Assembly (NCBI GenBank): GCA_020081605.1
Contig: JAHREC010000017.1
Coordinates: 32,984-96,983 of the forward strand
Source: Albifimbria verrucaria
Taxonomy: Eukaryota > Ascomycota > Sordariomycetes > Hypocreales > Stachybotryaceae
Reading direction: 5' to 3'
Length of the DNA stretch: 64,000 nucleotides
Positions 1 to 64,000 of the stretch are shown here, one piece after another (the stretch's first letter is position 1; each line of letters opens with the position of its first letter). A program made the translations under genes and the position numbers. Below the pieces are notes generated by a model. It saw only the letters and a program-made list of their open reading frames with translations, ran no database searches and was not told the origin of the DNA.

Positions 1-3000
1 AGAGGGTGGAACGATGAGGCATCATGATGTAGAATTCGCCTAGGTTCGTAGGCGCAATTAGTAACTATTAATTACATAGATAGTCAACATCTAATAATGA
101 CATGAATAGTTTAAACAATTATTGTTAATCTATTGAAGATGAGTCAATGTATTGTAGTTAGGCAACTCGTATGATGAGTGATGGACCTTAAAGAAAGCAA
201 TCATATCCTTTTCAACTGAAGAGTCAGCTAATGCAAGCAAATTTGTTGAACAAGATTTGGACTCAGGATTTTCTGGTATTGGTGGCCCAGTTGAGCTTAA
301 CAAATCACCTCCAAAATACCAAACAACTGCTGAGATGGTGTGAAACCTCTTGTGCATTCCATTTTTATCGAGCTTATTCCCAATCCGGATCCTCCTCTAG
401 TGAAAAGTTTCCCAGCTGATAGCTTATGGTATTCAAACTCGTCAATGTCTTCTAGTATCGACATGTATCCAGCAAAATATATGGTCAAAGAGTGTGTATT
501 ATTGGCTGGAGTATGTTGGCTTTGCAGCTCATCCACTTACCGCCTTCCATTTCCGGCAATTATTTTGAGCTCCAGAGAGCTTACCGCCTTCTATATGCGG
601 TTAAATTTATCTGAGCCAAATGCTCCGCACAGTGTCCGACTTTTAGACTGAAATGCGAGGAGTCAACACTCCAATTCGTTCGAGTAATAAGCTAGCGAAT
701 TACAACGGGGTTTGCTGCGAGAGGCTCACTCTGCAAAGATTTCACGGCAGTCCCTCTGCTCAATACGACACCATTATACATATTCACAAGTCAAGAGGTT
801 TGAGAAAAACGGTATACCAGGCATGACCAACTCCTTGGAAGGCTTTAGAGACGGTGCCTTTCTATGTATCTACAGCGAGGGTTGTACCAATGATTCGTCT
901 GGCTAGGTTTCGTCTGGCTATGTCCTAGCCCGCCGTTCTTCAGTAGCCTCTCAGATCGGAACTGAGAAGATATGCACATGTAGGTTTACAAACAAGCATC
1001 TATTGATTACTAATTTGAACTGGGCAGTCTACATTCCAGCGGATGGAGCTACTACGAAGCACATATATCCTATCAGGTTCTTCTAGCGTTTTCTCACAAA
1101 AGTTTATTATCATCACCCTGGCTTAGAACTTTATCCTAACGGATGAGAGCATATCGGGCTATACTGGTCAACCAATAGTCGCTTGTCTATGCGTCTCTTC
1201 TAGTGTACACAACATCTGACCTATCAAGTTTTCGTTATGAGCCATCCTCGTAAGCCAAACCCCTACGTTAATTTTCCCTTGGGTGACCGCCTAGATTAAA
1301 AATCTAGCCAATGCCATGTTGGCTTGTTTGTAGAGTTACTTGCACACTATTGGCTGTAGCAATTGCGAGCGTCTACCTATTAAGGCTCCGCCGATCAGTT
1401 GCTAGTCCATTCATGCTTCACTTTAGTTTCCTCTGTCCGCTTCTAGCACCTTTGTACCTGAACAAGCACCTGTTACTTTGCTAACATCTAGCGTATCCAC
1501 CGACCATCTCTGACTCAACAGTACTTCCACTTTATATTACCGTATACTATTTTAGCGTAACAAGATTCTATTCGTCCATCTGCTTGCCAAGGGCCCATCC
1601 CTAGAAGCTACACCCGAATATTGACACCCGTCTGCGTCTCAACTCCTCGTACCCGTTGTTCAATGCATAGCGTCTCGTCTCTTTAGTGACACACCGGCCA
1701 ATGGTTGACAGGCCATTGCCACGTCTGTTTCGAGCATCCTATCCACTTCGGGACGCCCTTCTACTTCTGCACGTCTCATCCGCTTCTAGACGCGCTGTTC
1801 TGGTAACTCGTAGCTTGTCTGATTCTGGTATCATCGTTTCTCGACGTCTTGTCCAATTTCTGAAGTCTTGTCGATTTGTTGACAACCCTGTGCGTCTTGA
1901 TACCTTATCCACTTTTGAACCTCGCATCAACTCTTAGACCTTCTACTTCTGGATGCCCGCTTCGGGATACCTCTTCCACTTCTGGCTCTTCAAATTCAGA
2001 CGTACTCCAATAACTCATCGACTCATTGACATCTGGCCGCCGTGTCTACCTATTGACGGTCGCTTACCGTGCTGGAATGAGCATCTAGGCTTATGTACCG
2101 GTACGGTACTGTAGTATGTCTTGCAATTGTTGATAATGGTAAGATACTTCCACCAAGGTCTAATGCCTTGTACAGTATCTGACAATGGTTATGGTCATAG
2201 CAAAGCCTTGGCTGCTGACTGGTCCCAGAAGAATATACAAATTATCCTGTGAGGCATGCTCCGAGAGAGAGAATCCAAACACAGCCGTTCTAAAATTGCT
2301 TGCTGAGGTATTCAAAACGGCAGATCCCCAGCTATCCTTCGTCTTAAGGTTGGGTGCTAAAGTGGAGCATATCCGTTCACTTCGCTATATTTGCTGAACT
2401 GCACCATGCTTTCATTTCACGCGTGTGCCAAGGAACAGCGGATATGGCCGTGATTAGGTTAATTCAATTCATTAATTATTTAACAGAGTACAGTAGGGTT
2501 CAAGTCCACCGTCCGCTAGCCTAGACTTTAACTCTTTCTAAACTGGTCCATTTTTGTCCCGTGTGGCCCGGGCACAGTGTGTGGCTTGCCCCGGAGGTCT
2601 CTTATGTCTCCACTTCTAACAGCCGGCTTTTCGTACCCCGGGGATGAAAGATAATATTATGACTAAGCGTAAGCAGATTTTTGCTTTAAAGGAGTACAGC
2701 TAATATTTCAAGTAACATTGCCATCGAGATCCCTTACTCCGAACGCAGCAAGTGCAGGGTTCTAATAATGGTTCTATATGTTTTCCAAAATATCCCTCAA
2801 TCTCACCAGTCACGAAACATGAATTTTGTGGCTAAAGGCTTAGCTTGGCTTATCAGAATATTCTAGAATATGAGATTAATGCATATAATCAGGAGCTCTG
2901 CTATGACCCTCCGAAGCAGAGTGATTATACAAAAAGATATATGGACATATTTTGATTTAACCAATGGAAGAAGTTGGTGTTTTATATATTCACTACATAG

Positions 3001-3009
3001 TACTGTAGT
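1..3009. other. gene-free stretch, left end
   Basis: I see no convincing coding region. The short open frames on both strands lack recognisable domains and codon periodicity. The stretch contains a degenerate minisatellite (about 1380-2060, listed separately), a tRNA-like stem (2437-2517, rejected below) and several palindromes of the GTACTGTAC type near 2095-2180. A minus-strand frame at about 297-536 is not recognised and is probably chance. Confidence 0.5.
1380..2060. repeat. degenerate minisatellite, inverted copy of the 54-57 kb family
   Basis: Imperfect short units built around CTTCTGGACGTCTC-like words recur every 14-20 bases. Their reverse complement (GAGACGTCCAGAAG) is the core word of the much larger array at 54-57.5 kb, so this is the same repeat family in the opposite orientation. 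Units are heavily diverged. Edges are approximate. Confidence 0.5.
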
Positions 3010-6000
3010 TTAAGTTAGCTTATCCGCGTATATACAGATTAAAGTGACTCTTCCGGATTGAGAACCAGTTGCTACTCTGGATTCTGAGATAGCGAAACTG
3101 TTTCGGGAGGTTGGCCGGATATTCACTGGTAACCATAGCATCTTGTCCCCGTCCCATGTAATCCAACAGTCATCATCATCCAGCCCGCATCCTGATAGCA
3201 TAGGATTATTAATATCTACAGGTACATGGGGTGATAGGCGCGACAAGCGAGTGTTCTCTATCATCAGAATCCCAGCAATTGTAGATAGGTTGGAGCCGTC
3301 TGGAGTAAATGACAGCTGAGACGGTCCAGTATTGAAGATTTGTAGGCATTGGCCGGTCGCGGCATCCCAGACCCGGATGGTTTTATCATAAGAGACCGAT
3401 GCAAGACGCTGGCCATCCGGCGAGAATACCACCGAGGTTACCACACTGCTATGGCCCTCCAGCGTCTGCAGGCATTGGCCAGTTGTAGCATCCCAGACCC
3501 GAACGGTCTCATCACGGGAGGCTGATGCAAGATATCGGCCATCCGGCGAGAATACCACCGAGAGTACCGAGTGGCTATGGCCCTCCAGTGTCTGGAGGTA
3601 TTGGCCGGTCACGACATCCCAGACCCGAACGGTGTTATCATCCGAGGCCGATGCAAGATATCGGCTATCTGGCGAGAATACCACCGAGTCTACCGAGTCG
3701 CTATGGCCTTTCAGCGTCTGCAGACATCGGCCAGTTGTAGCATCCCAGACCCGAACGGTCTTATCATACGATGCCGATGCAAGATACTGGCCATCCGGCG
3801 AGAATACCACTGAGTCTACCGAGCTGCTATGGCCCTCCAGCGTCTGCAGGCATTGGCCAGTTGCAGCATCCCAGACCCGAACGGTCCCATCATCCGAGGC
3901 CGATGCAAGACGCTGGCCATCCGGCGAGAATACCACCGAGTCTACCGAGTCGCTATGGCCCTCCAGCGTCTGTAGGCATGAATCCCAGTTCTGGTCCAGA
4001 GTCCCAAGGATAGATAACCAAGCCCATTGACTCTTTAGGAACACATTTCGTACAGGGCTTTTGAGTGGTAAGACAGCGATAAGAGCGTAGATTTGAAGTG
4101 GGTAAGAAGCAATAGTTGACATATAGGTAAGGCTAAACCGGATAGCATCATCGAGTAGTATTATTGCTTCTTCGCTGCTCTGAGGCTTATACAGTAATGA
4201 GTATCTTTTACTGTTCAAATAGGATAGGCAGAACGCACCTGTGAAACAGAACGCAATGTTCGCAGAATTCCAAGGCTCTCTGATGCCTGCCCTAATAGAC
4301 TCAGTGCTTCGATCCAATATAGTAGGTGGCTGGAGAGGAAGAGGTAAAGTTCATTATCCGAGATAACCATGCCTCCTTTTTTAGGTGATCAACCCAGTAA
4401 AGACAGGCATACTCAAGCTCTGGCTGGATATGGTTAGTCACTGTTTGCTGATCTATATCGGATCGAGCGATTCCCGGTCTTCGCAAATCGCATATGTCCC
4501 TTCGAAGGCTTTCCTTCATTACGCGGAGGCAATGGACCACTATATCTTGATGTATCTGTCTCTCATCTATCCCAAGCGGCGTTTCCCCATGTTTCAGGGT
4601 CGACTAGAAAATCCCGGAAAGATAGATGGAGCAAGCGTATCGGACCCGTTGACGAAGAGGGAACATGCAGGACGGAATGGAGCATATCCAGCCTGACATC
4701 AATAATCTCCTGAGAAACATTTAGTAATTTCGCAAGAGCCGAGCTTGAAAGAGGACTCTCAAGGGTAACAATGGTGCCGACAACCTTTCGAAACTGTTGA
4801 ATGATCTCAGTTCTCTTTTGCTTCGGCTGAACGTCAATAATCTGTCGATTCAAGATTGGCAGGTACGTTGCGCTAAGACCAGAGCTTCCGCTCTTTCCCT
4901 TGTGCGCTATAATCTCGTCAAGCAGCTCGTTGGGGCGCCGTACCTACGATCGGCGACAAAACGACAGGCAGTTGCGGCAGAGATAAATAGGGGATCGCAA
5001 TGTCCATCAACGCCTTGATTGTCCGCTGATTTGGCCAGTCTGGAGGTAATCTCCGTGTCTCGCCTACCGTACGGTTATAATCATCCCGTATCGACTGGAA
5101 GTTTTGTTCCAAAAATAACGAGATATCATGCTCGATGATTTCAGATTTGATTTCGTGAAGAATGAAATCTTGGTAGGTGTCCTTCGCATCGTTGAATTCC
5201 AGGCGGATTGGTAACTCTGGCCTGCTCGTCATAAAGACTTTTACCCCGGGGATTTTTGGAGGGTGCATACGCGCAAAGAGATTGAGGATACTTCTGATCT
5301 TGTCATCGCCCTCACATTCATCTAGCGCATCCACAATGATGACGAGTGGACCCGACAAGGTGATCTTCGACAAGGGCTCAAAGACCAGCTTCTTGAACTG
5401 CTCCTGGATAGCTGAGCTCGATATCGTTGAGTCTCTTTCAAGTACCTCCATAAGCATCGGCGCTACCCTTGGATGTTTATCAGCGAGCTGGCGGGCTATT
5501 GTCGTCATGAACTTCGTGGCATTTCCTCGATCAGCCTCTCCTCTCTTGAAGAAGAAGCTGGCACCGAGGCGGTTTGTCTCAGATAGCGAGCGAGCGATGG
5601 TCCGCGATATGGTTGACTTCCCGTCCCAGCCATGCCATTCAACCAAAAGAGTGCCTTAGCGCTAGGATCGTGAATCCATGCCGATATCTGGTCGAGGAGC
5701 TCCACCCGCGTATTTTCAAGGCAAATCGGATTCGATCCTTCGTCATGCGAGTTAAACGAGGCACCTTTAGCGACAGGAAGCCGGTCAAGCATAATAGCTT
5801 GATCAGTGCTCAAGGAAATGGCACTGTCGACCGTTTCTGTTAGCTCGAAACGTGAGTTTGATGAGGAGAATTATGTTCTACAGATGGTCTTGCCGTAACG
5901 CCAGGGAAAGTGTCTGCGTGTAGCTTGCAATGTCTTGGACATCCTTGTCCACCTCTTGGTTGCTGAGAGGCCATCGTAAGGCCGTGAGCCCGAGGCGGGC

Positions 6001-6324
6001 TTTGATCTTGTGCCGTGTTCCTCCAGGACGAAGCTTCTGTTCGAGTCCTTCAAGCTTCTTCTCCAACGTTTGAAGTTTATGTGAGCTGTCTACGAGCCCA
6101 ACCTCCAGCTTCTGTGAACTCTTTAGCCTCGCGGAATGAGGACCGCTAAGCAGGCCTTTGATGTCTTCTGCAATCGCATGGAGATTGTTGGCCTCCTGCA
6201 GAAGTCGCCGCACGTCATTTTCGGCATTTTTAACGTCTTTGATGTATTGGGAGCATATCGAAGCGATCTTGGCCGATAAGTCGACGACGGCGATGACGCT
6301 AGCCGCGGCGCCGAGCCCTTCCAT
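3010..6324 (-). pseudogene. HeLo-like/NACHT/WD40 STAND protein (HET-E/HET-D-type NLR), frame-broken
   Basis: This is a fungal NLR-type signal ATPase. Exon 1 (6324-5882) encodes the helical N-terminal domain of fungal STAND proteins (HeLo-like), starting MEGLGAAASVIAVVDL. A 58-bp intron (5881-5824, GTAG...CTAAC...ACAG) leads to the pre-NACHT linker (LPVAKGASFNSH). The NACHT follows with Walker A WLNGMAGTG, Walker B LVIIVDALDECEGD and sensor VFMTSRPELP, then a winged-helix region (LLHLSFRDFLVDPE). The C-terminus has five 42-residue WD40 repeats and the usual tail (CGLDDDDCWITWDG...MLWLP). The frame breaks at about 5620 (inside Walker A, one base short in a run of three), 4990-4993, 4932-4935, about 4567 (one base too many) and 4377-4382 (one short), plus a jump or intron near 4230. 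The WD40 part is fully open. Such proteins mediate heterokaryon incompatibility and immune-like cell death. Either a pseudogene or an intact gene carrying assembly indels; domain identity is secure. Confidence 0.88.
3349..3978 (-). repeat. five 126-bp WD40-encoding tandem repeats
   Basis: Five consecutive 42-codon units, each running from CLQTLEGHS through VVFSPDG and LASAS to VRVWDAATGQ. The nucleotide units are almost identical apart from codons at the variable blade positions. This is the pattern of concerted repeat evolution known in the het-d/het-e/het-r WD40 genes. A sixth, degenerate blade follows (3250-3348). Confidence 0.9.
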
Positions 6325-6514
6325 GACGGAATGTCCTGGTAGGTTTGAGGCTGGCCCTTGCTTAAGCCGGAGACTGAGGAGGTCTAGCTTTGGCGGGGTA
6401 AGCTAGGCAACAGCGAGGAATGGATTGATCCACTAGGCGGCGGTAGCTTTTCATGATTGGTGCGACAGCTTGACAGACCGTTAGATGCATCCCAGGCAAC
6501 CATGCTGCAGTCGT

Positions 6515-7147
6515 TCATGCGAGTCTCGCATGCAAGCCATCCTTGCATGCATCTGTCAAAGGCTTTAGAATGAAATTCGCAGGCGATACGTCCACGTGGT
6601 AGGTCCTGCGGAGGAAGGCAACCATGTCACGACGTCGCATATAAGGCTCCTTATCCAAACGCTTCCGCATCAAGGGAGTTATCTTGGGGTCGGGGCCAGT
6701 ACGGTTCGAGGGAGTTTGTCGTAGTTCTAAGTTATATCGTTCTACGGTCGTTCGGATTCTACGGACGCTGCGTTCGGTGCAGGGGATCGTTTGGGCAATG
6801 TCTTTGATGGGAATATCATTAAAAAGCAGAGCATAAACCTTATCACGCTTCTCGAGGGTCAATCGTGGGGCTATTAGGAAGCAAAGCACTTTTGACTTAA
6901 TACCGAAGGGTATATTATAGGAGGCACCAATAGCCGCCTGTCCACTTTCTGATGAGTGACTACTGTTTGTGTCTGAGGCACCGATTTTGCTGTTAATGCT
7001 CCACTGTTCTGGGTACCTATAGGGTCGAGCTAGGCACTGTGCCTGCGCCACGCGGGACCAAAAATGGACTATTTTAGAAATAGGGGCAGCAATTTGAACC
7101 CTTGATCTCTTTAAGCGATAGAAAGTTAATGGTAGGATATGCAGCAC
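6515..7147 (-). mobile_element. Tc1/mariner-type transposase fragment (N-terminal HTH part)
   Basis: The frame contains the bipartite helix-turn-helix of fungal Tc1-like transposases: LTLEKRDKVYALLFNDIPI then ERSVRRIRTTVERYNLELRQ, a GPDPKITPLMRKRL linker (compare the family's GPKP/LTP motif), and a second helix set ending YHVDVSPANFILKPL. It stops before the DDE catalytic domain, so it is a truncated relic. It lies about 190 bases upstream of the NLR start (6324) on the same strand. No terminal inverted repeats could be matched by eye. The first 60 or so residues of the frame are not transposase-like. Confidence 0.6.
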
Positions 7148-9605
7148 GAAGAGATCTAAATGTTTGCGGATGGAATCCGCAAATGAGGCGTAGCTGGTCT
7201 AATCCCGGATTGAAACGGAGCTCTGGCATGCCCGAGGCACGTTCTGGCACAAAGGGCTTGTCTGCTTCTGCCCATGCCTTGACCCAAGCGGTCCACGCCT
7301 CCCAGCATGGCGGGTTTTGGGACTGGAGTGATGTGACAGGTTGGGTGCCCGTGAGAAATAAAATAATTCTAGGCGGTCTTGCAAAGTACCAAATGATTTG
7401 CCTCAATTCCGGAGGGAGGTCTGCAAATTATGCCATTGTGAGGACTGAGGTTTTACTAAACGAAGATGGGCTTCTCTAGAGTGAGGGTCATGGACCAACC
7501 ATTAAATAACCCTGGCTGGCCACAGCAAAGACCCAGCCTACAGAGAGTCAGTGATGGGATTGGTTAACCACCATGCGCAGAGGCACACTAATCCATATTT
7601 ATTCAAGCCTTTCCTTATCCACTCCTGGCTAGACTTCAGCTAGACCCATCCGAGCCTGATTGGATTATGACGATGTCCTTGAAGCCACCAATAATGATGA
7701 TCCATTTTGGACTTCGGCGACATCAATATTAATTATCTCATTGGTTCAGGGGAAAGCCTTATGTACTGGAAATTGATTGATGACGGACACCACTGTGGGC
7801 CTTTCGCCCGAGCGGTTGAGGTCGTAAGAATCGTTTCCTCGAGTGCTGTTCGGATCTATTTTGGACTTTCTTCTATCCAAAAATGCTGGCCTCCCATGTA
7901 AGCGAGGATAATGACTGTGGGCCTGTGCATTTACAGATACGAAGCTCAGAAAACATGGCTACGATTTCTGTGTGTCGGTCTGATAATTGGACGCAGCGTC
8001 AGCGGGCCTCGCGTCTCGCTGTAATCTGTTAGAGCATCACCACGCATATATAAAACCAATAGATCAAAAAAAAAAAAAAAAAAAAAAAGAAAGAAAGAAA
8101 GAAAGAAAGAAAAAAAAGCCAACTTCGTAAGAGAGAAAGGCCACAGTTCATTGACATATGACGAGAGCTAGGAGTGATGGCGATGCCAGAATATATACAT
8201 GGGCCAACGTAAATATGGAAAGATCATAATATCAAAACATTGACATCGTGTAATCTGCATGTCTTAAGACAGCACTTCCAGCACGCATCGATACACGCCA
8301 CTATCGAGTTGCCTTCTTCGAATGACAACAGAAAGACGCGGGTTAGATCGGACGCATCAGAAATAATCATATCCACACAATTTAACCGAGATCTCCTATG
8401 AATTTCCCATGGTATGGTGTATAGTTGCATGAATTTGTCTTCCACGTTTGGTTTTATTTTGAAGTTGGCGTGATACTCTTCTACAATAAGAATGCTAGAT
8501 AGTAAAGAGATAACTGCTACTGGATTCTATTTCTATCTTATGCCTTGGTATTTTATTATATACATTACTATATGTCCCTGTTCTGTATATATAAGATGCT
8601 AAGGAGTCCGAAGAGAATCGTGTATTTAGAATCTGTTATCGATCTGCTGGGGTTCAGATCCAGCTCGGCATACCAACTCAACCAGTTTTCCCTTATCCTT
8701 GCTTAAAGATACCATATTGAACACATAGTATTAAGTAGTTATGCTTCGAGATTTGTAATGAATTCAGAACAGGGGATATATAACCTGATCTAGTTTCGAA
8801 GTGAGAGTCTTTATTCTTTTATTATCATACCCTTCAAGGCTCTGCGCCCAATACTATAGATCCATTATATTGACCTGATTGTCTATCTCCACGATCTTTG
8901 ACTGATTTTTTATGACGTATCATGTATCATGCTACTGGATTCTGAGATAAGACAGCCTGTTTCTGGAGGTGATAACTTACACAGGTTCAAGGTCCTCAAA
9001 AAGTAAAGCGGCAAGTATATCAGTAACCAAATATACAATACGTGAATAAAAACTACTTCGCAAGCAATCCGCCTGCCTTTGGATAGGTTCAAGGGAAGTG
9101 AAGCAATTGTTGCACCGGCAAGCCTCGTCCAAACTGTTTAAATGTGTCGCTATGATAGAGAGATCGCTCAGCTGTTGGTGACTTGTCAATTTTGAAAAGC
9201 AGATTGGTTCAGCCACTTAAAGAAATTGATTATAGGTTTTCTCTATCGTTGACCAATTCGGCAAAGGATTAGGACTAAAAGTGGCATTATCAACTGGAGG
9301 AGATAATCGTTCCATAACGCTTTTCAGGCTCAACTATACATAGTGACCACATTTCAATGATAAGATCCAGGGTAATACGTAGCTGAGAGCCTCCGTGAGA
9401 ATATATCTTATACGATAGTTGTACTCAGAATCCTTCGGCTGCTGAAAGTCAAGCTTATATAATAACCATCTACTATATTTCTTGAGTTCGATTAAAACCG
9501 GTAAATGGTTTCACCTATCAGCTTTTAGGCAAATTTGGTATTGTTGATTACCGCTTGCTTAAAACTTGATTCAGCATTGTTCTCGGTGATGATCACATGG
9601 ATCTA
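7148..9605. other. gene-free stretch
   Basis: No domain-bearing frame on either strand. Contains the poly-A/GAAA microsatellite at 8068-8117. AT content rises after 8450. A minus-strand frame at 8977-9216 may be the downstream end of the unknown relic at 9606-10070, but nothing in it is recognisable. Confidence 0.4.
8068..8117. repeat. A-tract followed by (GAAA)n microsatellite
   Basis: About twenty A residues run into six to seven GAAA units and a second short A tract. It could be the poly-A tail of a retroposed copy, but no target duplication or coding body is visible next to it. Confidence 0.9.
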
Positions 9606-10070
9606 TCAATCAATCCGTAGACTTGCCGTTTTAGAATCTTCTTTCAGGTAGACTGTGACTGGACCGCCACAGAACCATTCGGTGAATGCGGGTATCCGTG
9701 ATGTAAAAGATGGTGATTCAATCGAGATACATTTGTCAAGAGTACCTATGGCCCAAGCATATCCATTCCTGAGATTTTCAAACAGAACCAGGATATCTCT
9801 AGCAGTAAGAACGCTCAAAAGCTCTCCATGTTCCTCCAGTATATTCGAGCTTCCGGGTACCGAAGGCTCACGAGAACGCACGACCTTCATCATTAGGGTC
9901 CGGTATTCATCAACCAAATTTCTGAATGTGTCTATCTGGCATCTAGCTTTAAGAACATGCAGGATATCTTGAATAGATTAGATGGAAAGTCCGACGACAT
10001 CTTTGAACGAGAGGTGTTCGAATAGCGCGTCCAAAATTTGTGCTGCTGCAACCGGTCTAACCATTGCGAG
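9606..10070 (-). other. possible decayed gene of unknown function
   Basis: Reading leftwards, a frame with protein-like composition runs from about 10070 (ILDALFEHLSFKDVVGLSI) to 9606, interrupted by one TAA near 9978. After the stop it continues as DILHVLKARCQIDTFRNL and FTSRIPAFTEWFCGGPVTVY. The FEHLSFKDVV stretch faintly recalls an F-box core, but I would not name it on that. An overlapping plus-strand frame starts at 10095. Confidence 0.22.
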
Positions 10071-10094
10071 TAGCTGGAGTGTAAGGGCCAGGAT

Positions 10095-10700
10095 ATGCAG
10101 CCCCGCTGGTCTGAGCAAGTAGAATTGTGGAATCAGGTGAGCTATGTTGCGTTCCGCCCGAGCACGACAGCGCCGAGATCACAATCCATTCAGGTTAAAA
10201 TAGATACACCCAAGAAGAGGCTCGTATATGCTGTCTTGGTGCATTGCAGAGATTGGAGGTCCCTAGTACTTCCTGTCCTCTTTTATTCGTTGAATTTTGT
10301 GAGAACAGCAACTCAGAATGAATGTGTCAGGTTATTGGACCCTCTATGGGTGCCGTTACGATTTGTTCACGAAGCCAAAGTAAATTATAGGCGTTTACTT
10401 CGTCATGCAGAGGCTGTGATTCCTGTCAGACCGGCCGGTGTTGGCCCAAGTCTCGGATCAACTGTATGGAGGAATTACATCACAGCTTTCACATATCCTA
10501 TTCGAACGCAAGCTGAACGCCGACATTTCTCCGCCACAGTGGAACGCTTTCCCACAGCTATAGAACAAAAAGAAAGGAATCATAGCTTCGTCGTGGAACT
10601 GGAGGCTCGCGTTTGTCTGGAGCAAAGATATGTCGTGAGAACCGGTTACCGCTCGGACGGCACAATGGTAACAAGCGAACTTACAATCGCAATTGTTTGA
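10095..10700 (+). CDS. uncharacterised 201-aa open reading frame (doubtful)
   Basis: An ATG-initiated, uninterrupted frame of 201 codons, long for chance in this moderately AT-rich area. The protein is basic, with a short hydrophobic stretch (LVLPVLFYSLNFV, about residues 57-69). It has no recognisable domain, low-complexity tract or targeting signal. No introns are needed. The minus strand here also has a 98-codon frame, so either may be spurious. No function is suggested. Confidence 0.22.
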   Translation: MQPRWSEQVELWNQVSYVAFRPSTTAPRSQSIQVKIDTPKKRLVYAVLVHCRDWRSLVLPVLFYSLNFVRTATQNECVRLLDPLWVPLRFVHEAKVNYRRLLRHAEAVIPVRPAGVGPSLGSTVWRNYITAFTYPIRTQAERRHFSATVERFPTAIEQKERNHSFVVELEARVCLEQRYVVRTGYRSDGTMVTSELTIAIV

Positions 10701-13641
10701 CGCCGATGGCCTATCAATCTGGCATAAGCTATGGGAGTGGTGCACCATAGACAAACTCGATACCTAGCCGCGTGTGAACTCATCTATGAGCGCGGCAAGG
10801 GTTTTCCAACATGCGATATAATTCATAATCGTCACTTCACCAGTACATGAGTTAGTGAAACAGAGAATGACTTGGATGAAGCAGTTTCACGTCGCCGCGA
10901 AGGCCGCGAAAGCAGTACACTAGGACTTATACAGATGATATTTCCACATCAAATCAAACACAAATGTTTGGGTAACAAACTGGGTGGGCCATCCGGGCAA
11001 AGACGAAATATCGGGTTTGTGATACAACAAGCCACTATAACTGCAGCCACATCTTACGTCATGCGGAGTACTTGTTCTGGCACAGCATCCGGTATTTGTA
11101 TAGACGAACTCAGTATGTGTTTATACAATTATTTAAAATAAGTCTCTGCAATTTATTTGAGTCTTTCTAAAGTTATTAACCCAGCCGTATAAGCTTATGC
11201 TTTGGCAAGAGTCAAATGTATTAAGGCCTTCTCGCCATCGTATGATTTCGAAAACTTGCTGGAAAATCTTACTCTAGACTGGATAAAGGTGACCTCAGTC
11301 CTGGCCCGTCCATTATAGGGTCCTAGGCACGATAGCCATTACCAACTCTAGGATTTTGAACTCTCCAGACTTTACTCTGCTATTGTATACAGAATGACAG
11401 AACGAAACGATGAGAGGTCTAAACATGCCTTGTTTAATTTTCACTGTTTTCGTTGCCACTGAATAAAACCCATTGTTTGCGACTTGTTATTTTGTTCACC
11501 GTAGCTCGTTGCCGGAACCGAAGCCAGATACTGAGTTATGGAAACGTGAACGATATAGACCTTCAATTATTAAAAGAAAGATAGGAATGATGTAACTGGC
11601 GCTCCAGAATACATTCTACAGTCCTCTAGAGACTATTATTCCTTTTCTCAGTAGGCAGTACGGTAGTAATGCAAACTTCTCCCTGACAACGACTAATTCC
11701 ATTGCAGACGAATTAATTACATGAGTGTAAATTTCACCCTCATCATATTGACACCAAAACACAGACGTACGTAGGCAGTTTAGTTAATAAGTTCTGAATA
11801 CGAAGGCAATAGGTCCGCTATTATTATTTTGCGCTTGAAGATCCCCGGCGGTGGTGCCTGGGGCTTCAGAAGATCCTTGAGATACAATCAGAGTGTCCTG
11901 TAGATTAGTATTCTTTTTCCGCGTGATACGAAAAAGGCCGGTGCTTTGTGGTACCTTCATATTGTTGGCTTGAATGAGGTGGAAGTCTTCTTCAGGGGGT
12001 TGACGATGATGTTACGACAGGGCCATGTGGCTCATCCAAAGAATTCACCTTGCCGCTGCTCTCAGCCTGATCAGTATTTTTTGCTGCAACAGCCTTTTTA
12101 TAATTGAGTATGTCTCGAAGTATCTCACGATCGCCGCCAAGAATAATAATTGAGCCACGATGTATGGTTGTATTCCATGCATTTATCTTGCGAGTGCTGA
12201 AGATAATTACATCTTCATGAATAACGGATGAGGATAGATCATCCATTTCGAGAAAAAACGTGTACCAAAGGCTTATCTTTGGTGTCCTCCGAGGTAAGGA
12301 AGTATGCACTTAAGTATTTGTGTAGAGATGTTGACTAAACAGGATTTTGTTTTAGTTTAAACCTTTCTTGCCGGTCTAACTGTGTTAATCCAAGGTACAT
12401 GTGAGGTCTAGACTCGACTACACGGCATCGCTGTCTGACTGCCTCATGTTCCTCTCGCCGGGCTCCAGTCGTAAACCTTACCCCTGAGAATGTCAATCAC
12501 TGCGACTGGACGTTGAATTCATCTAACTTTTAATCGATGCTGATGGATGAGAAATGCATGAATTTGGTAATTTCATAGTACAAGTGGTGAGTATTTGTGT
12601 CCGACCTCTCGACCTTGGATTTCTTCTTGTAAATCAACCGGATTTTAGCTCACATGTTAACAGAACTGTCCTAGCCTAAGGGAATGCTTGGTCAAGAGGG
12701 CCGTCTGATTCTGAGTAAAATTATTCACCGCAAGAGTAGAATTTATAGTTAAGAGAGGGAGGCGAAATTCAGAGGTATTTTAAACTACAATGTGGCCATA
12801 TTCAGCTTACTTTCATGTAGCAGAGTAGAACTCATGAGCTCTCTCCAACCAGAAACGAGCCTAAATGTTGAAAGCACCATTATTCCAAGGATATGATATT
12901 TATTTATCTTGAGGATTTGGGGCCAATCACTTGATACAAGTTGGCCAGATTGGACCCACTACTCGAAGCCCCTCTACACAGGATTCACTCCAGTCATATG
13001 ACTTTAAGTTTGCTGGTGGGACCACGAGACATAGCTTAGGCCCTGTCATACGATGCAAATGGGTGGAGGGTCTCTAGTGTCCATCTGATATCTCTCAACG
13101 TAGTGTCGAGCCTACACGATTGAGGACGATGGCGTCTGCTGCGAATTAGGTATGCTACAGTTTTACACTGATTAGCTTGACGTTCTGACTGGCAACTTCC
13201 CTTCACTCTAACCACTCTTCACTGTTGAAGCGCCGATGACCTGATGACCGTGGCCTAGTCTAGTATGGTGACAAGCGAAGGGAAGGAAGGGTGGATTTCA
13301 ATTGGTCTTTCGACGCCTTTCAATTCCTTTCGACGCACGGCTATTCTCTTTGATCAAGCCATATCCTCTGTTTGCCATATTATATATGTATTTAAGATTT
13401 TCTCTTAATGTTTTGTTTATACGCCCTTAAATATATATATATATATATATTCCATAATCTCCTAAGGATCCATGATCACGGTTGCTACTCATTCAGTGGG
13501 CGAGTTTACGCACAAGGCCTGTCAAGCACGGTTTCACTTTGCAGAACTGAACAGGTGAGCGAGCGACACTTATTAACAAGCATTTGTCGAGAGTAATGTG
13601 AGGATTACCTAGACTAGCTAGGCGATTCAAGAATTAAGGCT
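10701..13641. other. gene-poor stretch
   Basis: I find no recognisable gene. A minus-strand frame at 11992-12309 (105 codons, GTG at its edge, no domain) is the longest. An AT dinucleotide microsatellite is at 13431-13450. The rest has AT-rich, mixed composition consistent with decayed intergenic DNA. Confidence 0.4.
13431..13450. repeat. (AT)n microsatellite
   Basis: About ten AT dinucleotides in a row within a gene-free stretch. Confidence 0.9.
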
Positions 13642-13813
13642 TTAGTAGATATCGTAGACCCATTTTTTATCTGTGCTGTAATGGCCTGCCTCCGGATGAT
13701 CGTGATGTTGAGTTTTCAGATTCGGCAGGTTTTTGGAAGCCATGAAGGTGTTTGGAATGCTGAATATTGTCACAAACCCTGGCCTATCGACTCTTGAGCC
13801 TAGCAATGCAGCA

Positions 13814-15177
13814 TCAAAGACGATTGCGACGACAACGATTACATGCCTGAATTCGACACTGCCTGCACTCAAAAATGTATTCAGGAAGCCAGTGATAGCA
13901 CTCTTCACACTGGTGTCGGCCCTGACGATATACCCATCGTCTATGACTACACTCGTGATTCTCAAGCAGATTCTGCATTTCTTGTTGTCGCATTTGTTCT
14001 CGCTGTTGGCCAGTCAAGTTCATGGCCTGCGGATTTCGTTCTAGGAGAACTTGGGCACGCGCCACTAGCCTGTCCTCGTGGAAGTGGTCACATGTACATG
14101 TTTTCCACTCCGCACCACACTCATAACAGAATTCGGCTTGACATCTGCAGGCTGAGGCATCGAAGTTAGTATCTAAGTAAGCTGAAGGAAGTTGTTGAGA
14201 ATTAGAGGGTACTTACTCATATGGTTACAACCATGGCTTAACTCTACAAAGCGATGACAGGAATATCATTGTTGCCAACCTTCCTGCTTAGCAAAGTCTG
14301 CAAATTGTTCCAATTCTTCATTTTGCGGGCATTCTCTGCCCTGATGTGTAGCGGCCTTGCAAATGATGCAGGTTGCCTCCCGGCAATTTGGGCATACCGC
14401 TTTATCGGAGACGATGAATTGTTCAGGTATGAAAGTCGAGCAGGCTGGCACATGGCAATAAGTTCGGTTGATTGTAGCCAGTTCAGCCTCTCTGGCTTTG
14501 TATCTACCGGTGAGCACTGGGCCAAGCATAAATTCTGTGCTGCGCAATGATATGGGTTGCCGACAACAGCGCGGTGGAAAGAGAGACTCATCGGTCAAGC
14601 AGTCTGTATAAAGTCGAACGATGCAATCCTTGCAGTAGGAATGTGTACAGGTTAACTCAATCAATAAACTTTCTCCGAAGTACTCCGTACAGGTATCGCA
14701 CTGCCGGGTCTTAGACTGTCGCGAAGCAGCCCATTGCGAAGTTTCTCCTGGCTCATCACGAACGTTCAAAGTCAGCATTTTCTCAAAAAGCTCATTGTCC
14801 ACGTGTGGCAAAGTGCTCTGTATGGAATTAGCTCTTGACCGATCCTGTTGGACGGTAGATTCGCCAGTATGTTCGTCTTGCACACATTGCGCGGCATATC
14901 TATCGTTGCGTGCCTGTTGCTCGTGGAGCTCCAGTGCCAAGATGGTATCGCCGTCGTCGCGGACGGCAGTGGCCATACTCCTGCACATGACTGCATCTGT
15001 AGCAGTTTGTTTCGCTCGTTTGAGTTCGCTCTCATAGATATTTGTCGCAACAAGTGAATCTGGAGGTTCCCTGATACGATGTTTATCTTTGCTAGAAGAG
15101 TTGATATCCTCGATATCCTTAAGTTGGAGATCGATGATGAGACGTAAAGTTTCTTCGTCGATACTGGAATCGTCCAT
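13814..15177 (-). CDS. RING-between-RING (RBR) E3 ubiquitin ligase with an in-frame TGA in RING2
   Basis: RBR ligases take ubiquitin from an E2 onto a RING2 cysteine and pass it to substrate. The chosen start (15177, MDDSSIDEETLRL) precedes a helical region, then RING1 (CDTCTEYFGESL...CTHSYCKDCI...PPRCC), IBR (TYCHVPACSTF...CPNCREATCIICK) and RING2. Exon 1 runs to 14217; a 65-bp intron (14216-14152, GTAAGT...TACTAAC...TCAG) joins ATG-A to CC, keeping HGCNHMTCRC in frame with the presumed catalytic Cys of HGCNHM. Exon 2 ends at 13814 with a Cys-rich tail (CEECYHWLP, CRQCRIQACNRC). At 14268-14266 a TGA replaces the first zinc cysteine of RING2, and the same frame continues in conserved sequence on both sides. 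So the frame is intact except for one nonsense codon: a null allele, a base error, or (unlikely) readthrough. Family identity is secure. Confidence 0.87.
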
Positions 15178-15743
15178 GGTAGCAGTAGGATAGATCAAAA
15201 CAATATTCCTATTGAGAGTAAAGGTAAAATGTCAGTAATCTTGGAAAGTGGGCGTCAATGTGACGTTGGTTGCTGAAGCAAGGCTCTTGGGGCGAAGAAG
15301 CCCGCGATTGGCTGCCCTTGCATCATTTCGTTCCGTGTCTCGGAGCCGAAGGTTTCCACACCCGATTTCGGCCAGTTAAGCAGTCAAGGCCTTGTGTAGT
15401 TCAAACATTCCTTTCACATCAGCCCATCAGCCCATCTGCAGATATGAACAGAAGTGAAAGTCGAGCGTATCGAACATGCTTGATCACATGCTACAAAACA
15501 CTTGGAACTAAGCCAAACCTTACCAACTTCATCTCTTACATGTTATTGCTATCAATGAGTCGTTTCGTGTGGAATGAAATGTAAACTTTATTCCGGATGC
15601 GTCACTCATGTGGTTTGTTGAGTCTAACCTGAGACGTAAATCACAATTGAGTAACAGATATATATATACTGTCCTCTCTTCCTCCTGGAGCCAACCGCTC
15701 AATTTAGATCTTCAACTTTAGTCCGTTATTATACTATCTTCAA

Positions 15744-16367
15744 ATGTCTGAAGCTAGCAATCGTGTCACACTTCGAGTTGGCGAACGCCTATTCTATACC
15801 ACGAAAGATACTCTCACTGGCGAAAGTACATGCTTCAAAGCGCGATTTTCTAAATGGAACGATGCCGATGACGATGGAAGCTATTTTATCGATGGAGATC
15901 CCGTTTTATTCCAGACAATTCTCCAGTACCTCCGTTCTGGTATTCTGCCCTTATTCTTTGAGCCTGTAACGCAAACACACGATTTGGCAAAATACGCAGC
16001 GATACTCGGTGAGGCACGCTATTTTGGGATCAATAAACTGGAGGCATGGATTCTCGACAAGCATTATCTTCAGGTTGTCCACACACATACCAGTTTCCAG
16101 ATCCTTGATGAACCCGCGTTGAAGACAATCCCAGAACATAAGTCCAAAACTGCCCTCTCCACAACGAAAGTGGACTTTTACCCTACATCTGGTACTAGGA
16201 AAACATTGGTATGTCCCCAACAAATTTTGGATCGTTGGGGGCATCATCGATGCAGTGACTACTGTCTAGAAGGAAAGGGATCATTAGCTTGTACTTTTGA
16301 GGATGAAGCCTACTTCAAAGTTCTTGCTATCGAACGTACCGCTACGTTTAATCCGGAGATGCTCTAA
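15744..16367 (+). CDS. BTB/POZ (KCTD-type) domain protein
   Basis: An intact, intronless 207-aa protein. The N-terminus is a BTB fold of the potassium-channel tetramerisation type: VTLRVGERLFYTTKDTL (residues 7-23), FIDGDPVLFQTILQYLRSG (48-66) and YAAILGEARYFGI (85-97). Such domains mediate homo-oligomerisation and often act as Cullin-3 substrate adaptors; here no second domain is recognised and the last 100 residues are of unknown role. ATATATATA lies about 85 bases upstream of the ATG and may serve as a TATA-like element. Its next-door gene encodes an RBR ubiquitin ligase on the opposite strand, divergently arranged about 570 bp away, so the two could share a role in ubiquitination, but that is inference. 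Confidence 0.85.
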   Translation: MSEASNRVTLRVGERLFYTTKDTLTGESTCFKARFSKWNDADDDGSYFIDGDPVLFQTILQYLRSGILPLFFEPVTQTHDLAKYAAILGEARYFGINKLEAWILDKHYLQVVHTHTSFQILDEPALKTIPEHKSKTALSTTKVDFYPTSGTRKTLVCPQQILDRWGHHRCSDYCLEGKGSLACTFEDEAYFKVLAIERTATFNPEML

Positions 16368-18802
16368 TATTTAGCCATAAATAGTCTTATAATTCTTCTT
16401 TTATACTACACCGCATAATTTGGATGTTGACTGGGAGTCTCATAAATAGAAACTTGATTCAAAAGACTCGAGACGAAATGATAAATCAAGCACTAGAGTG
16501 GGCTCTTACCATACTTCAAGGGTCTCTCAATGCTGGCATGTTGATATAACTTGGTATTGCTATCTTCAAAGTTTGAATCATGTCTAACAATGCTCTACTT
16601 TCCTTGCTTTTACTTTATGGATAAGAAAATTAGGCGACCCTACGGATGAGATATGCTTTTCCTTCATCGGGACGGGGGTTGGTGGTGAATGAATCGCTGT
16701 AGGCGTGGTGAGATCTTTCGCTGACAGGTTGATTGTTGATTTCGTGCTGCAGGGACTGCCCCTAATTCTCAGTCGCAACCTCATCGCCTGCTTTGATTTT
16801 GGTCTCCCAAATAATGTTAATAGAATCCTAGGAACTAGCAGGCTAGCATGCCTCAATGAGGTAAGATTCTCCATCCACCAAGGCACCGTTTTTTATTCGT
16901 CCAGTGCTATAAACGGAAAGGTATGTAGGCAACGGTTTTTATATGCGCATATTTATTTGGAAGATATTTTCCGCTCTATGTTTCTGATCACTTAGCTCTG
17001 TGGGCCGCTTTGCTAGATCTAAAATGTCGTTTCCTCCGTGACCCTGCAAAGTGGAAACATCTTACAGTCAATTAAAGCTAGAAGCACATACATAAAATTC
17101 TATTGTGGCTCTGCACACTTCCATTTACATGCGATAGGTGATATTTTCTGAATTTGATGACTTCTTACAGTGTAAATAGAAGATATTTCTGGAAGGTTAA
17201 GTCCAATACATAGAGAGGCACGTTAGATTACACATACTATGTCAAGAGCAGTCTTGATTATAGAATACTATAATCAATAACTTAATTAATCGGAATTCTA
17301 TAAATCATATTGAAACCAATAAGCCCAGTTTCAGCTCTAGAAGTCGATTCTTTAGGAAAATGCTCAAAGCAGTCGCTAATATAAAGGATAATGACTAATA
17401 ACTGATATACTCAAGCAAGATACGGGTTCTACTGAGATATTATGAATCTATAAAAGAGTACTATAATAAAGAGGTTCGATTCTTATAGCTACTATATTCT
17501 ATTACAAGAGATATACAGGGTGTAGGGAGGCTTATATATCCTCAAAGCGGGTAAAAAGCACTACGATATCGTAACTATCGAAGACTAAGAGAAGATAGAA
17601 GCCAGCAAGCTATATTTATATTAATATACAGTACTTAGTATAGAATAATAATCATAAGATAATAATGAGAAAAATTATATTGGAGGAATCGGAACTATAG
17701 TTCTAGTTTATACTGATACTAAGACTAAGCGCAGTTCGAGCCAAAGACAGTTAGGCGCTTAATTGACCGGATAAGGGCTAGGCACTGTCGAAATTGGGAC
17801 AGCAGCACATCACCATGGGGCTTTCTTAATTTACAGCAGCAATAATTAACCTTCATTGCAGGGTCGTAGTAGAGTACAATCCAGTCTACATTACACTAGT
17901 AAGCTATCATCCTTAGGGTTTCAGTTTTAGCAATCTCAAGAGATCTACAGTTATTCTAGGACTAGCCACTTACCTTTTTAGAGCAGATTTAAACTCTGGT
18001 TTCCCGAGAATATACATAAATAATAGCAATAATAGAGGATATAGTTCGGTTTCCTCAGCGGAATAAAGAATCAAATTTTTAACCCGTCTCATGAGCAAGA
18101 GCATGAGACGCAACCCTAACTTACTACGTAGTAAATGCCCGGTGGAGCCACTTCCGTATTGCCATCGCCAGAAGCTTAAGGTGCAACCACTTCGGATAGA
18201 ATCCCGAGTAAGCCGCCTGTCGAACTTTCAACCCACATGCGCTAAAGCTTTTATCAACAGAGGCACAGTAAGGCGAGGAACCCTTTTTCGGACAATAATG
18301 CAGGGCTATAGCGTGTGATTAGTCGCTTATAATGGGGCTTGGTTAATGCTTAACCTATTTAATTCACAGAGTTTTACTTCATAAATTGTATACTATTCCT
18401 CCAGCCACTTTAATAACCTAAATCTGGAATGACACATACGCAGTTGGTTCCCCTACTTGCAATATTACAACTCTTATCTCTTGATATGGCTGGGATACTC
18501 AATTGAGTAAAGCCGCAACTATAAGGGTAAGAGCCAGTGGGCCCTTCCTCCCACGCTGTCCCGTCTTCGAGGTCCCGAGATGGAGACAATGACTATATAC
18601 TACGCACAAATAGTGACAAAATGCCGCTCCGGGACTTGCAGTACTCAACAGGTTTATTTCCTCGAGGGTGCTAGGAATGAATAGCCCGTTCTTCTAACAG
18701 TAAGGCGTACGGCATTCCGTGTCTGATGATAGAATAGGTAAGGCTAATGTATGCCCCAGGTTAAGTACAGGGAATGAAACACCATGTTCTATAAGTGTAG
18801 GG
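16368..18802. other. gene-free stretch with AT-rich core
   Basis: No supported gene. A minus frame at 16584-16886 has no recognisable content. From about 17040 to 18070 the sequence is strongly AT-rich (see separate entry). The remaining 700 bases to the TPR relic show nothing identifiable. Confidence 0.5.
17040..18070. repeat. AT-rich, probably RIP-degraded repeat
   Basis: About 1 kb rich in TA, AATAT and CTATA words and saturated with stops in all frames, with GC islands only at its right edge. This is the look of a repeat inactivated by repeat-induced point mutation (C to T, mainly at CpA). The original element cannot be named. Confidence 0.45.
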
Positions 18803-19372
18803 TTAGGTGTATAGCCGTTTCCAAGTATCTAAAGTTGAAATTGACGATCGCGTATCAGGATGATCCAGCCCAAGTTTCAGAGCACAGAATTGGACGCAAT
18901 TTTCCATCAGATCGATGGCTTCGCGTATTTTCCTCGTGGAACACCAAGTGTAGGCTAAGTTATTCATACAAGTCAGTGTATCAGGATAGTCTGGTCCAAG
19001 CTTGGTCTTGATTGTTTCAATTACCAGTACAAAGAATCTCTCTGCTTGCTTAAACCAGCCTAGATCCCAATATATGGATACGAGATTAGCTGTACTTTTT
19101 AGCGTATCGGGATAGTCTACTCCATGCTTTATCTTACAAGCGTCTATTACCTCCATCTGAAGCGTCGCTGCTTCCTCCCATCGACCTTGATTTCTGTGTA
19201 TTGATGCGAGATTGGCCATGCTCATCAAAGTATCAAGGTGATCTGCTCCAAGCGTGGTCTTCCAAGTCTTCACCACTTGTGTATCAAGTCTCTCTGCCTC
19301 CTCCCATCGGCCTTGGTTCACATATGTTGATACTAGATTGACCATGCTCGTCAACGTTAGGGTTAGGGTTAG
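18803..19372 (-). pseudogene. TPR-only remnant of an NLR, truncated at telomeric repeats
   Basis: Three full 42-residue tetratricopeptide units plus one diverged unit (TSMVNLVSTY, MSMANLASIH, KSTANLVSIYW, MNNLAYTW; each with a GRWEEAE-type helix B and an HPDTL-type end). They match the TPR tail of the intact-looking NLR at 34441-35196. No NB-ARC or effector domain lies upstream: the first unit begins directly after two and a half CCCTAA units (19372-19357), read in frame as LTLTLTLTSM. The frame ends at 18803 inside another CCTAACCCTA word. It appears to be the 3' end of an NLR broken at a telomere-like junction. The frame extends upstream to about 19441 into unrelated sequence. Expression is not expected. 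Confidence 0.75.
19357..19372 (+). repeat. interstitial telomeric repeat, TTAGGG x2.7
   Basis: TTAGGGTTAGGGTTAG, the fungal and vertebrate telomere repeat, sits exactly where the TPR homology begins. A second partial match (TAGGGTTAGG, about 18798-18807) overlaps the stop codon at the other end of the same TPR block. Confidence 0.8.
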
Positions 19373-19441
19373 ACAGGGATATCCATCTCCATTAGGACCA
19401 GCCAAGCCTGGATGTTCCCTGGTTTGCCCAAATAAAGACAT

Positions 19442-21495
19442 AAATTCGACGTGTCGGAGTTGTGTCCATACTGCTTTCTTCCATCACACTAGCAAACATT
19501 TCAACTGCGTCTTTCATTGCATTTGATCTTCTTCCATGCTTAGTTGGCACCGAAGCTGACGGCCGAGAGTAAGTGGTTTTAGTCCAGTCAATCAATCATG
19601 GCTTAGCGAACATGCGCCGTCAGCCTCGCTGCCGCAAGCCGTCCGAGCCACCCCAGTGTACAGACCTTCTGCAGCTAAAACAGTCCTGATGAACATACCT
19701 TCATGCAGCCCTATGGGCATTGCCATTGCAAGACATCAGGGGCTTGAGCCGGCAGTACATTTAGTCAATATGAACGCTCTTTCAGCGACGAACGGGACCA
19801 GTTGGAATGATGTTACCAAATTCTACGATGGAACGTCATCATTGGGTGAGAAAGGCAAGTACAGTATGCAAATGTAAAACTGTTGTGACAAGCCCCGATG
19901 GAATTGCTTTAGCGGACACAACTATCCATAAACAACAGGAAGATTTTACCTCATATCCAGAAGAATAAGGTCGCGTACAGTATATTGATAAATCACTGTG
20001 CGAATCTGTAATAACAACTAGTGCGTCAGAGGAGAGAGGATTAGTTTATCCGGCAGACTATTTTGGGTGAGTATGGTTTGTAAATGCCCCCAAATGAAGG
20101 TGCACCCTAGAGCCTCAGGAGCGAGAAGAAAACTGGGATACCGAAGACAAAAGTGACGGCTCCATCGAAAGGCAGAAGCTGTCATCTAGACTCTACATTT
20201 GGTGTACAGTAATCTTTGCAGGTTCGATCGGATTTGTCGCTTTCGCTCCTGGTGATCCAGCCTCCAAGACCACGACCGTAAACCGTCAATAGCTCTTTAT
20301 AAACCGAGTCGTAGTTCAATCCCATGAACAATTTCAATGAGTGGCCCTATGCCTCCTGAAATGAACTTGTGTCTTTCGATCCTTTCCAACTTAGACTGAA
20401 TCCTATCCGCTGCCTCTTTCAATTGTTGGGGAATTCTTCTGAACTAAAATTCAAGTTAGCCAGTAGAGGATCAGAGAAAATCATGTCCACTTCTTGACCA
20501 AGCGTGGTCTTCTTATGGCTATTGGAATCCCAGTTGCCTAATCATGCCCGGACATATCTCCAGATAACTTCGTCATCACGAATCCCACGATGTTGTTGTC
20601 CAGTCGCGCTGGAAGTGGGATAGCTTGCCACTAAGATGAATAGTTTTGACATCACCGAACTCTAAAAATTGAATCATCATTATTAGTGGCTGCAATAACA
20701 TAGCCATAAGCCAGTCAGGCTCGGAAGGCGCCTGAGGTTCACTCATCACTAGCCCTCTCTAGACTAGTCGGGCCTACTTGCTTGGGCGCTGCACATAGGT
20801 CGTTCCCAGCAATTGTAATATGGGTTTTCTATTGCTGTTTTGGCACATTAATTTGCTATCTAACGGATAGTCCTACACCTACCAAATTGTACTGGTGGCA
20901 TCCCCAGCTCCCTGAAAAAGTGAACAGCATAATTTTGCTCATTTTTACTTCCGAAAAGAGCAGAAATATCAATCTTACTTTCCATTCTTAGAGAGATGGA
21001 GACAGAGGGGCTTTTACCGGCCTTGTTGAGCAGTTGTTGACCATACGAGACATCTGGTCCATCTCCAGAAATTGTACAAATCCTGTCATATGAAAAGTCT
21101 TTACGCGAGTAGCAGTACTCATTCTCTATTATTCCGTGTAGTATGTACTTGAGAATCTATCTTTACCTCGCCGAACCTCGCTTCTCGCCACGCCTGACAA
21201 GAAGCTCACCTGACGAAAGCCCTGAAGCAGTTTCTAGTTCATGACATGACCGTCCTCAAATAAGCCAAATCTCAAGAACTCCCTTGCGTAGAATCTATCA
21301 CCTTCTGTCTCAGTGCGGCTGATGCCGTGGCATGTTGTGACTGGTGGTTGAAAGAGGTGTGGTAGGCCTCCAGCATATCTTATGTGACATTGCCGCAAAA
21401 CTCGGTCGATCGTGAACTCTGCATTATTTCCACCCATGAAAACTTGGAAATTGACACTCCACCTCCTTTTGAGCATCCATTACCTTTTGGCGGAG
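19442..21495. other. gene-free stretch
   Basis: No frame with a recognisable domain. The word CCAAGCGTGGTCTT at about 20500 also occurs in the TPR relic (about 19248-19261), so a very short piece of NLR TPR sequence may survive here. Otherwise nothing identifiable. Confidence 0.4.
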
Positions 21496-22014
21496 ATGTC
21501 GTTCACAAAGAGCGGCGTCAAAAACAATGGCAAGGCCGCAAGTAAGCGAAAGCAGGCCAAACGCTGGTCCCTGCACCCAGCCCTCCACGCCGACGTATCA
21601 GCTTTGCTGGAAGAGGACAGTCTCGAATACAGCTTCTACAACGAAGACGATGAGAATAATTGTATTCGAGAGTACGATACAAACATCACCGGCCGGTTCG
21701 TCTGTCGAAATAACAATTGCACATCTAATGGATGGGCCAGCAAGCGAATTGCAATCACGATTCGGAAGTACGACAATAACAGCTACAACGCCAGGGTCTA
21801 TTACCAGAGATGCCAGGGTTGCGACACACTTGGCAAGCCCATTCTCGACAAGTCATACGCCGAGAGAGTCGCATATCGCCTTAAGAAATGGTCCGGCGTT
21901 GTGACGGAGCCTCCTCCCTACACGAACAAAAACAGCCAAACGCCTCATGAGGAGGACCTTTGCGAGGGCTGCAAGGCCGGGCATTGCGTTCGAGGAAGTA
22001 CATGGGTTTATTAA
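21496..22014 (+). CDS. 3CxxC-type zinc-finger protein
   Basis: An intact 172-aa protein; I chose the ATG at 21496 (MSFTKSGVKNNGK) because the upstream part of the frame is not family-like. It has a lysine-rich N-terminus (residues 1-25), then the 3CxxC fold: GRFVCRNNNCTSNGWASKR, YNARVYYQRCQGCDTLGKP, SYAERVAYRLKKW and a closing CEGCKAGHC. The family (zf-3CxxC) is common in fungi with no settled function; the same fold occurs in vertebrate receptor-transporting proteins, including interferon-induced RTP4, and in ZAR1, which bind RNA. No signal peptide or membrane span is visible, so a soluble, possibly nucleic-acid-binding role is likely. It converges on the nucleotide kinase (217 bases between stops) and lies within 1.3 kb of the viperin gene. 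Family assignment is strong; a link to antiviral defence is inference. Confidence 0.85.
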   Translation: MSFTKSGVKNNGKAASKRKQAKRWSLHPALHADVSALLEEDSLEYSFYNEDDENNCIREYDTNITGRFVCRNNNCTSNGWASKRIAITIRKYDNNSYNARVYYQRCQGCDTLGKPILDKSYAERVAYRLKKWSGVVTEPPPYTNKNSQTPHEEDLCEGCKAGHCVRGSTWVY

Positions 22015-22231
22015 GACACGGCGCGGACGGTAGAAAAGAGGTTTATCACCAGTCAAAGTAGCCGTGCAGTCGATCTGAAGCTATGGAATACATACTAAGA
22101 TTTGTCACTCCCAAATCCTGGTGTTGCAATGGATGGCCGGTTTACTTGGACATATGCATGTTGCGGAAAACTGAGAAATGTGTTTGCATCCTAGTCCGAC
22201 AAATGAACCCGGTGATGATAGGTTAGGTACC

Positions 22232-23063
22232 CTAGACGAGAAACTGTGCTCTGGTTCTTTTCTCGGCCATAATTTGCCGCCATATTTCACTCTCGTTAAG
22301 CCTCTTGCTCAGAATCTGAATGTTGTCTTCCCTTGTTCCATTTGCGTCAATCTTGTCGGGTCAGCGTTTCTCGAGCTTGAGATGGGACATTGGGCCTTAC
22401 CTGCATCAGAATGCCGCGCTGTCGGTATATGTTCTCGACAGGAACAGTCTCCTGCGCATACTCTGCGAAGCGCATCTCAAATTTATCCTCGCTATCGTTC
22501 GCATCTCGTGCTCGGCTTAAATACCGCGCTTTGGCATTGTCCTTTGTAACATCAAATGAGAGCACTATGTCGGGCTGCAGGTCAGGTAGCCTTTCGCCGG
22601 CCCTGTCCAGAGCAAGTGTTTTTTGTCATGGAAAGGCCATTCTTCAGAGGCCTCTAGTTGCTCTACACACCGTGGAAATCCATCGAGTATAATCCCGCTC
22701 GCTTCTGGTTCTGGGCGGCCTGCAGTCTCCAAGATGGCCTGGCATAGAAAAGGGTTCAGGGCCTCAGCGCTGAGAAAACCTTGGTTCTCTAGCTTGTCCT
22801 GTATTTCGGCTGCGAGTGGTGTCGAGCGATTCTCCCGCACCCAGGCACGAAGGTAGTCTCCGACGGAATAATGAGTGAGATTGTGCGTGTGTGCCAGATG
22901 TGTTGAGAGCGTTCCTTTGCCCGCACCGGGCGCTCCTGTAAATGATTAGAACAGTGCGAATGGTGCAGTTAAGTGGTGCCACAATCAGTTTGGAAGAATT
23001 ACCCAGTACAAAAACTATGGCCAAGCTGCGATGAGATTTGTCGGAGCTGCTTGTGGTCTCCAT
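22232..23063 (-). CDS. UMP-CMP/adenylate-kinase-family nucleotide kinase beside viperin
   Basis: A nucleoside monophosphate kinase in three exons: 23063-23003, 22935-22401, 22315-22232. The introns are 67 bp (23002-22936, GTAATT...TTACAG) and 85 bp (22400-22316, GTAAGG...TTCAG). The first splice rebuilds the P-loop GAPGAGKGT. Then come the NMP-binding helix YSVGDYLRAW, the core IILDGFPRCVEQLE, the Walker-B-like PDIVLSFDV and the UMP/CMP-kinase-like FAEYAQETVPVENIY; the protein ends AEKRTRAQFLV. The only defect is a run of six A (plus-strand T run 22619-22624) where seven restore the frame. About 210-220 aa, normal for short adenylate or UMP-CMP kinases. No targeting signal, so probably cytosolic. 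It is divergent from viperin with 202 bases between starts. The natural reading is supply of CTP or UTP precursors to viperin, as CMPK2 does in vertebrates. NMP-kinase identity is firm; which base it prefers is not decided by sequence. Confidence 0.86.
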
Positions 23064-23265
23064 GGTCGGAGGATCATATGTAAAGGCGAAGGTGGGCCAT
23101 CAATCTGCAGCTGGAAAGGCCTTACTTTGTCTCAGGGCAGGCACGACATGCTGGAGGCCTTCCAATGATTCGTCATCAGTCAGCGCAAACACGAGCATCT
23201 CTTCTCAAGCTCCGAGGTTGGGGCGCGCTTTCAGTTTCCCTCTTCTTCTTTCTACGTGTGAATCC
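23064..23265. promoter_or_regulatory. shared divergent promoter of kinase and viperin
   Basis: The 202 bases between the two ATGs must hold both promoters. Visible words are a CCAAT box (about 23164-23168), an adjoining bZIP-like cluster (TGATTCGTCATCAGTCAG, 23169-23186) and a pyrimidine-rich tract (about 23231-23252) just upstream of the viperin ATG, typical of fungal start regions. A single bidirectional control region would co-express the pair. None of these sites is tested. Confidence 0.5.
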
Positions 23266-24302
23266 ATGGGAATCATTTATTTTAATAGTAGTATGCATTA
23301 TTTGTCGATCTTGATCATTGCTGCACTCGGTGCAGGGCTTCTTTACCTCTGTACCAGTATGAGAAGCCGCTTCTACCAGCCCCCACGCCGGCGCCGGATG
23401 CTCCGGTATCCGTCAACTACTTCCCCTCTCGCAAATGCAACTACACCTGCGGCTTTTGTTTTCACACAGAGACATCTTCCTATGTTCTTCCGATCGATGA
23501 AGCGAAGCGAGGTCTCCGGTTGCTAAAGGATGCCGGTATGCGCAAGTTGAATATTGCGGGAGGAGAACCATTCCTCTACCCTCACCTTCTTACTCAGCTA
23601 TTGCAATATTGCAAAGATGATCTGAGAGTCGAAAGCATCAGCATTGTGAGCAACGGCAGCAAGGTTAAGGAGACTTGGATGCAAAACAACTGCCAGTGGT
23701 TAGACATTCTTGCCGTGTCGTGTGACTCGTTCAACCAGAAGACGAACAAAAGGATCGGACGTGGTTCCGATGGAGGGAATGTGGCTCGGCTGTTCCAAAT
23801 TGCAGAGTGGTGCCGAAAATACGGCATCAAGTTTAAGCTGAACACTGTCGTGAACGCGCACAATTGGAACGAAGACATGGTTTCCAACATCGAGAAGTTG
23901 GCACCGTTTCGATGGAAAGTCTTCCAGTGTCTTCTTGTGGCTGGCGAAAACGAAGATGAATCGAGGCTGCGAGACGCACGAAATTTCCTCGTAACCACTT
24001 ATCAATGGCACGTATTCTGCGACAAGCACAGGCACCTCTCGTGCTATGTACCAGAGGATAACACCTCCATGGCAAGCAGTTACCTGCTTCTGGACGAGTA
24101 CATGTGTTTTCTGGATAAAGGCGAGGGTATAATGACCAAAAGCGAGTCTATCCTGAAAGTTGGCGTCAAAGAAGCAATGAAACAGGTCGTGTGGGATAGA
24201 AAATCATTTATTGAAAGAGGTGGTATCTACGATTGGAGTAGAGAGGACATGCTGCAGCAGGGTGGTTGCCAGAACGACGGCAGCAAAAATCTCGATTGGT
24301 GA
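23266..24302 (+). CDS. viperin (RSAD2-like): viperin-like radical-SAM enzyme (RSAD2 homologue)
   Basis: Viperin uses SAM and a [4Fe-4S] cluster to dehydrate NTPs to 3'-deoxy-3',4'-didehydro-NTPs, chain terminators that block viral RNA synthesis. From 23406 the match to animal viperin is almost continuous: cluster motif CNYTCGFCFH (CxxxCxxC, about 23439-23468), NIAGGEPFL, SIVSNGS, LAVSCDSFNQ, IGRG, FKLNTVVN, RWKVFQCLLVAGEN, CYVPE, SSYLLLDEYMCFLDKG, ERGGIYDWS, and the terminal LDW that in animal viperin is needed for cluster insertion by the CIA machinery. The N-terminus has a hydrophobic helix (MHYLSILIIAALGAGLLYL, from 23293), like the ER/lipid-droplet anchor of animal viperin, joined by a Pro-rich linker. 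The two parts are in different frames: a run of five C (23380-23384) would need six. An alternative is an 89-bp intron (23291-23379), which would remove the anchor. Start 23266 or 23293. About 345 aa, normal for the family. Identity is very secure. Confidence 0.93.
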
Positions 24303-25169
24303 TTGCACTAAACAATTTCTGGATGCAGATTCAGTGGACCAAATTAGCAAATATACAGAGATTGGGGTAGCTGAGGCTGCTTGATTATCGACGTTGTCAC
24401 TCGCGTATCTTGTTGTTTTGGTGTTCATACTATTTTCCGGTGTAGCTCACAATCGATGGACGACTGACGTGTTACACTGTGTTTAAACGAGGACCTGAGC
24501 CTCCAGTGTAAAGATCCTGCTAGTCTGTCGGCGGCGGCCTGGTTGAAGTGACCTCTTTTGATCGTGGGTTTATTCCACGGACCAAATATGCTTCCACCCT
24601 GAGTCTCAATTCCGACAGCACAGTTGCAGGTCCATCAACTCGATATACCCTGAGCAAGAATAAGCTCGTCAATACAGGTCACTCAACCTCCACAGGGAGT
24701 TAGTTAGCAGTTCAAACAAAAGGTAGTTGGTGGTTTGGTTATGAGAATTACCAGCATCGTATCGGAGCAGAAAATACTTCTGGAATCGCACAGTCGAACT
24801 GTCGGTTAACTATGCGTCGTTCTAAATAGGCAGAGTCACACATCGCTATGGGACGTTCTCACTGCACAGTGATAGATTTCCACTCTCGTGGTACATTCGA
24901 ATTATAATGTACTTTAGATTACACTTTCTCAAGAGGTCTTCCATCGCTTGGGACTGGTCATTTGAGATTTTCAGGTCTAGAATTTTTGATCAGGTCGGAT
25001 GAACAATCAGATTCACGGGGAATATGTGTAAGTGGTGCCATTTCATTAGAGTATGCATAGCATTCAGTAACCCTAAACCAAACAAGGGCAGATCACTTTC
25101 TATTCGTCTGAGACTCGCTTTAAACAGTACCCGCCCTAGGAACAAAAACCTTCAAATGAACTGTAACTC
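24303..25169. other. gene-free stretch
   Basis: Intergenic DNA downstream of viperin and downstream of the minus-strand gene ending at 25170. No domain-bearing frame, repeat or RNA gene recognised. Confidence 0.45.
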
Positions 25170-25675
25170 TCAATAAAGATACATCGATGAAAGGAAAAGC
25201 AACAAAATGACTGCCAGCAGTGGTCGAGTGACCTGCGCCGACGAGCTTACCGGTGGTAGACTTGTGTGTGATGGCGGTGCTGGTTGCCAGTGAAAGCTAG
25301 TAATGGATGACGTCGTTGATGGCAGTCGTCCGCTAGTTTCAGGTATAATGGAAGTTCGACGAGTCGACGTGTTCACTGATGTAGATGATACCTCGATTCC
25401 TTCGGCCGTAGCGATCGAATGATAATATTGTAAAACGTCAGTCGTTACGTCTGGTTCTGGCGCGCTTTGAGCTGTGGCGATTTGGCTTTGAATTGATTCG
25501 GTTGTGCTCCGTACATCTTGGTAAGGACAATGAAGCCGGGTTGCCAACTCTCTAAGTCTGCGTTAGTGCCTGCCGGGATCTCGCTTGTGGGTACAACGTT
25601 AACATACGTGGGAATATGGCCATCGCTGATGTGATTCCACAATTGACACAGGATGCCAACATCGCTCGTAGCCAT
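25170..25675 (-). CDS. Ser/Thr-rich protein with C-terminal hydrophobic anchor
   Basis: Two overlapping frames belong together: an N-terminal part from ATG 25675 (MATSDVGILCQLWNH) to about 25525 and a C-terminal part continuing to 25170, offset by one base near 25525. The middle is rich in Ser/Thr/Pro (SSTSVNTSTRRTSIIPETS) and the protein ends PLLAVILLLFLSSMYLY, a hydrophobic tail of the kind seen in GPI-anchored or tail-anchored fungal cell-surface proteins. No N-terminal signal peptide is visible, so a 5' exon may be missing. It is divergent to the LysM gene (about 410 bases apart), suggesting a cell-wall-related pair. No family recognised. Confidence 0.45.
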
Positions 25676-26082
25676 ATTTGACAGTTTCACTTGACAGTCA
25701 AGCTGTTCGTTAGGCGGTGGGTGGGTGTGAAGTTATATACATGCGTGGCAAATCGGCGTCATGACCAAGTGAAGAAGAGTCTCTTTCACTTGTGAACTTG
25801 TCTTTAAGGACCAACTGCTCCCTTTTTCGTCTTTAGCTGGCAGACTCGAGCTCTTGGGCCATTGGGCCATTGAGCCCTTGAGCTCTGGTGCTCTATCTTG
25901 GATCTCCACTAATGCTGTGACAGTTGGAGACTTCTAGCTGTCTTTCGTCACCCGTAATTCATTTATGGACGTCGCATACAATGCTTCTATTCGGTTTGCT
26001 ATATAATTAGAAGCCTTCCTGCATTTGATTCACTGGGTCGCCTGAGACACAGCCAACGTGACATCCAACATAATTTACCGTC

Positions 26083-27184
26083 ATGGCTACACTCACTTTA
26101 GCTATTTATCACCAAATGTTGCTCATTGCCTTTGCCGCACTCATCCCAAAATCAAATGCTTGCTTACCTGGTGCGGATGCCTTCTGGATTGTGAGGGAAA
26201 ACGAGTATACTGCGCAGGCAGCGCAACATCTGGGCGTCGCGGTGGAGGTAATCGCACAGAAGAACAGTGCAATGCAGCCGGATCTCGTCCTACCCGGCGA
26301 AACATATGTCGTTCCTTACACATCATGTCTTCAACCTCCAGCCACATGGAGCGTGACTGAAGTTGCAAGTGGTGAAACCTCAAGTTGCATGGCTTTCCTC
26401 GGGTTGTCAGAGCACACAACCGTCACGCACGAGGCTTCTGAACACGGGACGCCTATAATACCTACCCATGTAGTATCAACAATAACAAACACGAACCAGA
26501 AACCCCATCTCTCTTCAAAGCCAGCCGGGAATATCCAAAGTGATGATGACACAACCTCTCAGACCACAGAGACAGAAAAGACTCATCAATCTCCTGTCCC
26601 TACAATTGCCCCTCCTAAAACCACCGGCACAGCTCCCGCACTGACCGAAGTCCCCGAAATGGAAGACCCGACTACTTTGATGGTCACGTTATCACCCACC
26701 CCCTGGTTACCACGGTTGAGGTCACAAAGACAGTGCCATCCACGGAAGAAGAGCCACAAATCATCTTCAACAACGGTGAGCGGTATTGTTATAATGGCCA
26801 GGAAGCCCTTAGCGGCACGGACGAAGCGGCTTACATCGCCACTTCCAAAGCGTTTTGCGAACTTTCAAGAAACCCACTAAACAACGCAGATAATCGTAGT
26901 TTTGTCAGGGTCATGGAGACAGAGAGCAAGGCGTATCCTTATGCACTTTTTCGCTGTTCTGGAATAATCTCGACTCGGCATGCTCCCAGTCCGGCGCATC
27001 AGAGGCGGATACCGGAATTTGCTCCAACATAATGCTGGACAACTTCAAGCAATGTAAGTTCGTCAGAGTTCCATGTCAAACTCACTCGCCGCTAAATGCA
27101 GCTCCTTAAGGTAATAACGGGGGCAAAGGTGGCGTCATACAAATAAATTGCATTATATATGCATACCGACCCATTGATGTATAA
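26083..27184 (+). CDS. secreted LysM-domain protein with Cys-rich C-terminal module
   Basis: The ATG at 26083 opens a signal peptide (hydrophobic LLIAFAALI, then Ala/Cys). A LysM domain follows (FWIVRENEYTAQAAQHLGV ... NSAMQPDLVLPGETYVVPYT, about residues 33-80), which binds chitin oligomers. A long Thr/Pro/Ser-rich linker (about residues 110-215) leads to a Cys-rich module (RYCYNGQEALSGTDEAAYIA, then CSNIMLDNFKQCNNGGKGGV) of the type found at the C-terminus of fungal chitinase-related secreted proteins. A 57-bp intron (27054-27110, GTAAGT...GCTAAAT...AAG) splits the CNNGG motif. Two one-base shortfalls break the frame: a run of three T (26676-26678) and a run of five T (26947-26951). Secreted LysM proteins often shield hyphae or blunt host chitin sensing; which of these applies here is unknown. 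Confidence 0.75.
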
Positions 27185-27734
27185 TACTTGGCGTAGTTCA
27201 TGTTGAGTGATGGTCAATAACACAAGACGCAAAGAATGAGGAATAAAACAGTCATTAGCCAATTTTTAACGTACTTCAGAAATAGAGTCCCTGTCAAATA
27301 TGCTTAAATGCCTTTTCGGTGGGTACAGAATATCAAGGCGGAACCCTTGACAAGAGTGGCCAAAGAGGGAAGAATTGTCGAGGGCACGGTTAGTGATAAT
27401 AGTGCAATCCATGGACGAATCGCTATATCAAATAGTTTGGATGGAGCTTCAGTTGATTAACCATGATTCGCTTGGGACCGCAATAATGCCCGGGAAGTTG
27501 ATGGTCTAACAACGACAGTCGGCTCGCATGCAGCAACCACGTTCTTTGCATCATGAACCACCACAATGTTGGTTGGAAAGAAGTGGCTGCTAGCACGATA
27601 CTATAATCCTCAAACGATTCAATTTCAAATATAGCAATTGGCTATCCCAAAAGGCGGAGTATGAGACTCAAGAACGTCAACGTGTGCTTCCTACGTTTTT
27701 GTAGGGATCAAGCACCTTAACTTAGTTACATCAT
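27185..27734. other. gene-free stretch
   Basis: Intergenic, lying between the 3' ends of the LysM and BAH-PHD genes. Nothing recognisable on either strand. Confidence 0.45.
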
Positions 27735-29056
27735 CTATGTTATCATAAGGCCACAACAAATGCATTCAACATTCTCTTTCCATGTCGATTCGCCACCTGA
27801 TATGCCGGGTCTTAGGTCCTTGATATCCCATGACAGACTCCCGTTGACTTTCTGCAGTGCCACTTCAAACAGGCTTTCGTAAAAGACCCTGGACACCTTT
27901 TTCTTCCTGCTCGCTTCTTTCCATGATTTCACTTCAGGTTGTGACCTAGAGCTAGCCTCACTCTCGCAGACATCGATTGTGAGTGATGTATTTTCCTTTC
28001 CATACCTAATGCGTTTTGAAAGCGACGTGGTTGATTCCTCACCCTTCTCCTTTTCAATCCCTTTCCTTCCTTAAGATGTGGCTTGTCTTGTCCGAGTCGG
28101 CGAAATGTTTGGGTCAACATGTCGATTCGTAAACACTCTTCGTGCAGCCATACACCGCAATCCGGGTTCGTGCAACAAATTAACATTTTGTCAGGGTTTT
28201 CTGGTGTTTCGCATTTGCAGACAGTTCCAACAGTCTAGGATATGTTTAGGTTCGCTTCTACCAATCGAACCTCTCGGTAAGGCCATAACTCACAGACAGT
28301 TCTGATGTACGGTAGTCGATTGCCTGCCGCCAGTAAAGGGCCTCAAGTTCAACTTCTTTTGTTTCGATCCATTGTTCCACAACGGCAGACTTGACGACAG
28401 TGTGGATGTTAACGATGTCCACTACAAGACTTCAGTAACTTGTGTGCATGAACGGGCAACTATGATAACTAACTGTGATTAGATGCGACTAATTCATTTT
28501 TCCCGTGATAAGGTTGGCGACCTTCTACGCGTTTCTTACCATCAAGCGTTCCCTTGGGTAGCTCGTCTGGCGAATACATCCAGATGACGCGCGCGTAGAC
28601 ATGGTCTGCATCTGCGGCCCGGATTTCGGCAATATACGCAACATAGCCATCTTCGACTCTGAGAAAGTCTGCCTCGTCATTGTTTGAGCTTGCTGACACG
28701 TTTGAAATGTTTATAGTCGCATCATTTGCGATATAAACGAAGCCTCCGCAATTAAACCTGATACCTTGTACTAAGAAGCAACATGAGGAATGTCCCTAAG
28801 TGGGCGGAAATAACATCATCCCATGACACGTACAGACAAAACTTTTATATCTCATCATTCCGAGCCACTGCGCCCTTGGCTCAACTGTGTATTGGACATC
28901 CATGGTCTCATGAGTGTGGAAATTGCCAATCGGGTAGAAAACAGATCGCTGGACTAGGGGTTCGAGGCCATTGCTGGTCTCATCTAAAGTGATCAGTTCA
29001 AATGGACAGTCGTTTTCCTCCATGTTGAGATGCGACAGTTTCGAGTTGAAGGTCAT
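27735..29056 (-). CDS. BAH-PHD chromatin-reader protein
   Basis: Four exons: 29056-28834, 28764-28472, 28421-28294 and 28234-27735; the first two introns (69 and 50 bp) have clear GT...AG ends and the third is about 59 bp. An N-terminal stretch (CPFELITLDETSNG) leads into a BAH domain (FLRVEDGYVAYIAEIRAAD, VIWMYSPDELPKG, ELVASNHMDIVNIHTVV, ALYWRQAIDY), then a PHD finger: CKC-x8-MLICC-x5-CGVWLHEECL. A basic region and a short Cys-containing tail follow. BAH-PHD proteins read histone methylation; in Neurospora, EPR-1 (BAH-PHD) reads H3K27me3 in facultative heterochromatin, often subtelomeric. One frame slip, at a run of three C on the plus strand (28059-28061, one base short), separates the PHD from the tail. 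The start is uncertain: ATG at 29056, or 29023 in the same frame. About 390 aa. Confidence 0.8.
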
Positions 29057-29748
29057 GTCTTGCGCAACATGCAATAGTGGATTAAGCCACTACATAGCGT
29101 TATCCTTAGGCATGATATTGTAGTCCAAAACGCACTGTCGCTGCCTAATTTATGACCAGTCACGCGGCAAGGCCAATGCCCTAATCAAGTGGTTATTGGG
29201 CAAGTCAGATCGCTCAAATCTCCTACAGCGGCTCAGCGGGTCATGCGATTGCAGTGCTGTAGACTGGCTTTTGCAATTTTAATTTTTTCCCTTCAGTTCT
29301 TTCCCACCAAGTTTCCTTCTTCTACATGATGGCTAGTGCGCAAGCTGACAGTATGCCACTGTCATAATGTGTTTGGTAATTTAGGTGCAGCCTGGACGGC
29401 ATACAATAGTAGAATAGTGCAGTTTTTACCATTGGCAGACCCACTAGACGCACTGTAGACACCTAAACTCAGGTGCAACCCCATAAGTAAAGCAATCGTG
29501 TTTGATGCAATTTAGCCATCCCTGTATACATAGTACAGTAGTGTACTGCATATCTTCAATGGCTTTCATTTCCAGGGATACAACGATCCCAGCGAGTACG
29601 CAGTAAGTCCTCTTTACTTGGCGCTGTGCACGTCATCTTGACATGATACAACAGGGCCAAGAGGATCCAAAATGAGGACAAACGTGAAGATGCTCTTTCA
29701 TGGCATTTGCAATGCTTCCCCAGCACGAAATTATCCCTATCAGGGCAT
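29057..29748. other. intergenic, divergent promoter region
   Basis: Lies between divergent BAH-PHD and Cdc25-like genes. Contains a palindromic word (GTACAGTAGTGTACTG, about 29532-29548) of the kind scattered through this window. No gene seen. Confidence 0.4.
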
Positions 29749-30375
29749 ATGCCACCTAGAGGGGCAGAGACTTCCACCTCGTTTGGTTTCTACGCAGCAG
29801 CGGACGGCCGAAACGAACCCACATCCCTGATTCCGAGCTGGATACCAGACGATGTTGATGACTTAATACCTCGCATATCCTGCTGTACATTACTCGATAT
29901 CATCCATGGGAAATACGACGACACTTTTGAGCACCGAATACTGGTTGATTGTCGGTTTGGATACGAGTATGAAGGCGGTCATATCAATGGGGCGGTTCGT
30001 CACGCAGACAAATATGCGCTCGCGACACAACTGCTCCGACACTCAATAAGCAAACGAATTCTACTTGTGTTGTACTGCGAATTTTCTAAATATCGATCCC
30101 CACTAATGGCAAGTCACATTCGGTCCGAGGACCGAAAATTCAACAAGGAGAACTGGCCCAGGCTCAGCCTTCCACATACATACATCCTTGACGGCGGCTA
30201 CGACAGGTTTTATACCACAAACCCTGATGAATGTATTCCAAAAAGCTATACAGAGATGAAGGACATCAACTATAAAGACATATGCGAGCGTGAGTTGAAC
30301 CAACTGAGGTTACAAAGGACTCCAAAAAGAGCAAAGAATCGAACGGCCCATGGCGCGGCCGAGGCTAGAAAATAA
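29749..30375 (+). CDS. Cdc25-like phosphatase domain protein with altered active-site motif
   Basis: An intact 208-aa protein starting at ATG 29749. It is essentially only the Cdc25 catalytic (rhodanese-fold) domain: LIPRISCCTLLDIIHGKYD (about residues 39-57), LVDCRFGYEYEGGHINGAV (66-84), an active-site loop, MASHIRSEDRKFNKENWPRL and THYILDGGYDRFY-like YILDGGYDRF, ending YTEMKD plus a basic tail. Cdc25 removes inhibitory phosphates from cyclin-dependent kinases. The long regulatory N-terminus of true Cdc25 (NimT) is absent. The signature HCx5R reads YC-EFSKY-R: the nucleophile Cys and Arg remain, but the conserved His is Tyr (TAC for CAC, one transition). It may therefore be a weak phosphatase or a binding-only paralogue. 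Confidence 0.85.
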   Translation: MPPRGAETSTSFGFYAAADGRNEPTSLIPSWIPDDVDDLIPRISCCTLLDIIHGKYDDTFEHRILVDCRFGYEYEGGHINGAVRHADKYALATQLLRHSISKRILLVLYCEFSKYRSPLMASHIRSEDRKFNKENWPRLSLPHTYILDGGYDRFYTTNPDECIPKSYTEMKDINYKDICERELNQLRLQRTPKRAKNRTAHGAAEARK

Positions 30376-30698
30376 CATGCCTACTACTTTTCGTTCGTTG
30401 GGCTAAAATCGCGTATTGAGAAGTGGTTTGTCGGGTTTCTAGTCAACAGATCACACACACTACAATGCCCACAAAGCTCATAATGAATATTTTACCTTAG
30501 AAACAGTTAGTACATTTCCGGTATCGATATCTAAATCCAGTCCCCAGCCGAAGGGTTTTCCTACATTAAACTGCGCTTGTGTCATGAAGCCGTCGAAGTG
30601 CATGCACTCGACTGGCTTCTCTGAGCCTTTTGCACATGCAACGTTGTCTGGGAGGTGTTTGAGGACACGGCTGACTCATCGCACCCTGGGAGAAACAC
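30376..30698. other. short intergenic
   Basis: Between the Cdc25-like gene and the left inverted repeat. No gene or repeat recognised. Confidence 0.4.
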
Positions 30699-30700
30699 TA

Positions 30701-30979
30701 ACATCCGTCACTGTGTGGCGAGCCACACTGCGTAGCGAGCCAAAATGCAGGTACTTGGTCTTTAACTGCATATTGACTTCGCCCACGGCGATGCACTTGC
30801 TTAAAACCGCCGGAAATATATTATCCAATCACTCCTGTATCTCCTAGATATTTTAAACCCAGAAATTATGCTAACGCTGAAGCGTAATTGTATGGTAGAA
30901 ATGGAGCCTTTATTCTATAGCATCCAGCAACAACAATACAAAATCATCACCATAATGCTTCAGTTACTATAAGGAAGCA
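30701..30979 (+). repeat. left 279-bp terminal inverted repeat
   Basis: The outer 50 bases match the right copy at nearly every position, including a hairpin word (GTGTGGCGAGCCACAC). The inner 230 bases match without net gaps at roughly three quarters of positions by eye, with most differences being transitions, as RIP would leave. Confidence 0.85.
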
Positions 30980-31515
30980 TGACGTTTATATATAAGCCCT
31001 AGATCATATAATTATCACTGATGGGTCATTATCAGCCCTGTGGTTGCCATAGAAGGCTGTTATAAAGAATATTGCTAGGTCGATCGGTACCTTCAAATCT
31101 ACAACTCAAGCGGATCCGGCTAGCATCGGAGTGCTGGCATGGATGACTAAGGTCTCGGAGCCATGGTACACAGCGTCTCATACTATGATTGGTTTACGCT
31201 CTTAGACCTGGTCTAATGACGGAAAAGACAGTGCTTAAAGGCCTAATTATAAATCTTCGTCGATACCTTCCGCTGCACACTATGTGCTGTTCAGGCTATA
31301 GTTGCTGTAGTGCAGCTATTGTGAAGTAGGACGAGGCTGGCACGCTTTTAATGCAACACCCCGCTCGCTCAGCTCACGTCGTACACGCCGTTGCCTAATC
31401 CTTTTTATGTAATCAATCACGCATGCGGTGGAAAAGCAGGCTGTATTGCCTTGTTGATCCTTACATGTCATGGAGAACTAGAACCCACTTGATCCATCAC
31501 AACTGGCCTGTGATC

Positions 31516-34500
31516 ATGACGCTCGATGCAAGTCACCTCCTCCTCTTATTCGTCATTCTCTTGGTCAGTTTTGCTGTCGTTTTCGCTTTCAAGTCTGCCG
31601 CGTACGACCGGCATTTATTCGGGGCAGGCGCCTGTTCCCCACAAATATCAATCAGAAGAGAATCTCGAGGAGCGGACGGACATTCCGCGTCCGAGGGTTC
31701 CTAGAGATTATGATGCTGACCATCTTGCGTCATTCTTGACAGAATCCTTCGATTCGGCGCCGACTATCGTATCGCTTGCTCTGGAGGTTCAGGGAGGTGT
31801 GCAGTCCGCTACTGTCTCCTTCCAAACCTTGCCAGATATCCTGCGCATGCCTGGATGCGCAAAGTCTATCCGGCTGCCTGGATCGCCAGAGAGAGAAGTC
31901 TTACGACCCACCTATCTTCAAGTAGATGATGGCTTCCATGGCATCACTACGCTTTTCATTCCACCGGAGAACGACCACCTACTCGAGTAAGTGGCCTTTG
32001 ACCGGAGAAATACATGTGCTGACCTTTTATTCATAGTATCGTTGCACTTTCAGGCCTCGGCGGCCATGCGTTCGGATCCTTTAAGCAACCGGCTGGTGAT
32101 TACATGTGGCTGCGTGATGCCCTTCCCTACGATCTTACCAGCGATGCCACGCAGCGGCCACTCGGGCGCGTAATGACGTTCGGATATGAATCAGGCGTTG
32201 CAGGAAGCAAGAATATGCAGAACCTTGAAGATCTGGCCACTATGCTGCACCGCAGCTTGCTTCCGCTAGTTGCTTCGCCAATCGTGCGGCCGATTATCTT
32301 CGTTGCTCACAGCCTTGGCGGGTTGATCGTCAAACAGGTAGACACGGCAGTTTGTTGACCTCGCTACTGTCACCTTGTTGCTGACATGATGTAGGCACTT
32401 ATCTCACTCTCAAAATCAAAGAACGAGGAAGATCAGAGACTCCTTCGAGCAGTCTATGGCATCGTCTTCTTCGGCGTCCCTCATGCCGGCATGAATATTA
32501 GATCGCTGATTTCGATGGCTGGAGATGGGCGAAGTCGGTTCCTGGTAGAGTCTCTCAGCCAGGACAACTCGCAGATCCTCAGTTATCATCAACGAGAGTT
32601 CGAGTCGGCGCTGGGCGGGCAGGGTGACTCAGAAGTGGTTTGCTTTTATGAGACAGTGGAATCTCCTACGGCACAGCAGGTACGTAGGACTATGCTTGCT
32701 GAGGCAGTATACGAGCTAATTGAAATAGGACAATACTGGCCGTTGGGTGATGGAAGGTCCCCTACCATATTGGTCTCGAAAGCTTCTGCAACGCATGGGC
32801 GGTCGTGGGAAAACGGTTCTGAGCACATCTGTGCAGTGGCTCGGACGCATTCAAATATGGTAAAGTTTGATCCAGGCGACCATGAGTATGATAAAGTGTC
32901 CGAAACACTGCGCGGACTTGCTTCCCGAGCCCTCAACGGGGACGTCGTGTACGGGGCTTAAATACTCACTGTAGGTAAAAGCAGCATTAAAGTTAGGTTA
33001 CAACTAATAAAGCTATAGTTATTGTCCCTTATACAGAAAATCTTTCCTTCGTCGGACGCTTCACAACCAGGGAGGCCCTAAAACATGAGCTGGGCTATAG
33101 CCGCGGCATCGGGACAGCTCAGGCTAGAGTATCCCTCTATGGCCTGGGAGGCGTTGGGTATGTCAAGTGTCGATAGCGGTACTTTTCAGTCTAACAGAGG
33201 GTAGAAAAACACAGATCGCTCTGGCATATGTATACCAGCTGCGTAAGATGCGACAGGATGTGTCTGTGTTCTGGGTGCACGCAAGCAACGCAGCGCGATT
33301 TCGCCAGTCACTAGGGACGATCGCTCAAAAATGCCAGATTCCTGGCTATGAAGACCCCAAAAACGATGTTCCGTTGCTAGTCAAGGCGTGGCTAGAGAGT
33401 CAAGACCGCGGGCAGTGGATCATGGTGCTCGACAATGCCGATGACATAAAGCTTTTTTCGAGCGACCTTACGAGGCATCTAATACGGTCGATAATGAGAG
33501 CGATCTACAACGATACCTTCCGGAGTGTGCGCATGGAGCTCTTCTTGCCACGACCAGAAACAAGAAGCTAGCGGTCAAATTGAGCCGAGGCCAAAACCAC
33601 ATCGAAGTGGACCCCATGAACGATGATGAGTCACAGCGACTGCTGCATGCCAAGCACATTAAAGCGACACCTGCTACCTTATCGTCGTTATCTTCAAGAT
33701 TGGAGCACCTACCTCTGGCCCTTGTCCAAGCCGCAGCTTACATCGAGGAGGAGTCGATCACAGTAGCTCAATACCTTGATCTGTTAGGCGATAACGATGA
33801 AAACACAATACAACTGTTAAGTAAGGAGTTTGAGACTGTTGGACGCGACTCTGAGACTCCTCGAGCTGTGGCACGAACATGGATTCTCTCTTTCCTAAAG
33901 ATCGAGGAGCAGCATGTCTTGGCTAGCGAACTCCTCTCATTCATGAGTCTACTGGATCGTCAAGCAATTCCAGCGGAATTCCTTTCGCACTATATTCGGC
34001 AGAAACAAAGTGATGAAGGACCACTTGGCGACATAGAACTGACAGAAGCCTTGGGGGTTTTAAAAGCCTTTTCATTTATAACTGAAGATAATAGCGGAAA
34101 CTATGATATGCATCGGCTCGTCCAACTAGTCACGCGTAAGTGGCTGATGAACAATGGTACGGTGAGTCGATTCGGGAAGGAAGTATTGATGGTTCTTGCA
34201 CACCTTTATCCATATAGCCGATATGAGACGCGAACGGTATGTGCTGCGTATCTATCGCATGCAAATGCTATATTACAAATAGGAGAGTTTACCTCAAAGG
34301 ACGAGGTCCAGGCAAAGGCATCGCTTCTGCATTGTATGGCAGCATACTTCGATTTTGAAGGACAATGGGGCGATGCGGAAAGGCTTAATTTGGAGGCTGT
34401 GCGGATGAGACGAGAAATTTTTGGCGAAAATGATACCTCTACGATGACCAGTATGGCCAACCTGGCATCGACGTACAGGAACCAAGCCCGGTGGGAAGAG

Positions 34501-35289
34501 GCGGAGAAGCTGGAGGTGCAAGTGATGGAGACTTCTCAGACGAAGCTCGGGGCCGATCATCCCGATACACTGACCAGTATGGCTAACCTGGCGTCGACGT
34601 ATAGGAACCAAGGCCGGTGGGAAGAGGCAGAGAAGCTGGACCTGCTAGTGATGGAGACTCAGAAGACCAAGCTCAGGGCCGATCATCCCTTAACGCTTAT
34701 CAGCATGGGAAACCTAGCATCGACGTACAGGAACCAAGGCCGGTGGGAAGAGGCGGAGAAGCTGGAGGTGCAAGTAATAAAGACTCGGAAGACGAAGATC
34801 GGACCGGATCATCCCGATACACTCACCAGCATGGCTAACCTAGCGTCGATATATATAAACCAAGGCCGGTGGGAAGAGGCAGAGAAGCTATTTATACAAG
34901 TAATAAAGACTCGGAAGACGAAGCTCAGGGCCGATCATCCCGATACGCTCACCAGTATGGGAAACCTGGCGTCAATATACTGGCACCAAGGCCGGTGGGA
35001 AGAGGCAGAGAAGCTGGACCTACAAGTGATGGAGACTCGGAAGACGAAGCTTAGGGCCGATCATCCCAATACGCTCACCAGCATGGCCAACCTAGCATTC
35101 ACTTATTGGAGCCAAGACCGATACACAGAAGCTATAGACCTGATGAGCCGATGCACCAAGCGACAGGCAGTTAGGCTCGGTGAAGCGCATCCAGCATATC
35201 ATAATAACGCTGTAACATTGGCTCAGTGGGAATCCGAGCTGGATGTTGCCGATGTCAATGGACCCGCTTTAGACGAGTTATCTAACTAG
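31516..35289 (+). CDS. SERAC1-like hydrolase/NB-ARC/TPR NLR-type protein
   Basis: A tripartite STAND protein. The N-terminus has a membrane helix (LLLLFVILLVSFAVVFAF, ATG 31516; frame offset to what follows), then a SERAC1-like alpha/beta hydrolase: DIVALSGLGGHAFGSF, YMWLRDALPYDL, FGYESGVAGS, and nucleophile elbow FVAHSLGGLIVKQ (about 32300-32337). Introns are 31987-32036, 32338-32394, probably 32681-32729, another between 32940 and 33034, and 33158-33204, the last splitting the P-loop (GLGGVG|KTQIALAY). NB-ARC motifs: FVGRF, Walker A, Walker B WIMVLDNADD, LLATTRNKK, LPLALVQAAAY, MHRLVQLV. Six 42-residue TPRs follow (34441-35196). Frame slips: four C (32759-32762; five needed after splicing) and six T (33453-33458; seven needed). 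In fungi such proteins are thought to detect non-self and trigger a lipase- or hydrolase-type response. The domain order is secure; exact exons are approximate. Confidence 0.85.
34441..35196 (+). repeat. six 126-bp TPR-encoding tandem repeats
   Basis: Units begin at 34441, 34567, 34693, 34819, 34945 and 35071, each coding TLTSMANLASTYRNQGRWEE-type TPRs ending in ADHPD. The first five are nearly identical in DNA and vary mainly at a few helix positions; the last is diverged (the cap). This is the same 42-codon period and concerted pattern as the WD40 array at 3.3-4.0 kb. Confidence 0.92.
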
Positions 35290-36398
35290 AGATAGCGACA
35301 GGATTAGTATGATCTCCGAGAGGTAGGTTATAGATACTATATTATACATCGGAATCAGATACAGATTTGATAAGTAGCCCTCTTACATGAGCACTCTTTT
35401 CCGTTGTTAGACCAAATTTAGAAGCATCAACCAATTATAGTACGAGAAGCTATGGAGCTCAGCTCTAGAGCTGTGTTAGTCATCCATGCAAGCACTCCGA
35501 TACTAGCCGGATATAATTGTTTTATTGATTTAAAGGTACTAATCGGCTTCATAATATTGTATATATTGGACTTATATATCAACCACAGAGCTGATACTAA
35601 CCTGCCAGTAGTAAATGCTGGAAGTATAACTCTTATGTGAATATTTGTGCCTGCTTAAAGTAACGGAAGCACCGCAGTTATAATTTTATAAGGTTGTCGC
35701 TGGAGGCCGCAGAATAAAGGCTCTGTATCTACCATACGATCACGCTCCAGTGCTAGCATAATTTTCTGGTTAAAAATATTAAGGCGATATAAGAGTAGTT
35801 AAGTAATAGATCCCAGGTATTTTTAAATAAGTGCATCGTAGTGGGCGAAGTCAGGACCAAGTTGAAGATCAAGTACCTTCATTTTGGCTCGCTACGCAGT
35901 GTGGCTCGCCACACAGTGATGGACGTTAGACGTGGCTACTGGCTATCCTAAGTTAATATTCCCTGCAACGCCGCTCTAGTAAGTTACCTAAGGTCAATGA
36001 AAGGCAAAAAAGCGTCATCTCTGCTTCTGCCCCTTAGAGGCGGAAGGCAGACTGCTCATCAACAGCTGGCAGCCATGCTTGTTCTATAGCGTCGATCTGC
36101 CTATCAATCACACATTCATCCTTATGCAGTCTCAGGGACACCGAGTGCGTACCTAAAGAGATGTTAACTATATAGTACTACCTGACACTGGCTAACTAAC
36201 GGACATCTAAAAAGACCGTAAGACTGCTTCCCATACGAGACATTGAGCCATGCGATGCCAGAGGCAAACGTAACAGAAATGGAAACAAATCAAGAGAAAA
36301 TAAAAACAAAAAGATGGTGTTCAGACGGTAACTAGATGCTAATGAATGACAAGGAAACGACCACGGGTGAAGAATGAGTGCATTATTGCAAATAGAAT
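35290..36398. other. intergenic including right inverted repeat
   Basis: AT-rich spacer after the NLR, then the right TIR (35648-35926), then about 470 bases with no recognisable gene before the minus-strand gene ending at 36399. Confidence 0.5.
35648..35926 (-). repeat. right 279-bp terminal inverted repeat
   Basis: Inverted partner of 30701-30979. The mirrored core GGCTCGCTACGCAGTGTGGC (35886-35905) and the outer end GATGGACGT abut a TA dinucleotide at 35927-35928. Confidence 0.85.
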
Positions 36399-38108
36399 TC
36401 ACTTGAAAACACCGTCTTCTTCAATTTTGACACCCTTGGTTATCTGAATGAGAAGGGCCTCGATCTTATTCAACCTATCAGGTATGTTCGCTTGAATTAG
36501 AGTATTGGCCATTCTTGAAAATTGGTTTTCGAGGAGGTCGATCCGCTGTTGCAATGAATTTGTCGTTGTAACTGATGCTAGGCCTAGACCACTGCTAACT
36601 TGACCACTACCGACTCGACCGCTGCTGACTTGACCACTACTGACTTGGCCACTACCGGCTTGAGCTGAAGCATTGATAATGACGGATTCTGATGCGTCTC
36701 TCCATGCTGATGGAGGATCGATGCCATCCCTGTCGCAGCAGGTTTGGATCCGGGACTTTGCATCTGGCTTTCCCATCGCTCTGGTCAAGGCTGCGATTGT
36801 CAAAACTTGGATCTGGCCGCTTTTCCAAACCACACAGCAGTTCGCGACAGGGTTTCTCTTCTGTCCGACCTTGAAGGTAGACTTCGTAACCCAAAGCACT
36901 TCACCCATGTTCACACCATCCGCTATCCTCAGCTTCGTCGGGTCGTCTTTAATGCTTATGCACTTCTCCTCGTAGAGCCTGGATTCTTCGATGGAAGCCT
37001 TACAAAGACGTCTAATATAACGCCCTTCTTCGACCCTCTCCAGAAGGAGGACTCCCTCCTGGCCCCGATTACGCGATCTTCCCCTCTGATTACGGTCGGC
37101 CAAGGGTACTTGACATAGTTTTCTGGTTCTTTATGGCTTGCTGGTTCTTCATAACTTGCTGCTTCTTCATTGTTCGCGCCGGCTCCGTGCTCAGCTACCG
37201 ATCGCAGGTATGTATCCAGATCAGGAACTGTCCAATCTACAGGCAGATGATTTATCTTGATGTACTGATCGATGAGGTCTTTTTCTATTTTCCAGGTCTT
37301 CCGGTATTCGAGGTTCTCGGGATCTCCGCTCAGATGCGACTGGGCCTTCAAGTAGTATTCATAATGAGCTTTGAAAAGCCGAGTCCAATTATCCATTGGT
37401 CCACTGTGTTCTTCTTTTTCTGTTATATTCTCTAATAGCATCGTTCTGTTTTTCTATTGCTGTCTCCACTGCCTTATTTTCTGGGTCCATCCTGAGCTGG
37501 TGCATGAGATCGGTCGTCTTGCCATAAATCTTCTTCACTGTCTTGGTGGGGGTCGGAACCCCATCTGTATCCATAGGTTCGCTATCGTCATGGTTGCTCT
37601 CTTCGCTATCCGTGTCGTCGGCGTCATCATCCAAGTCCTTTTCACCGTCCCACTGTTTAACTTCCTCAATGAATGGCTCAGAGACGCCCAACTCTATTGC
37701 AGCTTTCTCTAACTCTACCAGAGTGTTAGACGACTCATAAATTGGCTAGTGGGTTAACATACTTTCAAACGCAGTTGTTTGGTCACTGTGCGAGCAAGTT
37801 TTCGCATGTGTCATGCATCCGAGACGTCTCCAAGCCGCCAGTTTGGTGTCATCAGACGCATCAAGCGCAACACCTAACAGACCAGCATAGTCATTTTCAG
37901 CGCATTTGATTACTCTCTCTATCTCTGAAATCACTTCTTGGGTTTTCGCGTTTCGGGCTTCATCTCGGCGAGCAGCCTCAGCAGCCACTCGATTTTTATC
38001 AGGTCCAGGGGTAGGCTCAGGAGTAGCTAGGCCGTGTTGCAAATTTACATTGGGCTTAGAGCTTTGGGCGTTTGGATTGACAGGATCGGCATTTACGGCT
38101 GCAGACAT
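36399..38108 (-). CDS. uncharacterised acidic/disordered protein, frame-broken
   Basis: Four consecutive minus-strand frames read as one gene. ATG 38108 (MSAAVNADPVNPNAQ) starts a helical N-terminal part. An intron of about 50 bp (near 37765-37715, GTATGT...GGTAG) leads to ELGVSEPFIEEVKQW and an acidic run (DLDDDADDTDSEES). After a frame change at about 37430 comes WTRLFKAHYEYYLKAQ, and after another near 37100 (TT, one base short) a basic RNQRGRSRNRG stretch, LWVTKSTFKVGQKRNPV and WKSGQIQVLTIAALTRAM. The end is a GQVSS-type pentapeptide repeat (36590-36665 region) and a heptad-like tail (LLENQFSRMANTLIQ). I do not recognise the family. Charge-rich composition and the coiled coil suggest a scaffold or nuclear protein, but no function can be assigned. 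Confidence 0.5.
36590..36665 (-). repeat. 15-bp coding minisatellite (GQVSS units)
   Basis: About five units of CCACTACTGACTTGA-like sequence, in frame, giving SGQVSSGQVSSGRVGSGQVS in the protein above. Confidence 0.75.
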
Positions 38109-39942
38109 GGCTGAGTGATGCTTTTGAGAGGATATTGGAGTCGAGGAATGGAACTCGCCTTCTTTAAATAGTGCGGTAGGGTAATCCAGAAGTAGATACA
38201 TGATTTCTGAAGTGATTATGAAACGGCCATAGATAGACTTGTTGACTGCATCGATTTGTTGACGTAGACATCAAGCTCAAGGCATTTCATTGTCTGATCA
38301 ACTTTTGGACATGTCCAAACATTGCTAGGCTACGTGTAGGTGCGAAACCGTAGGTGCGAAACCGTAGGTACCTACAGCACCATACCTAGACTAAGGCGCT
38401 GGACTGTATGGGGCAAAGTTTAGAGAAGCTCATGCGCACACCGTGTGACAGCGACGATGACACTGCGGAACATGTTTAGGCAAGAGATGCATAAGTATAC
38501 TATTGGATCGTTGGGCGGATGGATAAAGCACATGGCAATATTCAAAAGTCTTCAAATGGTCCTCAAATGGTCCTCAAATGGACATGCACTGAAATTGATC
38601 TGAGACCAATCAAGGCAATGCGAATCTTTGCATTTATAATGACCTCTTACCCCGGCCAAGAGTTTTGGGCAATTTGAACTTCGCCTTTCGTCATGGAATC
38701 TTCAAACTATATTCGCCCGACTGGTTTCCTGAGCCTCTTTGCAAATGTGTGGCCATCCCAGCAGCGTTGAAGATAATCGCTGACCAATTCAGTCAGGAAC
38801 ACAACATTGCCTTATCCGGGGAGAAACAATAGCCGTAGACACTCATTGTCGTCAACAAGCGTTTCTTGGAACGTACCGCTGATTGAGAAAAGGATGCAAG
38901 ATGCCCGGTGGAGAAGCAATACTGCCCGTCGCCTGAGTAAAGCGTAAGGGTCTGTTCGGACAAGCCTTGCTCACACAGGCTACTACGTAGTATAATCAGT
39001 CCGATCACCATCTCATGATCACTCAGTTGTCCTTTTCAATCTATGAAGTAACCCTTTTCCTCATTGACCACCATATCACTATCTATTTCGTGTGTTTGTT
39101 GATTTGTTGTCGTGACAGACCGAGGTTCCTCTGCTGCACCCCTCACGATAGCCGATAGGTGGTATATGGAGTTCGGCCGAAAATGTGATGAGTCTGTCGT
39201 GGTGGTTAGACGCTACGCCATTCTGCTGTCGCACAGCCAGAGGAAATCCTGCCTGTCATGGGTCTTCACCGACCCTGCTATCATATTCTATTTATTCTGG
39301 CCAGTCAGACTCTATTCACAACTCGTGTGACACTTTCTCAGAATATTGTATGTGGTAAGGTCCATGCTTTGTCACAAGCTTTCTCATGTGGACTTGTAGT
39401 TAGGTTTCAGAAGCTAGTGCCATGTCATGCTGCGGCCTATTCTGGGGCATTCACATGGTGGGAATGCCATGAATGGCGTTCACTTCTTGGCGTTCACTTC
39501 TTGGCATCCGCTTCTTCACATCTGCTTCCTGACATCTGCTTCTTGACCTCACCGCTGTTATTGGCCGACGCAATTCACCACTTTCAAAATACCCACAGGA
39601 CGGGTGGACCTGCGCTGCTAGTTTCAAACCTCGATCGGCTCGTTCCCGTTTCTTGCTGTCACGGCCACAACTGGCTCTTACGGTCCACTGTGGTTCGTCA
39701 GTTATGGTTCGTCAGGTACAGTACAGTTGGCCACGAGTGGCTGGTAGAAATGGATACATCAAAGATGGTTATGATCCACCCTCCTCCATGTGGCAGCCAC
39801 GCTTCGACGTCTATATTTACATACTAAAGGAACCAAGCAAAGTGAATGCGAACCAGCCACGAATGACCTGCCTTCCAGACTCGACCCTTGTTTGTTCTCG
39901 TCTTGGTGTACTGTATCGTTTGAACATTGAAGACCAAGCAGC
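38109..39942. other. gene-free stretch
   Basis: No recognised gene. It holds small tandem repeats: GTAGGTGCGAAACC twice at about 38335-38365 followed by GTAGGTACCTAC, TCAAATGGTCC units at about 38552-38583, and the 14-bp array at 39478-39547. A 189-codon plus frame (39258-39827) has no domain and crosses the repeat, so I treat it as chance. Confidence 0.4.
39478..39547. repeat. 14-bp tandem array, five units
   Basis: Five units of GTTCACTTCTTGGC, GTTCACTTCTTGGC, ATCCGCTTCTTCAC, ATCTGCTTCCTGAC and ATCTGCTTCTTGAC. Unit length and core (CTTCTNG) match the inverted form of the array at 55.3 kb. Confidence 0.85.
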
Positions 39943-42003
39943 ATGATGACGTTGTCCGGACTTGCGACCATCGTCTTGCTGACGATTGCGGCGCTAACGA
40001 GCATCATAGCGGTTTATTCGCACTTCTTTTCGCCTTTGAGGAACATTCCCGGACCCACGGTAAGGCCAACAGAGTTCTACCCAAACCCTGTCTACCCAGC
40101 TGAACCTACCCAACTGAACCTACCCAGACTGAACCTTCCTATCCAAAGCTTACCTAACCTTGCCGCGTTTTATTAATACAATCTGTAGGACAATGTTTTC
40201 TTCTTCGGTCAGAGTTTGAAGATCCTTGGAACATCTTGGGCGCCGGACCTATTCTGTCATTGGTCCCGTCAATGGCCCGACAGTCCACTGATCCGATACA
40301 AGAGCTTTGGCAACGCAGACACATTGCTTGTGAACAGCGTGGATGCATACAGAGATGTTTTGCTGAGGAAGAGCTCCAGCTTCATCAAACCTCACTTTGC
40401 ACGCCTCTTCACTCGAGACTTCATTGGTGATGGGCTGCCTTTCGTAGAGGGTCACTCGCACAAGCTCCGTCGAGGAACATTGCTCCGTAGGTCGACCCAG
40501 CCTGTTATACCTCTGATAGACTGCTGAGCCTAGCTTCCAAGGATCATTCTCCACCAGCCAACTGAAAAGTCAATTTCCAAGGGTTCAGGCGAAAGCCAGG
40601 CAGTTGGCGGACGTGCTGAGCGCCCGGAGGAATCCGTACGGTGAAGTTGAAGGTAATGACATTAAGCCAGTCTTGACCATGGATCTACTCTAACTCTCTC
40701 AACTACCCCAAGCCACTTCCCCGCCCCACCTCTTCCCCAAACCGCAACAAGGAACCCCATGTGATTAACTGGTCAACGAGTAGTCGAGTCAAATATATGG
40801 AAAGCCGTTCTCGACGTCATCGTAGAGAAGACATTGAGCATCGACCTCAATCATTTGGAGTCTGACCAGTCGCCGCTGTTCGAGTCCATTTCTTACCTGA
40901 TGCAGCCGTCTCAATTCTCATACTTGGTCAACTACCTCAACATGTTTTTCCCTGTACGGAAACTTTTCTTGTACGGAGAGATTCGAGACTTTGAGCGCCA
41001 TTCACGACGCTTGCGGTTGTATATCCGAAACCTACTTAGAGCAAGGAAGATGAGCTTGCAAACCACAGGGAGTGAGACGAATAGTCTGGCAGAGACAGAC
41101 AAAACAGCCAACTACCCGAACATCAACCCGACAGATGTTTTACAAGGCCTGCTGCAGCACGCAGAGCCAGGTTGGGATGAGGACCAAATGGTTGAACATG
41201 TAAGTGGTGTGGATCTTTCATACGAAGACTGTCTTTAGGTGCTGACGAGGCGAGGCAGATTCTCAATATCTTGAGTCCTAGGTACCGCACGAGCCGATCT
41301 ACTCAGATATATCGTTTCAAGCCAAGACTAACTTTGAGCTCTTCTTCCCTTTCTCTCTCGACAGGACATGACACGACGGCATGTTCCATCATCTGGGCTG
41401 TTCATGAGCTATCGAGGAGACCAGAGGAACAGCAAAGGTTACGCAACGAGATCCGCGACATGCTGGATTCTTGCCATTATCCCAGCTATAGCGACATCGA
41501 GAGACTGCCCTATTTGAGCAATTTTGTGCAGGAGGTCCTGCGTGTATATTCAGCCGGTACGGACTCCCAACCAGAACGAGGATAATATGGCCAGACTAAT
41601 AATGAGTGCGTAAAGTTTCCTTTGTGCCACGGGAAGCTGTCGAGGATGTCGAGGTCGATGGCATATGGATTCCAAAAGGAACCGTGCTTCAGCTATCACC
41701 TGCCGTCATAAACCTTCACCCAAATGTCTGGGGGAGCGGTCAACAGAGTTTGATCCTAACCGGTGGGAGAACCATAAAGGACCAGCAGCCAACGCGTATG
41801 CTCTGCAGACTTTCCACAACGGCCCACGCATGTGCATTGGCAAACAGCTTGCGGTCATGGAGATGAAAGCGATTCTAGTGGAACTTCTTACGAGGTTCAG
41901 GATCGAGAACATAGTTGGGGAGATAGAGGTAGCAAAGCCGACCTTGACTCTGAGGCCCAAAACGAGGTTATCGGTACGACTTACGGACAACAGCTTGCTG
42001 TGA
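39943..42003 (+). CDS. cytochrome P450 monooxygenase
   Basis: A multi-exon P450 of microsomal type. Exon 1 (39943-40059) encodes a membrane anchor (LATIVLLTIAALTSIIAVY) and the hinge NIPGPT. Intron 1 (40060-40188, 129 bp) carries a small repeat. Exon 2 gives LIRYKSFGNADTLLVNS and FVEGHSHKLRR (C-helix). Later exons give VWKAVLDVIVEKTLSIDLNH-like NIWKAVLDVIVEKTLSIDLN, the I-helix GHDTTACSIIW, K-helix ExxR as EVLR (about 41534-41545), VPREAVEDVEVDGIWIPKGT, FDPNRW and the haem loop FHNGPRMCIGK (FxxGxRxCxG, about 41812-41844) with the Cys ligand. Five G at 41730-41734, where six keep the frame, break it between PNVWG and the meander. P450s hydroxylate lipophilic compounds with NADPH-P450 reductase. 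No biosynthetic cluster genes flank it, so it may serve detoxification or a lone tailoring step. Internal exon borders are approximate. Confidence 0.88.
40095..40140 (+). repeat. 14-15-bp intronic tandem repeat
   Basis: CAGCTGAACCTACC, CAACTGAACCTACC and CAGACTGAACCTTCC lie in tandem inside intron 1 of the P450, explaining its unusual length for this genome. Confidence 0.7.
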
Positions 42004-43557
42004 AGTTGAGATCTTGCCATCCATTCATGTTGGCATAAGAGCCGATATGCAATGCGGGAGCGATCGATTCAAGCACACAGTCGCTTCTTTTTGATCAATG
42101 GCCTGGTTGACAGGCCGATCTAAATGGCAATCAATAAAATAAACGCAAGCTAACTACATATATTATTCCCTTCATTGTGCTGTGCATATTCCCTTGCGCC
42201 GAATGCACGTCGTTGCACCAATGCCGATCGGCAGTTACACCAGGGGCAAGATTTCTGTGGCCGAGACCAGCCTAACAGGCAGATGAGGGTTCTGTCAGCC
42301 TATATTCATTCTGTTCTGTGGTCAGTGTTGTAGAATAAGGCCTAAAATGGGTGGCGCGGGATTGGACGAAGAGATACTACGACACCGAAGAAACATCTAT
42401 ATTGAACGAAAAGAAGGAAAGAAAGAAATGAATAAATAGAATAAATTCAATTCAACGTCGATACACGTACAAGAAACAATTGAGACCTTGAAGAAATCCG
42501 AACATTTAAGTCGCTGAAATTGTCGCTGACTTGCCAGCCGTCGCACACGATACATGTGGCCATCTGCTACTCCACTGTGAGATGGTAAGGAGGTTCTGAC
42601 CAGTTACAATGCTTAACAGGTCAAATGTGCTGGCCGTCTTCAGCCCGTTTGAGTTTATTTAAAGCTTATAAAAGGTAAAATCAGACGTCGATCAGTTATA
42701 CCTATTTTCGTCCAGACTGTAATCCCTTTTCGTACTCCTCTGCCGCCTTTCGACAGGCGTTGCATTGGCAATGCCAAATGTCCGGAGAATTCATGTGTTC
42801 TTGCAAGGCTTCCTTTGCTTTGAACTCTTGCAGCCACCGAAAAGGGAAGTGAAGAGACTCATCGCTTTTTGTTCTCAGCACGATCTAGAAGCCTTCACGG
42901 TGTGTCCTCAATGCTTCATCTATTGGGATATAACCGGCACATATAGTATTGTATGAGAAAAATATCATTCATCTCAGCCCTAGATACCACCACTGCTTGA
43001 AGTAATCAACGCCCATAGTCCTCCCATCGAAATGGGTTAGTCTGCCTCCTTCGCATGGGATGGACGAGACATATAAAGACAAATATGGGATGATTGAGGC
43101 AACTGTAGCAATGTAGAGTTTATCTTCCGTCTTACTGACCTACGATGCCGCCTGCTATCGTGGCATGGCAAGAATCACATAGTGTATAGCGATATCCATA
43201 CACGGTATGGACCCGAGCCAGTTGAACAAAGGTCAGCAATTTAACTATGGATCTGGTCGAGAAGGGGACTTCTACTTGCACTTTCTCCCCATGCCGCTTG
43301 GTCCATGTTGAAACGGTTAGTTGGCTGAGAAGCAGCAACAATGATACGGGCATTGGTTCCTGTTATGTACATTCATCTGTAGATACGATTGTGTACAGTG
43401 CTGTATAGCACAGCACCTACAGGATCTCTTTGACCAGTGTGTACATGGTTAATTGTTAACTACAAGTAGGAAAAACAGGTGAGGTGAAAGTTAGGATCCC
43501 GCTTCAATCTGTACTGACCCGGAAACAGGATACTGTACCTTGAGAAGAAACATCAAC
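42004..43557. other. gene-free stretch
   Basis: Short GAAA-type tract (about 42410-42430) and a palindromic CAGTGCTGTATAGCACAG word near 43397. Small minus-strand frames at 42655-42837 and 43132-43353 have no domains. No gene supported. Confidence 0.45.
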
Positions 43558-44812
43558 ATGCGTGGACCCTGTGCAGGTATGAAGCTCAAATCAGACGACA
43601 TGCCATTTCCAAACGCAGCGAAAAGGGCGAAGGTCAAAGCATCAACCATCACGTCCGAAGCATGTGAAGACCTTGATGCCCTACTGCAAGCAAAGAAAGA
43701 CAGTCGGAGCAAACGATGGTCACCTGTCTCAGGATCGAAGAATCTAGACTTTCACTACCTGACACAAGTCAAGGATCCAAGGGAGGCATACGAGCTGATC
43801 TGTGTTTGTGCCCTATTCGAAACCAAAAGTGACGACACCGATGAGGATGATGGTGAGGATGGAGATGAGGATGAGGATGAGAGGAATTGCAAAAATAACA
43901 CCAAAGCTCAACCATGTGGCAGCGGCACGGCATGTTCTTACGGTCGACTTGGTGACTCGCCGTCATCTCGGCTGTATGCCGTGTCCAAGGCTGGTTTTAA
44001 CAAGCATAGCGTCGCTGTCGCCATGCTGACACTCCGCGATCCTGACGTGTTTGACATGTATACCTTCAATGACTACATGGCCTACGGAGCACTTGAGGTC
44101 GTGCAGAACCTCATATGGGATTTTGACGAGGCACACAAGCGCATGGACTGGCGCGAGGCTTGGGCTGTCATAGAAGGGCTTGCTCTGTTCATGCTGCTCG
44201 GCAATGGTATGGAGTTTGGTTGCACTGGAGACGGAGAGATAGCTCAAGATGCGGTTGAACTTATCGCAAGAATGGTATTGGCTTCACTTGCCATGCTTGA
44301 AGCCGAGAGTCGCCTCGGAGTCGCATCAGGCGTGGTTAATGTCGGTTGGATCATCGGCCTGTACCTCGAGCTTGCAGGAAAGTTCCGATCTATGAACTTG
44401 ATGGGCTCCATCTGTCCTTCAAACGCCAAGCGATTCAAATTTGACGCTGATAATCTTGACCTATACCTGTTGGCTTACGCCAAGCGACATGACATTCGCC
44501 GTCGAGGATGTGAACACATACGATATTTCCAAACTCGTGATGCCTCGTTTGGATACCAAAGATCCTTGGAAATGGAAGAAAGGCTACCGTGACTATAAAA
44601 ACTCATGGACGGATCAGTGGCAAATGATCTGCTGCATCTACCGCAGGCGCCAGACATTAACGGGCAGAGATGATTGTTTCGACGTCTCGACTTGGACCCG
44701 TGCGGAACGGGAGAGGGCTCACTTCGAAAAGATAGATCCGCCTCCCAACAACGTCTTGGAGATACTTCAGCAGGGTCTTGTGCTGAATCTAGATGATTTC
44801 AGTGTCAGTTAA
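43558..44812 (+). CDS. uncharacterised fungal protein with acidic insert
   Basis: I place the start at ATG 43558 (MRGPCAGMKLKSDDM), with 43579 as an alternative. A basic N-terminus (AAKRAKVKASTI, a possible nuclear signal) is followed by FHYLTQVKDPREAYELICV, an acidic insert (SDDTDEDDGEDGDEDEDER, about residues 91-109), SKAGFNKHSVAVAMLTL, FDMYTFNDYMAYGALEVVQN and a helical, partly hydrophobic middle (WAVIEGLALFMLLGNGMEF). The frame changes near 44495 (one base too many, or two short) and continues to 44812 (YDISKLVMPRLDTKDPWKW, ERAHFEKIDPPPNNVLEIL). About 415 aa. Composition and length say it is a real gene; I do not recognise a named family and no catalytic motif stands out. Confidence 0.6.
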
Positions 44813-45781
44813 CCTGGTGTTGTGATAGTGACGGCGACGCATCCGTGACATGTCCATAGCAAGTTTTAGACGTGGCAGATAACTACAGGTATCCACTAGG
44901 GATCGAGCGATTTAATGATCGCTGTCGCCGGGTCACTTGATAGGACGGATGGAGGTTGAGTTCTTGACTTCATGGATTGAATAGAAGTACTGTACATTCA
45001 TTTATTATTGTTTCTTATATTATTCTTTTATAAATTTTATAATTTTTATTTTTATTTTTTCGTAATTCATGCCCTCACAGATTGCCGTGCATTTACTTTA
45101 TTCCATTGATAGTGCCATCGTTGACATTGTCTTGAGGATCACTGCTGTGACATGAATGCGCCGTTGGTTCAGCCTTTAGCCTTTGCCACTCTGCGTAAAA
45201 AGTGAGAGTAACTAGTTCGTTCAGGCAAAACCACCCAGCGAGCCATTTAACAAACACCGATGTATGCAACCTGCTAAATTTATTCGCGCTGCCCCGTCAG
45301 TCTTTTGCAGTAACTATCCATGACATTGGCAAAGTCAAGCATCCGCAAAGCTCATGTGTTCATGGGATGCTTCTGCTTCCTTTCACTTCGTTGCTGCAGT
45401 TGGCGCAAAGGAGGGAAGAGGGAGGCAGGAGGCAGGAGGCAGAAGGTGGAAAATGTCCTATGACGCTACATCCATAAGGGACGTAATCTGGGATATAGTG
45501 GATACATCCAGCTCGCACCATCATCTCGTGGACCCGTCAAGGCATTTCCGGTGCTGTTACGCACCTGGCAAAAGCCATTAGTCTACTTGCGCTCGTGCGT
45601 ACAGGCTAGAACCAGCTGCATAAAATCACATATATTGAGGCAAACCGGCAATTCACGTGTAGTTAAACCACCTTAGCCTAGGACAAATCACCATCGGTAC
45701 CGGTGCGGCCATCCTTTAAGTCGTTTAGTCCAGATCTACCTCTCGTCCTGGGAATACCGTAAGACGCGAAAGTCTCCTGGC
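44813..45781. other. gene-free stretch
   Basis: Contains a TATTTTTATTTTT-type AT tract at about 45000-45062 and a short GGAGGCAGGAGGCAG repeat near 45420. No coding region supported. Confidence 0.45.
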
Positions 45782-46168
45782 ATGACAAAGTCACAAATCA
45801 GGTATCGCATCCACAGATTGTTCACAAGAGAGAAAAGATCACCGCCCGAAATACCTGATCGATCTTCGGAGCCAGAGTCCCAGCCATTGCGACTCGCTCG
45901 TGAGGTCAAAGTTGAACGGCCCTCGTTGGCCTCACACGAACATGTCGTGAGGATGACTAGAGAGGCGGGTAAGCAGCGTCTCGCTCTCGTACACTTCCAG
46001 CACTTAGCCGATGATGTGCTCTTGCCACTTCTTCCAAGTGTCCAACATCACTGCGAAGGATTATTTTCAGCCATTGAGAAATACAATGAAGAAGTCGAGC
46101 AAGCTAATCAATGGTGGCGGGCTGAACTTGGCAAAATCGACGAGGCATTTGGGGTGACGGGGCGATGA
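45782..46168 (+). CDS. small uncharacterised protein, 128 aa
   Basis: An intact ATG-to-stop frame. The N-terminus is basic and disordered (RLFTREKRSPPEIPDRSSEP); the C-terminal 65 residues look helical (FQHLADDVLLPLLPSVQHH, FSAIEKYNEEVEQANQWW). No signal peptide, domain or close neighbour gives a role. The ordered amphipathic C-terminus argues for a real gene, moderately. Confidence 0.45.
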   Translation: MTKSQIRYRIHRLFTREKRSPPEIPDRSSEPESQPLRLAREVKVERPSLASHEHVVRMTREAGKQRLALVHFQHLADDVLLPLLPSVQHHCEGLFSAIEKYNEEVEQANQWWRAELGKIDEAFGVTGR

Positions 46169-46726
46169 GCTCAAGCAGGATTTCAGAGCCCCCACCCCCA
46201 ACACTCCACAGGTGGGTATATAGGCGGGTAAATCTGGACGTAAAAACAATCCATTATTAGTTGTGCAAGAAGTAAACACCTCGAAAGCCTCCGTAGCCAC
46301 CCTTGTGCATGTTCAATCATGATATTTGTGCTTGTGAATTCTATTGTGGCGTACAGCATTGCTACCGGCAATTTGTCTTCGCATATCCTGTGTTCGGTCG
46401 GTCGGCCTTGTCTGTCTTGAACATCTCTCGCCTTGGGGGTGGTATCGTTAACGGTAGGCGGGCGATGAGATCCACTCAGCACCTAAGCCATAGCACCTAA
46501 GCCATAGCACCTGTCGCCTGAACTTGGCAAGTTCACATTCAACATCCGACACCAAAGAGATCAATTGGATGTTTCTTGTCCGTTGCGTAAAATTTTACAA
46601 ATAACAATCATGTCTGCCCACTTGCCGAAAGCAAAGGTGAAATTGTTTTCAACATCTATTCAAAGGTCTATCATACTTAGGACGTACAATACCTGTGTCA
46701 TTTGATCCCACTGAAGCTTCCGAAAC

Positions 46727-47027
46727 ATGGACCCTAGTAGACCTCGATCCAGTATTTACTCAAACCAATTCGCCCTCGAGGATTTTCTCGACGCACTGGA
46801 GGACGAGTCGCGGAATCAAGATGCTGAAGTCATAGAGAAATTAATTTCGAGGAGAGATCAGCTTCGAGAAAAGGTGGAAGCGTGGCGTTCTATTTCCGGC
46901 CTCATTACATGAAGCCATCTCAATCTCAGCCGATCTGGCCGCCAAGCTACTCGAGCAGCACCGGGAGGCACGCGCTCAGGCTTACACTGAGCGCGCTAAA
47001 TGGCTAGCAAACTGCACAGCTATCTAG
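46727..47027 (+). CDS. small coiled-coil protein, frame-broken
   Basis: Starts at ATG 46727 (MDPSRPRSSIYSNQF). A charged helical segment follows (LEDFLDALEDES, VIEKLISRRDQLREKVEAW). The frame stops at about 46912, but a frame one base off continues as a compatible helix (HEAISISADLAAKLLEQHRE, RAKWLANCTAI) to 47027, so about 100 aa in total. This looks like one of the small coiled-coil proteins common in fungal accessory regions. Function unknown. Confidence 0.45.
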
Positions 47028-47582
47028 CCCAGTGACCTGATCTGAGCATGTTTTGACCATGGAGTCACCACATTAGCAATTGGCAATTATTAGGGAAGGG
47101 GATTAACTCCGGCCACGTGCAAGTAAAGTGGCTCAAGTCATGACCCTCACAAAGATCGCAAGATGTAGGTCCCACTCTGCTCTATCATGTGAGAAGGCAA
47201 AATTAGGGTCGAATGTGTAAGCCAAATTGACAAGGTCGTGTTCCTTTCAGTGGGTCGCTTTTAGTGGGTTCCTTCGTGAGGCGGCGGCTTCCAATCCCAC
47301 GATTACCTACCCTGGATATGCCTCTCGCCTCAAAGCGTAGAAAGGTTTATTAGATTACGCGAATAAAAACGAATAGAAACGAATGACAATAATTAAAAAT
47401 GATTGAAAATGATTGAAAATGATTAAAAACCAGGATGGCAATTTGAGTGATACAAATTCGTCAAATTGGAATGCAATTTTCTCTTAACTACCATAAGTCT
47501 AATGTGCATATACCTTACCAACCATGATACTTTGGACCGTCATTTGGGAGAATAGTGCATAACCACTATTGTAACAAAGCTT
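47028..47582. other. intergenic with short tandem repeat
   Basis: Includes three to four copies of AAAATGATTG (about 47396-47428). No gene seen. Confidence 0.5.
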
Positions 47583-49449
47583 TTATCTTCGAGAATGCGT
47601 TCTAGTTGGCCGAGGGATCGGAACCTTAACCCGTGGATTTAAACTCGTGAACGCTCCATATAACGCGTCATTCAACCCATCGTGATGACGTAGCGGATAA
47701 CGATCTATCATCAAAGTCTCCTCTGGGAGTGATTTATTCACGATAGCACAGCAAAGACCCTGAGCGCTCTCGAGGCAGCCTGCCAGAGGGTCTGATACAT
47801 CGGCCAAGCGTGAGCGGATTGTTGCCATAAAAGCGTTTCTTTGCACCCTGCTCATGTTGTCGATCAACGATTTGCTCCCTACGAGAAGCATGGTGTATTT
47901 TCCATCGCCCCATTCGCTACGTAAGTCACAGAGCTCTCTCCAGAACCGGCATGATGTTTGCATCAATCTCATCTCCTTGACGCCAGGCCTGTCCCATAGT
48001 CCATTACTGCCCCAGGCTTGTTCAACTGCGGTTGAGCTATGGAGCTGTTCCATCTTGTCATGAAACAAGACGGCGTTGTACCGTTGGTGGAAGGCACTGC
48101 TTACACCGTCTTTCGAAACTCTATCTCTCGACACTAAGCTCCATAACACTGGCAGACCTGTCTGCATCGACGCTCCAACTTCCCGGCTGGCCTTAACAGC
48201 CTGGCTGAGATGGCGAAGGATGACTTGACGGTCCTCTAGGGGACACGGCTGTACCACGTGTCTCCACTGAAATACCGGCAAGCCCTCTTCAGCCGTGACC
48301 ACGTCAGTTCCGTTCTCGCGACCATGAGGAGACGCTTGCTGCGCCGGTCTCGACTGTGCAGCTGGCAGACCGCTGCCTAAGACCGGCGCCGAAACGTGAA
48401 TACTCGCTTCGTTCTCTGGTTGTGACTGCTCGTATTCCAGGTGGGGTAGGATCCAGGGTTGAATCTGGAGGGGTTATGATGGCGACGCTAGCCGTATTCA
48501 TGGCAAAGGCAACTTCTGCCTCCTCACCGGCCTCAAAGTCCATGCCGTACGTGGCGTCATCGAAGAAATGCGATTGTTCTGCTTCTCCACCTTCTTGTTC
48601 CTGTTCCTGTTCTTGTCCCTGCCCTTGTCCTTGTCCTTGTTCTTGCCTTACGCGAGCAACTAGACTCTCAAGCTCGGATTTAGTTGGGTTCAACTTGCCA
48701 CAGAGCACCTCTATTAAAACGCGAGAGCGATAAGCAGGCCCTGATCGGTTAGCGGCCGACTGATCGAGGTGGGGCATACCATGCTGGAGCCTTCGAATCC
48801 CTAGCAGCATGAGTACGCCCGAATCAGTCGGCTTGGATTCTTTAGGACCGGTCCAGTCGTCGACAACTGGACGTTTGTCGCGGACTCGGAACACAGGAAT
48901 GTCAGCGCCAGGCCTACTATCGTACCAGTGGATGCAATCGGGATACGCGACGGCAAAGGCCCAGCCGTCTCCATCCTGGAAGGGCATGATTGTTGCGAGA
49001 TGGACTCCTTCGTCACCTATCTCATTGCAGTCATGGCGAAGTTCACGAACATCTACGATCTTTGCGCAGGGCGAGTCTGCTCGGATCAACTTCAAGTACG
49101 AGTCAACAACGTCAGCGTCTAGGTGGTCACCGTTGGCCAGACGTAGTGTCGATGGCGTGATGGGACCACCTCCTACTCCCACCGGCAGCTGAGAAACCCA
49201 CTGCGTAAACTCGATCCATGAAGGTTCGGCATGAAGCGTTGGGATATTTGCATCTGCAGGTGAGGTTTGTTCCTCAATAGATGTAGATGAGGAAGTCAAA
49301 CGGCTTTGGCTGTTGGCCAAGGTTTGAGTTTTGCTGTTGCTATTTGGGTACCTTCGTCTTATGGCTTGCAGTGCCTCATTAATGAGCGGAAGCGATGTAC
49401 AGGAGAAGGGACTGAGAGATATTTTCTTCAATTGCTCTTGCTCGTTCAT
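47583..49449 (-). CDS. Ulp1/C48-like protease-fold protein lacking the catalytic cysteine
   Basis: ATG at 49449. A disordered Ser/Thr-rich region is followed by an Ulp1 (SUMO/ubiquitin-like protease, C48) domain at about residues 75-245: WIEFTQWVSQLPVGVG, LRLANGDHLDADVVDSYLKLI, the His strand GVHLATIMPFQDGDGWAFAVAY, CIHWYDSRPG with the Asp, and the Cys-box position KPTDSGVLMLLGIRRL. In active enzymes that box reads D-C-G; here it is D-S-G (codon TCG), so the protein is probably not a cysteine protease. A Gln/Glu/Gly repeat (QGQGQGQEQEQEQ, from the hexamer tract at about 48597-48650) follows. The frame ends at 48304, and a frame offset by one carries on directly to 47583 (FQWRHVVQPCPLEDRQ, MLLVGSKSLIDNMSRVQRN), probably the same protein with one indel. 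The C-terminal half is unrecognised. Confidence 0.65.
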
Positions 49450-49862
49450 ATTGTTTCAATGATTAATTGTGTAGCCTGCTCTAGCATAGCTCGGGTTCTT
49501 GTACTGTAGGACAGTAGCCACCTAGAACAATTTATATTTCGTATCCAACGTTCCGTTCCTGTCGCATCTCATGTCCTTTTCGGCTGCTTATAGATGTGAA
49601 TGATTGGAATGATCTGAAACTGGACCGTCGAAATGTGACCATGATCTCAAAAGGTTTATACCGAGGAGCACACTAACCTCGTGGTGAGATGATAAAGGAG
49701 AGTCTACGCACCGGACAGGTACGGTATGTGTTAGTGTTATCTGTGGACCATACGAACTGGTAGCCGTCCTGAGCCGTTTCCAATCTCAAAGAGGAGACGA
49801 ACACAAACCAACAGAAAACAAAAGACAATCGAAAAGTTAGTCACAAAAAAGAAGGGGAAAAA
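49450..49862. other. intergenic
   Basis: Divergent promoter region between the Ulp1-like gene and the small plus-strand frame. Nothing recognisable beyond AT-rich tracts. Confidence 0.4.
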
Positions 49863-50147
49863 ATGGCTCGTATCACAGAAAACGGTGCCTCACACAGAGG
49901 CCGTTGCACTAAGCCACATACCACGAGGCGACGCTCGAGCTCGATTAGAGGCCCACACCATCGAGAAGCATGGCCTAGACTACATCCCATCTGGGTTCCA
50001 ATTCTCGAATCGTCCGCGGAGGAACCAGAATCTGTTGAAATGAATAGGAGCGTGGTGGAGGAATGGGTGGCGAGCATGTCACCGACGGAAAACACCGACA
50101 GTACTGATGCACCGCAGCCCTGTGGGAGGAGGGCCTCAACCAAATGA
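49863..50147 (+). CDS. small basic hypothetical protein, 94 aa
   Basis: The ATG has a good context (AAAAAATGG). The protein is Arg/Ser-rich at first (TTRRRSSSIRGPHHRE), then HPIWVPILESSAEEPESVEM and a short acidic helix. No domain. It may be a real small gene or a chance frame; the start context is its best support. Confidence 0.35.
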   Translation: MARITENGASHRGRCTKPHTTRRRSSSIRGPHHREAWPRLHPIWVPILESSAEEPESVEMNRSVVEEWVASMSPTENTDSTDAPQPCGRRASTK

Positions 50148-51455
50148 ACGTCAATGCTTGGATGCCGAAGGGTTTTTATCGAGTCAGGCAGTGGGGTATG
50201 TCGCTGAGGGATGTAGTCAGGTCTAAGTTGGTCGGGCTGTAAGAATGGTGACCAGATAGTGCCTAAATTGAGAGTGACACTTTGGCGAACGGCTATACAT
50301 ACTGTACAGTACCTACTAGGATCGCGACTCTAAGCCTTGAAGCACGGCCTTTGGACATCAACCGTCAATAGTTTGCTTTATGCGAGGCTAGCTGACAAAA
50401 CTGGCACCGGTCAGTGCTGAAAACTCACGGCAAGTTGGATCCCTTGGCCCGCTATATCCGATTCTGCCCGGTTCAAGGACGGGCCATGATCTCGGTTGGC
50501 TCTCGGTTGGCTGTCGGTAGGCGGGTCGCGCGGAGTCGTGGCTGCACGAGCGATGATGTGCATGTGCGTACACGGTTTCTATCCGTGCATCATAACCGAT
50601 CTCTTGGCGAACCCTCAATTGGTTGTTTATTATTGGTTGGACTTGCTTAGCGTTCAGTCCACAACACTTAGCGTTGAGCGCTAAAATTGTTGGTGAAGGC
50701 AACTAAGTTAAATGCTCATTTTGTTTTCTTTGGAGCCATAGGGTTCCCCGCAACACTCTCAGATGGAATGAGAAAATCTGACCAACCCGTGGCCGTTGTG
50801 GCCGTTGTGGCCGAACACCCGACGGTGGACGATGGAGAGGGCGGGGCGGGGCGGGTGCGAGCACTTTCAGAAATGGTGCCGGAAATGGTCCGGCGGGAAA
50901 CCCTCAAACGGGTTCTTCTGTCCCATCCCTTACAGGCTAATCCCTATCAATGGTATACGTTCGTCATCCACACTATATTACCGCACATTATCAATCAGCG
51001 GATTCGCGAAAAGGGATCGCAGTTGAATGGGTGGTGCTGGTAAAGATGCCAAATTCCGATTGTATTTATTTGCCTTGCACTTTGCATGCGTATTAGGCCC
51101 AGGTAAAGTGCTTAGATGCCTCTTCATAAGTCGGGCTCAGCCACCATCGTCCTCGCCAGAGACGTGACCTGCCCGGTCTTCGGAATCATCGTGCGCCGAC
51201 CAGTGTGTGGATCTTCGAAATGAGCCATATCGTAGAAGAACCCATCCTCTAACCTCCTGAACCAGACTGTCGGGTCAGCGACAAAGGTATAAGAGAATGC
51301 GATAGCAGGATTTTTCTCCTTGGGTTTAGGAAGGTCCTAGAAGGACGAGAGAGAGAAATTTGAGCATTTGAAGTTGTCGCCATCGTTTTCTAAGTTCACA
51401 TAAACTTGCCCTTCCACTACTAGGCCCTGCCAACCCCCAGAACTCCGCAACTACG
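50148..51455. other. gene-poor stretch
   Basis: Holds TACTGTACAGTACC (about 50300) and a short direct repeat (TGGCCGTTGTGGCCGTTG, about 50791-50808). A plus frame at 50687-51043 (ending PLQANPYQWYTFVIHTILPH) is ATG-containing but unrecognised and I do not call it. Confidence 0.4.
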
Positions 51456-51965
51456 ATGTCTCAAAGGCAGACTAAGCCTGCACTACGTCGCATCACCCCA
51501 AATCCACAGCCACCCTCTCCCGGACAGCATACCAGCCCTTCTCAAGGTTCAACCCCCACCTATCACCAGCCGCAGTGCCAGGCCGGCATGCCATCAGAGC
51601 TGAACTTGGACACCTTCACGGCGAATCAAGCATTTAATCATTATCTCACCCCTATTACGTTCTCAATGGGTCACGAGTAAGTGATCGCCGTTGATCCACG
51701 TGCGACGATAGCCGTGAAGATTAACATTGGGGCAACAGACATGCGACGACTTTATCTTCTCTCGACACTAGCAACTTGGCGACTGAGTATCAGTTGAATA
51801 TGTAGGTTGCAGCGCCAGGAGATGATGACGCGCTTCTGGCGGGGTTTGCTTTTGCTGACGACTGCCTAATCTAGCATGAAACAGCGCCTCGACTCTATGG
51901 AGGCAACCATAACCAAGTTGTTATTGTCCAACATGGCCAATTCGCACAATGTTCATTCGGTATAG
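51456..51965 (+). CDS. small Pro-rich/coiled-coil protein, three exons
   Basis: Exon 1 (51456-51676) encodes a Pro/Gln-rich disordered start (MSQRQTKPALRRITPNPQPP) and NLDTFTANQAFNHYLTPITF, ending at a GTAAGT donor. A short middle exon in the 51808-51843 region reads RQEMMTRFW, and the last exon (from about 51876) is a heptad helix (MKQRLDSMEATITKLLL) ending at TAG 51963-51965. About 120 aa. Exon borders are my reading of GT...AG ends and may shift by a few bases. Architecture resembles the minus-strand gene at 52912-53649. No known function. Confidence 0.5.
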
Positions 51966-52911
51966 CATAAAATGACGACGCATACCCATTCATCGAATAA
52001 TTTGCGGAGTTTTATCAGGTTTTAGAAATAAGAGGGGGAAGAGGAGGGAAGGAGAGCAAGAGACAAGGCGCGGGAGCTTAGATATCTATTACTGGAGAGT
52101 GGCTGGCTTGCAAAAGAATATGTGGAGCGTTTTGCAAATAATGAACAAGATTTCGTCCTTTCAATATACGAACGAACTGCTAAGCTGACATGTGTTTGTT
52201 AAGCTGGTACCGGTGACAATTGTCTTCCTCTCATTTGCTCCATGTGCCGCAAGTGAAGGTCTGTGGCTGCCCTGGATGGTATGACGGTCATGAAAATTCA
52301 GTTCATCGAAATTTGTGACACAAACTTATTTCCCTTGGCACTACTACGTACATGGCGATCCAGGTTTAGTAAAGATCTAGGCGGCCGGTCGAAAACCACT
52401 TCAACCGACCCTCCCCCTCTCCCTCCCCCACCCCAAAAAAACAACCAAAAACCAAAAAAAACAATCAAGAATACTACCACAAAACCTTCGCATTCAAACT
52501 GAGAAACACTCAAGGCGGCCGTAACCATATAGTTGGAAAGTCTGCCCAGTTTGCAGCAAGGTTGTGTGTTAACAGCCTGCCATGCTTGACGACTGCTTCC
52601 TCATCGCTATTTAGAAGTGATGGGTAGGTGAAAACACGTTCTAGAGAGACAGGGACCCTGAAGAAAATTGCAGATTGAAGTATGTAACAACACCATCACG
52701 CTTCACAAACAGAGAACATCATCTCATTCTTCCGTCACGCAAACAACTTGAATCTGATTTCCCAAACCACAACTTGCCAGCGGGTTCCTCTTCAGCCAGC
52801 TATTACCATGTCTCCTGCAGCATGACTAAATCATAGATGATACATGTTGCAAGTCAGTAAACAACCGTCCTGGCTGGTGCCTGATGCTCTTGCAGACCGG
52901 CTGCATGGACC
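51966..52911. other. intergenic with low-complexity tract
   Basis: A C-rich run turning into an A/C-rich run (about 52405-52470) is the only feature. No gene supported. Confidence 0.5.
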
Positions 52912-53649
52912 TTAGAAAGAAAGGGTCGTGTCGAGTGGGTCGGCTTCAGGCGGCGGCATCCCGTTCATAGACTGTTTGATGAATTCTCGCATCTCTTGGA
53001 TCACCTTTTCGAACCTGTGCCACAACTTGGATTAGTAAGGGCACCTCAGTGTAGACTCATATGAGTGATAAGGACCGCGTGCTCTTTGAGCTTGGTTTCT
53101 TTCTGTTGCAACCTGATTCAAGTTAGCTGGGCCCAAGCCATCGGCTGACGGTCAACGAACTTCATGCGCAACATATTTATACTATGCCATCGTCAGTTTT
53201 CGCGAACTCTGCGCCATGAGGGCGGGAAATCTTACATCTTTGAATGGTTCATGACGGTTTGCGACAATCTTGCACACTTGTAAGTCCGACATATCTCTTG
53301 TAGACCTTGTGCTACACTCACTGTTCCAATTGGTTCTGGTACTCGTCTGACATATCATCTTCAACAGATCTGTGATATTCATGTCAGCACTTGTGTTCTT
53401 TGATCACAAGAACTTGATAGACGACGCTGACATCAGATTATCAAAATCAAGGGCGCTATTGTCATGAGGAGAGCCCAGACGGGTATTCAACCAGGACATG
53501 TCTAGGTCACCGGATTGGCCTCGCAGGTCAACCCTCGATTGACGTGTTGGCTTCGACCCGACCCTATTCTGGCTTAATCCCAGCGCGGGCTTGCCATGGT
53601 TGAATGGCGTCGCTCGTCGGAGTCGTTGGCCTTGTGTGTTGTTGAACAT
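52912..53649 (-). CDS. small coiled-coil protein, multi-exon
   Basis: ATG at 53649 (MFNNTQGQRLRRATPFNHG). A disordered N-terminus reaches SGDLDMSWLNTRLGSPHDN. Downstream exons give SVEDDMSDEYQNQLEQ, then after an intron with donor GTGAGT and acceptor TGCAAG, LSQTVMNHSK, then LQQKETKLKEHAVLITHM and RFEKVIQEMREFIKQSM, ending GMPPPEADPLDTTLSF at TAA 52914-52912. The helical parts have clear heptads. About 160-190 aa depending on the first junction, near 53400, which I could not fix. No named family. It converges with the similar small gene at 51456-51965. Confidence 0.55.
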
Positions 53650-55311
53650 TGCGATGAACAGGTACTGTACTGTAGATAGGAGAGATCAATGGCCAGCCTG
53701 TGGACGTAGTGGATCGTCGGAACGAGGCAGGAAAGGAATGTTTGGATATTTGGCTAATTCAAAGATCGATGGAAAGGACAGAATCATCAAATGATCGAAC
53801 AGTTCAATGGATGGCTGAATGCTACAGTATGCGCTCCATAGCAACAGAATGTCCACGGCTATGGCATGAATATTTAAAACAAATAGACGGTAATATGTCG
53901 TCTACACTGAACAAAAACCGTGTGTGTATGGCCCCTGTTCAAACGCGATCCCAGCTCGATACCCATAACCTGACTGGCCCAATTTCGCTCAACCTCATCG
54001 GCCAAGATTTGATTGTAGATGCCGGCTGTGGATACGAAAGTGCCGTTTGTGTTCTTGCAACCCTTGCCATTGTTTAGTTGCCTTTGGTATGTATAATGCG
54101 ATTGGCCATTCAAAAATCCCTGCTTTTCACTTGCATAGCCTTAAACGGCCAGAAATCATCATGACTGGAGAGGTAGAGACAAGATCCAATCAGGCTCGGA
54201 TGAGTCTGGTCAAAGTGTCGAGGCGAAGAGGTGGATACGGCAGGAAGTGAACAAAAATGGATCAGGAGTAATATAAGCAAGGCCAACGAGGACAAGGGCT
54301 TAGGGTGGGACCCGCGTCGAGGATTGGACGATGCCAGAACGCCAGAAACCGGCTCGGCTCCGATTGGCTCGAACCTGAAGACGATATGTCTAGGACTGGA
54401 CGCTACAAATAACGCTCTGATGGAAACCGGCGAACCCGTTAGATGCACTAGTCAGCGATTGGACAGACCTGTAGTGGCTTAGGTGTGAACGACGCCAAGG
54501 TGGAGTCAAGTCAACTAGGTCAGATCTTGATGGGGTTGAACATCGCGTTTGGACGACGACCGAATGTGCTAACCTTGAGGTGACTAGAGGACGGGGGTGG
54601 GGGCGTGCTGAGAAGGAGCGAATACAGCGGGAGCGGGAATTATCAATGAGAACATGGAGACAAAAAGACGAGCCAAGAAGTGGAGGGACCGCGCGCAAGG
54701 CTAGACTAGGAGCATACGAGCTTGCGGGTCATTGGCCAGCAGTGTAAAGTGTGGAAGTGGGTAAGGCATAGCCTCTAGTCAAGAAGCGACCGGGAAGAAG
54801 TTGATTGGTTAGAGAAGAGTAGCTGGGTAAAGAATGAGCTTAGAAAGGAATGAGAGGGAGGAGCTGGCGGTGGACAATGGTAGAGCTGATTGATCAGATG
54901 TGATTAGGCCCGAAGAGGGTGCAGTATAGGACGTGTAGAAGAGATGGTTCAGAAATGGATGAAGAGGGGTGTCCTGTACAGAAGGACCATAACTGGTTAT
55001 TCGAAAAACCGTGATCGAGAGGCGGACTGTCAAGGGATGGAGGCGCCGAGGACTGAATGATGCTTGGAGAGCAGAGAGGTAGAGAGAATGCGTCAAAATT
55101 CAGACGTGACATGATTCAACGAACCAGGAGTAAACGTAGAGTAACACGTAGAAGTGAACGTGCTAGAAATTGACAGTGCGTCTAGAATGGATCGAATATC
55201 AGGAAACAGCCGGGCTATGGGTGTGTGATCAGATGTGAAGGAACTAGAAGCTGACAGGAGATGCAAAATTGGACGTGACGTGAAGAAATGAACGAGCTAT
55301 AATGGGACGAG

Positions 55312-55456
55312 CCAGAAGTAGAAGTCCAGAAGTAGAAGTCCAGAAGTAGAAGTCCAGAAGTAGAAGTCCAGAAGTAGAAGTCCAGAAGTAGAAGTCCAGA
55401 AGTAGAAGTCCAGAAGTAGAAGTCCAGAAGTAGAAGTCCAGAAGTAGAAGTCCAGA
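55312..55456. repeat. 14-bp tandem array, about ten near-perfect units
   Basis: CCAGAAGTAGAAGT repeated about ten times with almost no variation, flanked by diverged forms of the same word. Read on the minus strand it gives a meaningless TSGLLLLDFYFW peptide repeat. Confidence 0.95.
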
Positions 55457-57570
55457 AAAGGATGTCCAGAAGTAGATGAGAAGAAGTGGAGGTACAAAAA
55501 TGAATACCCAGAAGTGGAGGAGGCGTCATATAATGGATGAGCGGTCAAGAAAAGCATAGAGCATCCTTAAGTGGGGAGTCATGATTTTGACGGGCCGGGA
55601 ATAGATAGGAGATTAAGAGACAGGCGAGCCAGCCAGAAGTGGGAGCGAAGTAAGAAATTAGATGAAACACGAGCTCACCAATCAATGGAGTATCAGCAAT
55701 TGGATGAGAAACCAAGAGGTGGACTAATCATCAATAAATAGACAGGTGAGGTCGCTATACCCAGACGGTTGAGAGTGACAAATGGCCGAGACGGCTAGGA
55801 GGAGTCGAGGTGTCAAGGATGAAATGAGCCAGAAGGGTCGTCTAGATTCGACAGAGCCATTACTGGGCTAAAATCCAATAGCTGGATGGAGGATCAATAA
55901 GAAGACGCAACGCCCAGATTCAGACGAGACGTCTAGAAGCAGTTGGAGTGTCGATAAGTAGACGCAGTGTCTAGAATTAAATGAGATGTTAGGAAGTAGA
56001 TGAGATATCCAAAATGGGCGTAGTGTGCAGGAGCAGCTGAGGTGTCTCAAACCAGACGGGGTGTCAACAAGCAGAAGCAATATCCAGAAACAGAAACGGC
56101 GTCCAGGAAGAGATCGGGTATCGAGAAGATGGGGTGTTAATAAGCAGACGCAGTGTCCAGAATCAGATGAGGCATCCAGAACAAACGAGTTGTCAACAAG
56201 CAGATACAGCGTACAAAAACGAATGGGATGTCCAGAAGCTGGATGTCAAGAAGCAGATGGAGTGTTGAGAAGTAGGTCCAATATCCAGAAACAAACGCAG
56301 TGTTCAGATGTAGACGCATCGTGCAAAATAGATGGGGTGTCCAGAGACAGACGGTGTGTCAAGAAGCAGATGGGATGTCAGTAAGTGGGTGGAGGATCAA
56401 CAAGTAGACACGAGGCCCAGAATCAGACCAGACATCCAGAAAGAAGTAGGCTGTCAAGAAAAGGGGTATCAAAAAGTGGATGTGACGTCTAGGAATGAAC
56501 AGAGTGTAGATGAGCAGACAAGATAGAGGTGTATATCTAGATGTGGAAGAGCTAAAACTGGATGAGGCATATAAAAGCAGACCGTGTGTCAACAAGCAGA
56601 TGCGACGTCCAGAACTGAATGGAGTGTCAATAGCAGACGAACTAAAGGTGTACATGCAAATGTGGAAGAGCCAGGACTGGATGATGAGTCAATAAGCGAA
56701 TAAGCAGTTCATAGGCAGACGCGGCGGCGTCTAGAAGCACATGGGGTGGCAAGAAGCAGACAGTTTGTCTAGAAATGAATGGATTGTCAATAGGCAGGTG
56801 AGCTGGAGGTGTACACCCAGATGTGGAAGAGCCGGAACCGGATGGTGAGTTAACAAGCGGATGGCCAGTCAATAAGCAGATGGGGTGTTAGCAAGTAGAC
56901 GCAGCATCCGGAGGTGGACACGGGGTCCGGAAGCAGATGGTGTGTCAACAAGTAGAGTAGCGCCAAGAAACAGAGGTGGTGCCCAAAAACAGATGAGGTG
57001 TCAGCATGTGGATGGGCAGTCGACAAGTAGATGGGGTGGCAGGAAGCAGACGAGGTATTAACAAGTAGATGTAGCGTCAAGAAGCAGACTGCGTGTGAAC
57101 AAGTTGATGGAGTGTCGGGAAATGGATGCAGCGTCCAGAATTGAACGAAGTGTAAATGAGCAGACCAACCGGAGGTGGGCCGTATATCCAGATGCGGAAG
57201 AACCGGAACTGAACGACGAGTCAACAAGTGGATGGGGAATCAAGAAATGAACGAAGCTTCCAAAACCGGACGAGCCGTGTAGAAGCGGACGGAGTACTAA
57301 ACAAGGGGTCAAGAAGTGGATGCGTTATTAACCGGCAGACAAGCCAGAGGCTAACAGCCAGTACAGTACGATATTCAACAGCCAGAAGTAGACAAGACTG
57401 TCAACTAATAGACCTTTGGGAAGGGGCTGGGGTAAACAGGTGGACGAATGAAATCTCAGTAAGCTAAAATCAGGGCAATAATTACTACTTTTATGGACGA
57501 ATCATAATTGCTGAAATGAATACATTATTGATCCAGAGACGGTCAGAGAGTAGACTAAACATTAGCAGGC

Positions 57571-57776
57571 CAGCGGGTGATTGGCCAGCTGCGAAAGGGC
57601 CAAAGTCGACAACAGAAACGAAAGTTGTCTCGTCGATGGACTAGCGTTTGATTGGTTAGGGCTGCTAGCGGGTCGTTGGGCTGCTGGCGGGTGATTGGCC
57701 AGCTACAGAAGGGCCAAAATCGACAATAGAAACTAAGTTGTCGTGCAGATGAACTAGCGACTGATTGGTCAGGGCT
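57571..57776. repeat. tandem direct repeat, period 114 bp
   Basis: Two copies beginning at the word GGGTGATTGGCCAGCT (57575 and 57689) match over about 95 bases (GAAGGGCCAAA, TCGACAA, ACTAGCG, TGATTGGT, AGGGCTG). Each carries two ATTGG (inverted CCAAT) boxes. Confidence 0.8.
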
Positions 57777-58237
57777 GAATGAGTTCGAAAAGCTCAAGTT
57801 GACGCAGCCAATAGTGTGCAACTGACCCTGTAAGTAGACTAACACTGGATTGGCCGGGACAAATTGACTAGAGTTAGACTGTCAACGAGTTCATCGTAAA
57901 AAAAGGCAGGCACGGCAAATAGTGGGCAAGAGCCTCTGCTGTTCTCCGTGTTTACCATGATAATACCACTCCAATGGGTGATACTGTATTATACAGTATC
58001 ATTGTAAAATCTACTCAATGAAAGCGATCTAGCCATGGACTTCCGAAGCAAACCCCGAAGTGAAATGCTCAAGAATGTAAACTACTGCCGTCATCCACCT
58101 CTTTTCTACATGCACCATCCAATCCTTCATCGCTTTGTGATTATTGACCTTTGTGTATATCATGTTGGCTTGAAGCATCGGTTGTTAGGTTACCCTGCAT
58201 ACCGTTACCTACCGATACCGTGATTCATAGGCGAACA

Positions 58238-58447
58238 ATGGAAGAGCATACCTCCAAGGAGAAGACCAAGGCCAGGAAGAGCGGGGCCAGCCTGTTGAGT
58301 AAGGCGACCCAACTCGGGCTTGGGGCAAACATCTTTGCGGCTTCAGTGTACTGGGAGCCAACCCATCACCGCCATCGCGTTGCCGTCTACTTACCGCCGG
58401 ATCACGAATTACCGGATGTTGACGGACTGGTTAGTAGCTCTCCTTAA
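58238..58447 (+). CDS. short MADS-like fragment, copy 1
   Basis: 69 codons from ATG 58238. The core KARKSGASLLSKATQLGLGA, IFAASVYWEPTHHRHRVAVY and LPPDHELPDVDGLV is paralogous to the copy just downstream. The KxRKxGxxLLxKxxxL pattern followed by a beta strand loosely resembles a MADS-box (SRF-type) DNA-binding half, but key family residues are not all present, so this is a weak call. A GTTAGT just after GLV could be a splice donor, making this the first exon of a longer gene. Confidence 0.35.
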   Translation: MEEHTSKEKTKARKSGASLLSKATQLGLGANIFAASVYWEPTHHRHRVAVYLPPDHELPDVDGLVSSSP

Positions 58448-58504
58448 CTCCAGACTCATGCTCCCAACCCGCTTGTCTGACAAGAGGACTAGATTAGAGA
58501 TGCC

Positions 58505-59705
58505 TTGCCTGATAGGCCATCTTCACCAGGGGCCTGGAGACGGCATCGGTCGCCGACACGGTATGACTACGATGACAAGGAAAAGGCAAAGGCTCGCAAG
58601 AGTGGCCCTAGTCTGTTGAACAAGACGATGGAGCTTGGGAATCGGCACGCATTTTTGCCGCGACGGTTTACTGGGAGCCAACCCACCGGCTTTACGAGGT
58701 GGCAGTATACTTACCGGAAGGCGAATTTGTACCAATCGTCCAGAATCTTGTCAGTGCTGCGGGCAGAGATCCTCCTCCCCATGTTTTGTGCTTTACTTTT
58801 ATGTGTTTGATTTATTTATATTTTGTATCTCTTTTCGCCTTTTTTCTCCTTTTTTTCTCCTTTTTTCTTTTCTTTTTTCTTCTTCCCTCTCGAATCGTGC
58901 CATGTGCTGAGTTTGGTTTTAGGTTATCGAGGCTTGTTCTGGATCGAATACCAGATCATCACTGAGGCATACTTTGCGGCGCATCACCGCCGACCAGCAC
59001 AGGAAGGCTCTCAGAAGACGGACGCGAGCCCAGTCACTATCATGGACCTCGGATCTACCGAGCCTGAATCAGAGTGCATCAAACACGATAAGCCCAGATA
59101 TGGTCACCTTACCGCCTGCTTCCAGTCCGACGGTGACCTCCTCCCCAACCACACACAACGATGACCCTGAGCCCAGCCCTAGAGATGTGTCAGCCGCGAA
59201 ACGGGAACCAGTAGGTGCCACACCTGAAGTCAACACCCTCGAGTTGAACTTGGAGGAGGGAGAGGTCCAACATATGGGATTCTCTGAGCAATTGAACAAT
59301 GACCCGTGCGATTTGAGAAGTCAAGAACGACTGATCTATCCAGGCGAATGCGAACATATACAAGAAGCAGTGATGAACCCTCCGTCGATGGATCGGGAAA
59401 TGGCAGTACCGACAACGGAAAAGACGCCACCAGCCGATACGTCACTAGCCGGGGCGTCACCAGTTAGGGCGCCACCAGCCGGAGCCTCACCAACTGGAGC
59501 CTCACCAGCAGGAGCCTCACCAGTTAGGGCGTCATCTATTGTCGATGACGGGCAAACTCAATCACATCCTGCCATCAGCATCAATCAGATAAACGTGCAG
59601 GTGTTGACAAGAGAGAGAGCTGCACCGTGTGGTGAGGGATGGAAAAAGCATTTATTGAATTTGCTGGACAGGACGGATGCCATAATTGCTTTAGTACTTC
59701 AATGA
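58505..59705 (+). CDS. MADS-like core plus disordered Pro/Ser-rich protein, copy 2
   Basis: ATG 58505 begins MPDRPSSPGAWRRHRS. The core KARKSGPSLLNKTMELG then needs one more G in a run of three (58637-58639) to continue as IFAATVYWEPTHRLYEVAVY, LPEGEFVPIVQNLVSAAG. This duplicates copy 1 (58238). A pyrimidine-rich tract (58795-58890) probably belongs to an intron. From about 58974 a disordered Ser/Pro/Glu-rich part runs to 59705 with a pentapeptide repeat (AGASP-type, 59441-59533) and a short C-terminal helix (WKKHLLNLLDRTDAIIALVL). Whether core and tail are one transcript is inference. A transcription-factor-like role is possible if the MADS resemblance holds. Confidence 0.4.
59441..59533 (+). 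repeat. 15-bp coding minisatellite (GASP units)
   Basis: About six units of GCCTCACCAGCCGGA-like sequence, in frame, giving repeated AGASP/TGASP/VRAPP pentapeptides. Confidence 0.85.
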
Positions 59706-60166
59706 ACGAGCCTTTTACACAGGTCCGTTACTTGCGACAAGTGAATGATGTGTGACGAGTGACTAGACTATATGAGACTATGACTAGAAATCTTTGTGGG
59801 TAGTTCGTCCGCTCAGGGGTGAGAGCTGTCACATAAATGTAGGCCTAGTGACCTCTCGGCTGTGGCTGACTGATAGCACTGTAAACAATCTACATTGCCC
59901 TTTTCAAGACTGAAGGAGACTATCCTCGATTTATCAGCCATTTTTATGCTTCAACGAGTGCTTGTGCATATTTCAATACCGAACACTTTGAAGTCACCAA
60001 ACCCACCACCGAACCTGTCACCGAACCTGTCACCGAACCCGTCACTGAAATTGATACCGAAATTGATACTCAACACGCCATATAGTATTTTCATGACACA
60101 TGTAGGATATATTAGTTGGAGATTTCGCCGTGGGAATCAATTTCCAGGTTGTTACATCAAATCAAT
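59706..60166. other. intergenic with 12-bp repeat
   Basis: The only structure is five 12-bp units at 60009-60068 (CCGAACCTGTCA three times, then CTGAAATTGATA and CCGAAATTGATA). A frame crossing it is translation of the repeat. Confidence 0.6.
60009..60068. repeat. 12-bp tandem repeat, five units
   Basis: CCGAACCTGTCA-type units in perfect register, immediately upstream of the gene at 60167. Confidence 0.9.
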
Positions 60167-60811
60167 ATGGATGAACGCGCGGATTGTCTTATTGGATTGA
60201 TGCATCGATTCCAATTGTCTCCAGCTAACCTACCGACGGCCGAGCAAGCTTACCAGCGCCTCTCACAGCCTTTTCCGGTATATAATGCGCTCAATATACC
60301 CAAAACCTGGAGCACGGTGTTGAATTTGATGCACCATCATTATAGAAATCCCTATCCTACTCTCGTCACAAACCAGCAATTCATCTCAATGCCAATTCCC
60401 GAAATCCTAGAGGCACTCATATCCGACAATGCTTTTGGCCGAGAGCGACTTCCGGATTGCGATGAGGGTGATAGGCCAATTGTGGCTGTTGGCCTTCTCT
60501 GCGCAAAATACAACTACAAACACGACCCAAAGTTCTCAATACACGCGCATTTGTCGACCTTCCTAGGGATAATTCGAAATCGCATACATTTCGGCAGTGT
60601 GTGGGCCCAGCTAATAACCTTTATAAATGTGTTTTTGCAAATTTTGGTACATAAATGGCTTACTGAAGTTACCTCCAGTCATTTTGGTAGGTGTATGCTG
60701 ACAGGTGGATTCGTATACGCTACAAAGGAGACAGGGTGCAATATCCAAGAGAGTGAAGGTGATGTCGACAATGCCTACTTAGGAGACGATGTTGACGAGG
60801 AAACGTCGTAA
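60167..60811 (+). CDS. uncharacterised protein, 214 aa
   Basis: An intact frame from ATG 60167 (MDERADCLIGLMHRFQLS). Protein-like throughout: AEQAYQRLSQPFPVYNALN, WSTVLNLMHHHYRNPYP, ERLPDCDEGDRPIVAVGLL, and a hydrophobic helix (WAQLITFINVFLQILVHKWL, about residues 145-164) before an acidic C-terminus (EGDVDNAYLGDDVDEE). No signal peptide; one possible membrane span. No family recognised. Confidence 0.5.
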   Translation: MDERADCLIGLMHRFQLSPANLPTAEQAYQRLSQPFPVYNALNIPKTWSTVLNLMHHHYRNPYPTLVTNQQFISMPIPEILEALISDNAFGRERLPDCDEGDRPIVAVGLLCAKYNYKHDPKFSIHAHLSTFLGIIRNRIHFGSVWAQLITFINVFLQILVHKWLTEVTSSHFGRCMLTGGFVYATKETGCNIQESEGDVDNAYLGDDVDEETS

Positions 60812-61277
60812 TGTGGGCTCACGGAGTTTGAGGGTAGACATTATAATGCTGATCAATAATTTTATCTCTAGATTACACAGATGAATGAGAGGAAATACCT
60901 CTCACTCGATTGTGAAGGTTGTTCTTGTCTCGGTCGAAGGTCTCAGTATCGAAGTGAGAAGAAAACGCAGGGCATGGCGACAACGACGTCAGCAATAGCG
61001 GGCGTTTGGAAGTCAATCTAACAACAAACCAACGTCCTGCAGCGAGGTTTCTACTAGACCTATGGTGATGGACCCGACGCGTGTGTAACATATCGAGCGA
61101 AATGTTGACAGGATCCAGCATAGTAAACCTAAGTAACGAAGAAAACAGCTTGCATGTGACCCGTAATAAATGCATTATTTACTATGCACCATAATTGCAT
61201 TTCCACAGTTTGCTTCAACCTGTTTTGTCTTGCACTTTCTGTGAAAGCCCCAGCCAAGGCACCAACCAGATATCTCA
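60812..61277. other. intergenic
   Basis: Between convergent genes. A minus frame (60873-61175) has no domain and is likely chance. Confidence 0.4.
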
Positions 61278-61964
61278 CTAGAGCAGGAGTTTTGCCTTCA
61301 ATCTTTGGACAATCAAGATAGGTAAAACTGCAGCCCTACCCAGAGCACCAGTCTCGAACCTTCCATGCCCAACGCTTTTACCATCCTCGTCGAAATAGGC
61401 GATACCTTCGACTCTAGGACACTCAGGAGCATAAAATTCCTGATACAATGGCTTTCCGTCGACAAGGCTGATCCTGAGAGAGCACACCAAACTGACGTCC
61501 TTTCTCGACAATGATTGTTCTTTACAGAGACCTCCAAGAGAGTCTGCCGTAAGCTCCTGTGGGCTGAGTCCTTTGTCGCAAAACATAATGTTGGTTGTTG
61601 GCCCGTTGGTACCCTCCTTGAATAAGAGGTGTAAGCCAGGTACAACGACCCTAGGCCGATTCGTTAGGGCTGCAACACAAATAAACAGCTTGCAATCCGA
61701 GAAGACTACAAATTCCTTCCCTGGAATGTATCGATAGTTCGGTCGTAAGGACTCAAAAAATTGCTCCTTCGTATTCTGGATGGTGTTGTCATCGCAGGAG
61801 TCACCCAATGCAATCAATTTAGGCTTTCCAAAGTTTGTTTCTACGAGGTCACTGAGATGACAGCCGAAGAAGAAAGGACGGCCAAATGATTTATTGACCA
61901 TGTCCAACCAAACATTGTCTTTGAATATGCATCTTGCAACAGTTTCCCAGTCCGTATTACGCAT
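61278..61964 (-). CDS. uncharacterised protein, 228 aa
   Basis: An intact ATG-initiated frame (MRNTDWETVARCIFKD). Protein-like from end to end: KSFGRPFFFGCHLSDLVET, KLIALGDSCDDNTIQNTKE, YRYIPGKEFVVFSDCKLFI, PRVVVPGLHLLFKEG and a basic hydrophobic end (ALGRAAVLPILIVQRLKAK). The alternation of beta-like segments suggests a folded domain, and no introns or frame slips are needed. I do not recognise a family. No neighbour suggests a role. Confidence 0.6.
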   Translation of the reverse strand: MRNTDWETVARCIFKDNVWLDMVNKSFGRPFFFGCHLSDLVETNFGKPKLIALGDSCDDNTIQNTKEQFFESLRPNYRYIPGKEFVVFSDCKLFICVAALTNRPRVVVPGLHLLFKEGTNGPTTNIMFCDKGLSPQELTADSLGGLCKEQSLSRKDVSLVCSLRISLVDGKPLYQEFYAPECPRVEGIAYFDEDGKSVGHGRFETGALGRAAVLPILIVQRLKAKLLL

Positions 61965-62427
61965 GGTCGCCCTAGATGCTGAAGTGCTGTACGTGATTAG
62001 AAGTTAAGTGCTGTGGCAAGACAAGAAGCGTGTAGTTGTAACAACAGCCCGTCTATCCAGCAATGGGCTTGATTTTAAAACCATACAATGCTGCGTAAAC
62101 GGTCCCCAACAGCCCATTTTTGGCCCAAAAGAACTGTGGGAAATATGCTTAGGTATCTAGGCGGTACGGCAAGTACATAAGGTACTGTACAGTACAGTAG
62201 TGTACTTTTCGGATGGACCTATAGCTCAAGTGAACAGACCATGAAGCTATCTTCACATGCACTAACAAGATCGAAAACCTAGGGTGTGATGGGATCGTCT
62301 AGAAGTGGATGAACCCCGGACCGGAACTGGTCGAGGACCACAATCTACTCCGCTTCAGCTTATTGTTAGCCCATTTCCGGACCTCTCCTCCCTCTTCATC
62401 GCCGAATTACCTTCTCCCCGGTGCACT
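61965..62427. other. intergenic with palindromes
   Basis: Divergent promoter space between the 228-aa gene and the TM2 gene. It has the densest palindromic word in the window, GTACTGTACAGTACAGTAG, at about 62182-62200. Confidence 0.45.
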
Positions 62428-62964
62428 ATGTCCCAGAATCATCATCAATCAGCATGTAACACGAAACCTACGCAAAGAGGATTGGTAAGGGCATCGAAAA
62501 TGCCGTGATGTCTGTCACAAGCAATTGGAGAGCAGTAGCGCTACTTGCCTACTCTTCCGGCGTCGCAATAGCTGTTGGTATCTACATGAACAGCGATTGG
62601 TCTTCCTTTTCCAGACCAGGATGCAGTCGAACATCTTCTAGAGTCTGAATACTTTCAGCTAGTCGAACGCAGCTGGAGTGGTTACGGTCAATACTCTCAA
62701 ACCAACAAGTGCTATCGTCAAGAACGTGTGGCCATGCTTCTTTCGCTCTTCTTGGGAAAGCTTGGAATCGACCATTTCTATGCCCATCACTGGCTCTTGG
62801 CTGTTTTCAAATTGATCACCTTTGGTGGTCTCGGCATCTGGTGGCTTGTGGATGTGATTTTTGGATCGTGGGAGGCGTCTATGGAACTCAAGGATGCCCT
62901 GGAGGAAGCTCTAGCGGTTGGCAATACTAAAAATGTTGACAATCGGGTAGATAATGAGTCTTGA
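62428..62964 (+). CDS. TM2-domain membrane protein
   Basis: The C-terminal exon is clear: KCYRQERVAMLLSLFLGKLG, IDHFYAHHWLLAVFKLITFG and GLGIWWLVDVIFGSWEA are the TM2 fold, two membrane helices joined by a short turn, with the conserved GxDxFY-like GIDHFY. An acidic tail (MELKDALEEALAVGN) follows. Upstream, DQDAVEHLLESEYFQLVERS and the Cys-containing segment are in the same frame after a TTTTCCAG acceptor (about 62616). The 5' end is uncertain: ATG 62428 (MSQNHHQSACN) with a GTAAGG donor at 62485, or ATG 62509, whose frame gives a hydrophobic helix (VALLAYSSGVAIAVGIY) but is offset. TM2 proteins occur widely; fungal ones are mostly uncharacterised. Confidence 0.72.
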
Positions 62965-63385
62965 ATCACGTTTCGTTTGACATTAGCATTATGGTATTCT
63001 GCGATGCCAAATCATCGACAATCTTCTACAAGATTGAAAGCTCTTAGAATTTAGCACGAAGAAGCGCCGTAACTCGGCACTTGCAATGTAGAGATGCCTA
63101 TCTCAGCCTACGCTATCGTAACAGCGATCTTGACTCACTCCCTCGCGTCTTTGGGAGAAGTCGTAGTTATATGGCTAATGTTCTTGCGAAATATGTGAAA
63201 AGAAGTATTAACATCAAAGACAAATCAATCCCGCTTCACTTTATTCTACACCACCGCGAAGCGTGTGACAACCGCCATACTCTCTGACTCTATACCCTAG
63301 TAAAAGAACCCTTCAATCTATCCTAGTCATAGACACCAATAAGCTTCTGAGAAGCAATCCCAGCCGGCCCTGCCCGGTGTTTAGT

Positions 63386-63994
63386 TCATTCCTGCTTCTG
63401 GAAAGGGTTGCGCATCGCCGGCTTGCGCCAGAAAAACGCAGACAGACACCAGAACATGACAGTGAACACCACCATGATGGGAACCGACCATGAAACTTGC
63501 TCAATCATCGGCAATTTCATTTGGACCAATGCAATAGCCCACCTCAGCAGTATGGAGCTAGTCATCGTCAATAGCGTGTCACACCAACTTCGAATACTTG
63601 ACTCACGAAAGCACATGATATGTGATGTGCATGTAACTGTTTTCAAAGCACCACCATAAAGAAGCCAACGCAATGAGTGGCATGAGACCAAAAAGAAGCT
63701 GCAAGAAAGTGCAGGTACAATCGCAAACAGACGAAGGACTGATTGGATCAGCCTATCCGCCTTGATCAACCTACCCAGCTGGCGAGCGTAAGTGAATGCT
63801 TGAGGGAGCGATACATCTCTAAGAACAAGCCACGAAAGGAAAGTCCCAATAGATTTGTGACTGGGCTGGCTGTTGGCTGCGAAGCGGTCCGTCTGGTCCT
63901 GCACAGACGACTTAACTTTCTTCAGAACCTTTTTGTCTTGCGATCGCTGCTTCGACTGGGGAATCTTGGTCTGCTTTCCAATGTTCAGAGCCAT
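63386..63994 (-). CDS. small multi-span membrane protein, uncharacterised
   Basis: ATG at 63994, six bases from the window edge. A basic N-terminus (KQTKIPQSKQRSQDKKVLKK) is followed by FLSWLVLRDVSLPQAFTYA and at least three hydrophobic segments (LRLFAIVPALSCSFFLV; ILLRWAIALVQMKLPMI; VPIMVVFTVMFWCLSAFFW), ending in a basic tail. 202 aa, intact. It converges with the TM2-domain gene, so the two membrane proteins lie side by side. An additional upstream exon beyond the window cannot be excluded. No family recognised. Confidence 0.6.
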   Translation of the reverse strand: MALNIGKQTKIPQSKQRSQDKKVLKKVKSSVQDQTDRFAANSQPSHKSIGTFLSWLVLRDVSLPQAFTYARQLGRLIKADRLIQSVLRLFAIVPALSCSFFLVSCHSLRWLLYGGALKTVTCTSHIMCFRESSIRSWCDTLLTMTSSILLRWAIALVQMKLPMIEQVSWSVPIMVVFTVMFWCLSAFFWRKPAMRNPFQKQE

Positions 63995-64000
63995 GTTGAT

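Follow-up and report, generated by a model that had tools for sequence, protein, structure and literature searches.

Viperins are described as antiviral enzymes that produce ddh-NTPs and so halt RNA synthesis (PMC10732462). Two of the closest described systems join such an enzyme to a kinase: a review essay has viperin activity depending on CMPK2, with about 15% of bacterial viperin genes adjoining a CMPK2-like kinase (PMC11249213). Vertebrate RSAD2 is likewise linked to a nucleotide-monophosphate (NMP) kinase, CMPK2, and the PADLOC pVip classes present prokaryotic viperins, to judge from the model names, as kinase-associated or kinase-fused. Shomar et al. (2024, Nat Ecol Evol) reportedly describe genetic linkage between eukaryotic viperins and nucleotide kinases, and viperin-kinase linkage as a general idea, possibly the fungal case too, may already be published.

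Here, we analysed a stretch of 64,000 nucleotides from Albifimbria verrucaria (the window), part of a 96,983-bp contig in an assembly of 48.4 Mb and 41 contigs. It holds a viperin gene back to back with a kinase gene, and we lean towards reading the two divergent genes as a dedicated viperin and kinase pair. While the linkage is known from bacteria and vertebrates, the fungal partner clade looks new; it is absent from the titles and abstract openings of the viperin literature searched, a limited collection that is not proof of absence.

A viperin gene and its divergent neighbour

The features of the locus are as follows:

21412..22014, plus strand: gene with a Zn_ribbon_3CxxC domain (PF13695), lying tail to tail with that of the kinase
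22232..22351, minus strand: partner kinase exon 3, through the stop
22352..22400, minus strand: kinase intron 2 (GT...AG)
22401..22935, minus strand: partner kinase exon 2, which carries the P-loop, the NMP-binding motif, DGFPR and the LID; its frame slips by one base near 22613-22627
22936..23002, minus strand: kinase intron 1 (GT...AG)
23003..23063, minus strand: partner kinase exon 1
23064..23265, no strand: divergent intergenic region of 202 bp, candidate shared promoter
23266..23379, plus strand: viperin 5' part, with ATG candidates at 23266 and 23293 and the hydrophobic N-terminal segment MHYLSILIIAALGAGLLYL; frame differs from that of the core
23380..23387, plus strand: one-base frame break in the viperin gene compared with Paramyrothecium foliicola P0001, at or close to a run of C
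23388..24302, plus strand: viperin radical-SAM core, to the terminal LDW and stop

The radical-SAM gene on the plus strand, with its stop at 24302, is a viperin according to family models and solved relatives. It scores 241 bits against the viperin model NF038283 (cut-off 180) and matches nine solved viperin sequences (E 6e-108 to 3e-96), which bears out the original prediction of a viperin from the CxxxCxxC motif to a terminal LDW. The vertebrate-type model TIGR04278 gave 385 bits, under its cut-off of 450; this lowers any claim to a vertebrate-type viperin and leaves the viperin assignment itself unaffected. CNYTCGFC (23436-23459), GGEP (23559-23570) and LDW with the stop (24291-24302) all lie in one open frame, the core sitting in an open frame of 336 codons. 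Among the matches listed, P0001 of P. foliicola, a member of the Stachybotryaceae (Hypocreales), is the best relative (96% identical), and full-length fungal relatives also start with a hydrophobic segment. The extent first proposed for the gene, 23266-24302, stands for its end and core, but the start at 23266 is out of the core's frame by the one-base break. Measured from that start, the proposed distance of 202 bp between the two ATGs is correct; from the start at 23293 it becomes 229 bp.

The whole-genome search returned this one viperin match. A radical-SAM match with stops on contig C16 was considered as a second copy and rejected, the viperin search having given a single match. Our scan of genome contigs turned up prokaryotic relatives at two loci, one from a Heimdall archaeon at 35% and one from a Bacteroidetes MAG at 33%; the scan of viral contigs found none.

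An ADK-type partner kinase

On the minus strand, 23063-22232 comprises a three-exon NMP kinase of the ADK superfamily with two GT-AG introns, which retains the P-loop, DGFPR, the LID arginines and ETVPV. Its best relative among the matches listed is P. foliicola P0121 (89% identical). Pfam was run on P. foliicola and other relatives of the kinase, a 91-residue piece from the window on its own having matched no family, and P0121 reached 71.5 bits for PF00406 (ADK; cut-off 26.8). AlphaFold models P0121 with the NMP-kinase fold (pLDDT 85.7); the top fold matches of this model are adenylate kinases, and UMP/CMP kinases follow from rank 11. Motifs, family and fold thus agree with the original prediction of an NMP kinase carrying a P-loop and an ETVPV segment.

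That the kinase would be UMP/CMP-kinase-like holds for the ETVPV likeness and not for the family. P0121 and P0122 score 74.9 and 80.6 bits against the UMP-CMP kinase model TIGR01359 (cut-off 207.6), and 101.9 and 94.4 bits against the adenylate kinase model TIGR01351 (cut-off 168), so that the adenylate kinase model scores higher and both stay far under their cut-offs. Judged from sequence, the ETVPV likeness is genuine but insufficient to fix the substrate. The partner kinase has PF00406, P-loop, DGFPR and the NMP-kinase fold in common with UMP-CMP and adenylate kinases, yet falls below both curated cut-offs and forms a separate clade: in the kinase tree, 16 partner rows group together (support 100/99), apart from three ADK-type genes of the same genome, which are partial sequences. 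Of the 17 distant fungal ADK-like kinases, 14 group with the partner clade. Across 76 kinases, positions conserved in at least 95% include, among others, the P-loop, DGPR (105, 106, 108, 109) and, in the LID, R158, R162, R164, D168 and R176.

The domain of CMPK2 is of the thymidylate-kinase type (PF02223), whereas the fungal kinase is of the ADK type (PF00406). Homology to CMPK2 was considered and is ruled out by the family models: PF00406 is found, and PF02223 reaches 19.8 bits in P0122 (cut-off 27) and has no listed match in P0121. Of the suggestion that this is the same pairing as RSAD2-CMPK2, the linkage survives, recurring in fungi (see below), and the CMPK2-type kinase does not. With kinases of two different types, the fungal partnership looks independently assembled. 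If true, a fungal viperin gained a nucleotide kinase dedicated to it and drawn from a family other than that of CMPK2, and kinase coupling would have arisen repeatedly instead of reflecting a single shared ancestral state.

Frame breaks in an indel-prone assembly

Both genes carry one frame break in the window. Beside the one in the viperin gene, the two halves of kinase exon 2 differ by one base, and P. foliicola P0001 and P0121 are uninterrupted at both sites. Were both breaks real, the pair would be decaying into pseudogenes, and a single break in each gene, against uninterrupted P. foliicola proteins, would fit such decay. We hold this to be very improbable: the motifs are kept, the viperin core lies in its long open frame, and comparable one-base slips occur in HSP70 genes and in the UMP/CMP-kinase-like gene of the same assembly. 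All six stretches read from split HSP70 matches (on four contigs) are frame slips without an intron, several of them at C runs, and the UMP/CMP-kinase-like gene on contig C36 slips at DGFP. Given these similar slips, the breaks in the viperin and kinase genes are probably sequencing or assembly errors. The assembly is indel-prone, with one-base slips in HSP70 genes and a UMP/CMP-kinase-like gene (L016, L017, L018, L020, L023), and frame-based calls in it need care.

Recurrence of the pairing in fungi

How often do fungal viperins have such a neighbour? The kinase search gave 132 matches, of which we took the best 120; the first 103 reach E 1e-37, after which values drop to 4e-18. From the viperin search with the window query, the best 120 of 2465 matches were taken. 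Scoring linkage by equal size in bp of the longest contigs, a proxy for the same contig, 37 of the 103 kinase clusters share a contig size with a viperin among those best 120 of 2465; they comprise 29 clusters from named fungi (27 names) and eight metagenome clusters. The P. foliicola viperin and kinase lie on contigs of identical size, and Orbilia oligospora is present with two strains. In seven of the 37 pairs the contigs measure at most 15.2 kb, which in itself means close linkage. Where locus tags could be compared, they are consecutive in 12 of 13 pairs, Fusarium oxysporum LZL87 being the lone exception, with its two tags seven apart. The chance of 12 neighbours in 13 has a log10 probability of about -42, assuming 8,000 genes per genome and bearing in mind that related species are not independent. 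The viperin-kinase neighbourhood thus exceeds chance in several genomes, and the adjacency whose frequency in fungal genomes was to be checked is recurrent. The head-to-head orientation is an observation from this window; for the other fungi, contigs and locus tags alone were compared.

The remaining 66 of the 103 kinase clusters have no contig match to the best 120 of 2465 viperins and are undecided: the strains behind the cluster representatives may differ, and the best 120 leave out most of the viperin matches. Colletotrichum and Diaporthe viperins among the matches listed likewise have no kinase contig match, and a Colletotrichum kinase cluster does exist (P0171, 15 members).

In Arthrobotrys conoides TWF506 we observed two pairs, P0040/P0154 and P0120/P0160, on separate contigs and each with consecutive tags. 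Trichoderma chlorosporum has a different ADK-like kinase (P0225) and an ordinary-type viperin (P0242) on contigs that are both 434,881 bp in size, possibly a second viperin-kinase pairing. Linkage of the distant Trichoderma-type kinases as a group was rejected as too weak, one of 17 clusters matching a viperin among those listed.

Fusion of the two proteins was also considered. Two kinase HMMs found no kinase domain in 240 viperins from the fungal queries, and a precomputed AAA_28 label on P0350 was not confirmed by them; a viperin-kinase fusion was accordingly dropped (0 of 240). This sets the fungal pair apart from prokaryotic pVip systems: here the proteins are encoded by separate, divergent genes, and the kinase gene has introns.

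Association with one viperin clade

The partner kinase appears tied to one clade of fungal viperins, marked by the motif NYFPSR. Among the best 120 of 2465 viperins found with the window query, 94 carry SVNYFPS, six are NYH-types, 14 lie outside the pattern and six are other variants. A query of the T. virens type listed 120 matches, 116 of them N(Y/F)H-types and four outside the pattern, and by the contig-size proxy none of these 120 listed viperins shares a contig with the 103 kinases. This ordinary type is represented, by sequence, by PDB entries 7n7i and 6b4c of T. virens, which P0241 matches.

A FastTree viperin tree of 143 rows, which took in a quarter of the T. virens-type list and nothing shorter than 285 residues, had one archaeal outgroup with a very long branch, animal viperins being absent from all our trees. 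In it, a single group unites the 29 rows from the T. virens-type list (support 100); the window and 35 linked rows fall within a group of 107 rows (support 99), two of the 37 linked viperins having been too short for inclusion. The Colletotrichum and Diaporthe viperins belong to the same 107-row group. Ordinary fungal viperins are of the same enzyme family and, when aligned, share 53-56% identity with P0001, but read NYHF(T/S)R where the linked clade reads NYFPSR, with 17 further clade-specific positions. Altogether, 19 positions split the 37 linked from 113 ordinary viperins with at least 85% agreement on each side; among them, just before CxxxCxxC, an H is replaced by F and an F by P.

Shared history of the two genes

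For co-evolution we compared IQ-TREE distances in 30 pairs, the 29 named ones plus Daldinia loculata, whose two contigs differ in size. Viperin and kinase distances correlate with a Mantel r of 0.853, a value reached in none of 9999 permutations, nor in any of 9999 when permuting within classes. Both gene trees mix Sordariomycetes and Dothideomycetes, the class labels of six species having been looked up and the rest assigned. In AU tests on taxonomic groups, run after the mixed trees had been seen, holding the ten Dothideomycetes together was rejected for viperin (p 0.0025) and kinase (p 0.0070), and holding the Sordariomycetes together led to rejection with the kinase (p 0.039) and to none with viperin (p 0.097). 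Neither Xylariales (0.20 for viperin, 0.18 for kinase) nor Botryosphaeriales (0.38 and 0.18) were rejected.

That both trees reject Dothideomycetes as one clade is a hint that the pair may have moved together. These trees allow two readings, joint horizontal transfer or an old duplication combined with linked loss. Between Monosporascus CRB-8-3 (Sordariomycetes) and Diplodia (Dothideomycetes), the viperins are 83% and the kinases 80% identical, versus 77% and 61% between Monosporascus and Fusarium poae of one class. Counting against this contrast are Paramyrothecium, also of one class with Monosporascus, at 84% for viperin (from an N-terminally short model) and 60% for the kinase, and Daldinia, of one order with it, at 85% and 80%.

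A putative two-enzyme route

What might the two enzymes do together? A recurrent pair, back to back in our window, suggests a linked two-enzyme route to RNA-stopping nucleotides. By the chemistry of its family, the viperin would remove water from an NTP (probably CTP or UTP) to yield 3'-deoxy-3',4'-didehydro-NTP, a product predicted to terminate RNA chains. The ADK-superfamily kinase would phosphorylate an NMP, probably a pyrimidine, and by analogy with CMPK2 may let a local pool of viperin substrate, or recycled ddh-NMP, reach the triphosphate. Co-regulation from the intergenic region is likewise putative; promoter and repeat scans of these 202 bp gave nothing informative, the promoter consensus being a bacterial one.

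Alternatively, the kinase could act in salvage or detoxification, re-phosphorylating ddh-NMP released from terminated RNA or diverting it, rather than loading the NTP pool. A specialised substrate would fit its divergence from both curated models, as would the xGD motif, where x is V or I in the partner kinase versus A or T in the genome's own ADK-type genes. Substrate cannot, however, be read from divergence alone, and we regard this role as rather unlikely.

It is also conceivable that the genes are linked and co-inherited for metabolism or development and not for virus defence, and no fungal viperin is named in the titles of the viperin-mycovirus literature searched. We judge this quite improbable, given that viperins are described as antiviral (PMC10732462) and that class-mixed gene trees may resemble those of defence genes. 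The dedicated pair, with a putative antiviral role, stays our preferred reading. If it holds, the two proteins make a manageable system in which to study the viperin's choice of nucleotide and its possible use by fungi against their own viruses.

Neighbouring genes

The 3CxxC gene at 21412-22014, the single PF13695 match in its own genome, is possibly a third member beside the pair, as a candidate only. Human RTP4 is described as an interferon-inducible restriction factor whose N-terminal 3CxxC zinc-finger domain is needed for antiviral activity (PMC10470548). This vertebrate antiviral protein and the window gene have the domain type in common; in a sequence comparison with solved structures, the 3CxxC protein had no relative (best E 1.4).

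A more far-reaching proposal, which we consider unlikely, would make the NYFPSR viperin and its private ADK-type kinase a two-gene cassette that has travelled between fungal classes in one piece, its nucleotide specificity shifted and its kinase specialised for ddh-nucleotides, and would combine it with the 3CxxC gene into a small defence island resembling interferon genes.

Elsewhere in the window, we observed STAND/NLR-like pieces at 3010-5646 (minus strand), 18803-19441 (minus strand) and 33580-35289 (plus strand), namely a NACHT/NPHP3_N ORF near a WD40 ORF as well as TPR-repeat ORFs, one with DUF7779. Within 14266-16367 and 29707-30375 there are an IBR-domain ORF, a BTB ORF and a rhodanese-domain ORF.
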